Shown here: positions 1-64,000 of the stretch, piece by piece
How the letters are laid out: each line of letters starts with the position of its first letter
How positions within the stretch are numbered: the first letter of the stretch is position 1
Assembly: GCF_001049735.1 (NCBI RefSeq)
Contig: NZ_CVPC01000007.1
Span: 1 to 64,000 of the forward strand
DNA length: 64,000 nt
Direction: 5' to 3'
DNA from: Nereida ignava
Lineage (GTDB): Bacteria > Pseudomonadota > Alphaproteobacteria > Rhodobacterales > Rhodobacteraceae
Position numbers and translations under genes: made by a program
The notes under the pieces: generated by a model
The model's database searches: none
The model's input: the letters and a program-made list of their open reading frames with translations, nothing else
Told to the model about the DNA's origin: nothing

Positions 1-52
1 AAAACACATATTCTAAGTCTCATTCTCTTCCCTCCAACTTCACTTTTCTGAT

Positions 53-382
53 CTATGCTACGCTGATTTTTTTTGTCGCATTATAAACATCGCCATCGTC
101 GTCATACCAAGTGAAGGTGAACTCACCACTCTCTGGGACAATCGCTTCAAACTGAAAATACGGGTTCGTAGAAATGGCCGGCTCAAGTGCGACATCGATC
201 ACATTTTCGCCGTTAAATTCGGCCGTAAAGCGGTTGATAATCGACCTCGGAATAAGGTTACCGTCACCATCCTTACGCTGACCGCTTTCCATTTTGTGGC
301 TGATCAGTGTCTTGATTGTAATTGCCTCACCAGCTTCAGCTGTTTTGGGTACTTTCACCCGTGGTTTCACACCAGATGCCAT
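53..382 (-). CDS. soxZ: SoxZ, sulfur carrier partner protein
   Basis: Encodes a 109-residue SoxZ. In the periplasmic Sox pathway SoxZ pairs with SoxY, which carries sulfur intermediates on a C-terminal cysteine. The protein begins MASGVKPRVKVP and has the family's all-beta character, with a conserved HKMESGQRKD stretch and a C-terminal ETFxWxDDDG-like segment (here FTFTWYDDDGDVY). A longer upstream frame exists, but the ATG at 382 has a GGAG Shine-Dalgarno 7 to 8 bases upstream and gives the normal family length. It lies directly downstream of soxY; the next expected genes (soxA, B, C, D) would be past the left edge. It has no signal peptide, as expected, because SoxZ is co-exported with SoxY. 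Confidence 0.95.
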   Translation of the reverse strand: MASGVKPRVKVPKTAEAGEAITIKTLISHKMESGQRKDGDGNLIPRSIINRFTAEFNGENVIDVALEPAISTNPYFQFEAIVPESGEFTFTWYDDDGDVYNATKKISVA

Positions 383-444
383 ATTGTATCTCCTAGGTAT
401 ATTGTCAGCACCGCTGACAGTATGAATATTTGAAGTGCAGCCAA

Positions 445-861
445 TTAGCCGCCACAACCACCGATGGTCACTTTGACATTTGCCTTAGCCATCTGGAATG
501 ATCCGTCTTTCATCTCTGCAACAGCCACGACGTTCTGCGTTTTGGATAGTCGGATTCGTGTAGACGCTGTGCGCGACGCACTCAGCGCACCAAATTTGAA
601 GGTGGCAACGCTTGGAGTTGGGTTCCCATCAGCGAACAAAGTGATCGCAACAGCACCCGGAGCATCTATTTCTACGGGAACAGTGTTGCCATTCTCAGCA
701 ATTTCAGGGGCCGTTATGGAAATGCCGCCTTCGACAGCACCTGCGCCGCCTGTAAGAGCTGCAATTGCATCATCTGTCAGGCTTGCAAGGGCGGGAACTC
801 CTAAAAGACTAATGCTGCTAAACGTGCTTGCTGCGAGGAATTGTCTGCGAGTATAGCTCAT
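445..861 (-). CDS. soxY: SoxY, sulfur-carrying subunit
   Basis: Encodes a 138-residue SoxY, the carrier to which thiosulfate-derived sulfur is covalently bound during oxidation. The N-terminus has a twin-arginine signal (YTRRQFLAAS followed by a hydrophobic run), so export should be through Tat. The protein ends in the diagnostic flexible GGCGG tail, whose cysteine is the sulfur attachment site. The middle (about residues 45 to 130) has the beta-sandwich pattern shared with SoxZ. It lies between soxX and soxZ with short gaps (33 and 62 bases), so it is almost certainly in the same transcript. Confidence 0.96.
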   Translation of the reverse strand: MSYTRRQFLAASTFSSISLLGVPALASLTDDAIAALTGGAGAVEGGISITAPEIAENGNTVPVEIDAPGAVAITLFADGNPTPSVATFKFGALSASRTASTRIRLSKTQNVVAVAEMKDGSFQMAKANVKVTIGGCGG

Positions 862-894
862 GCTAGCTCCACTTTCTGGTAGTTTTAATCATCA

Positions 895-1350
895 TTAGAT
901 TTCATTGAGAGTCATAAGGTAGGCTACAACATCCTCAACCTGTTGCGCACTCAATATGCTTTTACCATCAAACTTTTTAAGTGGCCGCGTGTAGCCAGTA
1001 TCTTTATAAAACGCTGGCATAATAGTACCTTCAAACATCATTTTAGAGTTACTTACTATACCTCGAAGCTCAGCTTCAGACCAACGCTCAGCTACACCAT
1101 TTAATGGTGGACCAACCTGCCCATGAAAACTTTGCTCTGCAAGATCCTCATTTGCATGACAAGCAAGACAATTACCTAACTTGCGACTTGCGAAGACTTT
1201 CCTACCATTCTCAGCACTTCCAGCAGTATCCGTAAGGGCCGCACGCACCGCACCATCCTCATACATCACGCTTGAAGGCAGAACATCTTCAGCGGTAGCA
1301 ACCGTTGCAACCATTGTGGCTGCAAAGCCAATTGTAAAAATAGTTCTCAT
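895..1350 (-). CDS. soxX: SoxX, c-type cytochrome subunit of SoxAX
   Basis: Encodes a 151-residue SoxX, the small cytochrome c of the SoxAX complex that oxidatively couples thiosulfate to the SoxY cysteine. A Sec signal peptide is visible at residues 1 to about 20 (MRTIFTIGFAATMVATVATA). One haem motif CLACH occurs near residue 60, and the distal methionine is probably in GTIMPAFYKD. A C-terminal region around VEDVVAYLMTL fits the last helix of a cytochrome c fold. The ATG at 1350 is preceded by TAGGAGGCG. It is the first gene after the soxW-soxX gap, which holds a promoter and operator candidate. Confidence 0.95.
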   Translation of the reverse strand: MRTIFTIGFAATMVATVATAEDVLPSSVMYEDGAVRAALTDTAGSAENGRKVFASRKLGNCLACHANEDLAEQSFHGQVGPPLNGVAERWSEAELRGIVSNSKMMFEGTIMPAFYKDTGYTRPLKKFDGKSILSAQQVEDVVAYLMTLNEI

Positions 1351-1403
1351 GACGCCTCCTAGATGGAATCTAATTTTCCTAGGAGAGCTTATTGGATACT
1401 GAT

Positions 1404-1439
1404 ATTATAGCAAACATAAAATTCAAATATATGAATTTT
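1404..1439 (-). promoter_or_regulatory. soxX promoter with candidate SoxR operator
   Basis: In the 96-base soxW-soxX gap, the minus strand has a perfect TATAAT -10 hexamer (plus positions 1404 to 1409). Immediately upstream is a perfect inverted repeat with 8-bp arms, AAAATTCA (1418 to 1425) and TGAATTTT (1432 to 1439), separated by 6 bases. The repeat covers the -35 position. In Paracoccus, the ArsR-family repressor SoxR is known to bind the soxW-soxX gap, and AT-rich ATTCA/TGAAT palindromes are typical of ArsR-family sites. Assignment to SoxR is inferred from position and form; no soxR gene is seen beside this cluster. Confidence 0.6.
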
Positions 1440-1446
1440 TTACAAT

Positions 1447-2007
1447 TTACTGTTGTTCGGTAAATTTGCGAGCATGATATTTTTGGAAGGGCTCGTCTAA
1501 ACTGTACCCTTTCTCAAGAACCCACATGAGCATATTTTGTGTTGTCCAACGGCCAAACGCACCCGGCATACTTGCAACAGCAGCTTGAGAAGCAGAAGTC
1601 CCCGGCAATACCTCTTCTGGGAAGAAGTATATACTCGGGGTAAAGAGCGCGCCCCATTTTTTCACCATCTTTTTTTCTGGCAAAACATCCCCATCAAAAT
1701 CAGTGACCTCGACGTCGCCGAACATATTAATTTGAACAACATAAAAACTATCTTGAAGAATTTTTTCAATTTCTGGGATTATGAAAACCTCTTCATGCAT
1801 CTTACGGCAGTAAATACAGCCCTGCTGCTCAACTATCACCATTAAACGCTTACCTTCGACGTTCGCCTCAGCCAAATCCTCGTTCAAGTCTTTGAAAGTG
1901 TCTTGAATCCATGGCGCTTTATGTAAACCGTCATCCCCAACTGTCGCAGCATCAAGGGTTCCTACCAGTGAAGCCGCCATCAAAATACATACTATAATCT
2001 TCTTCAT
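1447..2007 (-). CDS. soxW: SoxW, periplasmic thioredoxin
   Basis: Encodes a 186-residue thioredoxin-fold protein with a signal peptide (MKKIIVCILMAASLVGTLDA) and an active-site motif GCIYCRKM near residue 60. SoxW is a periplasmic thiol-disulfide protein that takes electrons from the membrane protein SoxV to keep Sox components active. The ATG at 2007 is chosen because it starts the signal peptide directly; the frame stays open to 2043, overlapping the end of soxV. A conserved cis-proline region is present (LFTPSIYFF). It is followed downstream by the soxX promoter region. Confidence 0.9.
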   Translation of the reverse strand: MKKIIVCILMAASLVGTLDAATVGDDGLHKAPWIQDTFKDLNEDLAEANVEGKRLMVIVEQQGCIYCRKMHEEVFIIPEIEKILQDSFYVVQINMFGDVEVTDFDGDVLPEKKMVKKWGALFTPSIYFFPEEVLPGTSASQAAVASMPGAFGRWTTQNMLMWVLEKGYSLDEPFQKYHARKFTEQQ

Positions 2008-2021
2008 TTCGCACCTTTTTC

Positions 2022-2771
2022 TTAGCCTAATGTCTGAAACCATGGAATGAAATCGAGCATTAATTGAGCAACAAAATTCATTGAGTTAGTTGCGATCAGC
2101 AGGCCAAACATAATTAGCATGATGCCCATGACCTTCTCGACTACCCCTAGATGGCGTCTAAATTTTACTAGCCACTTCATGAAGGGTCCAATAAAAAAAG
2201 CCGCTAAAACAAAGGGCAGTGTCATACCAGTCCCATAAATAAATAGCAGCAATGCCCCCTGCCCAGTACTTTCTTGCCCTGCAGCCGTAAATAAAATTGC
2301 AGCCAAAACTGGTCCTACGCACGGCGTCCAGCCAAAGGCAAAAGCTAAGCCAAATAGGTAGGCTCCACCCAAACTGACTTTCGAGGAGCCTGCCTGATCT
2401 ACACGAAGTTGCCGATACAAAATGCTTATCTTTATTAAGCCTAAGAAGTGGAGCCCCATAGCACCGATAACTGCTGCTGCTGCCCATCGTAAAATATCAA
2501 AATAGTCACGAACCAAACCGCCAACAAAAGTAGCACTAGCTCCTAAACCAACGAAGACTGTTATAATTCCCAACGAAAATATGATTGCGGCGACAACAGC
2601 ACGTAGGCGGACGCTTGCTGAAATGGTAGCATCTTCTGAAATCTGATTGATACCAACACCAGCTAGATAGCTCAGATAAAATGGTACGATTGGAAGTATG
2701 CAAGGAGACAAGAATGAAAGAAAACCGGCGATTAATGCGCCTGAAACACTCAAATCAATCACCTGTAGCAC
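2022..2771 (-). CDS. soxV: SoxV, CcdA/DsbD-like membrane thiol transporter
   Basis: Encodes a 249-residue membrane protein of the CcdA/DsbD beta-domain family with about six transmembrane segments. It passes reducing equivalents from cytoplasmic thioredoxin across the membrane to SoxW. The two expected redox cysteines are present in the paired motifs FLSPCILPIVP (about residue 24) and GWTPCVGP (about residue 153). The start is a GTG at 2771; its first codons overlap the stop of a short frame upstream that may be the remains of soxS. SoxW follows with a gap of only 14 bases. Other CcdA proteins look similar, but the sox neighbours settle the name. Confidence 0.92.
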   Translation of the reverse strand: MLQVIDLSVSGALIAGFLSFLSPCILPIVPFYLSYLAGVGINQISEDATISASVRLRAVVAAIIFSLGIITVFVGLGASATFVGGLVRDYFDILRWAAAAVIGAMGLHFLGLIKISILYRQLRVDQAGSSKVSLGGAYLFGLAFAFGWTPCVGPVLAAILFTAAGQESTGQGALLLFIYGTGMTLPFVLAAFFIGPFMKWLVKFRRHLGVVEKVMGIMLIMFGLLIATNSMNFVAQLMLDFIPWFQTLG

Positions 2772-2908
2772 TCCTTTTGATATTCACCATCTTCTATTTG
2801 TTGTCGGTAAAATTGCTGATGGTCAATTAATAAGCGGAGTAGATACTGAAGTGTTGCTGAGCTTCCACTCCAACTCAGTGGGTGTAGCACTGGGTAATCC
2901 GCAGATAA
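2759..2908 (-). pseudogene. possible 3' remnant of soxS
   Basis: A 49-codon open stretch without a start codon ends at a TGA (2759 to 2761) inside the first codons of soxV, the kind of overlap expected of a translationally coupled upstream gene. It reads PVLHPLSWSGSS, then QYLLRLLIDHQQFYRQQIED and ends KECYR. In related sox clusters the order is soxR-soxS-soxV, so the C-terminus of SoxS is the natural guess. I cannot recognise SoxS residues with confidence, and the frame is closed upstream by stops, so the remainder of soxS and all of soxR are missing here. Confidence 0.3.
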
Positions 2909-3072
2909 TCACAGCACCACGTTTGCGTTAATTTAATGACAAAGGCGCACTCTCAAACACACACTTCCATAGACTTGTTGGTACGCCCTGCCATAGTGTT
3001 GCTGTGAGGAGCGGGACGTGCAGCAGCTGCGTGATGATACACATGTGATACTGGACGGCAAAGTGCGTGGTA

Positions 3073-3186
3073 TCGGCGTGAGCCTAGCCTGTAGACCTCA
3101 AGGTCGGTCTCTAACAGCCAGCCAGCCCACCAGAACACATCTGCGCGTGTGCGGGCGCGCGTGGCACAAGTGGCCAACTCGATCAA
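3073..3186. repeat. 114-bp repeat, left copy
   Basis: This segment matches 10257 to 10370 over exactly 114 bases with 13 mismatches and no gaps (about 89 percent identity). It begins TCGGCGTGAGCCTAGCCTG and ends GGCCAACTCGATCAA. A frame is open through both copies on the minus strand, but all nine differing codons change the amino acid, so protein coding under selection is unlikely. In both places the repeat lies about 80 to 100 bases before the 3' end of a tRNA or tRNA remnant, so it looks like the terminal segment of a family of integrative elements. This copy lies outside the current island. Confidence 0.75.
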
Positions 3187-3287
3187 TGATTAAACAAAAG
3201 TAGAACTCAAAGGGTGGATAATTGAGTGTATAAAAATATCCATAAATCCGTTAAATTATTGATAATAATATATATTTTATGATGAAA

Positions 3288-3332
3288 TGGTGCCCCACAC
3301 GGACTCGAACCGCGGACCTACTGACTGCTAGC
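3288..3332 (-). pseudogene. truncated tRNA, 3' half
   Basis: On the minus strand this reads as a tRNA 3' half: variable loop AGGTC, T-arm CGCGG-TTCGAGT-CCGTG (five pairs with one G-T), acceptor strand GTGGGGC, discriminator A and CCA. The segment where the anticodon and D arms should be does not fold, so the gene is broken. The acceptor strand would need a 5' partner GCCCCAC, which I do not see nearby. A tRNA 3' end of this kind is what integrases of tRNA-targeting elements duplicate, so this is best read as an old att scar from a different target tRNA. Confidence 0.55.
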
Positions 3333-3420
3333 AACGCGCGGTTGTCGAATTATTCATATATCCAGCACATCCAAAGGCCCCAGCTACGCGCGCGGGAGCG
3401 GATCTCTTAATTATTTTTAG

Positions 3421-3438
3421 GGGACACAATTAGGGACA
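3421..3438. repeat. paired GGGACA, 12-bp period
   Basis: GGGACA occurs at 3421 to 3426 and 3433 to 3438, twelve bases apart. The same 12-bp period is seen in the tandem GTGGGGGCGAAT pair beside the integrase start and in a similar pair near the right end of the island. Such closely spaced direct repeats next to attachment cores are typical arm-type integrase sites. The sequence differs from the other two pairs, so it could belong to another element. This is inference from spacing only. Confidence 0.35.
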
Positions 3439-3491
3439 GAAATATACCGTATAAAATATATCGTATTATTAACATCTACTTAAGGGATTTT

Positions 3492-3507
3492 AGTGGCGGA
3501 CCGAGGA
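3492..3507. repeat. left att-like repeat of the island
   Basis: The 16 bases AGTGGCGGACCGAGGA are identical to 10450 to 10465, where they cover the 3' end of the intact tRNA-Arg gene (CCA complement and acceptor strand). This is the direct repeat expected when a tyrosine integrase inserts an element into a tRNA 3' end. It marks the left limit of the island, and the integrase gene begins about 145 bases inside it. The duplicated core may be longer with mismatches, but exact identity stops after these 16 bases. Confidence 0.8.
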
Positions 3508-3628
3508 TCCGCATAACTTATATTCCAACATCTTCCACAGTTAACGCATAATATGCTTATTTTAATGCATATTGCCATTCCTATCATCTCTAACATTCCT
3601 TACAATACCCATGTGTTCCAAGATTTTT

Positions 3629-3652
3629 GTGGGGGCGAATGTGGGGGCGAAT
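3629..3652. repeat. tandem 12-bp repeat at integrase start
   Basis: GTGGGGGCGAAT occurs twice in direct tandem here and ends in the ATG of the integrase gene. A near copy, TGTGGGGGCTAA followed by TGTGGGGGCGCT, occurs at 10374 to 10397 inside the right end. These pairs at both ends are candidate arm-type sites for the N-terminal domain of the integrase. Binding over the start codon would also allow the integrase to repress its own synthesis. The repeat creates two extra in-frame starts (MWGRMWGRM), which are probably not the true start. Confidence 0.55.
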
Positions 3653-4868
3653 GGCTAAGAAACTTACAATCCAATATTTAAATTCACGACTTGAAGCTGG
3701 GCGGTATTATGACAGTTCAGGAACGGGTCTGCATATTCATGTAAGATCAAGTGGTTCGAAGAGCTGGTCGCAAAAGCTGCGCTTCCGTGGCAAGCAAATC
3801 GAGCTTGGGCTTGGCAGCTACCCCAGCGTCTCTCTTGCAGAAGCCCGTGAGTTAGCTGCGAAGAACAAGAAGCTGGCAGCAAGCGGTGAAAACCCACGAG
3901 TTGCACGGCGCGTACCTACTACGATACCGACGTTTGCCGAGGTCGCTGAAATCGTAATACGCCTCAAGCAATCGGAACTCTCAAACCCAAAACACAAAGC
4001 ACAATGGCGCTCCACGCTAGAAACCTATGCATTTCCGTTACTCGGGCACATGGCTGTTGACGAAATTACTGTGAATGACGTTCATCTCGCCTTGGAGCCG
4101 ATTTGGTCCAAAAAACCCGAAACTGCAGGAAGAGTTCGCGGCAGGATACAATCGGTCCTCGACTATGCCACCGTTAAGGGACATCGCTTAGGACCAAACC
4201 CTGCAATTTGGGGCGGGAACCTATCCATACTTCTCCCCGCAAAACCCAAGAGCAACAATCATCACCCAGCACTTCAACTTAAAGATGCACAGCGGTGGTG
4301 GCATGAACTGAAACGAAGAGATGGTATCGGCGCAAAAGCACTTATGCTTGTTACGCTGACAGGATCACGATCCAACGAAGTACGAGGCACGGATTGGTCT
4401 GAGTTTGAGCTTTATTCAGAAGATAAGGCTAAGGGGTCTGGCTTCTACGGTGAGTGGACAAGGCCGTTTGATCGCATGAAGGCCCGCGTCGAGCATCGCA
4501 TCCCCATAACCGGCCCTATTCTTGAGGCGCTGCATGCAAGCAAAACAAGTAGTGGGCTTGTTTTTAGGTCGCGTTCGGGCAGTCCTATCTCCGACATGAC
4601 AATGTCTGCCTTGATGAAACGCATGCACACTGCAGACGAAATTGGATTTGTTGACAAAGTCAGTAAACGCCCAGCGGTACCCCACGGCTTACGTTCGACT
4701 TACAGAGACTGGGTAGCTGAACACGGTCACTCTCGCGAGGCAGCGGAGTTGCAACTTGCTCATAAATTTGGCGGGGCTACCGAACACGCATACTACCGAA
4801 CAGATTTACTCGAACAACGCGCAGAGCTGATGAACAAATGGCATGCATTTTTGGAGGGAACGGGATGA
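3651..4868 (+). CDS. tyrosine integrase, P4-like with DUF4102 arm domain
   Basis: Encodes a tyrosine site-specific recombinase of about 405 residues that would insert and excise the island at tRNA-Arg. Residues 1 to about 85 form the DUF4102 arm-binding domain (RYYDSSGTGLHIHV, LGLGSYPSVSLAEARELA), 100 to 180 a core-binding domain, and the rest the catalytic domain. Likely catalytic residues are Arg240 (TGSRSNEVRG), His345 and Arg348 (HGLRSTYRDW), His371 (LAHKFG) and Tyr381 (HAYYRTD). All are present, so the enzyme looks active. Alternative starts at 3627 (TTG) and 3639 lie inside the 12-bp tandem repeat; I prefer 3651. The stop overlaps the next gene's ATG. It lies just inside the left att-like repeat. 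Confidence 0.95.
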   Translation: MAKKLTIQYLNSRLEAGRYYDSSGTGLHIHVRSSGSKSWSQKLRFRGKQIELGLGSYPSVSLAEARELAAKNKKLAASGENPRVARRVPTTIPTFAEVAEIVIRLKQSELSNPKHKAQWRSTLETYAFPLLGHMAVDEITVNDVHLALEPIWSKKPETAGRVRGRIQSVLDYATVKGHRLGPNPAIWGGNLSILLPAKPKSNNHHPALQLKDAQRWWHELKRRDGIGAKALMLVTLTGSRSNEVRGTDWSEFELYSEDKAKGSGFYGEWTRPFDRMKARVEHRIPITGPILEALHASKTSSGLVFRSRSGSPISDMTMSALMKRMHTADEIGFVDKVSKRPAVPHGLRSTYRDWVAEHGHSREAAELQLAHKFGGATEHAYYRTDLLEQRAELMNKWHAFLEGTG

Positions 4869-5377
4869 GTAAAAAACGTGTCCGAGGTCTTTTTGATATT
4901 GTCGGCTTGGCTGATGGCGAAGAGTGGGAGCTTGAGCCAAATAGCGAGGACTTTGTATTCGGTATGGGGATGGGGGCAACAGAAGACGCAACTCGCTGGG
5001 CATACAAAGGCTTTTGCTTGGAAGTAGGCCAGTCCATCAGAAAAATTGCGGCCAAGAATAGCGGTCGACCGCGTAAAGAAGCATATCAAAGCTACGACTG
5101 TCTGAGAGCACTCGTTATTTGGGAGCATGTTCAAAGGTACATTCCTAAAGAACTACGCTCTGGTATTACTAATCGTGCGCTGATCAAAATCATGCAAGAC
5201 GGCGAGGCAGCATACTCTCTAGGTGGCGTGCGGAATAGTTCTGAACTGTTCCCTAAAGCATCCGCTACAATAGAGACGTCACTGTCCCGCGGCCGCAAGG
5301 AGTTAAAGATTGACGAGAATTGGGAAAGTGAAGTTTGCGAAAAACTAATCGAAAGTTATCCGCAAACGACTGAGTAA
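4865..5377 (+). CDS. hypothetical island protein
   Basis: Encodes 170 residues beginning MSKKRVRGLFDIVGLADGEE. The ATG at 4865 overlaps the integrase stop and follows a GGAGGG ribosome binding site, so it is translationally linked to the integrase. The protein is soluble, with no signal peptide or membrane segment. A basic patch (NSGRPRKEAYQ) in the middle and an acidic N-terminal third are visible. I do not recognise a family. Position between integrase and AlpA suggests a role in element maintenance or control. A longer start at 4838 is less likely as it would run deep into the integrase. Confidence 0.7.
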   Translation: MSKKRVRGLFDIVGLADGEEWELEPNSEDFVFGMGMGATEDATRWAYKGFCLEVGQSIRKIAAKNSGRPRKEAYQSYDCLRALVIWEHVQRYIPKELRSGITNRALIKIMQDGEAAYSLGGVRNSSELFPKASATIETSLSRGRKELKIDENWESEVCEKLIESYPQTTE

Positions 5378-5430
5378 GAGCCAGAAGATACCCTTTCCAG
5401 CAGTGGCTAACTGGATCGAAGGAAAACCCA

Positions 5431-5619
5431 ATGGTTCCCACAATATTACGCCGAACTGAGCTGGAACAAAGGCTCGGTTTATCTCGCAGCTCTATCTACA
5501 AAATGATGGATGAAGGCGAATTTCCTCGCCCAGTCAGAATAGGTCGACGCGCTGTCGGTTGGCTGGCCGAAGACATCGAAAAATGGTTTGAGGCCATGCA
5601 GGGAGGTGTCAGCAGATGA
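5431..5619 (+). CDS. AlpA-family helix-turn-helix regulator / excisionase-like
   Basis: Encodes 62 residues of the AlpA/MerR-like winged HTH type: RRTELEQRLGLSRSSIYKMM is the HTH, followed by the family signature EFPRPVRIGRRAVGWLAEDI and a terminal EKWFEAM helix. AlpA proteins act as regulators or excisionase partners in P4-type prophages, satellites and tRNA islands, often activating integrase or excision. It ends in an ATGA overlap with the next gene. Length is normal for the family. Confidence 0.9.
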   Translation: MVPTILRRTELEQRLGLSRSSIYKMMDEGEFPRPVRIGRRAVGWLAEDIEKWFEAMQGGVSR

Positions 5620-5954
5620 CTAAAATACCCCCCACCCTGTCGCTAAAAGACGGGAGTACTTCACCACAGCCCTCTTCACGCATGGAGAGCGCGGACTACT
5701 ACGACGATGTGATCCTTCACCTCAGCCCTCGCTACCGCGTGATCACGTGCCGCGATTTGGCCCAGTGGATAATCCAAAAGAAAGAGGCGTCCCATGCAGG
5801 CCCTTGGCGAGGCGTCGGCTATCATACGTGTCGTGACAGCCTGATGCGGGCGTGTGGGAGCTTAAATCTGCTCTCAGCGACAGTAGAGGACCAGCTCCTC
5901 AACGCCCTTCCCGCTTCTTTCAGTGAATATGCAAAAGAGCGCACCTGCTCATAG
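5616..5954 (+). CDS. hypothetical island protein
   Basis: Encodes 112 residues, starting at an ATGA overlap with the AlpA gene. No signal peptide or membrane segment. The N-terminal 25 residues are polar and probably disordered; the core (ILHLSPRYRVITCRDLAQWI, then HTCRDSLMRACGSL) is compact with three cysteines. I do not recognise the family. It sits between the regulator and the primase-like gene, so a role in replication initiation or its control is possible but unproven. Confidence 0.65.
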   Translation: MTKIPPTLSLKDGSTSPQPSSRMESADYYDDVILHLSPRYRVITCRDLAQWIIQKKEASHAGPWRGVGYHTCRDSLMRACGSLNLLSATVEDQLLNALPASFSEYAKERTCS

Positions 5955-5957
5955 AAA

Positions 5958-5985
5958 AACCGCGCACTCCTGAAAGCACGCGGTT
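5958..5985. other. inverted repeat before primase-like gene
   Basis: AACCGCG (5958 to 5964) pairs with CGCGGTT (5979 to 5985) around a 14-base loop, just after the stop of the preceding gene. There is no T-run, so it is a weak terminator candidate. It could be an operator or an mRNA processing site separating the regulatory genes from the replication genes. Confidence 0.35.
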
Positions 5986-6072
5986 AGTTCAGTCCGACAA
6001 ATTTTTTAGAGAGCTTTGTCTGGCTAAACAATAGCATGTTTTTGGGTGTGTCTCAATCTTGGAGATTGTTTC

Positions 6073-6921
6073 ATGCAAATTGAATATCCACTTTCACCAA
6101 AAGCCCGCAAATGTGGCAGCGGTTGGGTTGATCTGTGCCCAGCACATGACGACCAGTCCCCATCGCTCAGCATCAACATCGCTGCCGATGGCAAGCTGCT
6201 GCTTCACTGCTTCGTTGGCTGTACGTTTGAGAACATTGTCGCAGCGGCAGGTCTGAGTAGCTCTCAAGCGGTTCGATCTGTTACGCGCAGTGATCTTGAG
6301 CAGATCAAGCAGCAACAACTAGAGGCAGCTAAACGCAAAACAGCCTACTGCAAGCAATTATGGCAGCAGGGCCAGCCACTCGAAGGCACGTTATCGCAAT
6401 CCTACCTTGCATCGCGGGGTATAGACCACTGGAGCAGTTCGCAGCGGCACCACTCAGGCCTGATTTATCCCAATACAGGTGAACGCCTGTCTGTTCTTCT
6501 GACGGCCATACAGCGCAGCAGTCAGCTCGTTGGGCTGCATCGAACCTTTCTGAACCCAGATGGCACAAAGCGTGACAAGCTCATGCTAGGCAAGTGCAAG
6601 GGCGGCGCGGCTCACCTGATTGGAACCGCTGGGCCACTCATTGTGGCTGAAGGCATTGAGACTGCGCTCTCCCTGCCTGCACTGCATCAATCTGATGAGG
6701 GACGGTATTGGTCGGCTCTTTCAGCAAGCGGGGTCAAATCGCTCGAACTGCCACAGACCGCAGATCAGTTGGTGATAGCGGCTGACGGTGATCCAGTCGG
6801 CCTCGCAGCTGCTGAAGAGCTTGGCCAACGTGCTGCGCGTCTTGGATGGGACGTCACTCTCATGCAAGCGCCGGACGGCAAAGACTGGAACGACATCTTG
6901 ATGGAGCAGCGCAATGACTAA
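6073..6921 (+). CDS. CHC2 zinc-finger / Toprim primase-like protein
   Basis: Encodes about 283 residues. The N-terminus carries a CHC2-like zinc-binding module (Cys22 and His25 in CPAHDDQSPSLSI, then HCFVGC around residue 50). The C-terminal half is a Toprim domain: the catalytic glutamate motif LIVAEGIETALSL, then VIAADGDPVG and a final KDWNDIL. Such proteins act as primases for plasmids, phages and satellites. The ATG at 6073 follows GGAGA by 8 bases; a GTG at 6046 lacks such a site. It overlaps the next gene by 8 bases, so the two are co-translated. No helicase domain is fused; that function appears to be in the next gene. Confidence 0.88.
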   Translation: MQIEYPLSPKARKCGSGWVDLCPAHDDQSPSLSINIAADGKLLLHCFVGCTFENIVAAAGLSSSQAVRSVTRSDLEQIKQQQLEAAKRKTAYCKQLWQQGQPLEGTLSQSYLASRGIDHWSSSQRHHSGLIYPNTGERLSVLLTAIQRSSQLVGLHRTFLNPDGTKRDKLMLGKCKGGAAHLIGTAGPLIVAEGIETALSLPALHQSDEGRYWSALSASGVKSLELPQTADQLVIAADGDPVGLAAAEELGQRAARLGWDVTLMQAPDGKDWNDILMEQRND

Positions 6922-8035
6922 CTTTGATCCCTCACAGGGCGTAAAGATAAGCAACCCAAGGGTGGAACAGATACGGGCAGCCCTAACTGCCGCGACTGAC
7001 ATTCATCATATTGAGCACCGCCCATACCTCGTAAAATCATGGCTCGATCTTGATGCGACATCACTTGTTTATGGACAGTCCAACACGGGCAAATCCTTCT
7101 TAACCCTTGATATAGCCCTCCATGTTGCGGCTGGCTGGTGGTGGAACAGCTGTAGGGTGACACAAAGTAATGCGATCTATGTCGCCGCAGAGGGAGGTAC
7201 TGGCTTCACGAAGCGGATCAGAGCAATTGCTGAGAGCAAGCCCGACTTGTACAATGCAGCCAGAGAGCACTTTCACCATCTGCCACTACAGCTCGACCTG
7301 CACGGGTCTGATGACGTGGCAGCGCTGTTAACCGCAATAGGCGAACGCCCTGTTGATCTGTTGATCATTGATACACTGGCCATGTCGTTTGGAGCGGGCA
7401 ATGAGAACGACGGGAAAGATGTCACGCAGTTCCTAAGCCACATCGCAGAGATACGCCAAAAGCTGAGCTGCCATGTCATGCTTGTCCACCATAGCGGTAA
7501 AGACCAAGGCAAAGGCGCGCGTGGGCATAGCAGCTTGCGTGCCGCAGTTGATACTGAGATCGAAGTCAGCATGGACGGCTCGATGCGTTTGGCTACCACC
7601 AAGAAACAGCGTGATCTTGAAGGAGGTAAGGTAGCTGCCTTCACGTTAAACGTGGTCAACTTGGGCGATGATCAGGATGGTGAGCCGATCACTAGCTGTA
7701 CAGTGCAACCGCAGAACACTGATGATCTGAAGCGCAGCAAAGCTCGAATGCTCAAAGGGAACAACCAAGTTGCAGAACAGGCGCTACACGATGCGCTCAA
7801 GAACAAGGGCATCAAGATAACCAATTCAGAGCATTACCCATCAAACCGCAGGATAGTCAGCACTGATGAGTGGTATCGCGAGTTCCAAATGAGGCGGGCT
7901 AAAGATGGCGTACAAGAAGACAGCAATCGCAAGGCATTCAACCGCTCCCGCAACTGGCTACAGGACCAAGACTATACTCGCGAATATGATGGCAAAGTCT
8001 GGTTCATCGATGAAACGGACAGACAGGACAAATAG
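6914..8035 (+). CDS. RepA-like AAA ATPase (replicative helicase type)
   Basis: Encodes 373 residues with a RecA-type ATPase core of the AAA_25/RepA helicase group. Walker A is GQSNTGKS (residues 54 to 61), Walker B is in VDLLIIDTLAMSF, and a VMLVHHSGKDQGKGARGHSS segment matches the family's sensor region. The C-terminal 110 residues are basic and may bind DNA. Together with the Toprim protein upstream it forms a compact replication pair like those of IncQ plasmids and phage satellites. The 3' end of the gene runs into a dense cluster of GGACA/TGTCC motifs that may be its origin. Confidence 0.88.
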   Translation: MTNFDPSQGVKISNPRVEQIRAALTAATDIHHIEHRPYLVKSWLDLDATSLVYGQSNTGKSFLTLDIALHVAAGWWWNSCRVTQSNAIYVAAEGGTGFTKRIRAIAESKPDLYNAAREHFHHLPLQLDLHGSDDVAALLTAIGERPVDLLIIDTLAMSFGAGNENDGKDVTQFLSHIAEIRQKLSCHVMLVHHSGKDQGKGARGHSSLRAAVDTEIEVSMDGSMRLATTKKQRDLEGGKVAAFTLNVVNLGDDQDGEPITSCTVQPQNTDDLKRSKARMLKGNNQVAEQALHDALKNKGIKITNSEHYPSNRRIVSTDEWYREFQMRRAKDGVQEDSNRKAFNRSRNWLQDQDYTREYDGKVWFIDETDRQDK

Positions 8036-8117
8036 CGGACATGTCCGACCCTTGTCCGCCCCCCATCTAGACGGACAGACACGGACATCCCCCTAAAGGG
8101 GTGTCCAGTTGTCCGGT
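8015..8117. other. candidate replication origin: GGACA/TGTCC cluster
   Basis: At least eight copies of GGACA or its complement TGTCC are packed into about 100 bases straddling the end of the RepA-like gene. They include the perfect palindrome CGGACATGTCCG (8036 to 8047) and a hairpin whose arms are 8083 to 8093 and 8098 to 8106 with one bulged base. Short repeated motifs beside a replication initiator or helicase gene are typical iterons. There is no T-run after the hairpin, so a terminator is less likely. Origin function is inferred. Confidence 0.5.
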
Positions 8118-8176
8118 GGGGGACTGAATTGGATAAAAGCTAACGAGGCGCAATCAAGGACAGTCTGTTTTCATTC

Positions 8177-8205
8177 AAAAGGGCAACTCAATAGCTGCCC
8201 TTTTT
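8177..8205. terminator. bidirectional terminator between convergent island genes
   Basis: AAAAGGGCA (8177 to 8185) and TGCCCTTTT (8196 to 8204) form a stem with a 10-base loop, flanked by A-runs and T-runs on the two sides. It lies between the plus-strand replication genes and the minus-strand surface genes and should stop transcription from both directions. Confidence 0.75.
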
Positions 8206-8233
8206 CCGCTCACTCATTTTTTGGGGTCGCTAC

Positions 8234-9151
8234 TTAATTTACGACAGCCTTAAACTCTACGCCGTCAATAAAACCATTCAGAAATGTATCACTAGAAGGG
8301 CCAACGTAACCCTCTAGAGAAAGCATATTAGTTAATTTTATACCAAAATCAAAAGATGTGCTGTTTGCTGTAATTACAACCGGAGTCGTGAAAGTCTGCA
8401 CTATCAGCTGCCTAGTAGCGTTAGTCTCCCCACCGCTATCATATTCCTCGAGAGTCGAAGCATCTTCCATGCCACAGATAACCGAGCTGCCTGACGATGT
8501 GGTGAACTCTAAGTCAGAAGATGACGCCACGATTGCACCGCTTGAAATAGTACAAGTATCTCCATCAGTCAGATAAGCTCCCTGCGTTTCCGTGAACCAA
8601 CCGGCTGTCAGCTCATCTTCATCTGCTTCCGGAATACAATTGAAAAAGCCGCCAAAAGTTGAATCAATATCATCTTGCGACCCAGATGCGGTGCTTGTGG
8701 CGCAACGGTCTCCATCAGCCAACCCGACACCAATTTCCCAGCCATCTTGGTCAGCCGAAAAAGCTGCAGTATGTTTCAGGCTAATTTCATTTCCCAATAA
8801 AATAACCGCCGCTGGATAAACACCTTCCGCGAGAGAAATTTCGTCCACGATGCTCAGGCTACTACCTTCTGATATTTCTAAATCCTGCGCGACAGCATTA
8901 TCAACGATAAACGAGCAAACAGTCTGATAGTTCTCGTAAGTCGGAATGGCGCTACAAAGCCCAAGTTTATACAGCGGGAAAGACGCATAATCTGGGGTAA
9001 CAGTACACCAAGAGCTTTCAGTTGCCGTAATGGTATTCGTTATTTCATTGTCGCTGTTCAGTACACAAGCTGCGGCATTTACTTGACTTACAGGCATCAA
9101 ATACAGCGCCAGTCCCAATATGATTACACTGAGTTTCAATAGGTTCTTCAT
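8234..9151 (-). CDS. secreted Cys-containing protein, island cargo
   Basis: Encodes 305 residues with a clear Sec signal peptide (MKNLLKLSVIILGLALYLMP, cleavage likely after VNA). The mature part is acidic, rich in Ser, Thr and Asp, and has eight cysteines, enough for four disulfides. Two internal segments look duplicated: LADGDRC and LTDGDTC, each followed by a second Cys about 24 to 26 residues later (FFNC, SVIC). No lipobox, anchor or catalytic motif is seen, and I do not recognise the family. The ATG at 9151 follows the stop of the upstream beta-barrel gene by one base, so they are translationally coupled. A longer GTG start at 9163 is less likely. A passenger or partner of the barrel is the natural guess. 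Confidence 0.75.
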   Translation of the reverse strand: MKNLLKLSVIILGLALYLMPVSQVNAAACVLNSDNEITNTITATESSWCTVTPDYASFPLYKLGLCSAIPTYENYQTVCSFIVDNAVAQDLEISEGSSLSIVDEISLAEGVYPAAVILLGNEISLKHTAAFSADQDGWEIGVGLADGDRCATSTASGSQDDIDSTFGGFFNCIPEADEDELTAGWFTETQGAYLTDGDTCTISSGAIVASSSDLEFTTSSGSSVICGMEDASTLEEYDSGGETNATRQLIVQTFTTPVVITANSTSFDFGIKLTNMLSLEGYVGPSSDTFLNGFIDGVEFKAVVN

Positions 9152-9152
9152 T

Positions 9153-10130
9153 TTAGTATCCACTCACTGTAACGCCGAGTTTGATGGCTTTTTTCATAAT
9201 GCGGTTTTCACGTTGGACGGGCTGGTAAAGCTTCTCGCGGATGGGCTTCATCTTCGTGGACCATTTGCCGTCCTGCATCTTCTTCTCAACCCGAGGCGTT
9301 GTGCCAAGCGGAATTGAGTAGCTGATTGAGGCTACCGTATCTGATGTGGTGTTGTCTCTCTTTTGACGGGACACATCGACCACAACGTTCGGGAAGACCT
9401 CTGCGCTGATGCCCAGCTGTTCGGTTTCCGTTTTGTAGCCCGCTCCATCTTTCCACTCACTAGATGTGAAGTGAATGTTCGATGAGTAGAAGTATGGAAG
9501 GTTGGCAGTAAGTTTGAAGTCCTGCCCGTCTAGAGCCGTCTCATCAATACCATTGTAATTAATAGTGCCGGTGATGGCGTTATACTTGTTCGCACGGAAC
9601 TCGAGCATTGAGGTCATAAGCTCTACGCCCAAGCTGGAGCGTTTGTGACCAGAACTGGCCTCGTAGTCATAGAACGCGTTAGCCCCAACGATGACAGTCT
9701 CATCATCAGATATACGGCGCGCACCAATGCCGAGGTTATAAGTATTGCGGCCATCGAAGTTTACGACCGAACCTTGGTTGAACAGGAAGAGGTTCTCATC
9801 TTCGTAAAGGCCATAGACGGCCATAAGCTCAGTCTTAGTATCACTGCCGGTATCAAGCCCGAAGATGTCAGAGCCGATACTGAAATCCAGATATGTAAAT
9901 CGCGACCCACCAATGACAGCTTCTTCGAGCAAATTTACTTGGTTGTTCACAACACCTAGTGCGAAGTCACCCAGCTCCTGCTTTGCGGCTTTACCGCGTT
10001 CACTGTTGTTAGCCCCTTGTGCGATATTCTTTACTATTGAGGGCAGCTCGTAGCTCAGAAAGCGACTTTCAGCGTTCAGCGAAACGGGGACTGCAGCCAA
10101 AATGGCAGCAGCAGGTAAAAAGATACGCAT
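9153..10130 (-). CDS. stand-alone inverse autotransporter beta-barrel (intimin/invasin type)
   Basis: Encodes 325 residues: signal peptide MRIFLPAAAILAAVPVSLNA, then an outer-membrane barrel resembling the inverse-autotransporter beta-domain. Diagnostic segments are LLEEAVIGGSRFTYLDFSIG, YNLGIGARRISDDETVIVGA, NAFYDYEASSGHKRSSLGVE and the barrel-end motif PVQRENRIMKK. In intimins and invasins the barrel is followed by a linker and Ig-like passenger domains; here the protein stops right after the barrel. The ATG at 10130 follows AGAGGA; the frame also opens at a TTG (10151) that would place that binding site inside the gene. It is the first gene of a two-gene unit read towards the replication genes. 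How a passenger-less barrel functions is unknown. Confidence 0.85.
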   Translation of the reverse strand: MRIFLPAAAILAAVPVSLNAESRFLSYELPSIVKNIAQGANNSERGKAAKQELGDFALGVVNNQVNLLEEAVIGGSRFTYLDFSIGSDIFGLDTGSDTKTELMAVYGLYEDENLFLFNQGSVVNFDGRNTYNLGIGARRISDDETVIVGANAFYDYEASSGHKRSSLGVELMTSMLEFRANKYNAITGTINYNGIDETALDGQDFKLTANLPYFYSSNIHFTSSEWKDGAGYKTETEQLGISAEVFPNVVVDVSRQKRDNTTSDTVASISYSIPLGTTPRVEKKMQDGKWSTKMKPIREKLYQPVQRENRIMKKAIKLGVTVSGY

Positions 10131-10149
10131 TGGATGGATTTCCTCTATC

Positions 10150-10173
10150 AAGTCCCGAGTTGGGACTTATATA
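10150..10173 (-). promoter_or_regulatory. promoter-like element with operator palindrome upstream of barrel gene
   Basis: On the minus strand a TATATAAG -10-like sequence (plus 10166 to 10173) overlaps a perfect inverted repeat, AAGTCCC (10150 to 10156) and GGGACTT (10162 to 10168), with a 5-base spacer. The repeat would sit over the transcription start, about 20 bases before the barrel gene's ATG. This is a natural repressor-type operator position, or a 5' UTR hairpin. No clear -35 is visible. Confidence 0.4.
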
Positions 10174-10256
10174 CACTTACAGCCAAGACCAACGAAGGCA
10201 AGGCAGAAAACGCTACCGGCCCCCTACCGACCACTCGGCAGCAGGGTGCGGGTATG

Positions 10257-10370
10257 TCGGCGTGAGCCTAGCCTGCAGGCCTCAAGGTTAGCCTCTAATG
10301 GCCACCAAGCCCACCAGAACACATTTGCGCGTGTGCGGGCGCGCGTAACACAAGCGGCCAACTCGATCAA
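10257..10370. repeat. 114-bp repeat, right copy
   Basis: Matches 3073 to 3186 with 13 mismatches over 114 bases and no gaps. This copy lies inside the island, immediately before the tandem 12-bp arm-like repeats and 80 bases from the tRNA-Arg 3' end, so it appears to be part of the element's right terminus. It contains the palindromic CCTGCAGG and a GC-rich GTGCGGGCGCGCGT core. No RNA family is recognised. Confidence 0.75.
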
Positions 10371-10373
10371 GAT

Positions 10374-10397
10374 TTGTGGGGGCTAATGTGGGGGCGC
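10374..10397. repeat. right-end tandem 12-bp repeat (arm-like)
   Basis: TGTGGGGGCTAA followed by TGTGGGGGCGCT is a near copy of the tandem pair at the integrase start (3629 to 3652). It lies between the 114-bp repeat and the right att core. Paired arm-type sites on both sides of the core are expected for a tyrosine integrase with a DUF4102 arm domain. Confidence 0.55.
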
Positions 10398-10449
10398 TGC
10401 AATCAAAGCACTCGAATAAACGTTTAAAAACAGGAACTTATTAGGAAAA

Positions 10450-10465
10450 AGTGGCGGACCGAGGA
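10450..10465. repeat. right att-like repeat within tRNA-Arg 3' end
   Basis: Identical in 16 bases to 3492 to 3507. It covers the CCA complement and acceptor strand of tRNA-Arg. The target tRNA remains whole at this end, so the island extends to the left of it. Confidence 0.8.
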
Positions 10466-10528
10466 GGATTCGAACCCCCGACCCCTTGATTCGTAGTCAA
10501 GTACTCTATCCAGCTGAGCTATCGGTCC
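10452..10528 (-). tRNA. tRNA-Arg (ACG)
   Basis: A 77-base minus-strand tRNA including an encoded CCA. Acceptor GGACCGA pairs with TCGGTCC; D arm GCTCAGCTGGATAGAGT; anticodon arm CTTGA-CTACGAA-TCAAG with anticodon ACG; T arm GGGGG-TTCGAAT-CCTCC. All arms pair. It is the integration target of the island to its left, since its 3' end is duplicated at 3492. Confidence 0.97.
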
Positions 10529-10590
10529 ACTGGCGCCGAACTACCGTTGCTCAGCGCGCGTTGCAAGCCCTAAAAATGAGGTTTTCTAAA

Positions 10591-11991
10591 TTACTCTGCT
10601 GCCGCTGCCAAAGTGAGATCAGATTTTGGCAATTGGATCAGAAAACACGTGCCTTCTGGTCCAGAAGCCTCAAGCGACAGATCCCCTCCGTGCCCCCGAA
10701 TAAGTTCAAGACTTATGATTAAGCCCAATCCAGTACCGCCTTTGCGCGCGTTCCCCTCAAACGCCTTAAAGAGATTCTCTTGCGCTTTGGGCGGCAGACC
10801 AGGCCCCGTATCTTTAATGCGGATCGTCCATTCGTTGGGGGTTTCATCGGCACAGATCATAATCTGAGCGGGTTTGCCTGTTGCGACAATCGCCTGCCGC
10901 GCATTGCGCACCAAGTTTCCAACGACGCGGTAAAGCTGTTCTGCATCCGCACGGATCATCATGCCAGCGGGCGTATCATCAACCAAATCAAGCGCAAAAT
11001 CCCCTACGGCAAGTTGCTCGCTGGCGATGACGTCTCCCACAACATCGGCCAATGCAAAGCGATTCAGGCTGGGGGCTGCTTCCTCTGCCCGTCCAAACGC
11101 AAGGGTCGCTTCGCATAAATTAACCGCGCGCGTGATTGAGTTGACCAGCTTCGGGGCAAGACGCGCAACAGTGGGGTCCTCTGACATTTCAATGCGGTCC
11201 GTAAACAGCTGCGCCGAAGTCAAAATGTTACGCAGGTCATGGCTGATTTTACTCACCGCGCCACCAAGTTGGGCAAGGCGGTCTTTTTGCTTCAAAAGAT
11301 GCGTTAGCTGTTCTTCAAGGGTAGCCAACGCCTCTTCAGCTTCGCGAAGCTCGGTTATTGAGGCCGTCGGCTTGATCACTTTGCGCGCATCCTCTGGCGC
11401 ACTTTGATAGTCTTTCATTGCGGAGACGAAGTTATTGATTGGGCGAACAAGCCCCCACTGAACCGCAACAAACAAAAGCCCCGCAGTAACAACGGAAATA
11501 AGCAGCGACAGGCGCAAAATATTCAACCCGTAAGACACCATCGCGTCGCGTAAGCTCGCTGTGCCAAGGGTTACCTCAATCAGCGTGCCTGCATCATTAA
11601 CTGGATTACCGATGATCCGGATCACGCGTGGCTCTGGGTCCACAAAACGGTGCAGCGCATCACCAATCAACACCCATGCAGACGGGCCACGCAGGTCAAA
11701 CGTCTCATGAATAGGGCTGGGAATGGTTGTCGAAAGCGCAAGACGGCGCACTTGGTCACGGCGCAGCACAACATTATAAATGCCCGCGTTGCGCAGCAAT
11801 TCTTCTTCGGTCTCGACGCTGATCATATCATTTTCAAGGGTGGCAAGCGACGCAATCTGCGCACGCTCAAGACGCGCCAATAGATAGTCCTCTCTGAACC
11901 GCGCAATCGACGGGACAAAGATCAGCACTTCCGCCAGCATCACAAAAATTATGGTCAGGAGCAAAAAGCGTCCCGAGAGAGATTTAATCAT
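10591..11991 (-). CDS. sensor histidine kinase, HAMP-containing
   Basis: Encodes 466 residues. Transmembrane segments lie at about 8 to 28 and 160 to 180, bounding a periplasmic sensor of about 130 residues. A HAMP-like region and coiled coil (about 185 to 240) follow, then a phosphoacceptor His251 in KISHDLRNIL and an ATPase domain (NLVRNARQAI, DTGPGLPPKA, GGTGLGLIIS). No response regulator gene is adjacent, so it is an orphan. It starts 30 bases after the flavoprotein gene on the same strand and probably shares its transcript. The signal it senses cannot be told from sequence. Confidence 0.88.
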   Translation of the reverse strand: MIKSLSGRFLLLTIIFVMLAEVLIFVPSIARFREDYLLARLERAQIASLATLENDMISVETEEELLRNAGIYNVVLRRDQVRRLALSTTIPSPIHETFDLRGPSAWVLIGDALHRFVDPEPRVIRIIGNPVNDAGTLIEVTLGTASLRDAMVSYGLNILRLSLLISVVTAGLLFVAVQWGLVRPINNFVSAMKDYQSAPEDARKVIKPTASITELREAEEALATLEEQLTHLLKQKDRLAQLGGAVSKISHDLRNILTSAQLFTDRIEMSEDPTVARLAPKLVNSITRAVNLCEATLAFGRAEEAAPSLNRFALADVVGDVIASEQLAVGDFALDLVDDTPAGMMIRADAEQLYRVVGNLVRNARQAIVATGKPAQIMICADETPNEWTIRIKDTGPGLPPKAQENLFKAFEGNARKGGTGLGLIISLELIRGHGGDLSLEASGPEGTCFLIQLPKSDLTLAAAAE

Positions 11992-12021
11992 ACATCCTCC
12001 GCCACACGGGCCGATATTGGC

Positions 12022-13440
12022 CTAGGGTATCACACGCTGCACGAACCGCACCACACGTTTCACCATGGCGCTGTCGAACAACTTGGGGCTGAAGTATTGG
12101 CCAGCCGCGCGTTTGTTGATTTCGGCAATCGTGGGATAAGGCAAAACCGTGTTGGCAATGGCGGACATCTTGAGACCATTGGCAATTGCCATGGCCCACA
12201 TGCCAATCAATTCACCCGCATGAGCACCCGCAATAGAGGCACCGACAGGCTTGCCTTTGACGACCATCACTTTGATGAGACCTTTTGTTTTCCCCTCAGC
12301 AATGGCGCGGTCATTCTCGTGATACGGAAAGCGCACAACTGTCAGCTTATCGCCGTGTACATCACGGGCGTGCGCCTCGGTTTGGCCAACTTGCGCAAGT
12401 TCCGGGTCTGTGTAGGTGGCCCACGGAATGTGGTGCGTACTTGCCTTTGCAGGCAAGCCAAGAACCAGACTGCGCACCAAAACGCCAGCGTGGTAGCCAG
12501 CCATATGTGTAAATTGTAGCCCCCCAGCGACATCACCAGCAGCATAAACGCGGCGGTTTGTGCTTTTGAGATTGGCATCCACCTTGATCCCCGTGCGATC
12601 ATGCTCAACACCTGCGGCATCCAGATTAAGTTTGTCGATATTCACTTTGCGACCAACAGCCACAAGAAGATGAGAGCCGGTAAAATCACCCTTAGGCGTG
12701 TGTACCGTAATGTTGCCATTACTGCCGCTGATCTTTTCGGCTTGGGCTTGCTCAATAATCTCCACGCCTTCTGAACGTAAATTATCAAGAACGACTGCAG
12801 CCATTTCAGGATCATCTTTTCCCATGGCTTTGGAACCTTCGATAACTGTAACTTTACAGCCCAGTCGGCGGTGTGCCTGCGCCATTTCCATCCCGATCGG
12901 CCCGCCACCGATAACAATCAGATGCTCTGGCTGATCTTGCAGATCAAAGATTGTCTCATTGGTAAAATAGGGCACATCATCAATGCCGGGGATTGGTGGC
13001 ACAAACGGGCCTGATCCAGTTGCAACCACAACACGCCGCGCCGTTATAACCGTATCACCAGCCTGCACTTCGGTTGGCGAAATGAATTTGCCGTACTCAC
13101 GAATAACGCGCACACCAACACCTTCGAACCGCTCTTGGCTATCAACGGGTGCTATAGTGTCAATTACGCTACGCACATGATGCTTTGCAGCGGCATAGTC
13201 CACTTCAGGCAAAACAGGCGTCACCCCAAAAGCCGCACCTGTCCCCATAGCGTGGGCATGTTTGCCGGCCGCAATCAAAGCCTTGGACGGCACACAGCCA
13301 AAGTTCAGGCAATCGCCCCCCATCAGATGACCCTCAAGCAGCGTAACATCCGCGCCCATTTGACTGGCGCCGTAAGCAAGTGAGAGCCCACCAGAGCCGC
13401 CACCAATAATCAAAATATCCGTCTTTAATCGCGTACTCAT
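12022..13440 (-). CDS. FAD-dependent disulfide oxidoreductase, mercuric reductase/LPD-like
   Basis: Encodes 472 residues of the class I pyridine nucleotide-disulfide reductase family. FAD motif ILIIGGGSGGLSLAYGA is at the N-terminus, redox pair CLNFGC at about residues 42 to 47, NAD(P)-binding IVIGGGPIGMEMAQ near 175 and a second FAD motif RRVYAAGDVAGG. In the C-terminal dimer domain the usual HPTxxE catalytic pair reads YPTIAE, so the base histidine is replaced by Tyr, a difference from true lipoamide dehydrogenase and many mercuric reductases. It begins 2 bases after the TVP38-family gene; this pairing occurs in many bacteria but the function is not settled. Confidence 0.88.
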   Translation of the reverse strand: MSTRLKTDILIIGGGSGGLSLAYGASQMGADVTLLEGHLMGGDCLNFGCVPSKALIAAGKHAHAMGTGAAFGVTPVLPEVDYAAAKHHVRSVIDTIAPVDSQERFEGVGVRVIREYGKFISPTEVQAGDTVITARRVVVATGSGPFVPPIPGIDDVPYFTNETIFDLQDQPEHLIVIGGGPIGMEMAQAHRRLGCKVTVIEGSKAMGKDDPEMAAVVLDNLRSEGVEIIEQAQAEKISGSNGNITVHTPKGDFTGSHLLVAVGRKVNIDKLNLDAAGVEHDRTGIKVDANLKSTNRRVYAAGDVAGGLQFTHMAGYHAGVLVRSLVLGLPAKASTHHIPWATYTDPELAQVGQTEAHARDVHGDKLTVVRFPYHENDRAIAEGKTKGLIKVMVVKGKPVGASIAGAHAGELIGMWAMAIANGLKMSAIANTVLPYPTIAEINKRAAGQYFSPKLFDSAMVKRVVRFVQRVIP

Positions 13441-13442
13441 AG

Positions 13443-14174
13443 TCACAGTCCTTGCTTGCCGCGAACGGCTTTGATCAGAATTGGCAATGCCGCCAGAACA
13501 CAAAGGCCAATAATGGGGCCAATGATTTGCGGCTCAAAGATAATGCCAAGATTAGGTGTTTCGCCGCGTTCAAAAACAGCGCCCAAGCCAGCCCCAACAG
13601 AAGTATAAACAACAGAGCCTGGAATGATCCCGAAGAACGTAGAAATCATGAAGCGCCGTAGCGGCACTTCCAAAAACGAGGGCACAAGGTTAGCCACGAA
13701 AAACGGCACCGCCGGCACAAGGCGTATCAGAAAAAGCATCGACCACTGGTTTTCATCGATGCCATCTTTGATTTTCTTGACCATCCCGTCACTTGCCTCA
13801 AGCTTTGCACCCAGCTTTTCCCCGAAGCCCCATCTGGCGGCCATAAAGATTGCCGTCGCACCCAGCGTGGCGGCGGTCATGTTGAAAAGCGCGCCCGGGA
13901 AAGTAGCAAATAAGAAGCCTCCGGTCAGGGTGGCGATCATCGCCCCCGGAAGACTAAACGCGACGATCAAGGTGTAGATGACTATGAAGCCAAGCACCGT
14001 GCCCACGTAATTGCTATCACGAAATGCCAGCAACGCCTCGCGGTTGTCAGCCAACGCTTGGAACGTCAGGTAATCTTTCAAAGTGAATGCCCCCGCAACG
14101 GCAACGGTGCCGATCAATAGAATGGGAAGCATGCGGCCAATGCCGGTTTTGTCAGTTTCAGTAGTATCAGTCAT
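13443..14174 (-). CDS. TVP38/TMEM64 (SNARE-associated/DedA-like) membrane protein
   Basis: Encodes 243 residues with about five to six hydrophobic segments and the family core GGFLFATFPGALFNMTAATL and RLVPAVPFFVANLVPSF. Proteins of this group are membrane proteins related to DedA and thought to act in lipid handling; substrate here is unknown. It is the first gene of a minus-strand set with the flavoprotein (2-base gap) and the sensor kinase. The 279-base gap upstream is shared with the divergent rpmH promoter. Confidence 0.88.
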   Translation of the reverse strand: MTDTTETDKTGIGRMLPILLIGTVAVAGAFTLKDYLTFQALADNREALLAFRDSNYVGTVLGFIVIYTLIVAFSLPGAMIATLTGGFLFATFPGALFNMTAATLGATAIFMAARWGFGEKLGAKLEASDGMVKKIKDGIDENQWSMLFLIRLVPAVPFFVANLVPSFLEVPLRRFMISTFFGIIPGSVVYTSVGAGLGAVFERGETPNLGIIFEPQIIGPIIGLCVLAALPILIKAVRGKQGL

Positions 14175-14356
14175 GTGTCAGGGCTTCTTTGCATAATTTG
14201 TTGCGTTGAGCCCTGAATGGCGGGTATTGGCCAAATACCCTAGGCGCAAAGCATGATTGTCACGCGCCATTGATGGGAAACGGACAAATGTTACAGTTTT
14301 GCGTGATCTTGTGTGAGGTTCCGCGAATAATTGCAACAAAACACGCCTGATCTGAA

Positions 14357-14385
14357 TTGACAGCTCGGCTGACCCGCTCTAGAGA
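14357..14385 (+). promoter_or_regulatory. candidate promoter for rpmH operon
   Basis: TTGACA (14357 to 14362) and TAGAGA (14380 to 14385) are separated by exactly 17 bases, about 70 bases before the rpmH ATG. The consensus -35 and good spacing make this a strong housekeeping promoter candidate for rpmH-rnpA-yidD-ttcA. Confidence 0.65.
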
Positions 14386-14453
14386 CAGGCTTCTAATTCA
14401 AACGGCCTTCGAATCTATGCAATAGGTTTGGGCCAGACTCTGAGGACCGCGAT

Positions 14454-14588
14454 ATGAAACGCACCTACCAACCATCGAACCTTGTTCGCAAACGCCGCCA
14501 CGGCTTCCGTTCGCGCATGGCCACCAAAGCTGGCCGTAAGATCCTGAACGCACGTCGTGCGCGTGGCCGCAAGTCGCTGAGCGCGTAA
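14454..14588 (+). CDS. rpmH: 50S ribosomal protein L34
   Basis: Encodes the 44-residue L34, starting [18 protein letters not shown] and ending GRKSLSA. L34 is a small basic protein in the large ribosomal subunit. It is first in a tightly linked set with rnpA (17-base gap), yidD and ttcA, the arrangement seen in many alphaproteobacteria. Confidence 0.98.
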
Positions 14589-14605
14589 AGTACGCGCGGC
14601 GCCAA

Positions 14606-15010
14606 ATGGCATCGCATACTACATTTGACAAAGTCGCCTCGGACGTTCTGCAGGCGACTTTTTCTCGTTCAGGTAAGCCGTTAGAGGTTCTGCGCAAACG
14701 GGCTGATTTTTTAGCGGCGGCACGCGCCAAACGACAAGGCACAACCGGCGTGCACCTACAGGCCCGCCCGCGCGGTGACGACGGCCCAGTGCGCGTTGGC
14801 TTCACCTGCTCCAAAAAAGTCGGCAATGCCGTGGCCCGCAACCGCGCCAAACGCCGATTGCGCGAAATTGCGCGACTAATTCTAACTAATGAGGGGCGCG
14901 CAGGCTGGGACTATGTGCTGGTTGGGCGCGCCGAGATCACGGCGACCCGCGACTTCAACGACCTAGGCGCTGACCTTCAATACGCGCTAAAGCGGGTTCA
15001 TGGCCAATGA
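14606..15010 (+). CDS. rnpA: ribonuclease P protein component
   Basis: Encodes about 134 residues, the protein subunit that helps RNase P RNA mature tRNA 5' ends. The signature basic helix [18 protein letters not shown] and the upstream FTCSKKVG strand are present. The N-terminal 25 residues before [11 protein letters not shown] are poorly conserved, so an internal start cannot be ruled out. It overlaps yidD by four bases (ATGA). Confidence 0.95.
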
Positions 15011-15261
15011 GCCCCCTCGCCTTCGTACTAGCCCTGCCAATCCGTGCATACCGTCTTATTTTTAGCCCTTGGGTCGGGTTCAACTGCCGCTATCAACCCA
15101 CCTGTAGCGCTTACGCCCTTGAGGCACTGCAAACACACGGCGGATTAAAAGGCGGCTGGCTTACCATTCGCCGGATCGGACGCTGCCACCCGCTTGGACG
15201 TGACGGTTACGATCCCGTCCCCAAGCCAGCCAACCAAAAAGATGAAACGGATCAGCAATGA
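15007..15261 (+). CDS. yidD: YidD membrane protein insertion efficiency factor
   Basis: Encodes 84 residues of the YidD family. The hallmark segments [27 protein letters not shown] and [18 protein letters not shown] are all present, including the cysteines. YidD is a peripheral inner-membrane protein thought to assist YidC-dependent insertion; yidC itself lies downstream beyond ttcA and an EAL gene. It overlaps both neighbours by four bases. Confidence 0.95.
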
Positions 15262-16142
15262 CTGACGCTTCGCCAGCCCTCGATGTGCCCAACGACATTC
15301 ACCCGCTTTTCAACGCTGCCCCCAAAACGACCGAATTCAAAAAACTTCGCAAGCGGATCATCCGGCAAACCCACGAGGCAATTGATCAATACGGCATGCT
15401 TGATCCGCGTGAACCTAAACAGAAATGGCTGGTATGTTTGTCGGGTGGCAAAGACAGCTACACTCTGCTTGCTGCACTTTATGAGTTGCGTTGGCGCGGG
15501 TTGCTTCCCGTCGATCTACTCGCGTGCAACCTAGACCAAGGCCAACCCAACTTCCCCGCGACAGTGTTGCCAAAATTCCTGCATGAAATGCAGGTTCCCC
15601 ACCGCATCGAGTACAAAGACACCTATTCAATCGTTATGGATAAAATTCCGCAGGGCCGGACGTTTTGCTCGCTCTGTTCACGCCTAAGGCGTGGAAATCT
15701 TTACCGCATTGCCCGTGAAGAAGGATGCTCGGCCGTCATTTTGGGACACCACCGCGATGACATTCTTGAAACCTTCCTGATGAACCTGTTTCACGGCGGC
15801 AGACTTTCCGCGATGCCACCGAAGTTACTCAATGAAGACAGGGATTTGTTCGTTTATCGCCCTCTTGCTCATGTCGCTGAAGCGGATTGCGAGGCTTTTG
15901 CCAAAGCCCTCAACTACCCGATCATTCCGTGTGATTTATGCGGAAGCCAAGACGGCCTTCAACGCCAACAGATCAAACAAATGCTCGACACTTGGGAGGC
16001 CAACAGCCCCGGGCGACGCCAAACCATGTTCCGAGCACTAGCCAACATAAATCCTGCTCATATGCTGGACACAAATCTCTTTGATTTCTTGGGGCTAAGT
16101 AGCAATCAGCCCCAATTTTCATCAAACTCTTCAGATAATTAA
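15258..16142 (+). CDS. ttcA: tRNA 2-thiocytidine(32) synthetase TtcA
   Basis: Encodes 294 residues. TtcA thiolates cytidine 32 in certain tRNAs with an ATP-pyrophosphatase and an iron-sulfur cluster. The PP-loop [12 protein letters not shown] lies near residue 56, and the cluster-binding cysteine pair appears in [12 protein letters not shown], with a later CDLCGSQ. Hydrolase-type [10 protein letters not shown] is also typical. It is in an ATGA overlap with yidD. Confidence 0.95.
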
Positions 16143-16214
16143 GCCTCACGTTAAGCAATCACGAAGATTCTGTGTCGTATCCAATCACGAAAGTAATGGT
16201 GGAGCGGCGACAGA

Positions 16215-17711
16215 ATGGGCTATTGGGCAAACATACGCGAGGTTTTGCGGCATAGCTACGTTGCGCTCAGCCCACTTCTGCCATTGATGGGTCAACTTCT
16301 TGGGGAAGCCAAAGGCCTGTGGATCGGAACTGCGCTTGCTTGTGCTGTGATTATTGCAGCATTGCTTCGTAAACAGCGCCTAGCTCTCTCACCTCCCCCT
16401 CAAACAGCGCAGAGCCTTAATTCAGCACTTGAACATGCGATTTCCGAACGCGCACTAACCCACAAAAACAGCCTATGTTTGGCCCTGCAACTTGATGATC
16501 TCACTACCATTAAAGATATCCACGGTGTTGCAGGCGCAGAAACTGTCTGTGCGCAAGCAATGGCCAACATTGCAGGTGTTCTTCGCGATGTTGATACTGC
16601 GCAAGCGTCTGACGACGGCCCCATCATTGTCGTAATTGGCTCAGACCCAAGGCTTGATCTTGAAGCGGCGTTGCAAATCGCCAACCGCATTCAGACCGCA
16701 ATCGCGCAGCCCTATTTGGTCGATAACGCTACTGTTTTATGTTCGGCCTCAATCGGCTTCGCTTTATTGTCGCGCGTTTCAACGCAAACCCCACAGGCAT
16801 ATCAATCCGCCGCCCTTGCCGCGCTTATGGATGCCAAACGCCAAGGCCCCGGCGCAGTACGCGCGTATTCTCCAGAACTTACGATACCAACCAAACATCA
16901 AATGTCGCGAAATGCGCAGGTTTTTGATGCTCTTGAAAGCGGTGCAATTACTGCGTGGTTTCAACCGCAAGTGCGCATCGCAACAGGCGAAATATCTGGG
17001 TTCGAAGCGCTCGCACGATGGCATCACCCAAACAGTGGCCTCATCCCGCCGTCGGATTTTCTGCCAACACTCGAAAATGCGGGGTTAATGGAGCGACTGA
17101 ACGAACGAATGCTGCGCGCGAGCTTTTGCGCACTCAAGGATTGGGACCAACAAGGGTTCAATATCCCGCATGTCTCGGTGAACTTCGCGAGTGATGATTT
17201 ACGCAACCCAAAGCTTGTCGAACGGATCGAATGGGAGCTTGATCGCCAAGACCTAAGCGCTGATCGGCTTTGTGTTGAGGTGCTTGAGACAGTCATGGCT
17301 GGTAGCGGCGATGACATCATCCACCGCAACCTTGCGCGCCTATCAGATATTGGCTGTTTGCTTGATTTAGATGATTTCGGCACAGGCCACGCTTCAATCG
17401 CTGCTATTCGCAGATTTGGAATTGACCGACTAAAAATCGACCGATCGTTCATTACCAAAGTTGATAGCGAGGCAGCACAAAGTAAAATGGTTCGGGCAAT
17501 TATATCCATGGCGAATGAGCTCGGGATTGAAGCACTGGCTGAAGGTGTCGAAACCCTTAGCGAGCATGCCAAACTGGCCCAGATAGGCTGCCATCACGTT
17601 CAGGGCTTCGGGCTAGCAAAGCCAATGCCTTTGGAGGAAACCCATGCATGGATTCGCGCACACAAGACCAAAGTAACAAACGTACAGTCGCTGACACAGC
17701 GGTTTGCCTGA
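16215..17711 (+). CDS. EAL-domain c-di-GMP phosphodiesterase with degenerate GGDEF
   Basis: Encodes 498 residues: one or two hydrophobic segments in residues 15 to 55, a GGDEF-fold domain (about 85 to 215) and an EAL domain (about 235 to 485). The GGDEF signature is lost (the region reads VIGSDPRLDLE), so cyclase activity is not expected. The EAL domain keeps its key motifs: GFEALARWHHP, EVLETV, LDDFGTGHAS, RLKIDRSFI and EALAEGVET. It is therefore predicted to hydrolyse cyclic di-GMP. It stands alone between ttcA and yidC. Confidence 0.9.
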   Translation: MGYWANIREVLRHSYVALSPLLPLMGQLLGEAKGLWIGTALACAVIIAALLRKQRLALSPPPQTAQSLNSALEHAISERALTHKNSLCLALQLDDLTTIKDIHGVAGAETVCAQAMANIAGVLRDVDTAQASDDGPIIVVIGSDPRLDLEAALQIANRIQTAIAQPYLVDNATVLCSASIGFALLSRVSTQTPQAYQSAALAALMDAKRQGPGAVRAYSPELTIPTKHQMSRNAQVFDALESGAITAWFQPQVRIATGEISGFEALARWHHPNSGLIPPSDFLPTLENAGLMERLNERMLRASFCALKDWDQQGFNIPHVSVNFASDDLRNPKLVERIEWELDRQDLSADRLCVEVLETVMAGSGDDIIHRNLARLSDIGCLLDLDDFGTGHASIAAIRRFGIDRLKIDRSFITKVDSEAAQSKMVRAIISMANELGIEALAEGVETLSEHAKLAQIGCHHVQGFGLAKPMPLEETHAWIRAHKTKVTNVQSLTQRFA

Positions 17712-17832
17712 AACGGTGCGCATCAAACTTGTCTTATTGTCGCTCACAGGTTCGAAAAAGCCCTTTCCCCTTGACGTTTGGCCCTCATAAAGGTTCAACC
17801 GCCCCACTAGATTTAGAGACTGGCGGGCGACA

Positions 17833-19635
17833 ATGGACGAGCAAAATAGAAATCTGATCTTGGCAAGTGTTCTGTGCCTTGCGGTTATCATCATTTGGCC
17901 GTTTCTCGTGCCGCCACCCGCCGAGGCACCGCAGCCCGCAGTGGCAACCCAAGAGACCAGCACTATCGCACCTGCAGCAGCCCCCGTTACTGCGCAACAG
18001 CGAACAGCCCCAGAGGAATTAGCCGAAGGGCGCACTGACGCTCCACGCATCGCGATCGATACCAAAGAATTGTCCGGCAGTATTTCATTGCAAGGTGGCC
18101 GTATCGACGACCTAGCTCTGAAATCATACCAGACGTCTCTCGACGAAGGTGCCAGCATCGTGCGGCTGTTCCGCGGCACCGATGAACCCGAAGCCTTCTA
18201 CGCAGATTTTGGCTGGGCTCCCGGCGGCGCGTTGGGTTTTGAGGATGTCCCCACGGCAACAACAATCTGGAACGCAGACGCAAGCGCGACACTCACGGAG
18301 AACACTCCCGTGACTCTTAGTTGGGATAACGGCAAGGGCCTTGTCTTTACCCGCGTCATTTCAATCGACGAAAACTTTATGTTCAACGTCGAACAGTCCG
18401 CGACAAACACAGCAGATGTCTCCGCGCGCCTAGCCCCTTACAGCGCGCTCATGCGGCATGGAATTCCCACAACGCTTAAGAACTTCTTCATTATCCACGA
18501 AGGCGCCATGCGCCAGACGGGTGAGGAACTGTCCGAGTATGACTACGACGACATCTCCGACTTTGACCGCGATGACCGCTGGGGCGCAACCGCCGATGTT
18601 GCGCAAATCCAACAAAACGGCTGGCTTGGCTTCACCGACCACTACTGGATGTCGATGCTTATCCCCGCAAGCGCGCAGCCGTTTACGGGCGTTTTGCAAT
18701 ATAACGAAGCGCGCAACACGTTCCGGTCCGAAGCACGCCTACCAACTGTAGACCTTGCAGCGGGAGAAACCATTTCCGTCAGCACACAACTTTTTGCCGG
18801 TGCGAAAGAATGGGAGACCATCCGCAACTACGAAAATGACGGCGGCATCTACAATTTCCTCGACAGCATTGATTGGGGTTGGTTCTTCTTCCTGACCAAG
18901 CCGATTTTTGCAGTACTGCACTGGCTCAACGCCGTGATCGGAAACATGGGCTGGTCCATCATCGCCCTGACGCTTTTGATCAAAGCAATTTTGCTACCAC
19001 TCGCCTATAAATCATACGTATCCATGGCCCGCATGAAAGAGCTTCAACCAGAGATGGAGAAGCTGAAAGAAGCGGCCGGTGATGACCGCGAGAAAATGCA
19101 AAAGGGCATGATCGAGCTCTACAAGAAGAACAAGGTAAACCCAGCCTCGGGTTGTTTGCCCATCTTGATGCAAATCCCGATCTTTTTCTCACTCTACAAA
19201 GTGATTTTCGTCACGATCGAATTGCGTCACGCAGAATGGATCGGTTGGATTCGCGACCTGTCAGCACCAGACCCCTCCTCCATCTTGAACTTGTTCGGCC
19301 TGCTGCCATACGCAACACCTGAGCCAACAAGCATCTTTTACATCCTGTCGCTTGGCGTATTGCCCATCATTTTGGGCATCTCAATGTGGCTACAACAGAA
19401 GCTAAACCCGGCGCCAACAGACGCGACCCAGGCGATGATTTTCGCATGGATGCCATGGGTCTTCATGTTCATGCTTGGCAGCTTTGCCAGCGGTTTGGTC
19501 ATCTACTGGATTGCGAACAACACGATCACATTCAGCCAACAGTACCTGATCATGCGCAGTCAGGGCATCAAGCCGGATGTCTTCGGAAACATCAAAAAAG
19601 GCTTTAGCCGTAAGTCCAAAACGGAAGAAACCTAA
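17833..19635 (+). CDS. yidC: membrane protein insertase YidC
   Basis: Encodes 600 residues of the Oxa1/YidC insertase. There is an N-terminal transmembrane anchor (residues 8 to 25), a proline- and alanine-rich linker, the periplasmic beta domain (about 60 to 330) and the conserved five-helix insertase core (about 345 to 580), with SLYKVIFVTIELRHAEWIGW and NPASGCLPILMQIP as hallmarks. Length is normal for Gram-negative YidC. Its stop overlaps the next gene's ATG by one base. Confidence 0.97.
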   Translation: MDEQNRNLILASVLCLAVIIIWPFLVPPPAEAPQPAVATQETSTIAPAAAPVTAQQRTAPEELAEGRTDAPRIAIDTKELSGSISLQGGRIDDLALKSYQTSLDEGASIVRLFRGTDEPEAFYADFGWAPGGALGFEDVPTATTIWNADASATLTENTPVTLSWDNGKGLVFTRVISIDENFMFNVEQSATNTADVSARLAPYSALMRHGIPTTLKNFFIIHEGAMRQTGEELSEYDYDDISDFDRDDRWGATADVAQIQQNGWLGFTDHYWMSMLIPASAQPFTGVLQYNEARNTFRSEARLPTVDLAAGETISVSTQLFAGAKEWETIRNYENDGGIYNFLDSIDWGWFFFLTKPIFAVLHWLNAVIGNMGWSIIALTLLIKAILLPLAYKSYVSMARMKELQPEMEKLKEAAGDDREKMQKGMIELYKKNKVNPASGCLPILMQIPIFFSLYKVIFVTIELRHAEWIGWIRDLSAPDPSSILNLFGLLPYATPEPTSIFYILSLGVLPIILGISMWLQQKLNPAPTDATQAMIFAWMPWVFMFMLGSFASGLVIYWIANNTITFSQQYLIMRSQGIKPDVFGNIKKGFSRKSKTEET

Positions 19636-20375
19636 TGCTTCGGATCGCGGCCCTTTGGCGGCACCCCATCAAGGGCCACGGTCACGAAGCGCTCAGCACG
19701 TCTGATTTCATCGCAGGCCAGACGATGCCGTGGGACCGTAAGTGGGCAGTCGCCCATGAAGCGGCCAAGACTGATGGCAGTACATGGGCAAGTTGCGCAA
19801 ACTTCAGCCGCGGTGGCAAAGCACCACAGCTGATGGCCGTGCGTGCGGTTAGTGACACAGACACTGGCATCGTCACCCTATCGCACCCGGATGCTGGAAC
19901 ACTTAGCTTTGATCCGGATGGCGACACGGCGGATTTTTTGGCATGGTGTAAAAACTTGATGCCGCAAGACCGCGCCCAATCGGTGAAGGTCGTACGTGCA
20001 GACGTCGGCATGACTGACACACCCTACACATCGATCTCACTTCTGAACACAGCCAGCCTGGCAGATCTAAGCGGCAAAATCGGCGCAGACATGACCCAAA
20101 CCCGCTTTCGTGGTAACATCTGGGTCGACGGTGCAGAACCATGGGACGAGTTTAATTGGATTGGCAAAGAAATCCGTATCGGCACCGCCGAATTCGAAGT
20201 GGTTGAACCAATCACCAGATGCTTGGCCACGCACGCCAACCCGCAAACAGGCGAGCGCGATGCAGATGTGCTCAACACCTTAACGCAGCATTGGGGTCAC
20301 AAAGATTTTGGCGTCTATTTGCGCGCAACCAAATCTGGCCATGCGTCAGTGCAAAACAAAATTGAGTTTCTCTGA
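19635..20375 (+). CDS. MOSC-domain protein
   Basis: Encodes 246 residues with an N-terminal MOSC beta-barrel (LWRHPIKGHGHEAL, MPWDRKWAVAHE) and a C-terminal MOSC domain (RFRGNIWVDGAEPWDEFNW, EVVEPITRCLATHANPQTG). The cysteine in ITRCLATHANP is the expected molybdenum-ligand position. MOSC proteins bind molybdenum cofactor and some reduce N-hydroxylated compounds; the substrate here is unknown. It is placed between yidC and engB with one-base spacing on both sides. Confidence 0.92.
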   Translation: MLRIAALWRHPIKGHGHEALSTSDFIAGQTMPWDRKWAVAHEAAKTDGSTWASCANFSRGGKAPQLMAVRAVSDTDTGIVTLSHPDAGTLSFDPDGDTADFLAWCKNLMPQDRAQSVKVVRADVGMTDTPYTSISLLNTASLADLSGKIGADMTQTRFRGNIWVDGAEPWDEFNWIGKEIRIGTAEFEVVEPITRCLATHANPQTGERDADVLNTLTQHWGHKDFGVYLRATKSGHASVQNKIEFL

Positions 20376-20376
20376 A

Positions 20377-21027
20377 ATGGACATGCAATTCACACTGGCC
20401 GAAGAGCCAACTCCACAAGAAGTCGAAGCCGCACGGGTATTTTTCGCCGGTGAGACTGACTTTTTGAAAGGTGTCGTCGCGATGGATGGCATGCCAATGG
20501 CCGATCGCATGGAAGTCTGTTTCGCAGGCCGATCGAATGTTGGTAAATCCAGCTTGATCAACGCGCTTACCGGACGCAAAGGTTTAGCACGCGCATCGAA
20601 CACTCCGGGCCGCACCCAAGAGATTAACTTCTTTACGCTAACCGAAAGCCACTACCTTGTGGATTTACCGGGCTACGGCTTTGCAAACGCACCGATCCCG
20701 ATCGTTGAAAAGTGGCAACGCTTGCTCAAGGCTTACCTTTCAGGCCGTGCAAGTCTGCGAAGGGCGTTCGTTTTGATTGATGCGCGCCACGGGGTGAAGC
20801 CCGTCGATGAAGAAATCATGACCCTACTCGATAAATCGGCAGTAACTTTTCAATGCGTTCTGACCAAAACCGACAAGGTAAAAGGCGGCGCAAAGGACAA
20901 GATGCTGGAACAGGTCAAATCGAAACTGGCAAAGCATCCCGCGTCCTACCCAGAGATCATCATGACCAGCTCGGAAAAAGGTGACGGCATCGCCACTCTG
21001 CGGCACATCATTCACACCCTCACCTAA
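20377..21027 (+). CDS. engB: ribosome biogenesis GTPase EngB/YsxC
   Basis: Encodes 216 residues, a TRAFAC-class GTPase needed in large-subunit assembly. G1 is [15 protein letters not shown]2 lies in [11 protein letters not shown]3 is VDLPGYGFA and G4 is TKTDK. The frame is open further upstream, but the ATG at 20377, one base after the MOSC stop, gives the family's length; an ATG at 20383 is also possible. Confidence 0.95.
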
Positions 21028-21085
21028 TCTTACCTTGGCATGCATCACGTTCCCCAGTACGAACAAGCGCCAAGAGGACACCGAC

Positions 21086-21949
21086 ATGAAAAAGCAGAAC
21101 GCCATGAAAAGCGATTGGATCGCCACCGCCAGCACCCTCAGCAAAGCACTGCCCTACTTGCAACGCTATGATGATGCGATTGTAGTGATCAAATTTGGTG
21201 GCCACGCTATGGGCAGCGATGAGGCCATGGAAAGCTTTGCGCGCGATATCGTTTTGTTGCGGCAAGTCGGTGTAAACCCTGTGATCGTTCATGGTGGCGG
21301 ACCGATGATCAACGAAATGCTCGATAAGCTGAGCATTCAGTCGGACTTTGTGAACGGCAAACGCGTTACGGACGAAGCCACAGTTGAAGTGGTCGAAATG
21401 GTATTGTCGGGCCGTGTAAACAAGAAAATTGTCCAAGCGATTAACGCCCAAGGCGGCAAAGCAGTCGGCCTGTCAGGTAAAGACGCGGGGCTGATCACAT
21501 GCACGCAAACAAACCCTGATCTGGGCTTTGTCGGAACGCCGTCAGAGATTGATACAAGCGTGCTGCACACCCTTTTTGAGGCAGGTACAATTCCCGTGAT
21601 CGCTCCGCTTGGAGCCGGCGCCAACGGTGAAACATTCAATATCAACGGTGACACAGCCGCAGGTGCAATCGCCGCGGCGCTTAAGGCGGACCGCTTGTTA
21701 TTGCTCACGGATGTGGCGGGCGTGAAAGACGCAAGCGGCGAGGTCGTCACTGACATCACCGCCGATCAAATCCGGGAACTTACCAAAGAAGGCGTGATTG
21801 CCGGCGGTATGATCCCGAAAACCGAGACCGCCCTTGCGGCCATCGAAGGCGGCGTGCGCGCGGTGGTAATCTTGGACGGACGTGCGCCAAATGCGTGCTT
21901 GCTCGAACTGTTCACAGACCATGGCGCCGGTTCAATCATCCGCCGCTAG
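21086..21949 (+). CDS. argB: acetylglutamate kinase
   Basis: Encodes 287 residues. ArgB phosphorylates N-acetylglutamate in arginine biosynthesis. Typical segments are [47 protein letters not shown], and [14 protein letters not shown]. The ATG at 21086 follows AAGAGGA; upstream in-frame codons overlap engB and are not needed. It follows engB by 58 bases, the usual alphaproteobacterial order. Confidence 0.97.
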
Positions 21950-22003
21950 CGCTTCACACAGTCGTGGCTTGTCACGCGCCATTCACTGAGGCACCTTTGC
22001 GGC

Positions 22004-22798
22004 ATGGAAAGTGAAGCACTCATTCGTCTAACGATCTTTATCGGGCTGTTCGCGATTTTCGCGAGTCTCGAGGCATGGGCTCCTCGCCGTAAGCGTGTCC
22101 AATCACAGCCAAAACGCTGGCTGACGAATTGGGGCATCACCCTGCTGGATACGCTGACGCTACGTGCGCTTTCTGTCGTCCTGCCCCTGCTTGCCGTGGG
22201 CGCCGCGTTCGATGCAGAGCGCTTGGGCTGGGGGCTTTTCAATCAGGTGAGCTTGCCCTTTGCCATTGAGTTAGTCCTCGTCTTGTTGATCTTCGATTTT
22301 GCAATTTGGGCCCAGCATTTGATCACACACAAGGTCCCGTTTTTGTGGCGTATTCACAGGGTTCATCATGCCGACCGCGACCTTGATGTAACGACAGCTA
22401 TTAGATTTCACCCAATTGAGATCGCCTTCTCAATGCTGCTGAAAGTTGGGCTGGTCTATGCGTTGGGGCCTGCTGGCGTGGCCATCGTGATTTTCGAGAT
22501 TATTCTGAACGGCTGTGCCATGTTCAACCATGCGAATATCAACATCCCCCAGCCCGTTGACCGCATACTGCGCAGAATTTTGGTCACACCGGACATGCAC
22601 CGCGTTCATCACTCGACCGACCGTGCGGAACACGACAGTAATTACGGGTTTTCGCTGTCGATCTGGGATCAGCTGTTCGGAACCTACATCGCGCAACCCA
22701 AAGACGGGCACAGCGATATGAGCATTGGCTTGGAATGGCAGGACGACCGGCCATCACAGCTGGGTTGGAGCCTTGCTCTACCATTTCGCCGTCGATGA
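22004..22798 (+). CDS. sterol desaturase / fatty-acid hydroxylase family protein
   Basis: Encodes 264 residues of the membrane di-iron hydroxylase family. The expected histidine clusters are present: HLITHK, HRVHHADRDLD, FNHANINIPQP and HRVHHSTDRAEHDSNYG. At least three transmembrane segments flank them. Family members hydroxylate or desaturate lipids; the actual substrate is unknown. The last codons overlap the start of the ferredoxin-like gene, so the two are translationally coupled and may work together. Confidence 0.88.
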   Translation: MESEALIRLTIFIGLFAIFASLEAWAPRRKRVQSQPKRWLTNWGITLLDTLTLRALSVVLPLLAVGAAFDAERLGWGLFNQVSLPFAIELVLVLLIFDFAIWAQHLITHKVPFLWRIHRVHHADRDLDVTTAIRFHPIEIAFSMLLKVGLVYALGPAGVAIVIFEIILNGCAMFNHANINIPQPVDRILRRILVTPDMHRVHHSTDRAEHDSNYGFSLSIWDQLFGTYIAQPKDGHSDMSIGLEWQDDRPSQLGWSLALPFRRR

Positions 22799-23421
22799 AC
22801 CTTACGCATCTAAGTGCTGAGGCCGCGACGCATGGCCTTTTCATTATGGCAGAATGCCCTGATCCCGAAGGCAATGGCACGATCGTTCTGATTGGGGCGG
22901 ATGCAACGTTCTGGGATGTTTTCACCATTTCACGAGAATACAAAAACAACGTCCCAGACCCTGTCGATACATGGTCCAAGCGCATCATTACTCGCCTAGC
23001 TGATGGCCAGCCAACGGTTTACCCATCTGATGGTCCGCCATACGCACCATTCATCCAATGGGCGCTTGGGAGTGACCAATTCTTCCAAAGCCCTGTTGGG
23101 ATGATGGTCCACCAAAAAGCCGGATTGATGATCTCTATTCGCGGTGCGATTAAGCTATCCCAGCCTTACTTGGCGCCTACGCCATCCGCCGCGTCTCCTT
23201 GCGTCACCTGCGTCAAGAAACCCTGTCTGACCGCCTGTCCAGTCGGTGCGTTGGGACAGGACACCGCTTACGATGTGCCCGCATGTAAGGCCTATCTGAA
23301 CAGCGCTGAAGGCACCGACTGTATGACACAAGGGTGCGCCGTAAGACGGGCATGTCCGGTCAGCCAGCGCTTTGACCGACCCGCGGCCCAGTCCGCCTAT
23401 CATATGAGCGTCTTCGTTTAG
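22795..23421 (+). CDS. ferredoxin-like 4Fe-4S protein
   Basis: Encodes 208 residues. The N-terminal 125 residues are not recognised. The C-terminal part has clustered cysteines, CVTCVKKPCLTACPVG (a CxxCx4CxxxCP pattern) and later CMTQGCAVRRACPV, compatible with one or two iron-sulfur clusters. It starts in an ATGA overlap with the desaturase-like gene, which makes an electron-donor role plausible but unproven. No signal peptide or membrane segment. Confidence 0.8.
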   Translation: MNLTHLSAEAATHGLFIMAECPDPEGNGTIVLIGADATFWDVFTISREYKNNVPDPVDTWSKRIITRLADGQPTVYPSDGPPYAPFIQWALGSDQFFQSPVGMMVHQKAGLMISIRGAIKLSQPYLAPTPSAASPCVTCVKKPCLTACPVGALGQDTAYDVPACKAYLNSAEGTDCMTQGCAVRRACPVSQRFDRPAAQSAYHMSVFV

Positions 23422-23427
23422 GCACAA

Positions 23428-23453
23428 AAAAGGGCGCCTCTAAGCGCCCTTTT
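23428..23453. terminator. bidirectional terminator between ferredoxin-like gene and aapP
   Basis: AAAAGGGCGC and GCGCCCTTTT form a 10-bp stem around a 6-base loop between two convergent genes. A-run and T-run on the two sides make it functional in both directions. Confidence 0.9.
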
Positions 23454-23484
23454 CTAATCCGTTTACCGCAATGGTGCTGATAGT

Positions 23485-24252
23485 TTAGTGGCCCAGAATT
23501 TGGCTGAGGAACAACTTGGTACGGTCTGATTGTGGGTTCTCAAAGAACTGCTCTGGCTCGTTTTGCTCAACGATCTGACCTGCATCCATAAAAATCACAC
23601 GGTTTGCAACTTTGCGCGCAAAACCCATCTCGTGGGTCACACAGAGCATTGTCATGCCTTCTTCCGCAAGCTCGATCATAGTGTCGAGAACCTCCGCAAT
23701 CATCTCCGGGTCAAGCGCAGAGGTCGGCTCATCAAACAGCATGATGCGGGGCTTCATGCAAAGTGAGCGCGCGATTGCCACACGTTGCTGCTGACCACCG
23801 GAAAGCTGACCGGGATATTTATCCGCTTGCTCTGGGATCTTCACTTTTTCAAGGAAGTGCATCGCAATCTCTTCGGCCTCCTTCTTTGGGGTCTTACGAA
23901 CCCAAATCGGTGCCAGCGTGCAGTTCTCAAGAATTGTCAGGTGTGGGAACAAGTTGAAGTGCTGAAAGCACATGCCCACTTCCGAGCGAATAGTGTCGAT
24001 GTTTTTCAAGTCAGAAGACAACAACGTACCATCAACAGTGATGGTGCCTTTCTGGTGCTCTTCAAGCGCGTTGATGCAGCGGATCAGCGTCGATTTACCA
24101 GAACCGGACGGCCCGCAAATGACGATACGTTCGCCGCGGTTTACAGTCAGATCAATGTCGCGCAGTACGTGAAACGAGCCGTACCACTTGTTCATCTGAT
24201 TGATTTCGATGGCGACCTCGTCAGAGACCTTCATTTGTGAAATTTGAGACAT
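23485..24252 (-). CDS. aapP: general L-amino acid ABC transporter ATPase AapP
   Basis: Encodes 255 residues, the ATP-hydrolysing subunit of the general L-amino acid uptake system. Walker A is GPSGSGKST, signature [15 protein letters not shown], Walker [15 protein letters not shown], and the H-loop VTHEMGFAR. It is last in a four-gene set aapJ-Q-M-P on the minus strand, 12 bases after aapM. Polar amino-acid transporters of this type are alike, so the substrate range is inferred from the operon's make-up (two large permeases and an AapJ-like binding protein). Confidence 0.94.
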
Positions 24253-24264
24253 ATCAGGCGCTCC

Positions 24265-25824
24265 TTAACGATGGCCAGTTTGAAGCTGACGTTCCAGCCA
24301 TTGTGAGTATTGAGAAATTGAGTAGCAAACGACGAAGAAAACTGCCGCAGCAAAGAGGTAGACTTCCCAGTAGATCGAAATCCAGTCTGTTGACTGTTGG
24401 ATCGGACCACGGATCATGCCGACGATGTCGAACATCGAAATGACCGAGACAAGTGTCGTGTCTTTGAACAAACCAACGGCCACGTTCACGATACCCGGGA
24501 TTGAGATTTTCAACGCCTGCGGCAAGATGATGAGACGTGTCGCTTGGGTATAGTTCAAACCAAGACTATCTGCCGCCTCATATTGGCCTTTAGGCAACGC
24601 CGCCAAGCCGCCACGGATCACCTCGGCGATATACGCCGCAGAGAAGGCTGTGATCATGATGATCACGCGCAGGATCAGGTCGATCGAGCTTTCAGGTGGG
24701 AAGAAATACGCCAGCATAACGTTTGCCACAAACAGCAACGTGATCAGAGGTACGCCGCGAATGAACTCAATGAATACTACGCAAACGCCTTTGATAAGGG
24801 GCATGTTCGACTGACGCCCAAGCGCCAGCACAACACCCAGCGGAATGGACAAGGACACGCACACAGTACCGAGGATCATGCAGAGCATGTAGCCGCCCAT
24901 ATCACGGGACGCGACTGCTTCAAGCTCGATCGGGACAACGCTATTGATCGCGGCTGAGATCGGTCCCAGCCCGTAAACCATCAACGCATAGAGACTGAAC
25001 AATGTGGTAACGATTGTGACCAAGCCACCATCTTCATAGCTGTTGTAAATCGCATAACCCACAAAGATGCCCATCGGGATAAAGAACGCGTAGGTGAAAA
25101 TCGCAGCGATCATAAAGACAAAGCCAGCCACTGTGGAGACGATGCCTTCCCCTGCACTTACGTTGCCAGAGATAAACCAAAGCTCTTGCGCACCAAGGTA
25201 TAGCAGATAGCCAAGACCGATGCCCGACAGCGCCCCAACAATGCCTGCAACGGCTTGGCGCAGCGAAACACTTAGGCCCTCAATGAACAAATAAATCGCT
25301 GCGGTTACGGCCAATAGACCAAGGATCACCACAGGCACCCAAAGCGAACCGCCCCAGATCAACCAATACGCAACGAAAGGATAAAGCGCCGTCGCAATCA
25401 AAAGCTTACGCGGCAAATACATCGCGAAAAGCGCTGGCATTGCGCAAACCACCAAAAGAACAAACGCCAAAGTCGGACGCCAATATTCAGTGGCAGGGTA
25501 TTTGAACCCAAAGAGTAGGTGATCCCAACGATCAACCAATACAGCAAAGCAAGCAGAACCTGCAGTGCCGGCATCGGCCATGATATTACGGCAATCTTTG
25601 ATGCTTGAGGCGTCCCACACGCCATTCCAGAACCAAGGGAACACACCCATAATAAAACGGGCGATAAGCAGAAAGGCGATGACCGTCATGACTGAGTTAA
25701 CCCAGCCAGAGAACAGGTTTTCACGCATCCACTTTACAGGTCCAGTTTCGCCCAGAGGCGGCGGAGAAGCGGGGATTTCAGAGTTGCGAACGAAGGCAAC
25801 AGATTGGGCGTTTGTATCGCTCAT
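24265..25824 (-). CDS. aapM: general L-amino acid ABC transporter permease AapM
   Basis: Encodes 519 residues with many transmembrane segments. The permease core is in the last 200 residues, with the EAA loop EVIRGGLAALPKGQYEAADS and LPQALKISIPGIVNVAVGLF. The N-terminal two-thirds add extra membrane segments, so it appears longer than the roughly 380 to 430 residues usual for AapM. AapM and AapQ together form the channel. It begins one base after aapQ's end. Confidence 0.92.
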   Translation of the reverse strand: MSDTNAQSVAFVRNSEIPASPPPLGETGPVKWMRENLFSGWVNSVMTVIAFLLIARFIMGVFPWFWNGVWDASSIKDCRNIMADAGTAGSACFAVLVDRWDHLLFGFKYPATEYWRPTLAFVLLVVCAMPALFAMYLPRKLLIATALYPFVAYWLIWGGSLWVPVVILGLLAVTAAIYLFIEGLSVSLRQAVAGIVGALSGIGLGYLLYLGAQELWFISGNVSAGEGIVSTVAGFVFMIAAIFTYAFFIPMGIFVGYAIYNSYEDGGLVTIVTTLFSLYALMVYGLGPISAAINSVVPIELEAVASRDMGGYMLCMILGTVCVSLSIPLGVVLALGRQSNMPLIKGVCVVFIEFIRGVPLITLLFVANVMLAYFFPPESSIDLILRVIIMITAFSAAYIAEVIRGGLAALPKGQYEAADSLGLNYTQATRLIILPQALKISIPGIVNVAVGLFKDTTLVSVISMFDIVGMIRGPIQQSTDWISIYWEVYLFAAAVFFVVCYSISQYSQWLERQLQTGHR

Positions 25825-25825
25825 C

Positions 25826-27043
25826 TTAGCGCTCCTTCAACGTCATAGAGTTGTTATAAATGTTCATCAGGAAAGAGATCGACAGCGAGATCACAAGATA
25901 GAACAGCATTAGCAGCAACACGGCCTCAATGGCGCGTCCTGTTTGCAAAAGGGTGATCCCACCCAGTGTGCCGGTCAAATCCATGTAACCAACAGCGATC
26001 GCCAATGACGAGTTTTTGGTGATGTTGAGGTACTGCGAAATCAGCGGCGGAATAATCACGCGCAGCGCTTGGGGCAGCACAACAAGGCTCATGATCCGCT
26101 TCGGCCGTAAACCCAAAGCAGCAGCCGCTTCGGTTTGCCCCTTGGAGATTGCAAGAATGCCTGCGCGCACGTTCTCGGCGATAAACGCGCCGGTATAAAC
26201 CGCAAGGGCCAGCCACAACGCAATTAGTGAACCGCGGATAGTAAAGCCCCCTTTGAAGTTGAAGCCCTTCAACTCTGGGTACTCAAGACCAATGGGGTTG
26301 CCCAAAACAATCTGCGCCAGGATCGCAGGGACAAAGAACAGGCCAAAGGATGGCCAGAAAGTAGAGATCAAACGCCCATGGTTGAAAAGCTGCGCCTTGG
26401 CATAACGGCGGAACATAAAGATGCCCACTATGGACGCAAGAAACACGCCAATGACCATCATGGAACCTTCGTTCCACACGGGGCTTGGCATGAACACACC
26501 ACGGTTAGTGACGGCAACACTGTCCCACAGCCACATAGATGCTTGCGGATCAGCGCCCTTAAACGCGCGGGGTGCGGGAGTTGCGTTAATCAGGATTGAG
26601 AAAATAATCAGGATCCAAATCAAAACAGGCACATTGCGAAAAATCTCAACGTAAAAACTCATGATCTTACGCACGAGCCAGTTCGGAGATAGCCGCAGCA
26701 CACCCGCCACAACTCCGATTATAGTTGCGGTCACACACGCGAGGAAGGCCACAATGAGCGTGTTAAGCAGACCGACAAGCGCAGCACGCCCGTGGGTGGA
26801 CTGAGATGTATATTCGATAGGGCGCTGGTTGATGTCATATCCCGACTGCTGACCCAAGAAGTCATAGGAGATATTCAGGCCAGCGGCCGCAAGGTTGCGC
26901 ACCAAGTTGCCACCGATGAAAGCCATTGCGGCGATGATCGCGACAAGCGCAATAAATTGGAAGGTATACGAGCGATACCGGGTATCGTTCAGCAACATGG
27001 ACAAACGGAACCCGCCTTGCGGCGTATCGGGTGTCGAGCTCAT
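25826..27043 (-). CDS. aapQ: general L-amino acid ABC transporter permease AapQ
   Basis: Encodes 405 residues. The permease core carries the EAA loop ENVRAGILAISKGQTEAAAA and LPQALRVIIPPLISQYLNIT; a long insertion between the first transmembrane segments is typical of AapQ. The ATG at 27043 gives MSSTPDTPQGG and avoids the extra upstream codons that run to 27076. It is separated from aapJ by a strong hairpin. Confidence 0.93.
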   Translation of the reverse strand: MSSTPDTPQGGFRLSMLLNDTRYRSYTFQFIALVAIIAAMAFIGGNLVRNLAAAGLNISYDFLGQQSGYDINQRPIEYTSQSTHGRAALVGLLNTLIVAFLACVTATIIGVVAGVLRLSPNWLVRKIMSFYVEIFRNVPVLIWILIIFSILINATPAPRAFKGADPQASMWLWDSVAVTNRGVFMPSPVWNEGSMMVIGVFLASIVGIFMFRRYAKAQLFNHGRLISTFWPSFGLFFVPAILAQIVLGNPIGLEYPELKGFNFKGGFTIRGSLIALWLALAVYTGAFIAENVRAGILAISKGQTEAAAALGLRPKRIMSLVVLPQALRVIIPPLISQYLNITKNSSLAIAVGYMDLTGTLGGITLLQTGRAIEAVLLLMLFYLVISLSISFLMNIYNNSMTLKER

Positions 27044-27126
27044 AAGATAATTTCCCTGCTTTTCCTGATCACGCACTTACCACTGAAAAAGGACCAGCGC
27101 CGCACGTCAGGTGGTCGGCGTATAGA

Positions 27127-27156
27127 AAAAGGGCGTGGCAAAAGCCACGCCCTTTT
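27127..27156 (-). terminator. attenuator-type hairpin between aapJ and aapQ
   Basis: GGGCGTGGC (27131 to 27139) and GCCACGCCC (27144 to 27152) pair around AAAA, flanked by A and T runs. It lies between the binding-protein gene and the first permease gene. In transport operons such a partial terminator or stabilising stem commonly gives more binding protein than permease. Confidence 0.8.
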
Positions 27157-27166
27157 CCAGATGTGT

Positions 27167-28186
27167 TTAGCGGAATGGTGGTGAGTAGATCAGACCACCG
27201 TCGAGGTAAGAAGCGTTCAAACCACGTGCCAAGCCGATTGGTGTGCTTTCACCGATGTTACGTGCAAATGATTCGCCGTAGTTACCCACCGCTTCAATTG
27301 CGCGCTTCGCCCAATCCGCATCCAAACCAAGTTGTTCACCCAAATTGCTTTCGGTGCCGAGCAAACGGTTGATCTCTGGGTTGTTTGAACCATCAGCTGC
27401 AAGGCCAGCGGCATTTACAGATGTTACACCCAGTTCTTCAGCTGAAATCAGTGCGTTGAGTGTCCAGCGAACGATATCGCCCCACTCGTTGTCGCCGTGA
27501 CGTACCAATGGGCCAAGTGGCTCTTTGGATACGATTTCAGGAAGAACAACGTGCGCTGATGGATCTGGGAAGTTAGCGCGCTGAGCCGCCAACGCAGATG
27601 CGTCAGTTGTGTACACGTCGCATGCGCCCGCGTTGTACTGTTGTACAGCTTCTGCGCCTGTTTCGATTGGCACGGGCTCATAGCTGATGTTGTTTGAGCG
27701 GAAGTAGTCAGCAAGGTTCAGCTCTGTCGTCGTACCAGTTTGGATACAGACAGTCGCACCATCAAGTTCAAGAGCCGAGGAAACACCGAGCTCTTTTGGA
27801 ACCATGAAGCCTTGGCCGTCATAGTAGTTTACGCCAATGAATTCGAACTTCAGGTCTACGTCACGGCTGAATGTCCATGTTGTGTTACGTGCCAACATGT
27901 CGATTTCGCCAGAAGCAAGCGCTGTGAAGCGTGTTTTGCCTGTTGTTGGAACGAACTCAACAGCAGTCGGGTCGCCCAAAACACCAGCTGCGACCGCGCG
28001 ACATACGTCAACGTCGAAGCCTTCCCATTCTCCGCTTGCGTTTGGAGCCGCAAAGCCTGGAACGCCAGTGGTTACACCACAGTTCAAAATGCCACGTGCT
28101 TTGACGTCATCCAACGTACCGGCAGATGCTGCAACTGCAGCCAAGCCTGAGAGTGTCAGTGCGCCAAGAAATACGGTTTTTTTCAT
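27167..28186 (-). CDS. aapJ: general L-amino acid-binding periplasmic protein AapJ
   Basis: Encodes 339 residues: signal peptide MKKTVFLGALTLSGLAAVAASA, then a type-3 solute-binding protein. Family segments include GILNCGVTTGVPGFAAPN, EGFDVDVCRAVAAGVLGD and ARNTTWTFSRD. Two cysteines (GILNCG, DVCRAV) and a pair ATVCIQ/AGACDVY suggest disulfides. It is the promoter-proximal gene; the 216-base upstream gap holds its control region, in which I could not single out a clear promoter. Confidence 0.95.
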   Translation of the reverse strand: MKKTVFLGALTLSGLAAVAASAGTLDDVKARGILNCGVTTGVPGFAAPNASGEWEGFDVDVCRAVAAGVLGDPTAVEFVPTTGKTRFTALASGEIDMLARNTTWTFSRDVDLKFEFIGVNYYDGQGFMVPKELGVSSALELDGATVCIQTGTTTELNLADYFRSNNISYEPVPIETGAEAVQQYNAGACDVYTTDASALAAQRANFPDPSAHVVLPEIVSKEPLGPLVRHGDNEWGDIVRWTLNALISAEELGVTSVNAAGLAADGSNNPEINRLLGTESNLGEQLGLDADWAKRAIEAVGNYGESFARNIGESTPIGLARGLNASYLDGGLIYSPPFR

Positions 28187-28402
28187 AATTACCTCTTCCT
28201 GATTCTCCGCCCCTGTTGAGACGGCTTATCCAAGTCAATATCTGCTTGGTTACCGATAGAACGGGACAACGCCCATCCGCAGTGGACAAAGTTGGCCAAA
28301 ATAGGGGGGTAAGGTCAAGAGAAATAATGCCCGAACTGGCCCTATTCATGTAAAAATAACCAAGTTGCCGCTGCGTCACGCCTAAGAAGCAAGCAGTGCA
28401 GG

Positions 28403-29113
28403 TTAATTTTTCACCCACGCAAAGAATTGTGCCGCGTTTTCAAAGGCAAGGCGCTTTGATTCCATGAGTGCGTCGGCCTCTTCATCGCGGCCCCACTGCT
28501 CAATCTGCCACTCCTCATCGATTCTCGACCACGCCCAAAGCGTGTCCAACGGGTGACTGCCGCGCGCCGCTGCAAGTCCCAAAACCAAGGAGCCGCTGAT
28601 ACACACAAGATCATGCAAAGCCGCCACCTCAAACACGCTCAGTGCGTGCACTGCAGCAGACAGGTTGGCCAAAGAAGTCGGGTCTTGTTCTACGAACATG
28701 ACACCATTGCCAGTGTTAAGCCGCGCCGCAAATGTCTGATCCGCCCAATCGAGCATCGGATCCCATGCCGCTGCTTGACGGGCAATCAACTCATCGGGCT
28801 GTAGCGCGCGGTAACAAAGCAGATCAGTCTCACCATAGCTGGCCAGCATGTCCGCAACATTCGACTTTTGTGGTGTAACCTTCTCAATGGCCGCATTCGC
28901 ATAGCGGGTCGCGGGCATGGAAAGCGGATCAATCTCATCGCTTTGCGCACGCCACTCACCTGCAATGGCATCTGCCAACGGCCGAGACGGTACACAGAGC
29001 ACATTCTTCAGCGGTGTTTTGACCTGCCTACCATCAAGATGAACCTCAAACCCCGCATCAACAGGTGCTACATCGACGTCCGTCCAAAAACGTTTGTTCT
29101 TCCACTCGCTCAA
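28403..29113 (-). CDS. ATP12-family ATP synthase F1 assembly chaperone
   Basis: Encodes 236 residues matching the ATP12 family, chaperones that bind the F1 alpha subunit during assembly; these are found in mitochondria and alphaproteobacteria. Recognised parts are RFWTDVDV, VHLDGRQVKTPLKN, PATRYANAAIEKV, ETDLLCYRA and HPLDTLWAWSRIDEEWQIEQ. Its start overlaps the pseudouridine synthase stop by four bases, so it is co-translated with it. Confidence 0.93.
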   Translation of the reverse strand: MSEWKNKRFWTDVDVAPVDAGFEVHLDGRQVKTPLKNVLCVPSRPLADAIAGEWRAQSDEIDPLSMPATRYANAAIEKVTPQKSNVADMLASYGETDLLCYRALQPDELIARQAAAWDPMLDWADQTFAARLNTGNGVMFVEQDPTSLANLSAAVHALSVFEVAALHDLVCISGSLVLGLAAARGSHPLDTLWAWSRIDEEWQIEQWGRDEEADALMESKRLAFENAAQFFAWVKN

Positions 29114-30159
29114 AATTCATCCCCATCAAACGGGTTGGCTGGCACATCAGAAGCCGACCAACCGAAAGTTCGCCAAGTCCGTTCCATATGATCGGGCAGC
29201 GGCGCCGTCAGCGTCAGCTGTGCACCCGTCATCGGATGCAGCAAGTTCAAGGACCGCGCATGAAGGTGCAACTTCTTACTGATGTCACCACCAAGCTGTG
29301 CGCCCCAGCCATCCCCAAAGTTTTCCTGACTACTGCCGCCGTATTTTCCATCACCAACGATCGGGTGCCCGATCTCGGCCATGTGCGCGCGCAACTGGTG
29401 GGTCCGACCCGTCACAGGCGTCAGGGCCATCCAAGCAGCACGAGACGCCAGCCGCGACAGAACCGCATAATCAGTGTGCGCACGTTTTGCATCATCATCA
29501 AAGCGCACTTCGTCAGGGTGAACGCAAATCATCCGCTCACCTTCGCCGCGGGCGCCGTGACCAGTGGCCTTCTTCAGCCCGTATTTGACCGACGCCATAC
29601 CGGGGTGCGGAACACCAGCGACAATGGCCCAATAGATCTTGCGGGTTTCGCGGTGACGAAATGCGGCGGTAAAGGCCTGCGCCGCAGCGCGGGTACGGGC
29701 CAACAACAGCACACCAGAAGTGTCTTTGTCCAAACGGTGCACCAAACGTGGCTTCTCTTCGAAACCGAATTTCAACGCTTCAGATAGCATATCCACGTGA
29801 CGGGTTTGCTTGCTGCCCCCCTGTGAAGGCAGGCCCGCAGGTTTGTTCAAAACCACAATGTGATCATCGCGGTAGATCACACAGGACTGGATCATCTTCA
29901 CATCATCCGCACTGATCTTGGCTTTGGGCACATAAGCGACCGGCTCAGCCTCATCAGGGATCGGCGGTACACGCACGGTCTGACCAGCCATCACACGGCT
30001 CGAAGACTTTACACGACCCCCATCAAGACGTAGCTCACCTTTGCGGCACATCCGCTCAATACGGCCTTGAGCCAAATGCGGGTACCTGCGGCGTAGCCAC
30101 CGGTCAATGCGTTGGTCCGCTTCATCCGCTTCAATGGTCAATAGTTGGACGCCGCTCAT
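29110..30159 (-). CDS. rluC: RluC-type 23S rRNA pseudouridine synthase
   Basis: Encodes 349 residues: an N-terminal S4 RNA-binding domain (residues 14 to 75: QRIDRWLRRRYPHLAQGRIE) and a RluA-family catalytic domain. The catalytic aspartate is in VHRLDKDTSGVLLLAR, and VTGRTHQLRAHM and HLHARSLNLLHP are also family features. RluC modifies uridines 955, 2504 and 2580 in E. coli 23S rRNA; exact target sites here are inferred. It overlaps crcB and the ATP12 gene by four bases each. Confidence 0.9.
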   Translation of the reverse strand: MSGVQLLTIEADEADQRIDRWLRRRYPHLAQGRIERMCRKGELRLDGGRVKSSSRVMAGQTVRVPPIPDEAEPVAYVPKAKISADDVKMIQSCVIYRDDHIVVLNKPAGLPSQGGSKQTRHVDMLSEALKFGFEEKPRLVHRLDKDTSGVLLLARTRAAAQAFTAAFRHRETRKIYWAIVAGVPHPGMASVKYGLKKATGHGARGEGERMICVHPDEVRFDDDAKRAHTDYAVLSRLASRAAWMALTPVTGRTHQLRAHMAEIGHPIVGDGKYGGSSQENFGDGWGAQLGGDISKKLHLHARSLNLLHPMTGAQLTLTAPLPDHMERTWRTFGWSASDVPANPFDGDEF

Positions 30160-30500
30160 GACAGGCTCCTTGCAAGTGTAAGGCCAACCCCACAGGCCAA
30201 AAGGGACAGAAGCACCGAAGCTCCCACGTAAGCGCCGGCATACAATATACGGCCCTCTTCCATCAATCTTAGCGTGTCCAGGGAGAACGCACTAAAGGTG
30301 GTAAACCCACCCAACACACCGGTCATTACAAAGGGAAGCCACGCTTTATCAAGTGCAAGCCAAATAACCCCGATTGCAAATGATCCTGCAACGTTCACGG
30401 CCAAGGTCCCCATTGGGAACGCAACCCAGAGCCCCACCGCAAAGCGCAAACACGCGCCAACAGCACCGCCAAGCGCTACAGAGATAAGTGTCGAAAACAT
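30156..30500 (-). CDS. crcB: CrcB (Fluc) fluoride channel
   Basis: Encodes 114 residues with four transmembrane helices and the family signatures GGAVGACLRFAVG and TGVLGGFTTFSAFSLDTLRL. Fluc dimers export fluoride. It lies between rarA and rluC, all on the minus strand with tiny gaps or overlaps. No fluoride riboswitch is evident in the 31-base gap. Confidence 0.94.
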   Translation of the reverse strand: MFSTLISVALGGAVGACLRFAVGLWVAFPMGTLAVNVAGSFAIGVIWLALDKAWLPFVMTGVLGGFTTFSAFSLDTLRLMEEGRILYAGAYVGASVLLSLLACGVGLTLARSLS

Positions 30501-30531
30501 TGGGGGCGTTTGCGCGCCAACGAAGCTTTTG

Positions 30532-31839
30532 TCAACTGCCGCGCTTTGCCCGTAACTTAGCGAAATATTCCAATCGGCGGTTCAGATCCCGCTCAAAGCC
30601 GCGCTCAACTGGCTGATAAAATTGTGGGCGCTCCATGCCATCGGGGAAATAGTTCTGCCCCGAAAACCCATCTTCTGCATCATGGTCATAGGCGTAGCCC
30701 TTGCCGTAGCCTTGGTCCTTCATGAAACTGGTCGCGCCATTCAGAATATGTTTAGGCGGAGGCGCTGAACCGGTTGCCTTGGCGGCAGCACGCGCGGCTT
30801 TGTAGGCCACGTAAACACCGTTCGATTTAGGGGCCAGCGCGATATAGGTCAGAGCCTGCGCAAGTGCCAACTCCCCCTCCGGACTACCAAGCCGCTCGTA
30901 CGTTTCCCACGCCTGTAAACACACTGCTTGGGCTTGGGGATCTGCAAGGCCAATATCTTCCACCGCCATCCGTGTTATGCGGCGCGCCAAAAAGCGTGGG
31001 TCTTCCCCGCCATCCAACATACGGGCGAACCAATAAAGCGCCGCATCAGGGTCCGAGCCGCGCACAGATTTATGCAACGCACTGATTAGGTTGTAATGCG
31101 CGTCGCCACTTTTGTCGTACTGCGCTGCACGCCGCATCAAGCGGGTACTCAGCTGGGCTGCATCAAGTGGCGACGTAACTTTCCAAGCTGCTACTTGTTC
31201 GATCAAGTTAAGGGCGGCGCGACCATCCCCGTCCGCCATTTCCAAAAGCGCGCGGCGCGCATCGCCATCAAGCGGCAAGTCACGCCCCAACTCGGCCTCC
31301 GCGCGCTGCGCAAGTCGCTCTAAGTCGTCGGTCGACAAACGTTCAAGAACCATCACGGACGCGCGCGACATAACGGCTGCATTCAATTCAAAGCTAGGGT
31401 TCTCCGTCGTCGCCCCCACCAGTAAGATCGTACCGTCTTCCATATGCGGCAAGAACCCGTCCTGCTGCGCTTTGTTAAACCTGTGAATCTCATCCACGAA
31501 CAGAAGCGTACCCTGCCCGTTGGCCCTGCGCATTTTGGCCGCTTCAAATACTTTTCGTAGCTCAGGCACACCCGTGAAAATGGCGCTGATCTGCACAAAG
31601 TGGAGGTCAGTCTCATGGGCCAGCAGGCGTGCGATTGTGGTCTTGCCAACACCCGGAGGGCCCCAAAAAATTAAAGATGACAAACTACCCGACGCGAGCA
31701 TTACACCAAGCGGCGACTCAGCGCCAAGGACGTGCTGCTGACCAATAACGTCTGCGAGCGACTGTGGACGCAATCGGTCCGCCAGCGGACGCGGGCCGGC
31801 AGAGGCTTCAGGCTCAGACGTGGCGAAGAGATCAGTCAT
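30532..31839 (-). CDS. rarA: replication-associated recombination protein A (MgsA)
   Basis: Encodes 435 residues of the clamp-loader-like AAA+ ATPase RarA, which acts at stalled forks. The N-terminal RPLADRLRPQSLADVIGQQH, Walker A WGPPGVGKTTIARLL, Walker B LLFVDEIHRFNKAQQD and sensor VGATTENPSFELN are present, followed by the C-terminal tetramerisation region (GYGKGYAYDHD, NYFPDGMERPQFYQP). Length is typical. It is the first gene of the rarA-crcB-rluC-ATP12 set. Confidence 0.95.
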   Translation of the reverse strand: MTDLFATSEPEASAGPRPLADRLRPQSLADVIGQQHVLGAESPLGVMLASGSLSSLIFWGPPGVGKTTIARLLAHETDLHFVQISAIFTGVPELRKVFEAAKMRRANGQGTLLFVDEIHRFNKAQQDGFLPHMEDGTILLVGATTENPSFELNAAVMSRASVMVLERLSTDDLERLAQRAEAELGRDLPLDGDARRALLEMADGDGRAALNLIEQVAAWKVTSPLDAAQLSTRLMRRAAQYDKSGDAHYNLISALHKSVRGSDPDAALYWFARMLDGGEDPRFLARRITRMAVEDIGLADPQAQAVCLQAWETYERLGSPEGELALAQALTYIALAPKSNGVYVAYKAARAAAKATGSAPPPKHILNGATSFMKDQGYGKGYAYDHDAEDGFSGQNYFPDGMERPQFYQPVERGFERDLNRRLEYFAKLRAKRGS

Positions 31840-31920
31840 ACGTCGAAACTACGCCCATGAAGAGCCGAGGGGAAGCTGCTGATTATCTATCGACAAGTTC
31901 AACAGACTTAGCCGAAATAG

Positions 31921-31951
31921 AAAAAGCCCCACCGCATCTCTGCGACGGGGC
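31921..31951 (-). terminator. rplQ operon terminator
   Basis: On the minus strand GCCCCGTCGCA and TGCGGTGGGGC (plus 31926 to 31951) form an 11-bp stem with two G-U pairs and a 4-base loop, directly followed by five Ts. It ends the ribosomal protein transcript after rplQ. Confidence 0.88.
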
Positions 31952-31978
31952 CCGAATTCAAATGTAGAGCGTGACGCC

Positions 31979-32398
31979 TTACTCAGCAGCAGCCTCTGCC
32001 GCTTCGGTACGCGCACGGTCTGCTGCACCTTTTGCATCGCGGTCACGATCAACAAACTCGATGATCGCCATCGGCGCCATGTCACCGTAACGGAAGCCCG
32101 CTTTCAGAACGCGCACGTAACCACCTTGGCGGTCTTTGTAGCGTGGTCCGAGAACTTCAAACAATTTTGCAACATATGCGTCTTGCTTCAAACGGCTTGC
32201 AGCCTGACGACGTGAGTGCAGGTCGCCTTTTTTACCCAATGTTACCAATTTTTCGATAACGCGACGAAGTTCTTTCGCCTTTGGCAGTGTTGTTTTGATT
32301 TGCTCATGCTCGATGAGCGAGCCAGCCATGTTTGCAAACAGCGCCTTACGGTGCTCGTGTGTGCGGTTTAGGCGGCGGTAACCTTTTGCGTGACGCAT
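31979..32398 (-). CDS. rplQ: 50S ribosomal protein L17
   Basis: Encodes 139 residues starting [20 protein letters not shown], the universal L17 N-terminus. The C-terminus has an acidic and alanine-rich tail (AAEAAAE) beyond the conserved domain, common in alphaproteobacteria. It is last in the alpha operon, after rpoA, before a clear terminator. Confidence 0.97.
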
Positions 32399-32523
32399 TT
32401 CTTATCTCCTAATTATGCTTTGTAGCGAGGGTCTGATGCGTGTCAGCCCTCCAAATTGGGGCGGGATTGCCCAGTCTGTATGCAGAGCGGATCACATATC
32501 GGCCCGCTCCGCGTAATATCAAC

Positions 32524-33540
32524 TTAGAAGTTGTCTTCGAACTTCTTAGCCAGATCTTCAATGTTGTCCGGTGGCCAGTCCTCAACATCCATGCCGAGGT
32601 GCAAGCCCATGCCTGACAATACTTCTTTGATTTCATTCAAAGACTTACGGCCAAAGTTAGGCGTGCGGAGCATTTCAGCTTCGGTTTTCTGGATAAGATC
32701 ACCAATGTAGACAATGTTGTCGTTCTTCAGGCAGTTTGCTGAACGAACAGACAATTCCAACTCGTCCACTTTCTTGAGAAGCAGCGGGTTAAATTCAAGC
32801 CCATCATCTTCTTGTGCAGCGGATGCGCTTTCAGGCTCATCAAAGTTCACAAAGATAGACAACTGGTCCTGCAGAATGCGCGCTGCGTAAGCAACAGCAT
32901 CGTCTGGCGTGATTGAACCATCTGTTTCAAGCTTAAGTGTCAGCTTGTCATAATCCAGAACCTGACCTTCACGTGTTGGCTGAACGTCATAGCTTACCTT
33001 TTTGACAGGTGAGTAGATCGCATCAATTGCCATCATGCCGATAGGCGCATCTTCTGGTTTGTTCTTGTCCGCAGCAACGTAGCCTTTGCCCGTGTTGACG
33101 GTCAGTTCCATGAACACGTCCGCGCCATCGTCAAGGTGACAGATCACGTGGTCTTTGTTCAAAACTTCAACGCCAGCAGACTCGGAAATGTCGGCAGCAG
33201 TCACAACGCCTGGACCCTTAGCTTGGATAGAAACCCGCTTGGGGCCTTCTACGTCCATGCGGATCGCAACGCCTTTAAGGTTCAAGATGATGTCGGTTAC
33301 GTCTTCACGTACACCGGCAACGCTTGAAAACTCGTGCAGAACATTGTCGATTTGGACCGCAGTAATGGCAGCACCCTGAAGTGATGACATCAAAATACGG
33401 CGCAGGGCGTTGCCCAACGTCAAACCGAAACCACGCTCAAGCGGTTCAGCTACAACAGTTGCCTGACGTGCAGGATCGTTGCCGGGCTTTACAGCCAATT
33501 GCTGTGGCTTGATCAGTTCTTGCCAATTCTTATGGATCAT
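32524..33540 (-). CDS. rpoA: RNA polymerase alpha subunit
   Basis: Encodes 338 residues starting [15 protein letters not shown]. The N-terminal assembly domain ([20 protein letters not shown]) and C-terminal domain ([30 protein letters not shown]) are both complete. The frame is open for 32 codons upstream, but the ATG at 33540 is the universal start. It lies in the alpha operon between rpsK and rplQ. Confidence 0.98.
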
Positions 33541-33649
33541 GCGTCCCTCCATTCTTGCGTTCCTTCCATGTCCTAAAAGGAGCGCTCTCGAGGTTAAAAA
33601 TGACGAAATGGGGCCGTGTGCGAGACGCGGCCCCAAGGGTATTCAGATA

Positions 33650-34039
33650 TTATACGCGGCGACGCTTTGGTGGGCGGCAACCGTTGTGCGCCATTGGTGT
33701 CACGTCACGGATAGATGTGATGTTGAAACCAACTGCAGCCAAAGCACGCAGTGCAGATTCACGGCCTGAACCGGGACCTTGCACTTCGACTTCAAGCGTT
33801 TTCACGCCGTGCTCTTGCGCTTTTTTACCAGCATCTTCAGCCGCCATCTGCGCCGCATATGGCGTAGACTTACGTGAGCCTTTGAAGCCCATTGTGCCAG
33901 CTGACGACCAAGAAATCGCGTTGCCTTGCACATCTGAGATGAGGATTTTTGTGTTGTTGAAAGAAGAGTTTACGTGAGCAACGCCGGCGGCGATATTCTT
34001 ACGTTCTTTTTTCTTAGTGCGGGTCTTATCACGAGCCAT
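33650..34039 (-). CDS. rpsK: 30S ribosomal protein S11
   Basis: Encodes 129 residues with the S11 segments [35 protein letters not shown] and the C-terminal [18 protein letters not shown]. It contributes to the 30S platform near the mRNA exit. It begins 13 bases after rpsM. Confidence 0.98.
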
Positions 34040-34052
34040 GGATCAGTCCCCC

Positions 34053-34421
34053 TTATTTCTTCTTACCAGCAATGGCCTTTGCGGGGCCTTTGCGAGTACG
34101 AGCGTTAGTGTGTGTGCGCTGACCACGGACAGGCAGGTTACGACGGTGACGCAGGCCACGGTAGCAACCAAGATCCATCAGACGCTTGATGTTCATCGTT
34201 GTTTCACGACGCAGGTCGCCTTCAACGGTGTAGTTTTCGTCGATGTGCTCACGCAGTGACAAAATTTCCGCATCGGAAAGTTCATTCACGCGGCGCGTGA
34301 GGTCGATCCCCAACGCTTCGCAAATCGCATAAGCAGAGGTGTTCCCAATGCCAGTAACATAAGTGAGGGCAATCACGACGCGCTTATTCGTCGGGACGTT
34401 AACGCCGGCAATACGAGCCAA
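34053..34421 (-). CDS. rpsM: 30S ribosomal protein S13
   Basis: Encodes 122 residues starting [20 protein letters not shown], with [20 protein letters not shown] in the C-terminal half. S13 sits in the 30S head and contacts the 50S subunit. A 187-base gap separates it from adk, room for its own promoter. Confidence 0.98.
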
Positions 34422-34533
34422 TGTTCTCTTCCTTTTTCAGTTGCGGATCCGTAGTTCCAGACCCTTTTTTCACAACATCGGACGGAAAGTCCTTTGTCAT
34501 ATCGAGATATTTTGCACTCAAAAAGCGCAACTA

Positions 34534-34554
34534 CCCCGACTCAGATGAGCGGGG
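34534..34554 (-). other. hairpin between adk and rpsM
   Basis: CCCCG plus CTCA (34534 to 34543) pair with TGAG plus CGGGG (34546 to 34554), with one bulged base and a 2-base loop. On the minus strand a run of five Ts follows only after nine more bases, so it is a poor terminator and may be a processing or stabilising stem separating adk from the alpha operon. Confidence 0.4.
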
Positions 34555-34608
34555 CAGATAGGGCTAGCTAGGGCCTTTTGGCTCAAGCGTCAATATGAGG
34601 TTGATCAA

Positions 34609-35253
34609 TCAATCCAGAATAGCGTTGATTTCGCCAGCAACGTCACCGATTTCACCAAGACCGTTCACCGAAGACAGCTGATCCTTGGCGTAATAATAAC
34701 CAATCAGCGGGCTGGTCTGTTTATAATAAGCCATCAGACGCGTCTTCAGGCTGTCTTCGTTGTCATCTGCGCGTCGCTGGAAATTGCTACTGCCGCAGTT
34801 CGAGCACTTACCATCTGCTGGCTGTGGCTTGGTCGCATCATTATAGACTTCACCACAGTCACCACAGGTTGAGCGGGCCGTAATCCGAGCCACAAGAGCC
34901 TCGTCATCAACACGCATTTCAATCACTGCATCAAGTGATGCTCCGATCTTATCCATTAACTTTGTCAGAGCATCCGCCTGAGGCAACGTGCGCGGGAAGC
35001 CATCAAAGATGAAACCGCCCTTTGCATCACCGGTCAGCTTTTCTTCGATCAAACCAATAACGATCTCATCGGTCACCAAGTTCCCCGCATCCATCACTGC
35101 CGCGACTTTTTTGCCCATCTCGGTTCCGGATGTCTTTGCTTCGCGAAGCATGTCACCGGTTGAGAGTTGGATCATATAGCGTTGCTCAACGAGCTTGCGT
35201 GCTTGGGTGCCTTTACCAGCACCAGGAGGTCCGAGGAGAATGATGTTCGTCAT
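34609..35253 (-). CDS. adk: adenylate kinase
   Basis: Encodes 214 residues. P-loop is [13 protein letters not shown], with [14 protein letters not shown] in the core. The long LID domain carries four cysteines (CGDCGE and CSNCGS) that would bind zinc, a variant seen in Gram-positives and several alphaproteobacteria, where E. coli has other residues. ATG at 35253 is the normal start. It lies between secY and rpsM. Confidence 0.97.
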
Positions 35254-35351
35254 ATTTTTAGGTCTTTCTTGGCGATTCACCGAGCTTGTATACTATTGGA
35301 TACCAAAACGCCCCTATAAATTTGCAGAGGCGCTTAGTAATTTATCAAATC

Positions 35352-36716
35352 TTAACGGCGAACTGGGCTGCGTTTTTTCCGGCGACCCTTGCCTTTGCCA
35401 CTTAGCTGGGACTTTTCAATCAAGCCCTCGTACTGGTGAGCGAGCAAATGCGACTGGATTTGTTGAACCGTATCCATACCGACGCTGACGATAATCAGAA
35501 TAGATGTGCCGCCAAAATACGCCGTAATTTGCAAGTTTGAGCGGATCATCTCAGGCAGCAAACACACCAGCGCAAGATAGCCAGCACCAAGCACCAGTAG
35601 ACGCGTTACGACATAATCAAGATACTCAGCTGTTTTCTTGCCGGGGCGAATGCCGGGAACAAAACCGTTCTGGTTCTTCAGGTTGTCCGCAACTTCTTCG
35701 GTCTTAAAGGCGACGTTGAAAGTGTAAAAGAACGTGAAGAAAATGATCATTGCCGCAAAGAACACGAGGTAAAGTGGCTGACCCGGTCCGAAATAGGCAA
35801 GAACAGTCGACATGAACGGACTTGTTTGATTCCCGCTAAATGTTGCGAGGGTGGTTGGCAACAGTAACAGAGACGATGCAAAAATCGCCGGGATAACGCC
35901 AGCCGGGTTCACTTTGACGGGCAAATGGCTTGAACCGCCATCATACACCTTCATACCGACTTGGCGGCGCGGATACTGGATGGTGATTTTCCGTAAAGCG
36001 CGCTCCATGAAGACGACAAATGTAAGCGTCGCCCCAATCATAAAGAGAACACCAACGATCGTAGCAGAGTTCAGTGCACCAGAACGGCCTTGGCTAAAGA
36101 ACTGAGCAAAGGCCAACGGCAATTCTGCAATAATACCAACGAAGATAATCAGAGATATCCCATTACCGATGCCGCGTGCTGTAATCTGCTCACCAAGCCA
36201 CATCAGGAACATCGTGCCACCCACAAGGGTCACAACACACGAAATGCGGAAGAACCAACCGGGATCAGTCACAAGATCGCCAGCCTCAAGCGAAACAGCC
36301 AACCCATACGCTTGGAACGTCGCCAGCACCACTGTGCCGTAACGCGTGAACTGGTTGATTTTCTTACGGCCAGGCTCGCCTTCTTTTTTCAGCTGCTCGA
36401 AATAGGGAACCATCGCTGTCAAAAGCTGAATGATAATCGAAGCTGAGATGTAAGGCATAATGCCGAGGGCAAAGATACCCATCCGCGACAGCGCACCACC
36501 CGTAAACATGCCCAAGACGCCTGCAATACCGCTGGCCGCTTGATCCATAAACGTACGCAGACTGTCTGCATCGATGCCGGGTACAGGGATATAGGTCCCG
36601 ATCCGATAGACGATTAACAAACCAATCGTAAATAAAATGCGCTGGCGCAATTCGGTCGCTTTGCCGAAAGCCCCCCACGACATGTTGGAGGCCATTTGTT
36701 CCGCAGCTGATGCCAT
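35352..36716 (-). CDS. secY: preprotein translocase channel SecY
   Basis: Encodes 454 residues with ten transmembrane helices, the central Sec channel. Recognised parts are RILFTIGLLIVYRIGTYIPV, the plug region SGIAGVLGMFTGGALSRMGI, and the C5/C6 regions with PGIRPGKKTAEYLDYV. The protein ends in a basic tail (KGRRKKRSPVRR). It follows rplO in the spc operon. Confidence 0.98.
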   Translation of the reverse strand: MASAAEQMASNMSWGAFGKATELRQRILFTIGLLIVYRIGTYIPVPGIDADSLRTFMDQAASGIAGVLGMFTGGALSRMGIFALGIMPYISASIIIQLLTAMVPYFEQLKKEGEPGRKKINQFTRYGTVVLATFQAYGLAVSLEAGDLVTDPGWFFRISCVVTLVGGTMFLMWLGEQITARGIGNGISLIIFVGIIAELPLAFAQFFSQGRSGALNSATIVGVLFMIGATLTFVVFMERALRKITIQYPRRQVGMKVYDGGSSHLPVKVNPAGVIPAIFASSLLLLPTTLATFSGNQTSPFMSTVLAYFGPGQPLYLVFFAAMIIFFTFFYTFNVAFKTEEVADNLKNQNGFVPGIRPGKKTAEYLDYVVTRLLVLGAGYLALVCLLPEMIRSNLQITAYFGGTSILIIVSVGMDTVQQIQSHLLAHQYEGLIEKSQLSGKGKGRRKKRSPVRR

Positions 36717-36822
36717 ATCAATCGTCTCTTTTAATCAAATGCGCCGCCAGACGGCTTCCCGTTGGCGGCGCTTGGAAAACTTAAAGCGTTATGTAAGGGG
36801 CGTAAGCGCCCCTAACAACCTC

Positions 36823-37302
36823 TTATTCAGCGGCCGCTTCTTTTGCTGGGCCAGTAACGGTCAATTTACCGCCGGCTTTTTCAACAGCGGCGATCGCGCC
36901 AGCTGATGCGCCAGTTACTTCAGCAGTAATTTTCGCTGTTACTTCGCCTTTGGCGAGAATGCGAATACCGTCAAGCTTGCGGCGCACAACACCTGTAGAT
37001 ACCAGTGTATCTTCGGTGATTTTGCCAGCTTCCAGAACACCTGCGTCGATGAACTTCTGGATCAAACCAAGATTGATGACTGCAAATTTCTTGCGGTTCG
37101 GCTTATTGAAGCCACGCTTTGGAAGGCGTTGGTAGAGGGGCATCTGCCCGCCTTCAAAACCTTTAATCGCAACACCTGAACGGGACTTTTGACCCTTGAT
37201 ACCACGGCCACCAGTCTTACCAGTGCCAGAACCCGGACCACGACCAACGCGCTTGCGTTTTTTGGTTGCACCGGGATTGTCGTGTAGTTCGTTGAGTTTC
37301 AT
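36823..37302 (-). CDS. rplO: 50S ribosomal protein L15
   Basis: Encodes 159 residues starting [20 protein letters not shown], with [19 protein letters not shown] and [19 protein letters not shown]15 binds 23S rRNA late in assembly. A 203-base gap containing a terminator-like hairpin separates it from rpmD upstream. Confidence 0.98.
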
Positions 37303-37454
37303 ATCGCTTCTCCTTTGCCGGACGGTCTCCCCGAAGCGAACGGGAGGGACACGGCGTTAAAATGATTCGGGGCGCCCAACGGATGCCCACTGGCGGCGTA
37401 TAGACCCGCAACGCCTTTGGATCAAGGTGCTCCACGCATCAATTACGCCAAACG

Positions 37455-37482
37455 AAAAGCGCCCCGCACGGATGCGAGGCGC
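37455..37482 (-). terminator. terminator-like hairpin between rpmD and rplO
   Basis: On the minus strand GCGCC-CGCA pairs with TGCG-GGCGC (plus 37459 to 37482), followed by TTTTCG. It lies inside the ribosomal cluster, 11 to 50 bases after rpmD. It should weaken or end transcription here, implying a promoter or antitermination for rplO-secY-adk. Confidence 0.6.
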
Positions 37483-37505
37483 AAATCTGTCAACTAAGCC
37501 GAAGC

Positions 37506-37694
37506 TCAGCCTTTTTCTTCGATGATCTCAACCATGTGAGAGATAGAATTAACCATGCCACGAACGGATGGTGTGTCTTCTAGCTCACGGGTTTTGTGCA
37601 TTTTGTTCAAGCCCAGACCGATCAAAGTCTTACGCTGCTTTTCAGGGCGGCGAATGGGTGAACCGATTTGCTTAACAACGATGGTTTTAGCCAT
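37506..37694 (-). CDS. rpmD: 50S ribosomal protein L30
   Basis: Encodes 62 residues starting [20 protein letters not shown], with [20 protein letters not shown] typical of L30. It follows rpsE by 12 bases. Confidence 0.97.
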
Positions 37695-37706
37695 TGGTCA
37701 GTCTCC

Positions 37707-38276
37707 TTAAGCTTCGGCTTCAGCGGCAGGCGCTGGAGCGTCAGTTTTGGGCAGGATGTCAGCCACTTTCTTACCACGGCGCTGTGCCACCTGACGGGGG
37801 CTGCTTTCCTTGGTGAGGCCATCCAACGTAGCGCGGATCATGTTGTAAGGGTTCTGCGAACCGATTGACTTAGCAACCACGTCCTGAACACCCAACATCT
37901 CGAACACAGCACGCATTGGACCACCAGCAATGATACCAGTACCCGTTGGGGCGGTACGCATTACAACTTTGCCTGCGCCGTGACGGCCAGCCATATCGTG
38001 GTGCAATGTGCGGCCTTCGCGAAGAGGCACACGGATCATCTGACGCTTTGCTTGCTCAGTGGCTTTGCGAATGGCCTCGGGGACCTCTTTCGCTTTACCT
38101 TTACCGAAGCCAACACGGCCTTTCTGATCGCCGACAACTACGAGTGCGGCGAAGCCAAAGCGCTTACCACCCTTTACAGTTTTCGACACACGGTTGATCG
38201 CCACCAGACGGTCGGCGAATTCAGGGGTCTCTTCGCGATCGCGACCTTTACCCCGACGGTTTTCACGTTCTGCCAT
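37707..38276 (-). CDS. rpsE: 30S ribosomal protein S5
   Basis: Encodes 189 residues. The double-stranded RNA-binding segment [19 protein letters not shown] and the [19 protein letters not shown] and [13 protein letters not shown]-like region (here [20 protein letters not shown]) identify S5, which affects translation accuracy. It sits between rplR and rpmD with 11- and 12-base gaps. Confidence 0.98.
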
Positions 38277-38287
38277 TTTCCGTCTCC

Positions 38288-38647
38288 TTAGATCTTCAGA
38301 CCACCTTCACGAGCAGCATCGGCCAAAGCCTTTACTTTCCCGTGAAAGAGGAAACCGCCACGATCGAAGTATGCTTCTTCGACACCGGCTTTTTTCGCAC
38401 GTTCCGCGATCACTGCACCAACTTTCGTTGCTGCTGCGATGTTGTTCTGACCTACGACACCCAAGTCTTTCTCCATAGAGGAAGCTGAGGCAACTGTTTT
38501 ACCAGCTACATCGTCGATCAGCTGTACGCTGATGTTTTTGTTTGAACGGTGAACGGACAAACGCATACGTCCTGCATTCACCTTGCGAAGTTTGTTCCGA
38601 ACGCGCAGGCGGCGCTTAAGGAACAGAGTTCTTTTACTGTTAGCCAT
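38288..38647 (-). CDS. rplR: 50S ribosomal protein L18
   Basis: Encodes 119 residues starting [20 protein letters not shown] and ending [16 protein letters not shown]18 binds 5S rRNA in the central protuberance. It follows rplF by 12 bases. Confidence 0.98.
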
Positions 38648-38659
38648 AGCTGCGGTTCC

Positions 38660-39193
38660 TTACTTCTTCTTACCTTCTTTGCGGAAGATATATTCGTCGA
38701 CATACTTGATCCCCTTGCCTTTATAAGGCTCGGGCTTACGCCAAGCGCGGATGTTTGCCGCAACCTGACCGACCTGTTGTTCGTCGATACCTTCCACAAT
38801 GAGCTGTGTGTTCTTCGGGGCAGTTACTGTAACGCCATCTGGAACTTGGAACACAACGTCATGGGACAGACCCAATGACAGTTTGATGTTCTTGCCTTCC
38901 ATGGCAGCACGATAACCAACGCCGTTGATCTCTAGCTCTTTTTTGAAGCCGTCAGTCACACCAGTCACCAGGTTGGCAACCATTGTCCGGGTCATGCCCC
39001 ACTGTTGACGTGCACGCTTGGACTTGCCGCGTGGCGTCACAGACAAAGCACCATCTTCAACGGCGAGTGTGACATCGTCAGTCGCGGTGAAGGAACGGAC
39101 ACCCTTAGGGCCTTTCACTTCAACGGTCTGACCGTCGATTTTCGCTTCTACACCGGAGGGCAGAGCAACTGGTTTTTTACCAATACGAGACAT
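38660..39193 (-). CDS. rplF: 50S ribosomal protein L6
   Basis: Encodes 177 residues starting [20 protein letters not shown], with the C-terminal signature [20 protein letters not shown]. The open frame continues 22 codons upstream into rpsH; the ATG at 39193, with GGAGGAAC just before it, is the true start. Confidence 0.98.
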
Positions 39194-39203
39194 CTGTTCC
39201 TCC

Positions 39204-39596
39204 TTAGAAGACTGTGCAGAGCACTTCGCCGCCGACGTTGGCTGCGCGTGCGTTTGCATCCGACATCACGCCACGAGACGTGCTGACAATCGACACACCC
39301 AAGCCCTGACGGACGGTGGGAATATCATTAGCGCCCATGTAAACGCGGCGGCCAGGTGTAGAAACCCGCTTCACTTCGCGAATAACAGGAGTGCCTTCGT
39401 AGTATTTCAGGCTGATTTCGAAAGCAGGGTGGCCATCAATGCCAGTCTTGCCTTCATAACCGCGGATGTAGCCTTCGTCGGCAAGTACATCCAGAACCCA
39501 AGCACGGAGCTTGGACGCAGGGGTTTCAACCGTGGATTTGCCGCGCATCTGACCATTGCGGATGCGTGTCAACATATCACCGATAGGATCGTTCAT
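39204..39596 (-). CDS. rpsH: 30S ribosomal protein S8
   Basis: Encodes 130 residues starting [20 protein letters not shown] and ending with the [20 protein letters not shown] region that binds 16S rRNA. In enterobacteria S8 represses the spc operon by binding near rplE; that is not shown here. Confidence 0.98.
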
Positions 39597-39610
39597 TTGT
39601 TAAACCTCCC

Positions 39611-39916
39611 TTACCAGCTTGACTTGACCATACCAGGGATTTGACCCTGGCTGCCAAGCTCACGAAGAGCAATACGGCTGACCTTAAGCTTACGGTAGTA
39701 AGCGTGGGGACGGCCTGTAAGTTGGCAACGGTTGTGAAGGCGTGTAGCCGAAGAGTTGCGGGGCAATTTTGCCAGCTCAAGCTGTGCTTTGAACCGCTCT
39801 TCCATGGGCTTGCTTTCGTCACGCGCGATTGACTTAAGCTCAACACGCTTAGCGGCAAATTTCTCCACCAGGCGCTGACGCTTTTTCTCGCGTTCGATCA
39901 TAGATTTTTTAGCCAT
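39611..39916 (-). CDS. rpsN: 30S ribosomal protein S14
   Basis: Encodes 101 residues, the long, zinc-free form: the C-terminal signature reads [20 protein letters not shown] without the CxxC pairs of the short zinc form. It lies between rplE and rpsH. Confidence 0.98.
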
Positions 39917-39935
39917 ATCTCAGTCCTCTCCGCGC

Positions 39936-40499
39936 TTACGAATTGAAGGGCATGTTGAAAGCTTTCAACAGTGCCTTGGCTTCCGCATCCGTTGGCGCGG
40001 TAGTGCAGATGATGATGTCCATGCCCCAGACTTCGTCGACTTTATCAAAGTCGATTTCAGGGAACACGATGTGCTCTTTCATACCCATGGCGTAGTTGCC
40101 ACGGCCATCGAATGACTTACCCGAGATGCCGCGGAAGTCGCGGATACGAGGCATTGCGATGGTGATAAAGCGATCAAGGAATTCGTACATACGCTCGCCG
40201 CGCAATGTTACTTTGGTACCAAGAGGCATATCTTCACGAACCCGGAAGCCCGCGATTGATTTCTTGGCCATTGTAACAACAGCTTTTTGACCAGCGATTG
40301 CAGTCAGATCTTCCTGAGCCGCTTTCACCTTCTTGCTGTCTTTAACGCTTTCAGCGCCCGCACCGATGTTCAGAACAATTTTGTCCAAACGCGGGATCTG
40401 CATGTCGTTCTTGTAGCCGAACTCTTCTTTCATCGACGCACGAATGGTGTCGTTGTAAAGAGACTTCAGACGGGGGGTGTAGTTTGCTGTATCAAGCAT
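39936..40499 (-). CDS. rplE: 50S ribosomal protein L5
   Basis: Encodes 187 residues starting [20 protein letters not shown], with the core [17 protein letters not shown] and [19 protein letters not shown]5 binds 5S rRNA. Its ATG at 40499 lies 8 bases inside the end of rplX, indicating translational coupling; a TTG one codon earlier is less likely. Confidence 0.97.
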
Positions 40500-40803
40500 C
40501 AATCACGTCTCCCGTGGTTTTGGCGAAGCGAACTTTCTTGTCGCCTTCCATTTTGAAGCCGACGCGTGTTGCTTTGCCGTTCTTGTCGGCAAACGCGAGG
40601 TTCGACAGCTCGATGGGCATTGCTTTTGGAATGCGGCCACCTTGGCTTGTCTGCGATTGGCGTGTGTGGCGGATGGCGATGTTAACGCCTTCGACAACAG
40701 CCTTGCCAGCGGACGGGTCAACAGACTGAATTGTGCCTGTTTTGCCTTTGTCTTTGCCAGCGATCACGATGACAGTGTCACCTTTTTTCAACTTAGCAGC
40801 CAT
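40492..40803 (-). CDS. rplX: 50S ribosomal protein L24
   Basis: Encodes 103 residues starting [20 protein letters not shown] (KOW motif), with [21 protein letters not shown]24 initiates 50S assembly. It follows rplN by one base and overlaps rplE. Confidence 0.98.
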
Positions 40804-40804
40804 A

Positions 40805-41173
40805 TCACAGCACCTCCGGCGCGAGCGAGATGATTTTCATGAAGTTTTTGGCGCGCAATTCGCGAACAACTGGCCCGAAGATACGTGTGCCGATTGGCTC
40901 ACCGTTGGTGTTCAGGATAACTGCTGCGTTACGGTCAAAGCGAATTGCTGTGCCGTCTTCGCGACGAACTTCTTTAGCGGTGCGAACAACTACGGCCTTA
41001 CGGACGTCGCCTTTTTTCACACGGCCACGTGGGATGGCTTCTTTAACCGAGACGACAATGATGTCACCTACGGAAGCGTACTTACGCTTAGAGCCACCCA
41101 ACACCTTAATGCACTGAACACGGCGAGCGCCGCTGTTGTCAGCAACATCCAGGTTGGTCTGCATCTGGATCAT
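40805..41173 (-). CDS. rplN: 50S ribosomal protein L14
   Basis: Encodes 122 residues starting [20 protein letters not shown], with [20 protein letters not shown] and the [12 protein letters not shown] end. L14 lies at the subunit interface. Confidence 0.98.
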
Positions 41174-41246
41174 TTGGTTTCTCCCGACCTTTGGGGGGCG
41201 ATGCGTGCCCTATCCCCAGGGTTTCGATTAAGCTGTGAAGCCTGAC

Positions 41247-41477
41247 TTAGTCTGTCAGAACTTCCCAACGCTTTGTCTTAGAACGCGGCGCACATTCGAT
41301 GATACGAACGAGGTCACCAACATTAAAAGAATTCTTCTCATCGTGCGCCCGGTACTTCTTGGACTTACGGATGGTCTTTTTCAGAACGGGGTGTGTGAAG
41401 CGACGCTCAACCGATACAGTGACGGTTTGCTCGTTTTGGTTGCTTGTGACAACACCTTGCAGGATACGCTTGGGCAT
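41247..41477 (-). CDS. rpsQ: 30S ribosomal protein S17
   Basis: Encodes 76 residues starting [20 protein letters not shown], with [20 protein letters not shown]17 is an early 16S rRNA-binding protein. It follows rpmC by three bases. Confidence 0.98.
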
Positions 41478-41480
41478 AGG

Positions 41481-41687
41481 TTAAGCCTCCGCTGCAGCAG
41501 ATGCTGCTTTTTCGTTCAGAATTGTTTTTACACGTGCCGCGTCACGACGGACTTGGCGCATACGTGCTGTGTTCTCAAGTTGGCCAGTCGCCTGCTGAAA
41601 CCGCAGGTTAAAGCTTTCTTTTTTGAGCGATGCGAGGTCTTCGCGAAGCTGATCCGGCGACTTATCGCGGAGTTCTTTAGCGTCCAT
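41481..41687 (-). CDS. rpmC: 50S ribosomal protein L29
   Basis: Encodes 68 residues starting [20 protein letters not shown], a helical hairpin near the peptide exit. It is the first gene of the ribosomal cluster in this window; the usual upstream neighbours rplP and rpsC are absent. The 223 bases before it must contain the promoter for the whole spc-alpha set, but I could not assign its hexamers. Confidence 0.97.
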
Positions 41688-41910
41688 TGGACTATTCCTT
41701 TTTCAACATCACCAGCGGGCCCCCGAGGGTCACCCCGATTCTGGTGGAGTGGGTGTAGAAGCTGGCCGTATAGGGGGGATAGTGAAACCACGCAACCCCT
41801 TTGTTTTTATCGCCCGCAGTATGGGCCAAAAGGGAAGAACCACCCCGCATCATCGTCGGGACGGTCAATGACACTGGCTTGACGCAAGGCGATCAGGTAT
41901 CGACTGCGCC

Positions 41911-42528
41911 ATGACACAGATTAAATCGCTCTTCGCAACCCGCCTTTATTCAGCCGCTCTGTCACAGCACGGCAAAATTGACCCAACCGAGCTGGAGCAA
42001 TCCTGCTATGTCATCGCAGAAGATGATGAGGCTGGCCAAGAGTGGTGCGAGCAAAACGGCTATGCAGGCTACACCAGCTATGCGTCCCTTACGGATTTGC
42101 CGTGGCGCTTTCCGATCTTCAAGGATGTGGTGGATGCGCTCGATAAACACGTAGCTGAATTTGCCAAGGACCTGTGTTTTGACTTGGGGGACCGTGAATT
42201 GGTGTTGGAAGACATCTGGATAAACATCCTGCCAGAAGGTGGCATCCACACATCCCACATCCACCCCCATTCGGTTATTTCTGGAACCACCTATGTAGCC
42301 ATGCCCGAAGACACCTCGGCGCTGAAACTTGAAGACCCACGTTCACAAATGATGATGGCGGCACCACCCCGCACCGCGAACGCACGGGAAGAGCTAAAAA
42401 CATTCGTGTACGCCAAACCTGCCGTCGGAGATGTTTTGCTTTGGGAAAGCTGGCTGCGCCACGAAGTGCCCATGAACATGTCCGAAGAAGACCGGATCAG
42501 CGTTAGCTTCAATTATAAGTGGGCCTAG
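41911..42528 (+). CDS. putative 2-oxoglutarate-Fe(II) oxygenase (TIGR02466-like)
   Basis: Encodes 205 residues of a family annotated as putative 2OG-Fe(II) oxygenases. The start resembles family members (IKSLFATRLYSAAL), and the iron-binding HxH or HxD region is probably HTSHIHPHSVISG, with a distal histidine in WLRHEVPMNM and an arginine in DRISVSFNYKW. Substrate unknown. It is divergent from rpmC and ends at a terminator before the convergent putA. Confidence 0.8.
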   Translation: MTQIKSLFATRLYSAALSQHGKIDPTELEQSCYVIAEDDEAGQEWCEQNGYAGYTSYASLTDLPWRFPIFKDVVDALDKHVAEFAKDLCFDLGDRELVLEDIWINILPEGGIHTSHIHPHSVISGTTYVAMPEDTSALKLEDPRSQMMMAAPPRTANAREELKTFVYAKPAVGDVLLWESWLRHEVPMNMSEEDRISVSFNYKWA

Positions 42529-42542
42529 CCCATACAGAACAT

Positions 42543-42584
42543 CGCAGGCACCGCTTCACACTATAACAGCGGCGCCTGCGTTTT
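42543..42584 (+). terminator. terminator between oxygenase gene and putA
   Basis: CGCAGGC-CCGC and GCGG-GCCTGCG form an 11-bp stem with opposing single-base bulges around a 14-base loop, followed by TTTT on the plus strand. It lies between two convergent genes. Confidence 0.8.
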
Positions 42585-42593
42585 GATCCAAGC

Positions 42594-45500
42594 TTAGCTG
42601 CCTGCATTAAGCAGTTGCGCATTGCCGCCCGCAGCCGTTGTATCAACACAAACGTGCCGCTCATGGGTAAGCCAGCGCGCAAAATCCCCCTCACTCAACA
42701 ATGGGATCAACGCGCCGTCTCTTGCGGCCAAAGCCACACGGTAGTCACGCAACTGCTCGGGGGCGGCAAAACTCACAACTGCCGCAAAACCCTGCAACGT
42801 ACTCAGCGCTTCTGCTGTCACCTCACCGTTTATTGCGCCATCTAACAGCAAGCCTGACGTTGCCATAATCGGATAACACCCCGCCTGTTCTGCTGCCTCA
42901 GCTTGCTGTGCTGCCGCTTGCGGTCCCGGCCCAAGGCACAAGACCGTTCCGCGCCCGTGGGTTGTCATGCGGTTCGATTCACCCGTTGGTCCCGGAAAAA
43001 CCTGGCTGTCCAAAGCCGCACCTGACAGTTGCGCCGCATCAATTACAGCCTGAACCCGATCGGTCGCAACGCTGCGCTGCTCAGTATGCGCAATCACGCG
43101 GGCTTCGGGCTTGGTGAACCGCGCAACATAATTTGGACCACCTGCCTTCGGCCCAGTGCCCGACATCCCCTCGCCCCCAAACGGTTGAGACCCCACCACG
43201 GCACCGATCTGATTGCGGTTAATATAGATGTTGCCCGCGTTCACGGTGCGCGACGCCAACGCGATCCGATCATCAATTCGGCTGTGCATCCCAAAAGTTA
43301 GCCCGTAACCCGTGGCATTAATGTCGGCCATTACGCGCATCAAATCCGACGCTGCAAAAGTGGCTACGTGCAAGACAGGGCCAAAGATTTCCTCGCGCAG
43401 ATCAGAAATGCCGTTCACACGGATCACGCTTGGCGCCACAAAATGACCTTCGCTTGGCACTGAAACCTGATGCAGCAATCGCCCTTCATGCTGCGCTATC
43501 TTGATATGTGCATCAATCTTGGCTTTCGCAGCCGCATCAATTGCAGGGCCTATATCCGTTGCCAAATCCCACGGTGCGCCTACACGCAACTCATCCATCG
43601 CCCCGTAGAGCATCGTCAGCATTTTATCCGCGACGTCTTGTTGCACATAAAGCACCCGAAGCGCCGAGCACCGTTGCCCCGCAGACTGAAAAGCAGATGC
43701 CACAATATCCCGCACCGCCTGTTCGGGCAGCGCGGTGCTGTCGACAATCATCGCGTTCAGCCCACCTGTCTCTGCAATAAGTGGCGCATGGGGGGCAACA
43801 TTGGCAGCCATCGCGCGGTTGATCGACTGCGCAGTTGCGGTTGAGCCGGTAAAGCAAATACCATCAATCCGCGCATCACTGCTCAAGGCTTTTCCAACCA
43901 CATCCCCACGGCCAGGCAAAAGCTGCAACACATCGGCGGGAACACCCGCCTCATGCAAAAGTTCTGTCGACCGCAATGAGATCAAGGTTGTTGCCTCAGC
44001 GGGTTTGGCTAAAACGCCATTACCAGCGGCAAGCGCCCCCGCAATTTGGCCCGTGAAAATCGCCAGCGGAAAATTCCACGGCGAAATGCACGTAAAGATA
44101 CCACGCGCAGGCGCAGAGAGTTCAACGCTACGGGCCGCGTAGTACCGCAGAAAATCAACAGCCTCACGCAATTCGCCCACTGCATCCATCGCGGTTTTGC
44201 CGGCCTCGCGGGCAAGTAATGCAAACAACTCACCGAAATGCGCCTCATAGAGATTGGCCGCTTTGCGCAACACATCCCCACGTTCCGCCGCTGATACGTT
44301 CCACGACACCGCACGTGCGATTGCCTCATGCGTTTGTGCCTCGGTCATGTAGGTCAGTTTGCCCACCAAAACCTGTGGCGCGGCAGGGTCAAATACATCT
44401 ACCTGCTCACCGCCCTTACTGCGTAAATCCCAAACGTGGTTTTGATACGGCAGACGCGCAGCCTCTAACTGATCCACGTCGTGGGTATTGTGCAAATCCC
44501 AACCACGCGAGTTCAGCCGTTCGGGCGCATAAATATCCGCCGGTTTGGGTAACACAGCGCCACTCGCCAACGCATCTTTAAACGGGCTGGCGGCGACCAC
44601 CTCGGCAGGAACCGCCTTATCAACAATTTGATTTACAAACGAGCTATTCGCCCCGTTCTCCAAAAGGCGGCGCACCAGATAGGCCAGCAAATCTTCGTGG
44701 GTGCCCACGGGCGCGTAAATGCGGCAGCGGATATTTTCACTTTGCACCACCACATCATGCAGCGCCTCGCCCATGCCATGGAGCCGTTGAAATTCATACG
44801 CGTCACGCTCAGCGCCCATCTCAAGAATAGCAGCAACAGAGTGGGCGTTGTGCGTCGCAAATTGCGGGTAAATCCTATCCGTGTAGCCAAGCAATTTTTG
44901 CGCACAGCACAGATATGACACATCCGTGGCCCGCTTTTTAGTGAAGACAGGATAGTCGTTCAGGCCTTCAACTTGGGCGCGCTTAATCTCGGTATCCCAA
45001 TAGGCCCCTTTCACTAAGCGGATCATGATTTTGCGGTCAAGTTTCTGGGCCAGCGCATAGAGCCAATCAATAGAGGCGGCAGCACGTTTGCCGTATGCCT
45101 GCACAACCACACCAAAGCCGTCCCATCCCGCCAAAGACGGATCAGATAACACGGCCTCAATCACATCAAGTGACAGATCAAGGCGGTCCGCCTCCTCTGC
45201 GTCAATATTAAGCCCCATCCCCGCAGCCTTCGCTTGCTGCGCAAGGCCAAGGGTCAGCGGCACCAACTCACGCATCACACGATCAGCTTGGCCAAACTCG
45301 TATCTTGGGTGCAAGGCAGAAAGCTTGATTGAGATGCCAGGATTGTCACGAATATCTGCCTGCGTGCATGACGCCGCAAGGCGCTCAATCGCATCGGCAT
45401 ATGCATCATAAAACGCCTGTGCATCATCCGCGGTCATCGCGGCCTCGCCCAGCATGTCATATGAGTAAGTGTAACCGCGCTTGGTTTGGGCCAGCCCGCG

Positions 45501-46037
45501 TTTGACGGCCGCTTCAATCGTTTGACCCAGTACGAATTGCGCGCCCAGCTCTTTCATCGCGCGGGCTACCGCTTTGCGAATAACAGGTTCCCCCAGACGG
45601 CGCACCGCACCGCGCAACACGGACGCAACGCCCTGCCCATCGGTCAGTACTTTGCCCGTCAGCATCAGGCCCCAAGTAGACGCGTTCACCAAAGGCGAGC
45701 TGGAATTACCCAAGTGCTTTGCCCATTCAGATGGCGCGATCTTGTCTTCGATCAGCGCATCAATGGTGGTCGCATCTGGCACCCGCAACAATGCTTCGGC
45801 TAAACACATTAGCGAAACACCTTCCTCGGTCGACAACCCATATTCTGCCAAAAACACCTCCATGAGGCTTGGCTTTTTGTCGTTGCGAATGGCGTTGACC
45901 AATCCAACAGCGCGGTGATGCGCAGCGTTATGGAATTCGGGCGTAAACGCTGCCTGTGTAGTTAGCTGCGAAATAAGCAGCGCTTCGTCTGCGGTGTGCT
46001 GTGCGCGAATAGCGGCACGCTTTGCTGAGTAATCCAT
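42594..46037 (-). CDS. putA: bifunctional proline dehydrogenase / P5C dehydrogenase PutA
   Basis: Encodes about 1147 residues that oxidise proline to glutamate in two steps. The proline dehydrogenase barrel (about 165 to 455) has IKLSALHPRYEFGQADRV and RLVKGAYWDTEIKRAQ. The aldehyde dehydrogenase domain (about 545 to 990) has CISPWNFPLAIFTGQIAGAL and the catalytic cysteine in FQSAGQRCSALRVLYV. The N-terminal ribbon-helix-helix repressor domain of enteric PutA is absent, so control falls to the divergent putR. The ATG at 46037 starts MDYSAKRAAIRAQH; codons upstream to 46082 are unlikely to be translated. Confidence 0.96.
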   Translation of the reverse strand: MDYSAKRAAIRAQHTADEALLISQLTTQAAFTPEFHNAAHHRAVGLVNAIRNDKKPSLMEVFLAEYGLSTEEGVSLMCLAEALLRVPDATTIDALIEDKIAPSEWAKHLGNSSSPLVNASTWGLMLTGKVLTDGQGVASVLRGAVRRLGEPVIRKAVARAMKELGAQFVLGQTIEAAVKRGLAQTKRGYTYSYDMLGEAAMTADDAQAFYDAYADAIERLAASCTQADIRDNPGISIKLSALHPRYEFGQADRVMRELVPLTLGLAQQAKAAGMGLNIDAEEADRLDLSLDVIEAVLSDPSLAGWDGFGVVVQAYGKRAAASIDWLYALAQKLDRKIMIRLVKGAYWDTEIKRAQVEGLNDYPVFTKKRATDVSYLCCAQKLLGYTDRIYPQFATHNAHSVAAILEMGAERDAYEFQRLHGMGEALHDVVVQSENIRCRIYAPVGTHEDLLAYLVRRLLENGANSSFVNQIVDKAVPAEVVAASPFKDALASGAVLPKPADIYAPERLNSRGWDLHNTHDVDQLEAARLPYQNHVWDLRSKGGEQVDVFDPAAPQVLVGKLTYMTEAQTHEAIARAVSWNVSAAERGDVLRKAANLYEAHFGELFALLAREAGKTAMDAVGELREAVDFLRYYAARSVELSAPARGIFTCISPWNFPLAIFTGQIAGALAAGNGVLAKPAEATTLISLRSTELLHEAGVPADVLQLLPGRGDVVGKALSSDARIDGICFTGSTATAQSINRAMAANVAPHAPLIAETGGLNAMIVDSTALPEQAVRDIVASAFQSAGQRCSALRVLYVQQDVADKMLTMLYGAMDELRVGAPWDLATDIGPAIDAAAKAKIDAHIKIAQHEGRLLHQVSVPSEGHFVAPSVIRVNGISDLREEIFGPVLHVATFAASDLMRVMADINATGYGLTFGMHSRIDDRIALASRTVNAGNIYINRNQIGAVVGSQPFGGEGMSGTGPKAGGPNYVARFTKPEARVIAHTEQRSVATDRVQAVIDAAQLSGAALDSQVFPGPTGESNRMTTHGRGTVLCLGPGPQAAAQQAEAAEQAGCYPIMATSGLLLDGAINGEVTAEALSTLQGFAAVVSFAAPEQLRDYRVALAARDGALIPLLSEGDFARWLTHERHVCVDTTAAGGNAQLLNAGS

Positions 46038-46175
46038 GGCCAAACGCCCCTCCCAAAAAGACTGAGAGCAACTTACAACCAACGCAAAAGTCAGATTGAC
46101 TATAAATTAATCCAAAGTAGTTTTATCAAACCTATTTTTAGGAATATTTTAGCCAGATCAAACATTGAGAATTAC

Positions 46176-46622
46176 ATGTATAGTTCGATTGACCGGATAG
46201 ATTACGCAATATTAGATGTGCTGGCTGTTGATGGCCGTGCTTCCGTCAGCAGTATCGCTGAGCGCGTGGGCCTATCTAAGACGCCCTGCCAAATCCGGCT
46301 CAAGAAATTACAACAGCTTGGCTATATCACGGGGTTTCGCGCCAACATCGACCAACGCAAATTGGGCCGCAGCAACGTAGCTTTTGTTGAGGTGAAGATG
46401 GCCGACACCCGCGAGACCGCCCTGCGCGCCTTCAACGAAGCGGTGCGCAAAATCCCCGAAGTTGAGATGTGCCACATGATCGCGGGGGCGTTTGACTATT
46501 TGTTGAAAGTGCGCACCGTCAGCACAGACGACTACCGCCGCGTTTTGGGTGAGAAAATCTCGTCACTGCCGCACGTCAGCTCTACCTCGACACATGTGTC
46601 AATTGAAGCCATCCACGAGTAG
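46176..46622 (+). CDS. putR: Lrp/AsnC-family regulator PutR
   Basis: Encodes 148 residues: an N-terminal HTH (RIDYAILDVLAVDGRASVSS, LSKTPCQIRLKKLQQLGYI) and a C-terminal ligand-binding RAM domain (EVKMADTRETALRAFNEAV, HMIAGAFDYLLKV). It is divergent from putA across a 138-base AT-rich gap. In Agrobacterium and Rhodobacter, PutR activates putA in response to proline; the same is inferred here from layout and family. Confidence 0.92.
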   Translation: MYSSIDRIDYAILDVLAVDGRASVSSIAERVGLSKTPCQIRLKKLQQLGYITGFRANIDQRKLGRSNVAFVEVKMADTRETALRAFNEAVRKIPEVEMCHMIAGAFDYLLKVRTVSTDDYRRVLGEKISSLPHVSSTSTHVSIEAIHE

Positions 46623-46631
46623 CAGGCGCCA

Positions 46632-47021
46632 TTACTCAACGCTCTGTTCGTTCAACACTTTGCGCGCCACGCGGAAACACTCAAGCCCCTGGGGTACGCC
46701 GCAGTAAATTGCGATGACGTGAATGATAGCGCGAATTTCGTCTTGGCTAACACCGTTCTTGAGCGCACCACGACAATGGGTTTCCCATTCAGACATCTTA
46801 CCAAGCGCACCAATCATCGACAGGTTCATCATAGAGCGCGTCTTGGCGTCAATAACATCATCCCCCCAGCCAAACCCCCAACACCAAGCGGTCATGGCCT
46901 CTTGAAACGGACGGGTGAAATCATCCGCCGCAGCAAGGTTTTTCTCAACGTACTCTGCACCAAGTGTCGCCTTGCGCTGCTCAAGCCCTTTGAGAAACAA
47001 ATCTTCATCAAACGTATCCAT
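46632..47021 (-). CDS. carboxymuconolactone decarboxylase (CMD) family protein
   Basis: Encodes 129 residues. The CMD-type core is visible: AWCWGFGWGDDVIDAKTRSM, LSMIGALGKMSEWETHCRGA and GVSQDEIRAIIHVIAIYCGV. The protein resembles 4-carboxymuconolactone decarboxylase (PcaC) in length and motifs, but no other protocatechuate genes are near, so the substrate is uncertain. The AhpD-like CxxC is absent. ATG at 47021 follows a GGAAAA-type site. Confidence 0.82.
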   Translation of the reverse strand: MDTFDEDLFLKGLEQRKATLGAEYVEKNLAAADDFTRPFQEAMTAWCWGFGWGDDVIDAKTRSMMNLSMIGALGKMSEWETHCRGALKNGVSQDEIRAIIHVIAIYCGVPQGLECFRVARKVLNEQSVE

Positions 47022-47321
47022 GGTGTTTTCCTTTTTGGGTACTGACACAATACGCCAATGTGTTGTGATGCTTGTCAAATCCTTGCGCAAAACGCGTGGT
47101 GGCTTTAGCCCCAAACTTCTTGTACCAATTTGAAATTTGCTTGCTTTCAAAAGCAGACTCAGGCCATCTTGCGGAGTGGGCAGGCGATGGCGTCGCCAGC
47201 ATGTATTGCACGCCCATTATCCCCATTTCCTGAACGCCGGGATTTTCTTTGCCGTGATGCGGTTGAGGGAGATCGGCTTCCTTGATTGGCATTCCGGCAC
47301 GTTTGTGAAGGAACCATTGTC

Positions 47322-48524
47322 ATGGAACGTCCAGAATTTTACCGCTTTCATCAGGGTGAAAAATCCCTGCCTTTTGATGCTTCTGAATATGCCAACCGCC
47401 TAAAACGCCTGCGAGCAGATATGCAGGCCAACGGGGTGGACGCGTGCGTGTTCACATCAATGCATAACGTGGCCTACTACTCGGGGTTTCTTTACTGCGC
47501 CTTCGGCCGCCCCTACGCGATTGTCGTGACCCAAACCGAAGATGTCACGATCAGTGCGGGCATCGATGCAGCACAACCTTGGCGCAGAAGTAGCGGCGAC
47601 AACATCACCTACACCGACTGGCAGCGAAACAACTATTGGCGCGCAATTTTGTCTGTCACTGGGGCGGGCAAGACCATCGGATATGAGGCCGATCACCTGA
47701 CGTTGAGCCAGTCCGAGCTGATGGATGCGTTCTTATCGCCCAAAGCAAAAGTTGATATGGCACCTGTCACGATGCGCCAACGAATGCATAAATCCGCGGC
47801 TGAAATTGAACTTATCCGCGCCTGCGCGCAAGTTGCCGATGTGGGCGGCTACGCCATAAAAGATGCGATCAAAGCGGGCACTCGTGAGATTGATGTGGCA
47901 ATGGCAGGTCGCGATGCAATGGAGTTAGAAATCGCCAAGCGGTTCCCCGATGCGGAATACCGCGATACGTGGGTGTGGTTTCAATCGGGCATCAACACTG
48001 ACGGCGCACATAACCCCGTAACAAGCCGCGCTCTGCAATCGGGTGATATCTTGAGCCTGAACACTTTCCCAATGATCAGCGCTTATTACACAGCACTTGA
48101 GCGGACGTTATTTGTTGAAAATGTAGACCCCGCCAGCTTAAAGATTTGGGAAGCAAACGTCGCGGCACATGAGCTGGGCATGAGCCTGCTGAAACCCGGA
48201 ATGAGTTGCGCGCAGGTCACCGAGCAGATCAACGACTTCTTCGCTGAGCGCGATTTGCTGCAATATCGTACGTTCGGTTACGGGCATTCCTTCGGCGTGC
48301 TGTCCCACTACTACGGGCGCGAAGCAGGATTAGAGCTGCGTGAGGACATCGACACGGTGCTTGAGCCCGGAATGGTGATTTCAATGGAGCCAATGCTGAC
48401 CATCCCCGAAGGCACACCCGGTGCTGGAGGTTACCGCGAGCATGACATCCTGGTCATCACAGAAGACGGCAACGAAAACATCACCGGCTACCCCTACGGC
48501 CCCGAATTCAACGTTGTAGGCTAA
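47322..48524 (+). CDS. creatinase (creatine amidinohydrolase)
   Basis: Encodes about 400 residues. The protein closely follows known bacterial creatinases, which split creatine to sarcosine and urea: TSMHNVAYYSGFLYCAFGRP, DAAQPWRRSSGDNITYTDWQ, WFQSGINTDGAHNPVTSRAL, YRTFGYGHSFGVLSHYYGRE and MEPMLTIPEGTPGAGGYREH. It has the pita-bread fold of M24 peptidases but lacks their metal ligands, as known for creatinase. The ATG at 47322 with AAGGAAC upstream is preferred over an earlier in-frame start at 47286. No creatininase or sarcosine oxidase gene is adjacent. Confidence 0.9.
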   Translation: MERPEFYRFHQGEKSLPFDASEYANRLKRLRADMQANGVDACVFTSMHNVAYYSGFLYCAFGRPYAIVVTQTEDVTISAGIDAAQPWRRSSGDNITYTDWQRNNYWRAILSVTGAGKTIGYEADHLTLSQSELMDAFLSPKAKVDMAPVTMRQRMHKSAAEIELIRACAQVADVGGYAIKDAIKAGTREIDVAMAGRDAMELEIAKRFPDAEYRDTWVWFQSGINTDGAHNPVTSRALQSGDILSLNTFPMISAYYTALERTLFVENVDPASLKIWEANVAAHELGMSLLKPGMSCAQVTEQINDFFAERDLLQYRTFGYGHSFGVLSHYYGREAGLELREDIDTVLEPGMVISMEPMLTIPEGTPGAGGYREHDILVITEDGNENITGYPYGPEFNVVG

Positions 48525-48532
48525 TAAAACAA

Positions 48533-48557
48533 ATCAGGGGGCCAAGCGCCCCTTGAT
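48533..48557 (-). terminator. hairpin after creatinase
   Basis: ATCAGGGGGC and GCCCCTTGAT pair (one G-T) around a 5-base loop, starting 9 bases after the creatinase stop. T-rich sequence follows only on the minus strand (TTTGTTTT), so as a factor-independent terminator it works best for minus-strand transcription; for creatinase it may only stabilise the mRNA end. Confidence 0.5.
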
Positions 48558-48678
48558 ACTCCCAACGGCGGCGCCGCTTGCTTGCTGAAACCAGTTCAGC
48601 CAAATCATCATATCCTCGACACTCAACCGGCCCAACTTTGCGCATCGGGGCATTTGACCCATGCCTTTCTGAAGTGTA

Positions 48679-48693
48679 GAACAAAGTAAGAAC
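48679..48693 (+). promoter_or_regulatory. LexA (SOS) box of imuA-imuB-dnaE2
   Basis: GAACAAAGTAAGAAC is an exact match to the alphaproteobacterial LexA operator GAAC-N7-GAAC. It lies 24 bases before the imuA ATG at 48717. This cassette is LexA-controlled in other alphaproteobacteria, so DNA damage should induce it. Confidence 0.9.
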
Positions 48694-48716
48694 ATTTGGG
48701 AATCAAAGTGCCGTGT

Positions 48717-49391
48717 ATGGAGCCGATATTTCTTCAAAAGAAAAAGTTTTCTCACCCGCAGCAAGCCGGGCCAGTCCGTCATACTTTATCGGAAGTTTTC
48801 CCAGAAACGGCCACAGACGCCGCGGCGCTGGCGTATGTCCTTTCATGTTTGCCGCGCACCCATGCTCCTATCCTATGGGTGCAAGATCACCTGTCAGCAC
48901 GCGAAACGGGACGGCCCTATCTTGCAGGTATTGGTGCGGGGCGAGCCATCATTACCATCAATCTATCCCGCCCCGTCGATGTGTTGTGGACCCTAGAAAA
49001 CAGCTTGCGATGCCACACACTCGCAGCGGTCATCGGAGAGCTTTGGGGCGACCCAAACGCAGTAGATTTCACGGCTACAAAACGGCTCGCGCTCCGCTCA
49101 GAGGCATCAAATGTGCCGTGCTGGCTGATCCGCCATGCAGCAACCCCGAACCTGAGTGCTGCACGCGCGCGCTGGCGCATTGGCTCGGCCCCCTCTGCGC
49201 TTCATCCTCACGATCAACAGGCACCAGGTATGCCGCGCTGGTCTCTCGACTTGTTTCGCGCGCATCACGCACGGCCTGCCAAATGGACGGTCACTTATGA
49301 CCGGACGACGGATTGTGTCGATCCACTTCCCCTACCTCGCAATAGAGAGGTGGGAGCGCGTGATGGAACGGCAAGGCAACTCACCGGCTGA
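48717..49391 (+). CDS. imuA: ImuA, SOS mutagenesis factor
   Basis: Encodes about 224 residues of the ImuA family, a RecA/SulA-like protein that acts with ImuB and DnaE2 in damage-induced translesion synthesis. Recognisable parts are HTLSEVFPETATDAAALAYV, PILWVQDHLSARETGRPYLA, LWTLENSLRCHTLAAVIGEL and TATKRLALRSEASNVPCWLI. The start is uncertain: ATG at 48717, GTG at 48708 and TTG at 48696 are all in frame; the ATG leaves room after the LexA box. Its 3' end overlaps imuB by 95 bases in another frame. Confidence 0.85.
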   Translation: MEPIFLQKKKFSHPQQAGPVRHTLSEVFPETATDAAALAYVLSCLPRTHAPILWVQDHLSARETGRPYLAGIGAGRAIITINLSRPVDVLWTLENSLRCHTLAAVIGELWGDPNAVDFTATKRLALRSEASNVPCWLIRHAATPNLSAARARWRIGSAPSALHPHDQQAPGMPRWSLDLFRAHHARPAKWTVTYDRTTDCVDPLPLPRNREVGARDGTARQLTG

Positions 49392-50829
49392 TGACATACC
49401 ATTGACCCTAATCGTTGAGGGAACCCATGGCCCTGTGATTCATGCTACTAATCGCACCGCACGAACCATGGGCGTTCAAATCGGTGCACGCGTCGTCGAC
49501 ATGAGGGCAATTTGCCCTGAGTTACAAACAGAATACGCCGACCGAGAAGGGGACAAAGCTGCCCTAGAACGGCTTGTACTCTGGGCGCGGCGTTGGTGTC
49601 CGTGGACCGCGAGCGATGGCGCAGATGGGCTGATCTTGGATACAACGGGATCCGCACATCTTTTCGGCGACGAAGATGCGATGTTGATCGAAATGGAAAC
49701 GCAGTTCTCACTACTTGGGTTAACATCACGTCTCGCAATTGCACCAACCCAAGGGGCCGCGTGGGCATTGGCGCGCTTTGGCACCGTGCGCAGCATATGT
49801 ACAGAAGGTGAAATCGCACAAAGACTTAGCCCTTTGTCCGTAAGTGGTCTTCGGCTGAGTGCAGAAACAGTACTGCTTCTGCAACGTCTTGGGCTCAAAA
49901 CAATCGGGGCACTTATGAATGTGCCTCGCCTCTCTTTGGCGCGCAGATTTGTCAAAGCAGCCCTAACCGCTAACCCACTAGTGCGCTTGGATCAGGCCTT
50001 GGGTAAGCTTGCAGAACCAGTAGCAAGCGTTGAAGCAAAACCGCGTTTTTCCGCACAAAGCCGGCTCCCAGAACCAATATTCGACCCCGCGCCCTATTTA
50101 CCACAACTGTGCGACAATCTCTGTGACGCACTGCAGAACGCAGGAATGGGGTGTCGCTATCTAAATTTGACAGTTTACAGAACCGATGGCGATGTCAGCC
50201 ACATAGATGTCGCCACCGCAGCCAGTACCCGTGATCCGGTCCATTTACACAGCCTGTTTCGAGACAAGCTTGAGCGCATAAACCCGGGGTTTGGCTTTGA
50301 CCTGATCACACTTACAGCAGGTGGCGTTGAAGCGATCCAAATAGTGCAAACCCAATTAGGAGGTGAAGCACACAGTGATCTACAGCTGACACAACTTTTG
50401 GACCGGCTTACCGCCAAATTTGGTCCGCGATCAGTGTCGTATCCGGTGGTGTATGAAAGTCATGTCCCCGAGCGTGCTCAGCGACGTATAAGCAATTTCG
50501 GCGCTCCGCCGCCCCAAACTGCTGAATTGATAAAAGAACGCCCGATCAGGCTGTTGGATATACCCGAAGAAGTGCATGTCCTTTACGCTGTACCCGAAGG
50601 GCCCCCCGCACAATTTATATGGCGCAGAAAAAACCACCGCGTCACACGTTATGCTGGGCCTGAACGCATTGCTCCAGAGTGGTGGAAGGACCGACCCGGT
50701 ACACGTTTGCGCGATTACTTCAAGATTGAGGATCAAACAGGGCGCCGCATCTGGCTCTATCGTGAGGGCCTGCATGAAGATGGGCGCGGCGGTGATCCGC
50801 GCTGGTTCATCCATGGGATGTTTGCCTAA
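49297..50829 (+). CDS. imuB: ImuB, inactive Y-family polymerase homologue
   Basis: Encodes 510 residues of the DinB/Y-family group. It starts MTGRRIVSIHFPYLAIERWE and keeps the family layout (VDMRAICPELQTEYADREGD, DTTGSAHLFGDEDAMLIEM, FGTVRSICTEGEIAQRLSPL). ImuB proteins lack the catalytic acidic residues and act as a scaffold that brings DnaE2 to the beta clamp. The ATG at 49297 lies within imuA. Its stop overlaps the dnaE2 ATG by one base. Confidence 0.92.
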   Translation: MTGRRIVSIHFPYLAIERWERVMERQGNSPADDIPLTLIVEGTHGPVIHATNRTARTMGVQIGARVVDMRAICPELQTEYADREGDKAALERLVLWARRWCPWTASDGADGLILDTTGSAHLFGDEDAMLIEMETQFSLLGLTSRLAIAPTQGAAWALARFGTVRSICTEGEIAQRLSPLSVSGLRLSAETVLLLQRLGLKTIGALMNVPRLSLARRFVKAALTANPLVRLDQALGKLAEPVASVEAKPRFSAQSRLPEPIFDPAPYLPQLCDNLCDALQNAGMGCRYLNLTVYRTDGDVSHIDVATAASTRDPVHLHSLFRDKLERINPGFGFDLITLTAGGVEAIQIVQTQLGGEAHSDLQLTQLLDRLTAKFGPRSVSYPVVYESHVPERAQRRISNFGAPPPQTAELIKERPIRLLDIPEEVHVLYAVPEGPPAQFIWRRKNHRVTRYAGPERIAPEWWKDRPGTRLRDYFKIEDQTGRRIWLYREGLHEDGRGGDPRWFIHGMFA

Positions 50830-53800
50830 TGCCCCAAAATGATCATCAGCATGAGAAGCGCACAATTGAAGATGAAGAAGGCTTTATTAAAAACCCTCCC
50901 AGCCCTTTTGTAGAGCTTGGGATAAGCACCTGTTTTTCGTTTTTACGCGGCGCTTCGGATGCAGTTGATCTTGCGGTGACCGCTAATGCATTAGGTTATG
51001 ACAAACTTGGCTGCGCAGACCTTAATACAATGGCTGGTGTTGTGCGGTTACATGCGGAGGCTCGCAAAGCTCAAGTCACGCCTGTCATCGGGTGCCGTTT
51101 ACAATTGGTCACAGGCGAAACATTCCTCGCCTACCCACGCAATCGTGCCGCGTATGGCAGGCTGTGCGCGCTACTCTCCAAAGGCAAAATGCAAATGACA
51201 GACGGCGCATGGCAAGCCAAAGGCGCATGCGATATCACTTTGGACGATTTGGCCAGCCACAGCCAAGACGTACAACTGATCGTAATTCCAAACGAAAACA
51301 TTGATCATTTCAGCGCCGGACTGCCTCGCTTGCAACGCGCCCTACCAAGTATGAAATATATCGCAGCCAGCTATCTTTACCGCGGTAATGACCGCGCGCG
51401 GATCAACCATCTTGATCAAATTGCCCGCGCCAACGGGTTATCTATTCTGGCCACCAACGATGTTCAGTACCACGCCCCCGAGCGACGTCCGCTGCAAGAT
51501 GTCATGACCTGCATTTTACACAAGACAACCATTCATAGAGTGGGTTTTCTATTGCAGGCGAATGCAGAACGTCATTTGAAATCACCTGCGCAAATGGAAA
51601 CGCTTTTTGCGCAGTGGCCTCATGCATTGCGAGCCACGCGTGAGGTTGCAGATGCGTGCCACTTCGATCTGCGGGAATTATCCTATGAATACCCAAAAGA
51701 AACTGTGCCACACGGACGTACAGCCCAAGAACACCTTGAGAAACAGACATGGGACGGCGCTCGCTGGCGCTACCCCGAAGGCGTTCCCACGACTGTTACT
51801 GCCACTCTACACAAAGAGTTGGCGCTCATCGCCAAGCTGGATATTGCGCAGTATTTCCTGACCATCCAAAATATTGTGAATTTCGCACGGTATAAATGCA
51901 AACCGCCCATCTTGTGCCAAGGGCGTGGGTCTGCCGCCAACTCTGCGGTATGTTACGTCCTTGGTATAACGGCAGTTGATCCGGCAACCAATGATATGCT
52001 GTTTGAACGGTTCATAAGCGAAGAGCGTAAAGAGCCCCCAGACATCGACGTAGATTTTGAGCACGAACGGCGCGAAGAAGTCATTCAGCATATCTATGAC
52101 ACCTATGGCCGCAATCGCGCAGCCCTGTGTGCTACTGTAATTCACTACCGCCCCCGCATAGCCGTGCGCGAAGTGGGGAAGATCATGGGACTGTCCGAAG
52201 ACATCACATCCGCGCTTTCCAAAACAATTTGGGGATCATGGGGGCGTGAAGTGGGTGCCCGTGAAGCAAAACAAGCCGGGCTTGATTTAAGTGATCCTTT
52301 GCTCGCACGTACAATTAAAATTGCAGATCAAATGATTGGAATGCCCCGCCACCTCGGCCAGCACGTGGGCGGCTTCATTCTAACCGAAAGCCCGCTAAGC
52401 CACACAGTGCCCATCGGAAATGGTGCAATGCCAGACCGAAGTTTTATTGAGTGGGACAAAGACGACATAGAGGAGTTACGCATCCTTAAGGTAGATGTGC
52501 TAGCGCTTGGAATGCTGACCTGCATTCGAAAGGCCTTTGATCTGATCAAAGTATATCATGGGCGCGAAGTTACCCTTGCTACAGTCAAACAAGACGACGA
52601 AGCAGTCTATGATATGCTGTGCAAAGGCGACAGCCTTGGAGTATTTCAGGTTGAAAGCAGGGCGCAAATGAACATGCTGCCGAGGCTCAAGCCGCGCGAG
52701 TTTTACGACCTAGTCATTCAAGTTGCGATTGTCCGACCTGGCCCAATCCAAGGCGACATGGTGCATCCATATTTACGCAGGCGTAGCGGCAAAGAGCCCG
52801 AGGAATACCCGTCCCCTGCCGCGCCCCATGACCCAGATGAACTGAAAAAAGTTCTGCATCGAACTAAAGGCGTGCCGATCTTTCAGGAGCAAGCTATGAA
52901 AGTGGCCATGGTGGCAGCTGAATTCTCGCCAGATGAGGCAAATCAGCTACGCAAGGCAATGGCTACGTTTAGATCACGCGGCACGATTGGTGCACTAGAA
53001 GAAAAAATGGTCGGACGCATGATCAGGCGCGGTTATGATCCAGACTTTGCAAACCGCTGTTTTCATCAGATCAAAGGGTTCGGCGATTACGGATTTCCAG
53101 AAAGTCACGCCGCAAGCTTTGCTCATCTTGTTTATGTTTCGAGTTGGATCAAATGTCATTATCCAGACGTTTTTTGCACCGCTCTACTAAACTCACAACC
53201 TATGGGCTTTTATGCACCCGCTCAGATTGTCCGAGACGCCCGCGAGCATGGCGTTACGGTCCACCCGCCCGATGTAAATTACAGCGATTGGGACAATACT
53301 CTAGAGCCCCTAAGCATAGGGAAAAGCAAAAGCACTTTTGCCGTGCGCCTTGGCCTACGCCAAATTGACGGAATGCGGCAGGACATGGCCCACCGAATTA
53401 TGCAGGCACGCCATATGCCTTTCACAGATTTGCTTGATATCAAAAAACGCGCCCACCTTGATGCAGGGACAATCCGTAAATTAGCGGCAGCGGATGCTCT
53501 GCGCTCAATGCAACTAGATAGGCGGCAAGCTCTCTGGGACGCTCGCGCCCTTCAAGACGCACCCGATTTACCACTATTTCAAGACAAGCCAGACGAAGGT
53601 GGTGAAGTACAGTTTACTCTACCTCAAATGCCCCTTTGCGAGCATGTCGTTGCAGATTACCAGACCACCCGATTGTCCCTGAAGGCGCACCCAATGGCCT
53701 TCTTACGCAAAAGCATGACCAAGCAAGGGTACACAACGACCAAATCACTTGACCACATGCGAAACGGCCAACGAGTAAAGCTGGCTGGCATTGTTCTGAT

Positions 53801-54146
53801 CCGTCAACGCCCGGGTAGTGCAAAAGGAGTGTGCTTCATAACCGTAGAAGACGAACTTGGGGTCGCTAATTTAGTGATTTGGCCAAAGATGATGGAGGCA
53901 TTCCGCAAAGTAATCATGAACGCGCGCGTGATTGATGTGACTGGTATCGTGCAACGCGCAGATGGCGTAATCCACTTGGTCGCCCACCACTTAGAAGATC
54001 GAAGCGATGCACTAGACCGCTTGTCTGATGACACAATCGTTACGACACTTGCCCACGCTGACGAGATCAAAAAAGCGCTACCTAGCCCGCCACATGGTCA
54101 TCCACGTGACGCGTGTGTCATCCCCAAATCACGCGATTTTCACTAA
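50829..54146 (+). CDS. dnaE2: error-prone DNA polymerase DnaE2
   Basis: Encodes 1105 residues of the C-family polymerase DnaE2, the catalytic partner in ImuB-dependent translesion synthesis. The PHP domain comes first (FVELGISTCFSFLRGASDAV), then the palm with catalytic aspartates in PPDIDVDFEHERREEVIQHI, the fingers (FKKAFxxG-like region GDYGFPESHAASFAHLVYVS) and a C-terminal OB fold (RVKLAGIVLIRQRPGSAKGV). A DLPLFQ sequence near residue 915 resembles a clamp-binding motif. It is the last gene of the LexA-controlled set. Confidence 0.96.
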   Translation: MPQNDHQHEKRTIEDEEGFIKNPPSPFVELGISTCFSFLRGASDAVDLAVTANALGYDKLGCADLNTMAGVVRLHAEARKAQVTPVIGCRLQLVTGETFLAYPRNRAAYGRLCALLSKGKMQMTDGAWQAKGACDITLDDLASHSQDVQLIVIPNENIDHFSAGLPRLQRALPSMKYIAASYLYRGNDRARINHLDQIARANGLSILATNDVQYHAPERRPLQDVMTCILHKTTIHRVGFLLQANAERHLKSPAQMETLFAQWPHALRATREVADACHFDLRELSYEYPKETVPHGRTAQEHLEKQTWDGARWRYPEGVPTTVTATLHKELALIAKLDIAQYFLTIQNIVNFARYKCKPPILCQGRGSAANSAVCYVLGITAVDPATNDMLFERFISEERKEPPDIDVDFEHERREEVIQHIYDTYGRNRAALCATVIHYRPRIAVREVGKIMGLSEDITSALSKTIWGSWGREVGAREAKQAGLDLSDPLLARTIKIADQMIGMPRHLGQHVGGFILTESPLSHTVPIGNGAMPDRSFIEWDKDDIEELRILKVDVLALGMLTCIRKAFDLIKVYHGREVTLATVKQDDEAVYDMLCKGDSLGVFQVESRAQMNMLPRLKPREFYDLVIQVAIVRPGPIQGDMVHPYLRRRSGKEPEEYPSPAAPHDPDELKKVLHRTKGVPIFQEQAMKVAMVAAEFSPDEANQLRKAMATFRSRGTIGALEEKMVGRMIRRGYDPDFANRCFHQIKGFGDYGFPESHAASFAHLVYVSSWIKCHYPDVFCTALLNSQPMGFYAPAQIVRDAREHGVTVHPPDVNYSDWDNTLEPLSIGKSKSTFAVRLGLRQIDGMRQDMAHRIMQARHMPFTDLLDIKKRAHLDAGTIRKLAAADALRSMQLDRRQALWDARALQDAPDLPLFQDKPDEGGEVQFTLPQMPLCEHVVADYQTTRLSLKAHPMAFLRKSMTKQGYTTTKSLDHMRNGQRVKLAGIVLIRQRPGSAKGVCFITVEDELGVANLVIWPKMMEAFRKVIMNARVIDVTGIVQRADGVIHLVAHHLEDRSDALDRLSDDTIVTTLAHADEIKKALPSPPHGHPRDACVIPKSRDFH

Positions 54147-54194
54147 CGGCCATTTACAGCTTTCCAGCCATCGAAACCAACCAAGCACACCAGA

Positions 54195-55562
54195 TCAATG
54201 GATGCGCACCCCTTGCCCTTCAATCACCTTCTGGATGGCTTGGATATCAACATCCTCAAAAGCAACTTTGTTCTTCACAGACCACGCAGCCGCAACACCC
54301 GCCCCCTGGCCCTGCACCGCGCAGCACGCCATGTTTCGGGTCGCCGCGTGGGAAATACGATCTCCGCCTGTGGCCCGTCCTGCCAAAATCAGGTTCTTCA
54401 CGCCCTTTGGCAGCATCGAACGATAGGGGATATGCATGTACCGCCCCGTCGTCGGCAAAATCAAAATGCCATAACCATCGATGAACTCTGGATAGATGCC
54501 GATACTGTCCTCAAATCTAGCCTCTCCGCGCACATCTTGTTCGGTCATATTATACACCGCATCAATTTTGCGCGTGTCGCGGATGCCGATCGACATTCCA
54601 AAGTTCCGCAGCCGCACGCCATCACAGCCGGGCGTATACAGGCGAAGCGCGTCAATCGCGTGCATCGCCTGTTTGCGGCCTTCGATTTCGAACTGTGTCA
54701 TGCTGTCGGGGTCCGTGCCATCGCAGCCCGCCAGATGAATAAGGTTCATGTAGGTCATCTCACCACTGTCGTGCACCGCGCCCCACGTGCCACCAATTGT
54801 GTTCAAATGCGCAGGGATCACACCGTCGCGGATCGCCTGCTCAAACGGCTTGCCCAGAAACGGGGAAAACATCGTGTCTTCTTTGCCGTCCGTTTCAACT
54901 TCCCACTCGCCCGAGGACCAGTCTTTATAGGTCTGCGGATTACTGCGGACGCCCTCCATAAACTTGGTCTTATCCACACCAGCCAAATGGAACATGACGC
55001 TGGCGGCCTGCATCTCTTCGACGGGTGTTTTTACCGTTGCGCAGCCAGCTCGGGCCGCAACATCAGCGTCGCCTGTGGCATCAATAATGCGCTTGGCCAA
55101 TATCGCTTCACGCCCCGCTTTCGATTCCACAATCACCCCTGAAACAGCGCCATCGGTTATGATGGGCGCTACAAACTGCCGGTGCAGCATCGGGTGAATA
55201 CCTGCCTCCTCGACAAGGCGATCAGCGACAAGCTTAAACCCCTCGCTGTCTAACTCATAGCTGAGCGATTGGCTTTCAGGCACAGCAGCACCCATTGATT
55301 TGGCGCGCTCTTCAAACTCGCGACCGATACCGTTCGCTTCTACGGTTTGCTCGTGGCGGTACCAAGCAAACCCTTCGACGCCGACGACAGTAATGTTGCC
55401 GCCAAAACAGCCAAAGCGCTCCAACAAGGTCACTTCTACACCGCATCTTGCAGCCGCAAGCGCCGCGGCCAAACCAGCGGGGCCAGAGCCCACAACAAGC
55501 ACGTCCGTTTTGTGAACCACAGGGGTTTCACGCGCCGGTTCCAAAATTGAGGTCAAAGACAT
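54195..55562 (-). CDS. FAD-dependent oxidoreductase (FAD_oxidored family)
   Basis: Encodes about 455 residues. The N-terminal dinucleotide-binding motif is DVLVVGSGPAGLAAALAAAR, followed by LLERFGCFGGNITVVGVEG, typical of this family; RIIDATGDADVAARAG and the C-terminal LILAGRATGGDRISHAATRN complete the FAD-binding pattern. Substrate unknown. It is a single gene, convergent with dnaE2 and 95 bases from the RND fragment. Confidence 0.87.
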   Translation of the reverse strand: MSLTSILEPARETPVVHKTDVLVVGSGPAGLAAALAAARCGVEVTLLERFGCFGGNITVVGVEGFAWYRHEQTVEANGIGREFEERAKSMGAAVPESQSLSYELDSEGFKLVADRLVEEAGIHPMLHRQFVAPIITDGAVSGVIVESKAGREAILAKRIIDATGDADVAARAGCATVKTPVEEMQAASVMFHLAGVDKTKFMEGVRSNPQTYKDWSSGEWEVETDGKEDTMFSPFLGKPFEQAIRDGVIPAHLNTIGGTWGAVHDSGEMTYMNLIHLAGCDGTDPDSMTQFEIEGRKQAMHAIDALRLYTPGCDGVRLRNFGMSIGIRDTRKIDAVYNMTEQDVRGEARFEDSIGIYPEFIDGYGILILPTTGRYMHIPYRSMLPKGVKNLILAGRATGGDRISHAATRNMACCAVQGQGAGVAAAWSVKNKVAFEDVDIQAIQKVIEGQGVRIH

Positions 55563-55660
55563 CACGCCTCCCGCATCGGCCGTAAGTTTCGTTCATCGGC
55601 TACGGTACCGCAGGCACGCGCAGGCGCAATAAATTTTTACCCCTACATATGATCAGCACA

Positions 55661-56410
55661 CTATCCTTGCCGCCGTTTCTCACCAAGCATCAGCATTGCA
55701 GGTGTCACCACGAGGGTGAGCACAGTTGCAACGACCAACCCGCCCGCAATCGCCGATGACAGCTCGGTCCACCACTGCGTCGATGGTGCGCCATACACGA
55801 TCTCTCGGGTGAAGAAATTCAGGTTCAGCCCGATCACCATTGGCATCAACCCCAAGGCAGTCGTCACCGAGGTCAAAATAACCGGCCTTAAACGCTGTGC
55901 GCCCGTCCGCAATGCCGCCTCCAAAGGCGATTGGCCCAGCTTTTTGAGGTCATTATATGTGTCGATCAAAACAATATTGTTATTCACGACGATCCCCGCC
56001 AACGCGATCACGCCGATACCGCCCATCACAACGCCAAACGGGCGCCCCGTGATAATCAGTCCAAGCAGCACCCCGGCAATTGAGAAAATAATTGCCGACA
56101 TAACAACAAAGGCTTGGAAGAAGTTGTTGAACTGCAGCACCAGAATGACAAACATCAAGAAGATTGCAGCAGCGAACGCAGACGCAAGAAAGATCATGCT
56201 TTCCTGTTGGTCTTCTGCCTCACCAGCAAAGCTGAACTCAACACCGTCGGGCAATTCTGCCTCTGCCAATGCGGTCGTCAGGGCAATCACTTGATCATTC
56301 ACCAAAAAGCCGGGCGCCACATTTGCCTCAATGCTTGTCACCCGCTTTTCATCGATACGGCGGATGACGCCCGTGCGATCAGACGGCGCAAAAGTGACAA
56401 AATTTGCATA
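55661..56410 (-). pseudogene. RND efflux transporter, 3' fragment only
   Basis: About 250 codons match the C-terminal quarter of an RND-type inner-membrane pump: NFVTFAPSDRTGVIRRIDEK, then the transmembrane part with IVVNNNIVLIDTYNDLKKLG, LRTGAQRLRPVILTSVTTAL and TVLTLVVTPAMLMLGEKRRQ. A complete RND protein has about 1000 or more residues, so roughly three quarters is missing. Similarity stops at about 56410 exactly where a plus-strand gene begins without a proper start. The frame remains open a little further, to 56467, but those codons are antisense to the neighbouring gene. Probably the product of a deletion or inversion. Confidence 0.85.
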
Positions 56411-56878
56411 CTTACCTTTTGCCTTAGCCTGCTGATGCTCATCAGCGCCGCTCCGGCAGTGGTACAAGCCGAAACAACAGGCGTGGTCTTGTCGATCGAA
56501 AAAGGCGAGCGTGAGTACCGCTTAACCCTTCAAGACATCAAAGCCTTTACACCGGTCACATTTGAAACTGAGACCATCTGGACACATGGGGTCCAGAGTT
56601 TTGAAGGTGTACGCCTTAAGGATTTGCTCGATAGCATCAACATTTCAAGCGGTCAGTTACGCGCCATTGCCGTGAACGATTATGCGGTCGATATCCCTGT
56701 GGCCGATGCTGTTTCTGACGGGCCAATCATTGCATACAAGCAAAACGGGGCGGAAATGAGCAGGCGGCGCAAAGGCCCGCTGTGGATTGTGTACCCCTAT
56801 GACGACAAGAAAAGCTATCAGACCGAAACTGTCTACTCGCGCTCGATCTGGCAGCTTGATCGCTTGATTACCCAATAA
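56409..56878 (+). CDS. periplasmic SUOX-fold (molybdopterin-binding domain-like) protein, 5' end missing
   Basis: About 155 codons encode an exported protein: hydrophobic LTFCLSLLMLISAAPAVVQA, then TLQDIKAFTPVTFETETIW, FEGVRLKDLLDSIN, NDYAVDIPVADAVSDGPII and KGPLWIVYPYDDKKSYQT. This resembles the oxidoreductase molybdopterin-binding (SUOX) domain in a short cofactor-uncertain form. No ATG precedes the signal-like segment; the first in-frame ATG (56435) cuts into it, so the true start seems lost at the junction with the RND fragment. It may still be made from a weak start. The kinase gene follows after 15 bases, suggesting a sensor pair. Confidence 0.7.
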
Positions 56879-56893
56879 AGAACGGCACCCCGC

Positions 56894-59443
56894 ATGAGCT
56901 CACTCCCGCTATCCGTCGCTACCAAATTGTTCCGTTGGGCGTTTGGCACCATTTCGATTGCCATCATTGTTGGGTGTATCGCGATCAGCTACCTGTCGTA
57001 TTCTGTGTGGACCTACGTCGATAATCTTGGTGTCGCGAAACAAGGCCAGCAAGAATACATGGCTGCACAGCTCGAAATTGAATACCTCAAACTACAAGAC
57101 GCCGTTGATGACGCGCTCGCGGGTGGCCCCGAAGATATTGAGGATGTTCGCAAGCGTTTTGATATCTTCTACAGCCGCACTTTGCCCCTGCGGTTTGGTT
57201 CGCAGGCCGGTCAGTTCAACGCTGATCTGCTGAAGCTGCAAGCAGTTTTAGATGCGCAGGTTCCACTGATTGATGGCACTGACGCACAACTCTTTGGGCA
57301 ATTGGACCAGTTGGCAGAAACACTGGAAACCGTGCGTCCACTGCCCCGCAAGATCGGGCTTGATTTCGTCAGCCATGAAGCCAAAGCCGGACAGCGCGAG
57401 CGTGAGAAAATTATCAACCTTATCGAGATTTTGATCATCTCGGTCAGCTCAATGATCATCGTCTTTATCGCAATGATCGTGGGGCTTTTGCGACAAGCCA
57501 AAACCCTCAACACCACAACCCAACTGGCCGAGGAAAGGGATCAGCGTCTTTCGGCAACCCTGCGCGGCTCGCTTGATGGGGTAGTTGTCACCGATGAAAA
57601 CGCAATCATCATCGACTTCAGCCAATCTGCCGAAGACGTGTTTGGCTTTACCCGTGACCAAGCAATCGGCCAAAGCTTCTTTGACCTGTTGCTGCCCGCC
57701 GAAGAAAGCAAAATGTTTTATGCCGCCATGGCAAACTACCGGCAGACCGGCAAAACGACCTTTGCCGAAAAAGGCCGCCAAGAGCTCAACATGATGCACC
57801 AAGATGGTCACGCCTTTCCTGCGGAAATGACCGCCTCCATCGCCCATGCGGGATCTCATGCGTTTTTCATCTGCTATGTGCGCAATATCACCGATCAAAA
57901 GGCACAAAAGGCCGAACTAATCAGCAGCCGTGATGATGCACTTAGCGCAAACCGTGAACGCTCTCGGTTCTTTGCGATGATGAGCCATGAAATGCGCACA
58001 CCCCTGAACGGTGTGCTGTCTGCGCTGCAAATGCTGGAAGGCAGTGAGCTGAACTGCAAACAACGGTCTTACGTTGGGGCGGCACTGACATCGGGCGATA
58101 TTTTGATGGGGCATATTAACGATGTTCTGGCTGTTGAAAGCGCCGAAAAGCGCAAGAACCCAGAGCCAACACCTTGCGATATTGCAGCACTGACCAACAG
58201 CCTGGTCGCCACGCTGCAACCCCTCGCCCGCGACAATCAAACAGCGATTGAGTTGGTTCAGCCAGAGGCCGGCCAGCAGTTCTTTTTGACGGATCAACGA
58301 GCCATCCAGCAGATCATCGTCAATCTGTTGAGCAACGCGATCAAGTTTACGCCAAGCGGTTCTGTGAAGCTTGAGACATCCTATTCCAAGGAAAACGGCA
58401 CGCTTATATTCGATGTAACGGACACTGGAATTGGCATCGCAGAAGATGACGTAAAGCGCATTTTTGATGACTTCGTTTCTCTGGACAGCAGCTATGAGCG
58501 CCGCACAAATGGCACCGGATTGGGCCTTGGGATTGTACAACGTTTCGTCACCAATTTGGGCGGTGAAATTACCTGTAAATCCACCCTTGGCGTAGGCACC
58601 CACTTCCAAGTGATCCTCCCGATGCAGGAAGCCGCCCCCGCCACAACAAACAACGCGCAACAGACAACCTCATATGAGAGCAGCAAAAACCGCCAAAGCC
58701 TGTTGGTGGTCGACGATAATGAGATTAACCGCGATCTGCTTGGCGCGATGCTGGAACGGCTTGGCCATAAAGTGTGCTACGCGACAGGCGGGCAGCAGGC
58801 GGTGAACATCTCGCTAGAGCACCGCTTTGATGCGATCTTGATGGACATTTCCATGCCGGGTGTGAGCGGCACCCAAGCCACCCAGCGGATACGCGCGTCA
58901 CGCGGGCCAAATCAAAACACGCATATTATCGCCGTTACCGCGCATGCCCTACCACAAGAGCGGACCGCCTTTACTGATGCTGGCATGACAGGATTTTTGG
59001 CGAAACCTATCAACCTGAAAGAGCTGGACGCCTGTCTGCTTGGCGCGAGAAAAGACCAACACAGCGCATCCGAAAGCCTGCCACACACATCCGATAGCCT
59101 TGTAGATGTTGCCCAAGTCAACGAGTTGATCGCGATGCTGGGGCACGACACGTTCATGGACAGGCTTGACCTTTTGAAGACCCAATTCAAAACACAAATT
59201 GATGAAATTCAAGCGACGCAAGATTTGGCGGGCATCGAGACCTACGCGCATTCTATGGCCGGATCCTGCGGTATGCTGGGGGCAAAGCACCTACACAGCG
59301 TTCTGCAAGACATCGAAACAGCTTGCAAAACAGGGAACGCACAAGACGCGCTAGGCTTGGTAAAGCAACTCGAAAGCATCGCAGCCGACACATTTGATGC
59401 GTGGAACAACACGCTGGGGCAGTCCCCGAAAGTTGCTACATAG
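56894..59443 (+). CDS. hybrid sensor histidine kinase (PAS-HisKA-HATPase-REC-HPt)
   Basis: Encodes 849 residues. Two transmembrane segments (about 15 to 40 and 178 to 200) bound a periplasmic helical sensor. Then come a PAS domain (about 220 to 335), HisKA with His365 in MMSHEMRTPLNG, HATPase (NLLSNAIKFTPSG, DTGIGIAEDD, GTGLGLGIVQRF), a receiver with Asp651 in ILMDISMPGVSG and a C-terminal HPt with His786 in YAHSMAGSCGMLGA. All phosphorelay residues are present. No separate response regulator is close. The upstream SUOX-fold protein may be its periplasmic partner. Confidence 0.92.
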   Translation: MSSLPLSVATKLFRWAFGTISIAIIVGCIAISYLSYSVWTYVDNLGVAKQGQQEYMAAQLEIEYLKLQDAVDDALAGGPEDIEDVRKRFDIFYSRTLPLRFGSQAGQFNADLLKLQAVLDAQVPLIDGTDAQLFGQLDQLAETLETVRPLPRKIGLDFVSHEAKAGQREREKIINLIEILIISVSSMIIVFIAMIVGLLRQAKTLNTTTQLAEERDQRLSATLRGSLDGVVVTDENAIIIDFSQSAEDVFGFTRDQAIGQSFFDLLLPAEESKMFYAAMANYRQTGKTTFAEKGRQELNMMHQDGHAFPAEMTASIAHAGSHAFFICYVRNITDQKAQKAELISSRDDALSANRERSRFFAMMSHEMRTPLNGVLSALQMLEGSELNCKQRSYVGAALTSGDILMGHINDVLAVESAEKRKNPEPTPCDIAALTNSLVATLQPLARDNQTAIELVQPEAGQQFFLTDQRAIQQIIVNLLSNAIKFTPSGSVKLETSYSKENGTLIFDVTDTGIGIAEDDVKRIFDDFVSLDSSYERRTNGTGLGLGIVQRFVTNLGGEITCKSTLGVGTHFQVILPMQEAAPATTNNAQQTTSYESSKNRQSLLVVDDNEINRDLLGAMLERLGHKVCYATGGQQAVNISLEHRFDAILMDISMPGVSGTQATQRIRASRGPNQNTHIIAVTAHALPQERTAFTDAGMTGFLAKPINLKELDACLLGARKDQHSASESLPHTSDSLVDVAQVNELIAMLGHDTFMDRLDLLKTQFKTQIDEIQATQDLAGIETYAHSMAGSCGMLGAKHLHSVLQDIETACKTGNAQDALGLVKQLESIAADTFDAWNNTLGQSPKVAT

Positions 59444-59566
59444 AACCCACTATCCGAATGGGTAGCCCGCCATTCTTACGCATTGCGTGATGCCCAGTAT
59501 GCGTCACGTTGCGGGCCACTGGGCGTCATATCTTGTTTTTGAAACACCGTGCTTCAAGGCAAGAAT

Positions 59567-62500
59567 ATGACCAACATCACAATCCACATAGCAGCCGTCA
59601 CCCTCGCGATTGGGCTTTGGCTATTGGCCCCACCGGTTGTCGCCCAAACCAGCGGAAGTGACGGATGTGATGAACTTTGCATCTCAGCCAGCTCATCAAT
59701 GTTGAACGACGTAACATCAGGTCTGCAGTTCACCGATCAAATGCTCTCCAGTCTTATTGGGGTGAACCTTGGCCTTGATGATGTGCGCCTTGATCTTGTT
59801 GGCTCGCAGGTTCCGATCAACGACTTCGTTGCAGAACTGGAAAACGTGACGGGCACAAATTCGGCAGATGAAGCACTTAATTCAGAGGCAACCCTATCCG
59901 AAATTTTTACTGCTGCCGCAAACGCGGCTGAAACCAACGGGGACCCTGCAGCGGGCACAGCCCTTCGGGCACTTGCGAGCAATGCAAGCGGCCTATCAGA
60001 TGGTGTCTTGCTAAGTGATTTTCTGGTGCTCGACACGACTGACGATGAATTATCAGACGCGAACATTTCGACTTTGGATTTGATCAGCGGAAGCGCACAA
60101 CTTTACAATGCCGAATATGGTGTAACCACGCCCACGCCAATTGTAGCAAACATTGTCAGCCTTGGTGAGGTTAGAACTTACGTACAGGTTACCGAACCTC
60201 CACAACTTGTATGCGGCCCCGAAGGCACAACTTTTCGTTCCGCTGCTATCCGCACAAAGATCGATGTCACCTTAGAAAACGCGCCCCAGTCCATCGATGT
60301 TGGGCTAGCGGCTCTTGAAATAGAGCCGCCTGAAGTGTCATTTTACATCGAGGTGGGCGAGGCTGATGGCACCGTCACTGATGTGGATGCGGCCAACCAA
60401 ACTGCGCAGGTCACAATGACACCGGGGGTTGTAAACGCATACCTCGGCGAGATTGATGACAGTGTGTACTTCAATCGCGACCGCGTCATCACCGCGTCAG
60501 ATATTGGCCCGTCAACAATCGCCGGAGCCGAAGTTACGTTGGCAGGCCTTCCGCCTTTGGTGCCCGAAACAATAATTCCCACATCAATCTCTGCCTCATC
60601 TAACGGTGAAACGGTGTCTTTCGGCTCCGGCACACTAGACTTCACAGGGCCCTACCCGCAGACCGAAGAACTGGACGTGCCTGTGGACGCAACAGAGCGG
60701 GTGGTCAATGCAATTACAAACAACCTGCAAGTTGATCTTGAGCTACCCGGCGGTGGCTCACTTGATGCGGTTGAGGTCCTACTAGAGACCGCTCTTTCAA
60801 CAACGATCAGTGAAGTTGTGGATGACAGTCTAACGGCTGCACTTGGCCAAGCCGTTGACCCGATCCTTGCAGGCTTGGGTATTACGATTGGCGGCGGAGA
60901 AGCCACTGCGTTTGGGTTGTCCGATACCTGTGATGATTTTGGCGACTGCCCCATCTCGGGTACCGCGCCGGACGGCACCAACATCAACGCATATGGCACA
61001 CCATCGCACGGATTATCGCCAGCGTTGTTTATGGGGCAAATTCCAGCTGATGGTGAGCAACAGCACATCAGCAGCCCTTCGGCTTTGGGTGACGACCAAG
61101 ACGGAAACGATGATGAAGATGGGGTCAGCATTCCAGTGCTGACAAAAGGCCAGACCGCCACGATTTCCGTAAACGTGACAGAACCGACAACGGGCAACGG
61201 CTATTTGATGGCGTGGCTTGATTGGGACGGAAACGGACAGTTCGACGCCGATGAAGTTATCTCTGATGATCTGCAAGACACCGATGGCGATGGCGACATC
61301 AGCTTGTCAGTATCGGTTCCAGCAGACAGCAGCTTACAAACCACGTTCGCGCGCTTTCGCTACTCAAGCACCCAACAACTTGGCACCAATGCAAATGCAA
61401 CAGACGGTGAGGTAGAGGACTACGAAATCGTATTTGTCACACCCCAAGGGTCCATTTCAGGCAAATTGTTCGAAGATGGAAACGGCGATGATATCTTTAC
61501 CACCGGTGAGACGCTGTTGCCTGCGGGTATTCTGATCACACTCTTTGATGACAAAGGCACACCGCAGGACGAGACCGATGATATTGAGTTAGGCACAACT
61601 GAAACGGACGCCAACGGCGCCTACAGCTTTGCAGCACTTAGCACACTCACAACGTACCTCATCAAAGTGGACCCGTCTGACCCAGAGATACCCGCAGACC
61701 TTTCGCCTTCAACAGACAATCCATTGCGCGCCGTATCCGTCAGCATTGATACGGATACGAGTGAGCAGAATTTCGGCTTTTCGGTTCAACCCCCTTCGGC
61801 AGACCTGTCTATCACGAAACGCGCCCTGTCCGCATCAACCAGCGCAGTCATTACCGAGGCGACCGCGGGAACAGAAATTGATTTCGAACTGGTCGTGTCA
61901 AACGCAGGACCAGATACCGCAACCGGTGTGCAAGTGCTTGAGCTTCTGCCTTCTGGCTACACCTATCAATCGCACGCCTTGGCCGATGGCACGCAAAGCT
62001 TTGCTGCCGACACAGGGCTCTGGCAAGTCGGCGAACTGGCTGCGGGCACAAGTCAAACGTTAACCATTCGCGCCACAATGAACGCAACGGGAGAACATAC
62101 AAATATCGCCGAGATCATCAATTCTGACCTGCCCGATCCAGACAGTGATCCAAGCACAGGTCCCACAGTTGATGATTTGTCCGACAACATTGCCGATGAC
62201 GACGAGGCAAGCGCAACTGTGTCTTATGTCGGCACAGGTGCAGTGATTTCCGGAACCCTGTTCATTGATAACGGGTCAAACGCGACGGCCTTTGATGGGC
62301 AACAAAGTGGCGGTGAATTGGGCGGACAGATTGGGCAAGTAAGCATATTTGACGCATCAGGAGCATTGATCGACACGCCTGAAGTGGACGCGGATGGGAA
62401 TTGGTCACTAACTTTACCGGATGGCTACACAGAGATGATTGGGATCAGCAGCACCGCAGAGACTGGCTTTTTGATCGTGTCGAACAACACGAACGGCCTG

Positions 62501-63313
62501 CCGGAGCTGAATGACCAAAACACACGTGACGGCATTTATAGCTTTCGACCTGCTGCTGGTACATCCTATCTAAACCTCGACATCGGGTTCATTCGTAGCG
62601 CAACACTGGCCAGTGATCAGCAAGCAGCGATGTGGCCTGGCCAAGTGATAAACCTCTCCCACCGTTACACCGCCGATGCGTCAGGCACCGTAGTATTTGA
62701 TGTGGATATCTCACCCAACAGTCCGGTCAGCGTGGCACTATTCAGCGATGCAAATTGCGATGGCACACCAGAAGAACCAATCACCGCATCACAACCGATT
62801 AACCCAGATACCGAAATTTGCTTAGTCGCCCGCGTCACCAGCGGATCCGGCGCTCCAAATGGGGCAAGCGCACCCTTTCAGGTCTCAGCCGTAACAACCT
62901 ACGGCAACACAGGCGTTACACAAAGTGCTTCAAACACCGATCGCATCACAATCGAAACGCAACAAAGCACACTGCGGCTTACAAAAACGGTCCGCAACGT
63001 GACAGCCAACACCGCTGTATCAACCCAAAACAGTGCCGCCAGCGGTGATGTGCTTGAGTATAAGATTACCGTTGAGAACATCGGGACTTTGTCTGCGTCC
63101 GATATCGCGATATTTGACCGCACTCCCCCCTACACATCGTTAAGCGAGGCGATTGAAAGCCCCGTGTCGTTAGGCCTCGATGTGACGTGTAGCATCGCAA
63201 CGTCTGGCGCAAACACAGCAGGTTATTCTGGTGACTTGGAATGGCAATGCAGCGGAAGTTTTGCACCGGGAGCCAAGGCAGGTTTAGCGTTTCGCGTGCG
63301 TGTGGCCCCGTAA
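59567..63313 (+). CDS. large secreted multi-domain protein (GEVED, SdrD-B-like, DUF11-like)
   Basis: Encodes about 1248 residues. A signal peptide (ITIHIAAVTLAIGLWLLAPP, ending VVAQ) is followed by a 450-residue region that loosely recalls TadG-like pilus-associated proteins. Next are a GEVED-type domain (about 480 to 625; WLDWDGNGQFDADEV, DGEVEDYEI), an SdrD B-like domain (about 628 to 735; GKLFEDGNGDD), a DUF11-like domain (about 744 to 885; SNAGPDTATGVQVLELLPSG), a further beta-sandwich and a second DUF11-like domain (about 1132 to 1230; ITVENIGTLSASDIAI). It is very acidic, with calcium-binding-like DxDGDGD runs. No anchor motif is seen. Surface or matrix role is inferred. Confidence 0.8.
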   Translation: MTNITIHIAAVTLAIGLWLLAPPVVAQTSGSDGCDELCISASSSMLNDVTSGLQFTDQMLSSLIGVNLGLDDVRLDLVGSQVPINDFVAELENVTGTNSADEALNSEATLSEIFTAAANAAETNGDPAAGTALRALASNASGLSDGVLLSDFLVLDTTDDELSDANISTLDLISGSAQLYNAEYGVTTPTPIVANIVSLGEVRTYVQVTEPPQLVCGPEGTTFRSAAIRTKIDVTLENAPQSIDVGLAALEIEPPEVSFYIEVGEADGTVTDVDAANQTAQVTMTPGVVNAYLGEIDDSVYFNRDRVITASDIGPSTIAGAEVTLAGLPPLVPETIIPTSISASSNGETVSFGSGTLDFTGPYPQTEELDVPVDATERVVNAITNNLQVDLELPGGGSLDAVEVLLETALSTTISEVVDDSLTAALGQAVDPILAGLGITIGGGEATAFGLSDTCDDFGDCPISGTAPDGTNINAYGTPSHGLSPALFMGQIPADGEQQHISSPSALGDDQDGNDDEDGVSIPVLTKGQTATISVNVTEPTTGNGYLMAWLDWDGNGQFDADEVISDDLQDTDGDGDISLSVSVPADSSLQTTFARFRYSSTQQLGTNANATDGEVEDYEIVFVTPQGSISGKLFEDGNGDDIFTTGETLLPAGILITLFDDKGTPQDETDDIELGTTETDANGAYSFAALSTLTTYLIKVDPSDPEIPADLSPSTDNPLRAVSVSIDTDTSEQNFGFSVQPPSADLSITKRALSASTSAVITEATAGTEIDFELVVSNAGPDTATGVQVLELLPSGYTYQSHALADGTQSFAADTGLWQVGELAAGTSQTLTIRATMNATGEHTNIAEIINSDLPDPDSDPSTGPTVDDLSDNIADDDEASATVSYVGTGAVISGTLFIDNGSNATAFDGQQSGGELGGQIGQVSIFDASGALIDTPEVDADGNWSLTLPDGYTEMIGISSTAETGFLIVSNNTNGLPELNDQNTRDGIYSFRPAAGTSYLNLDIGFIRSATLASDQQAAMWPGQVINLSHRYTADASGTVVFDVDISPNSPVSVALFSDANCDGTPEEPITASQPINPDTEICLVARVTSGSGAPNGASAPFQVSAVTTYGNTGVTQSASNTDRITIETQQSTLRLTKTVRNVTANTAVSTQNSAASGDVLEYKITVENIGTLSASDIAIFDRTPPYTSLSEAIESPVSLGLDVTCSIATSGANTAGYSGDLEWQCSGSFAPGAKAGLAFRVRVAP

Positions 63314-63429
63314 CGCTGTGCGCCTGTTGGTTTGCAGTTGGGTGCAAGAGCCAAGATAGCCACTGCCTTTCGAAGGCTCTGCCCAGTCAACGTTTATCCA
63401 CTCTCGATCAGTTTCAGAGCTTCACCCCA

Positions 63430-63840
63430 AGCATTTCCCACGGCCTTCAGGCTTTGCGTGTTATGTTGGAAGCCATCAGCAATGGCATGTTCCATGCATC
63501 AATGAAGGGAAAGATGGACACATTGGAGGCGCGCAAAGCAGAGCTAGACACTATGCTTGCGCAAGCCGCCGCAGAAGAGCCCATTATTCTCCATCCCGCC
63601 CTTGCGAACGTTTACCGTGGCAAGATCAAAACTTTGGCTAGCAGCGTTGACGATGAGGCTACGAAGGTCGAAGCCATCGAGCTTCTTCGCAGTTTGGTTG
63701 CCGAGGTGCGCCTACACCCTGACGACGATGCCCCAGATGGCCATGTGATTCAGTTATATAGAGAATTGGCCGCGATCTTGGAGTTATCGGGACCTACAAA
63801 CGACGAACCCCGCCGTATTACGGGCGGGGTGTCGGTTATC
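63430..63840 (+). pseudogene. large serine recombinase, 3' remnant
   Basis: An open stretch without a suitable 5' end reads GLQALRVMLEAISNGMF, then MKGKMDTLEARKAELDTMLA, ILHPALANVYRGKIKTL and EAIELLRSLVAEVRLHPDD. This is the coiled-coil and C-terminal end common to resolvase-type large serine recombinases of alphaproteobacteria. The catalytic N-terminal and zinc-ribbon domains are absent. The frame runs on past the usual end (GGVSVIVGCGSS) into unrelated sequence. It marks an old insertion or an element edge next to the secreted protein gene. Confidence 0.7.
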
Positions 63841-64000
63841 GTTGGTTGCGGGAGCTCGATTTGGACACTGTTTTCGCAACCTACACCAAACACGCATCTA
63901 TCAGTAGGTGGGGCGGAAAGCGGTCGTTCGCCGCTACGCGGCGAGTGGGCTGTTGCTATGGCCTGCCTGCCGAATGTGGCGGTACCGGCAGCTCAATCAT
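63841..64000. other. right-edge sequence, no gene recognised
   Basis: The last 160 bases hold no gene I can support. A GC-rich patch with an inverted repeat (GCCGC-TACG-CGGC-like) at about 63931 to 63943 is visible, near GGCGGAAAGCGGTCGTTCGC. The open frame from the recombinase remnant continues through here, but its residues look like translated non-coding sequence. Confidence 0.4.

Follow-up and report, generated by a model that had tools for sequence, protein, structure and literature searches.

Genomic islands inserted at tRNA genes are one of the principal routes by which marine bacteria gain genes. Changes of target gene and the stacking of such islands have mostly been inferred from gene content. 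In Dehalococcoides, the part of the published account that treats the ssrA islands describes them as standing in tandem behind one RNA gene, with short repeats of its 3' end as their bounds; some members carry an integration module at the edge, and others were compared to cis-mobilizable elements (PMC3146451). Additive flexible islands and tycheposons of aquatic bacteria are described, in the corresponding part of their report, as variable cargo at tRNA genes with repeats of the last 20 tRNA bases and with tyrosine recombinases (PMC10872708).

The window analysed here is a stretch of 64,000 nucleotides from Nereida ignava. It contains two copies of a 114-bp repeat on the same strand, identical at 101 of 114 bases without a gap (E 1e-32 in a blastn comparison of the two copies within the window, far beyond chance). 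Transitions account for 11 of the 13 differences. Gapped similarity extends slightly past the repeat (3050-3191 against 10233-10374, 85%), and the genome holds no further copies of the 114 bp at E<=0.001. A sequence-only reading of this DNA had described a gap-free repeat of equal length, about 80 bases ahead of a tRNA-Arg 3' end on the right and about 100 bases ahead of a truncated tRNA 3' half on the left. These descriptions were borne out: the 3' end of tRNA-Arg(ACG) at 10452 lies 81 bases past the end of the right copy, and a 3' remnant of tRNA-Thr(TGT), starting at 3288, lies 101 bases past the end of the left copy.

The same reading had favoured a role as nucleic acid, either a site or an RNA, over a peptide. 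The only frame open in both copies is on the minus strand, and all nine changed codons are replacements, as had been stated. When 13 random changes of the same kinds were simulated, replacements alone were obtained in 2.1% of trials. There is therefore no sign of a conserved peptide. The RNA half of the claim was not supported. A structured RNA or terminator is extremely improbable: a 9-pair hairpin can be drawn in which 90.4% of cells pair, but as many paired cells were reached by 128 of 500 shuffles and the covariation score by 64 of 500, so that the proposed check of the collected copies for a conserved fold gave a result no better than shuffled sequence. The 114-mers likewise fold no better than shuffles (z-scores 0.69, 0.41, -0.54 and -0.72), and at the gathering threshold Rfam finds nothing but tRNA in the window.

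The widely conserved part of the 114 bp is a GC-rich core of about 45 bp. On balance, we favour the reading that this core is the inner boundary of tRNA-proximal island ends in a group of marine Rhodobacterales and that it probably acts as a recombination hinge, joining cargo to varied integration modules. The features of the window that bear on this reading are collected in Table 1.

Table 1. Features of the two repeat-bearing island ends, in window coordinates.
Feature	Position	Strand	Basis or remark
Debris of the lone-integrase upstream region and first codons, fused to left copy	2953..3088	+	85% over 135 bp
114-bp repeat, left copy	3073..3186	+	match to right copy
Conserved core, left copy	3123..3169	+	model R2, 53.6 bits
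Presumed arm pair, type T (GGTGGATAA-like), beside left copy	3212..3232	+	repeat pair
tRNA-Thr(TGT) 3' remnant	3288..3324	-	match to intact tRNA-Thr of same-genus genome
16-bp direct repeat of tRNA-Arg 3' end, integrase-side boundary of element A	3492..3507	.	sequence repeat
Presumed arm pair, type A (GTGGGGGC twice, 12-bp period)	3629..3648	+	directly upstream of int
Integrase of element A	3651..4868	+	Arm-DNA-bind_3, Phage_int_M, Phage_integrase
AlpA-type regulator	5431..5619	+	domain match
112-aa protein	5616..5954	+	50%-identical relative adjoins integrase of HTCC2083 element 1
Toprim primase	6046..6921	+	domain match
AAA_25 ATPase	6914..8035	+	domain match
Cargo, 309 aa	8234..9163	-	no match in Pfam, PHROGs, NCBIfam
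Cargo, inverse-autotransporter beta-domain	9153..10151	-	332 aa, Pfam IAT_beta E 2e-35
Lone-integrase debris ahead of right copy, ~40 bp	10233..10272	+	75%
114-bp repeat, right copy	10257..10370	+	match to left copy
Conserved core, right copy	10306..10353	+	model R2, 49.2 bits
Presumed arm pair, type A, beside right copy	10376..10395	+	repeat pair
16-bp direct repeat, tRNA-side boundary of element A	10450..10465	.	sequence repeat
Intact tRNA-Arg(ACG)	10452..10528	-	tRNA detection

The right copy stands in a complete element, element A, which spans 3492 to 10465 and is bounded on each side by the same 16 bp of the tRNA-Arg 3' end, in direct orientation. Searched on both strands, the window has this 16-mer at 3492 and 10450 only. 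With both boundary repeats present and an integrase gene adjoining a boundary, element A is, to judge from its sequence, a tRNA-integrated genomic island with a tyrosine integrase. Its gene set (Arm-DNA-bind_3 integrase, AlpA and primase) is what we take to be that of a P4-like tRNA-targeting island. The pair GTGGGGGC-N4-GTGGGGGC is present exactly twice in the window, upstream of the integrase (3629) and between the 114-bp repeat and the tRNA (10376). A genome of the same genus (G081) has a tRNA-Arg with the same 16 bp and is without element A. Neither the arm pair nor the core was found in the 200 bp on that side of its tRNA-Arg, and the 1.5-kb flank showed no other match to the window. As cargo, this small alphaproteobacterial island carries an inverse-autotransporter beta-domain protein next to a 309-aa protein without a family match. 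Furthermore, a protein of 112-118 aa without a Pfam match (5616-5954; C5:2820232-2820588 in HTCC2083) is 50% identical between two elements, whose integrases gave no mutual match in the same blastp. This protein is a candidate shared accessory factor.

The left copy faces a scar. Positions 3274-3324 match the intact tRNA-Thr locus of a same-genus genome in 50 of 53 columns. In N. ignava itself, an intact tRNA-Thr with an integrase gene adjoining its 3' end is found on contig C23. No integrase fitting the left element was seen in 1-3073 of the window, where the contig begins at base 1; the decay of this element, as proposed in the sequence-only reading, is therefore no more than possible. Genes for SoxZ, SoxY, SoxX, a thioredoxin-like protein and a DsbD-like membrane protein occupy 53-2771, immediately left of the left copy. 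These sulfur-oxidation genes might be cargo of a tRNA-Thr element, with the contig ending at window base 1.

The 114 bp are composite in origin. Their first ~10-20 bp, together with ~120 bp leftward, correspond to the 5' end of a lone integrase gene. The stretch 2953-3083 has five further copies in the N. ignava genome (84-90% identity), which represent the upstream region and first codons of a tyrosine integrase of ~413 aa, intact in four cases and broken in one. These genes (L028-L032) lie on contigs C12, C15 (two), C17 and C20, encode proteins that are 96-97% identical, and each begin ~65 bp downstream of a conserved AACACACACTT boundary. Relatives of the lone integrase were found at 53 loci in genome_contigs (L037-L089), and the integrase was detected in 13 of 394 family genomes at E<=1e-60. 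At L088, from a Roseobacter MAG, the same fusion leads into a tail that shares 73% identity with the window copies, ~124 bp ahead of a tRNA-Lys. Planktotalea-group copies other than Pf115 (11 examined) have at least 73 bp in common on the inner side. The longer of these shared pieces include a C-terminal piece of a transposase, which we read as IS3-type (Pfam rve_3, E 2.9e-4, below its cut-off). An origin of the repeat as an internal-deletion miniature of the lone integrase was considered and dropped, since only L088 of L037-L088 holds the core and lone-integrase debris is carried by 4 of 15 core copies: left (L), right (R), MAG (K) and Pf115 of P. frisia.

Two side observations concern the lone integrase itself. 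A co-oriented tRNA-Phe is found upstream of it at 10 of the 49 loci scanned (L046, L048, L051, L053, L066, L067, L072, L074, L076 and L081) and at the N. ignava copy L032; tRNA-Phe is possibly a favoured neighbourhood for this gene. Copies L029 and L028 (C15 and C20) have the same 3' flank and different 5' flanks, and one of the two copies runs into a contig end. This may reflect an assembly join at a repeat.

The distribution of the core was established with profile searches. Searches with the 114-bp query matched the N. ignava genome alone (1 of 149 and 1 of 2 genomes). An order-level search matched 9 of 390 genomes at E<=0.01, N. ignava included; the eight extras (E 0.0027-0.0090) are about what chance gives and were rejected on sequence inspection. 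A first profile, built from three tails (the two window copies and L088), was run over 44 genomes; 7 of these, HTCC2083 and P. frisia included, had matches at E<=0.1. The core model itself has 50 columns and was built from 11 copies. Among 394 family genomes, E<=5.3e-12 was reached by N. ignava and P. frisia alone, and the next match stood at 5.6e-5. Matches at E<=0.02 were obtained in 111 of the 394 and were taken as chance in GC-rich DNA. Because this number is far above the E-value expectation, the model's E-values are too low for such DNA; acceptance was based on the gap between 5.3e-12 and 5.6e-5, and the remainder was treated as chance. Diverged copies may have been missed, since just 28 weak loci were examined. 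Among 147 relatives of P. frisia, three genomes matched at E<=1e-4: P. frisia with 2 copies, HTCC2083 with 8, and G686, of the same genus, with 2. At the same threshold the core was absent from three other genomes of the genus of G686 and P. frisia.

In total, 15 distinct core copies are known from five genomes. L088 and L089 (the same contig in a second MAG) were counted once, as were G633/G675 and G648/G688 (same coordinates). Several weak loci were left out: L118 (E 0.033, with a tRNA-Thr ~315 bp away), and L119, L124, L126/L127, L128 and L132 (E 0.017-0.098; those searched were without a tRNA).

The sequence-only reading had proposed that other genomes be searched for tRNA 3' ends beside copies of the repeat. 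Such ends proved to be the rule: 14 of the 15 core copies have an intact or partial tRNA 3' end facing them, the exception being one of the G686 copies (C4, L180), which has neither. Five face an intact tRNA (tRNA-Arg in N. ignava, tRNA-Lys in the MAG and in G686, tRNA-Thr and tRNA-Ser in HTCC2083), so that four kinds of tRNA (Thr, Arg, Ser, Lys) are found beside cores. For six, the left copy and five in HTCC2083, the facing sequence is a 3' remnant of tRNA-Thr that measures 14 bp or more and in one case is imperfect. These 11 cores end 104-131 bp from the tRNA end. The remaining three, of which two are in P. frisia and one is HTCC2083 235036, face 8-12 bp of a tRNA-Thr end; at 235036, the remnant is 8 bases long, lies at just 49 bp and is without arms. 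A tRNA-Thr 8-mer was found at 40-140 bp of a random HTCC2083 point in 89 of 20,000 trials. Three of the four core copies that were not used in building the model face a tRNA or remnant. As a control, the 28 weak, chance-level loci of the same model were inspected: none has an intact tRNA within 130 bp, against 5 of the 15 core copies, and none has an 8-base tRNA-Thr end facing at 40-140 bp. The placement of 14 copies at tRNA ends or remnants, at type-specific distances and not in many unrelated places, speaks against a miniature transposon or insertion-sequence derivative.

The longest series of cores is found at the tRNA-Thr of HTCC2083. Six successive cores are spread over ~148 kb, where the intact tRNA and five remnants are each followed by a core. 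An integrase was recognised at one of the five far scars (blastp with four N. ignava integrases matched one ORF); at the other four, ORFs within 4.5 kb were judged by eye. Metabolic and transporter-like genes, also named by eye, adjoin others of the scars. A promoter for cargo was rejected as the function of the core, since the first genes beside the HTCC2083 cores point either way.

Between core and tRNA, 13 of the 15 copies carry direct repeats, in pairs with a 12-bp period (HT139, of type T, shows one half clearly). Three unrelated kinds were distinguished: type T (GGTGGATAA-like), type A (GTGGGGGC) and type C (TGTCTCGCT). The distance from core to arm is 49-52 bp in type T, 29 bp in type A and 62-64 bp in type C, and from arm to tRNA 54 bp (47 in HT139), 55-56 bp and 46 bp, respectively. 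These pairs are putative arm sites of the integrases. The claim that both window copies are termini of one element family in different tRNAs was thus right about the tRNAs and too simple about the family: since their arm repeats differ, the left and right elements are not simply one family and probably have different integration modules. Arm pairs at both ends were found in two integrase-bearing elements, element A and HTCC2083 element 1 (2793747 and 2822608), where a tandem type-C pair stands at either end.

A further element, in a tRNA-Ser of G513 (HIMB11), has type-A pairs at both ends and an integrase that shares 64% identity with the element A enzyme. No core was found in this one element. 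The core is therefore not essential for integration, and the G513 element speaks against the core being an integral part of the type-A attachment module. The attachment-site reading was dropped as the main one on this account. In 18 other integrase loci, each holding ~1.5 kb or less per side, no core was found either. A related reading is that the core is an accessory attachment site which binds a shared protein (AlpA-type, the 112-aa protein or a host factor) in the tRNA-side integrase complex. The core does lie just inside the arms at a distance constant for each type, element A encodes both AlpA and the 112-aa protein, and HTCC2083 element 1 has a relative of the latter; with the same arms and no core in G513, we nevertheless consider an accessory site quite unlikely.

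Another candidate role is that of a site for transfer, replication or packaging near one terminus of mobilizable islands. The core is a GC-rich near-palindrome, lies at a single end of elements that encode a primase and an ATPase, and is shared by islands with different integration modules. Against this, databases of mobile DNA gave no credible match. Phage sequences had no match to the repeat or core, and viral_contigs had none to three exact patterns. One plasmid search was without a match and another gave a 21-bp match at E 0.6, which was rejected; in sequence similarity, the core is thus not like known plasmid origins of transfer. We regard such a site as very unlikely. An exact-pattern scan of genome_contigs had no match, with a pattern made from the two window copies that would miss the HTCC2083 cores.

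The preferred reading, that the core is an inner boundary and a hinge, draws on the placement at tRNA ends, on the type-specific distances and on how core similarity is distributed; the L180 and HTCC2083 235036 copies count against it. Core identity is 0.86 within a genome between different types (13 pairs) and 0.85 within a genome and type (10 pairs). It is 0.74 between genomes within a type (18 pairs) and 0.73 when both differ (37 pairs). In a permutation test on 13 copies with an arm type, 7 of them from HTCC2083, the observed difference was reached by 9 of 2000 permutations of the genome label and 611 of 2000 of the type label; the copies are not independent, because they are related by descent and several lie within one array. 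Since core similarity tracks genome and not arm kind, cores and integration modules seem to have been reshuffled at the core. Arm repeats set the type on the outer side of the core, where the spacer exceeds shuffles in most of the arm-matched pairs compared. Inside the core, the sequence partly follows lineage, with transposase debris in the Planktotalea copies examined and lone-integrase debris in N. ignava, the MAG and one P. frisia copy. As the outside follows arm type and the inside partly lineage, a join between interchangeable parts is placed at or near the core.

The order inward from the tRNA is tRNA 3' end (attachment core), presumed arm pair, type-specific spacer, core, mobile-gene debris and cargo. 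In an excised circle, the core would lie between the cargo and a module made up of attachment site and integrase. Islands in one cell may then recombine through the common core, and cargo ends would be joined to different integration modules. The simplest route would be ordinary homologous recombination between coexisting island ends. In N. ignava, the same inner segment stands on the tRNA-Arg element (right) and at the tRNA-Thr scar (left), and hence the 114-bp repeat.

The same pattern is predicted by ordinary shared ancestry plus gene conversion. The core might descend from the end of an ancestral island and have no role of its own, with gene conversion keeping its copies similar within each genome, and we hold this to be possible, if improbable. 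The type-C spacer shows no less conservation than the core (K against HT129, G686a and Pf122: spacer 0.67-0.73, core 0.57-0.65), and the related G513 element either functions without a core or has lost it. However, the type-T pairs L-Pf115 and Pf115-HT117 keep the core at 0.79-0.80 beside a spacer of 0.56 and 0.49, at or near shuffled identity, and of constant length (50-52 bp). A role of its own for the core is hinted at by these two pairs; it is not seen in two other type-T pairs, L-HT117 and L-HT137, whose spacers (0.62 and 0.64) are also above shuffles, or in type C. A stronger version of the hinge, in which the core has its own recombinase or recombination-promoting activity and islands exchange whole modules, so changing their target tRNA gene and keeping varied cargo behind one standard end, seems doubtful to us.

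The presence of a common end-piece on islands with different insertion machinery suggests that islands swap their machinery there. A core fixed between cargo and module, and common to modules of different specificity, would provide a handle on target change and stacking. With it, island ends that have no integrase can be recognised, the limits of tandem arrays drawn and module exchange put to the test. Even if the core is neutral, it would still be a useful boundary marker in core-bearing genomes.

Among the literature matches listed, no title or abstract opening was found to describe a shared end sequence across attachment specificities. Element A has the genes and the tRNA 3' end site of P4-like islands and differs in its core, which is absent from the one related complete element examined. 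As far as the cited part of the account goes, the Dehalococcoides ssrA islands resemble the HTCC2083 array in their tandem order and their 3'-end repeats, and perhaps in their partly missing integration modules, and differ in having serine integrases, one target gene and no common inner end sequence across attachment specificities (PMC3146451). The additive islands and tycheposons, in the part of the report cited, occur in other hosts and lack a conserved core with constant spacing to the attachment site, while tRNA-gene cargo, tRNA-end repeats and tyrosine recombinases are features that they share with the core-bearing islands (PMC10872708).
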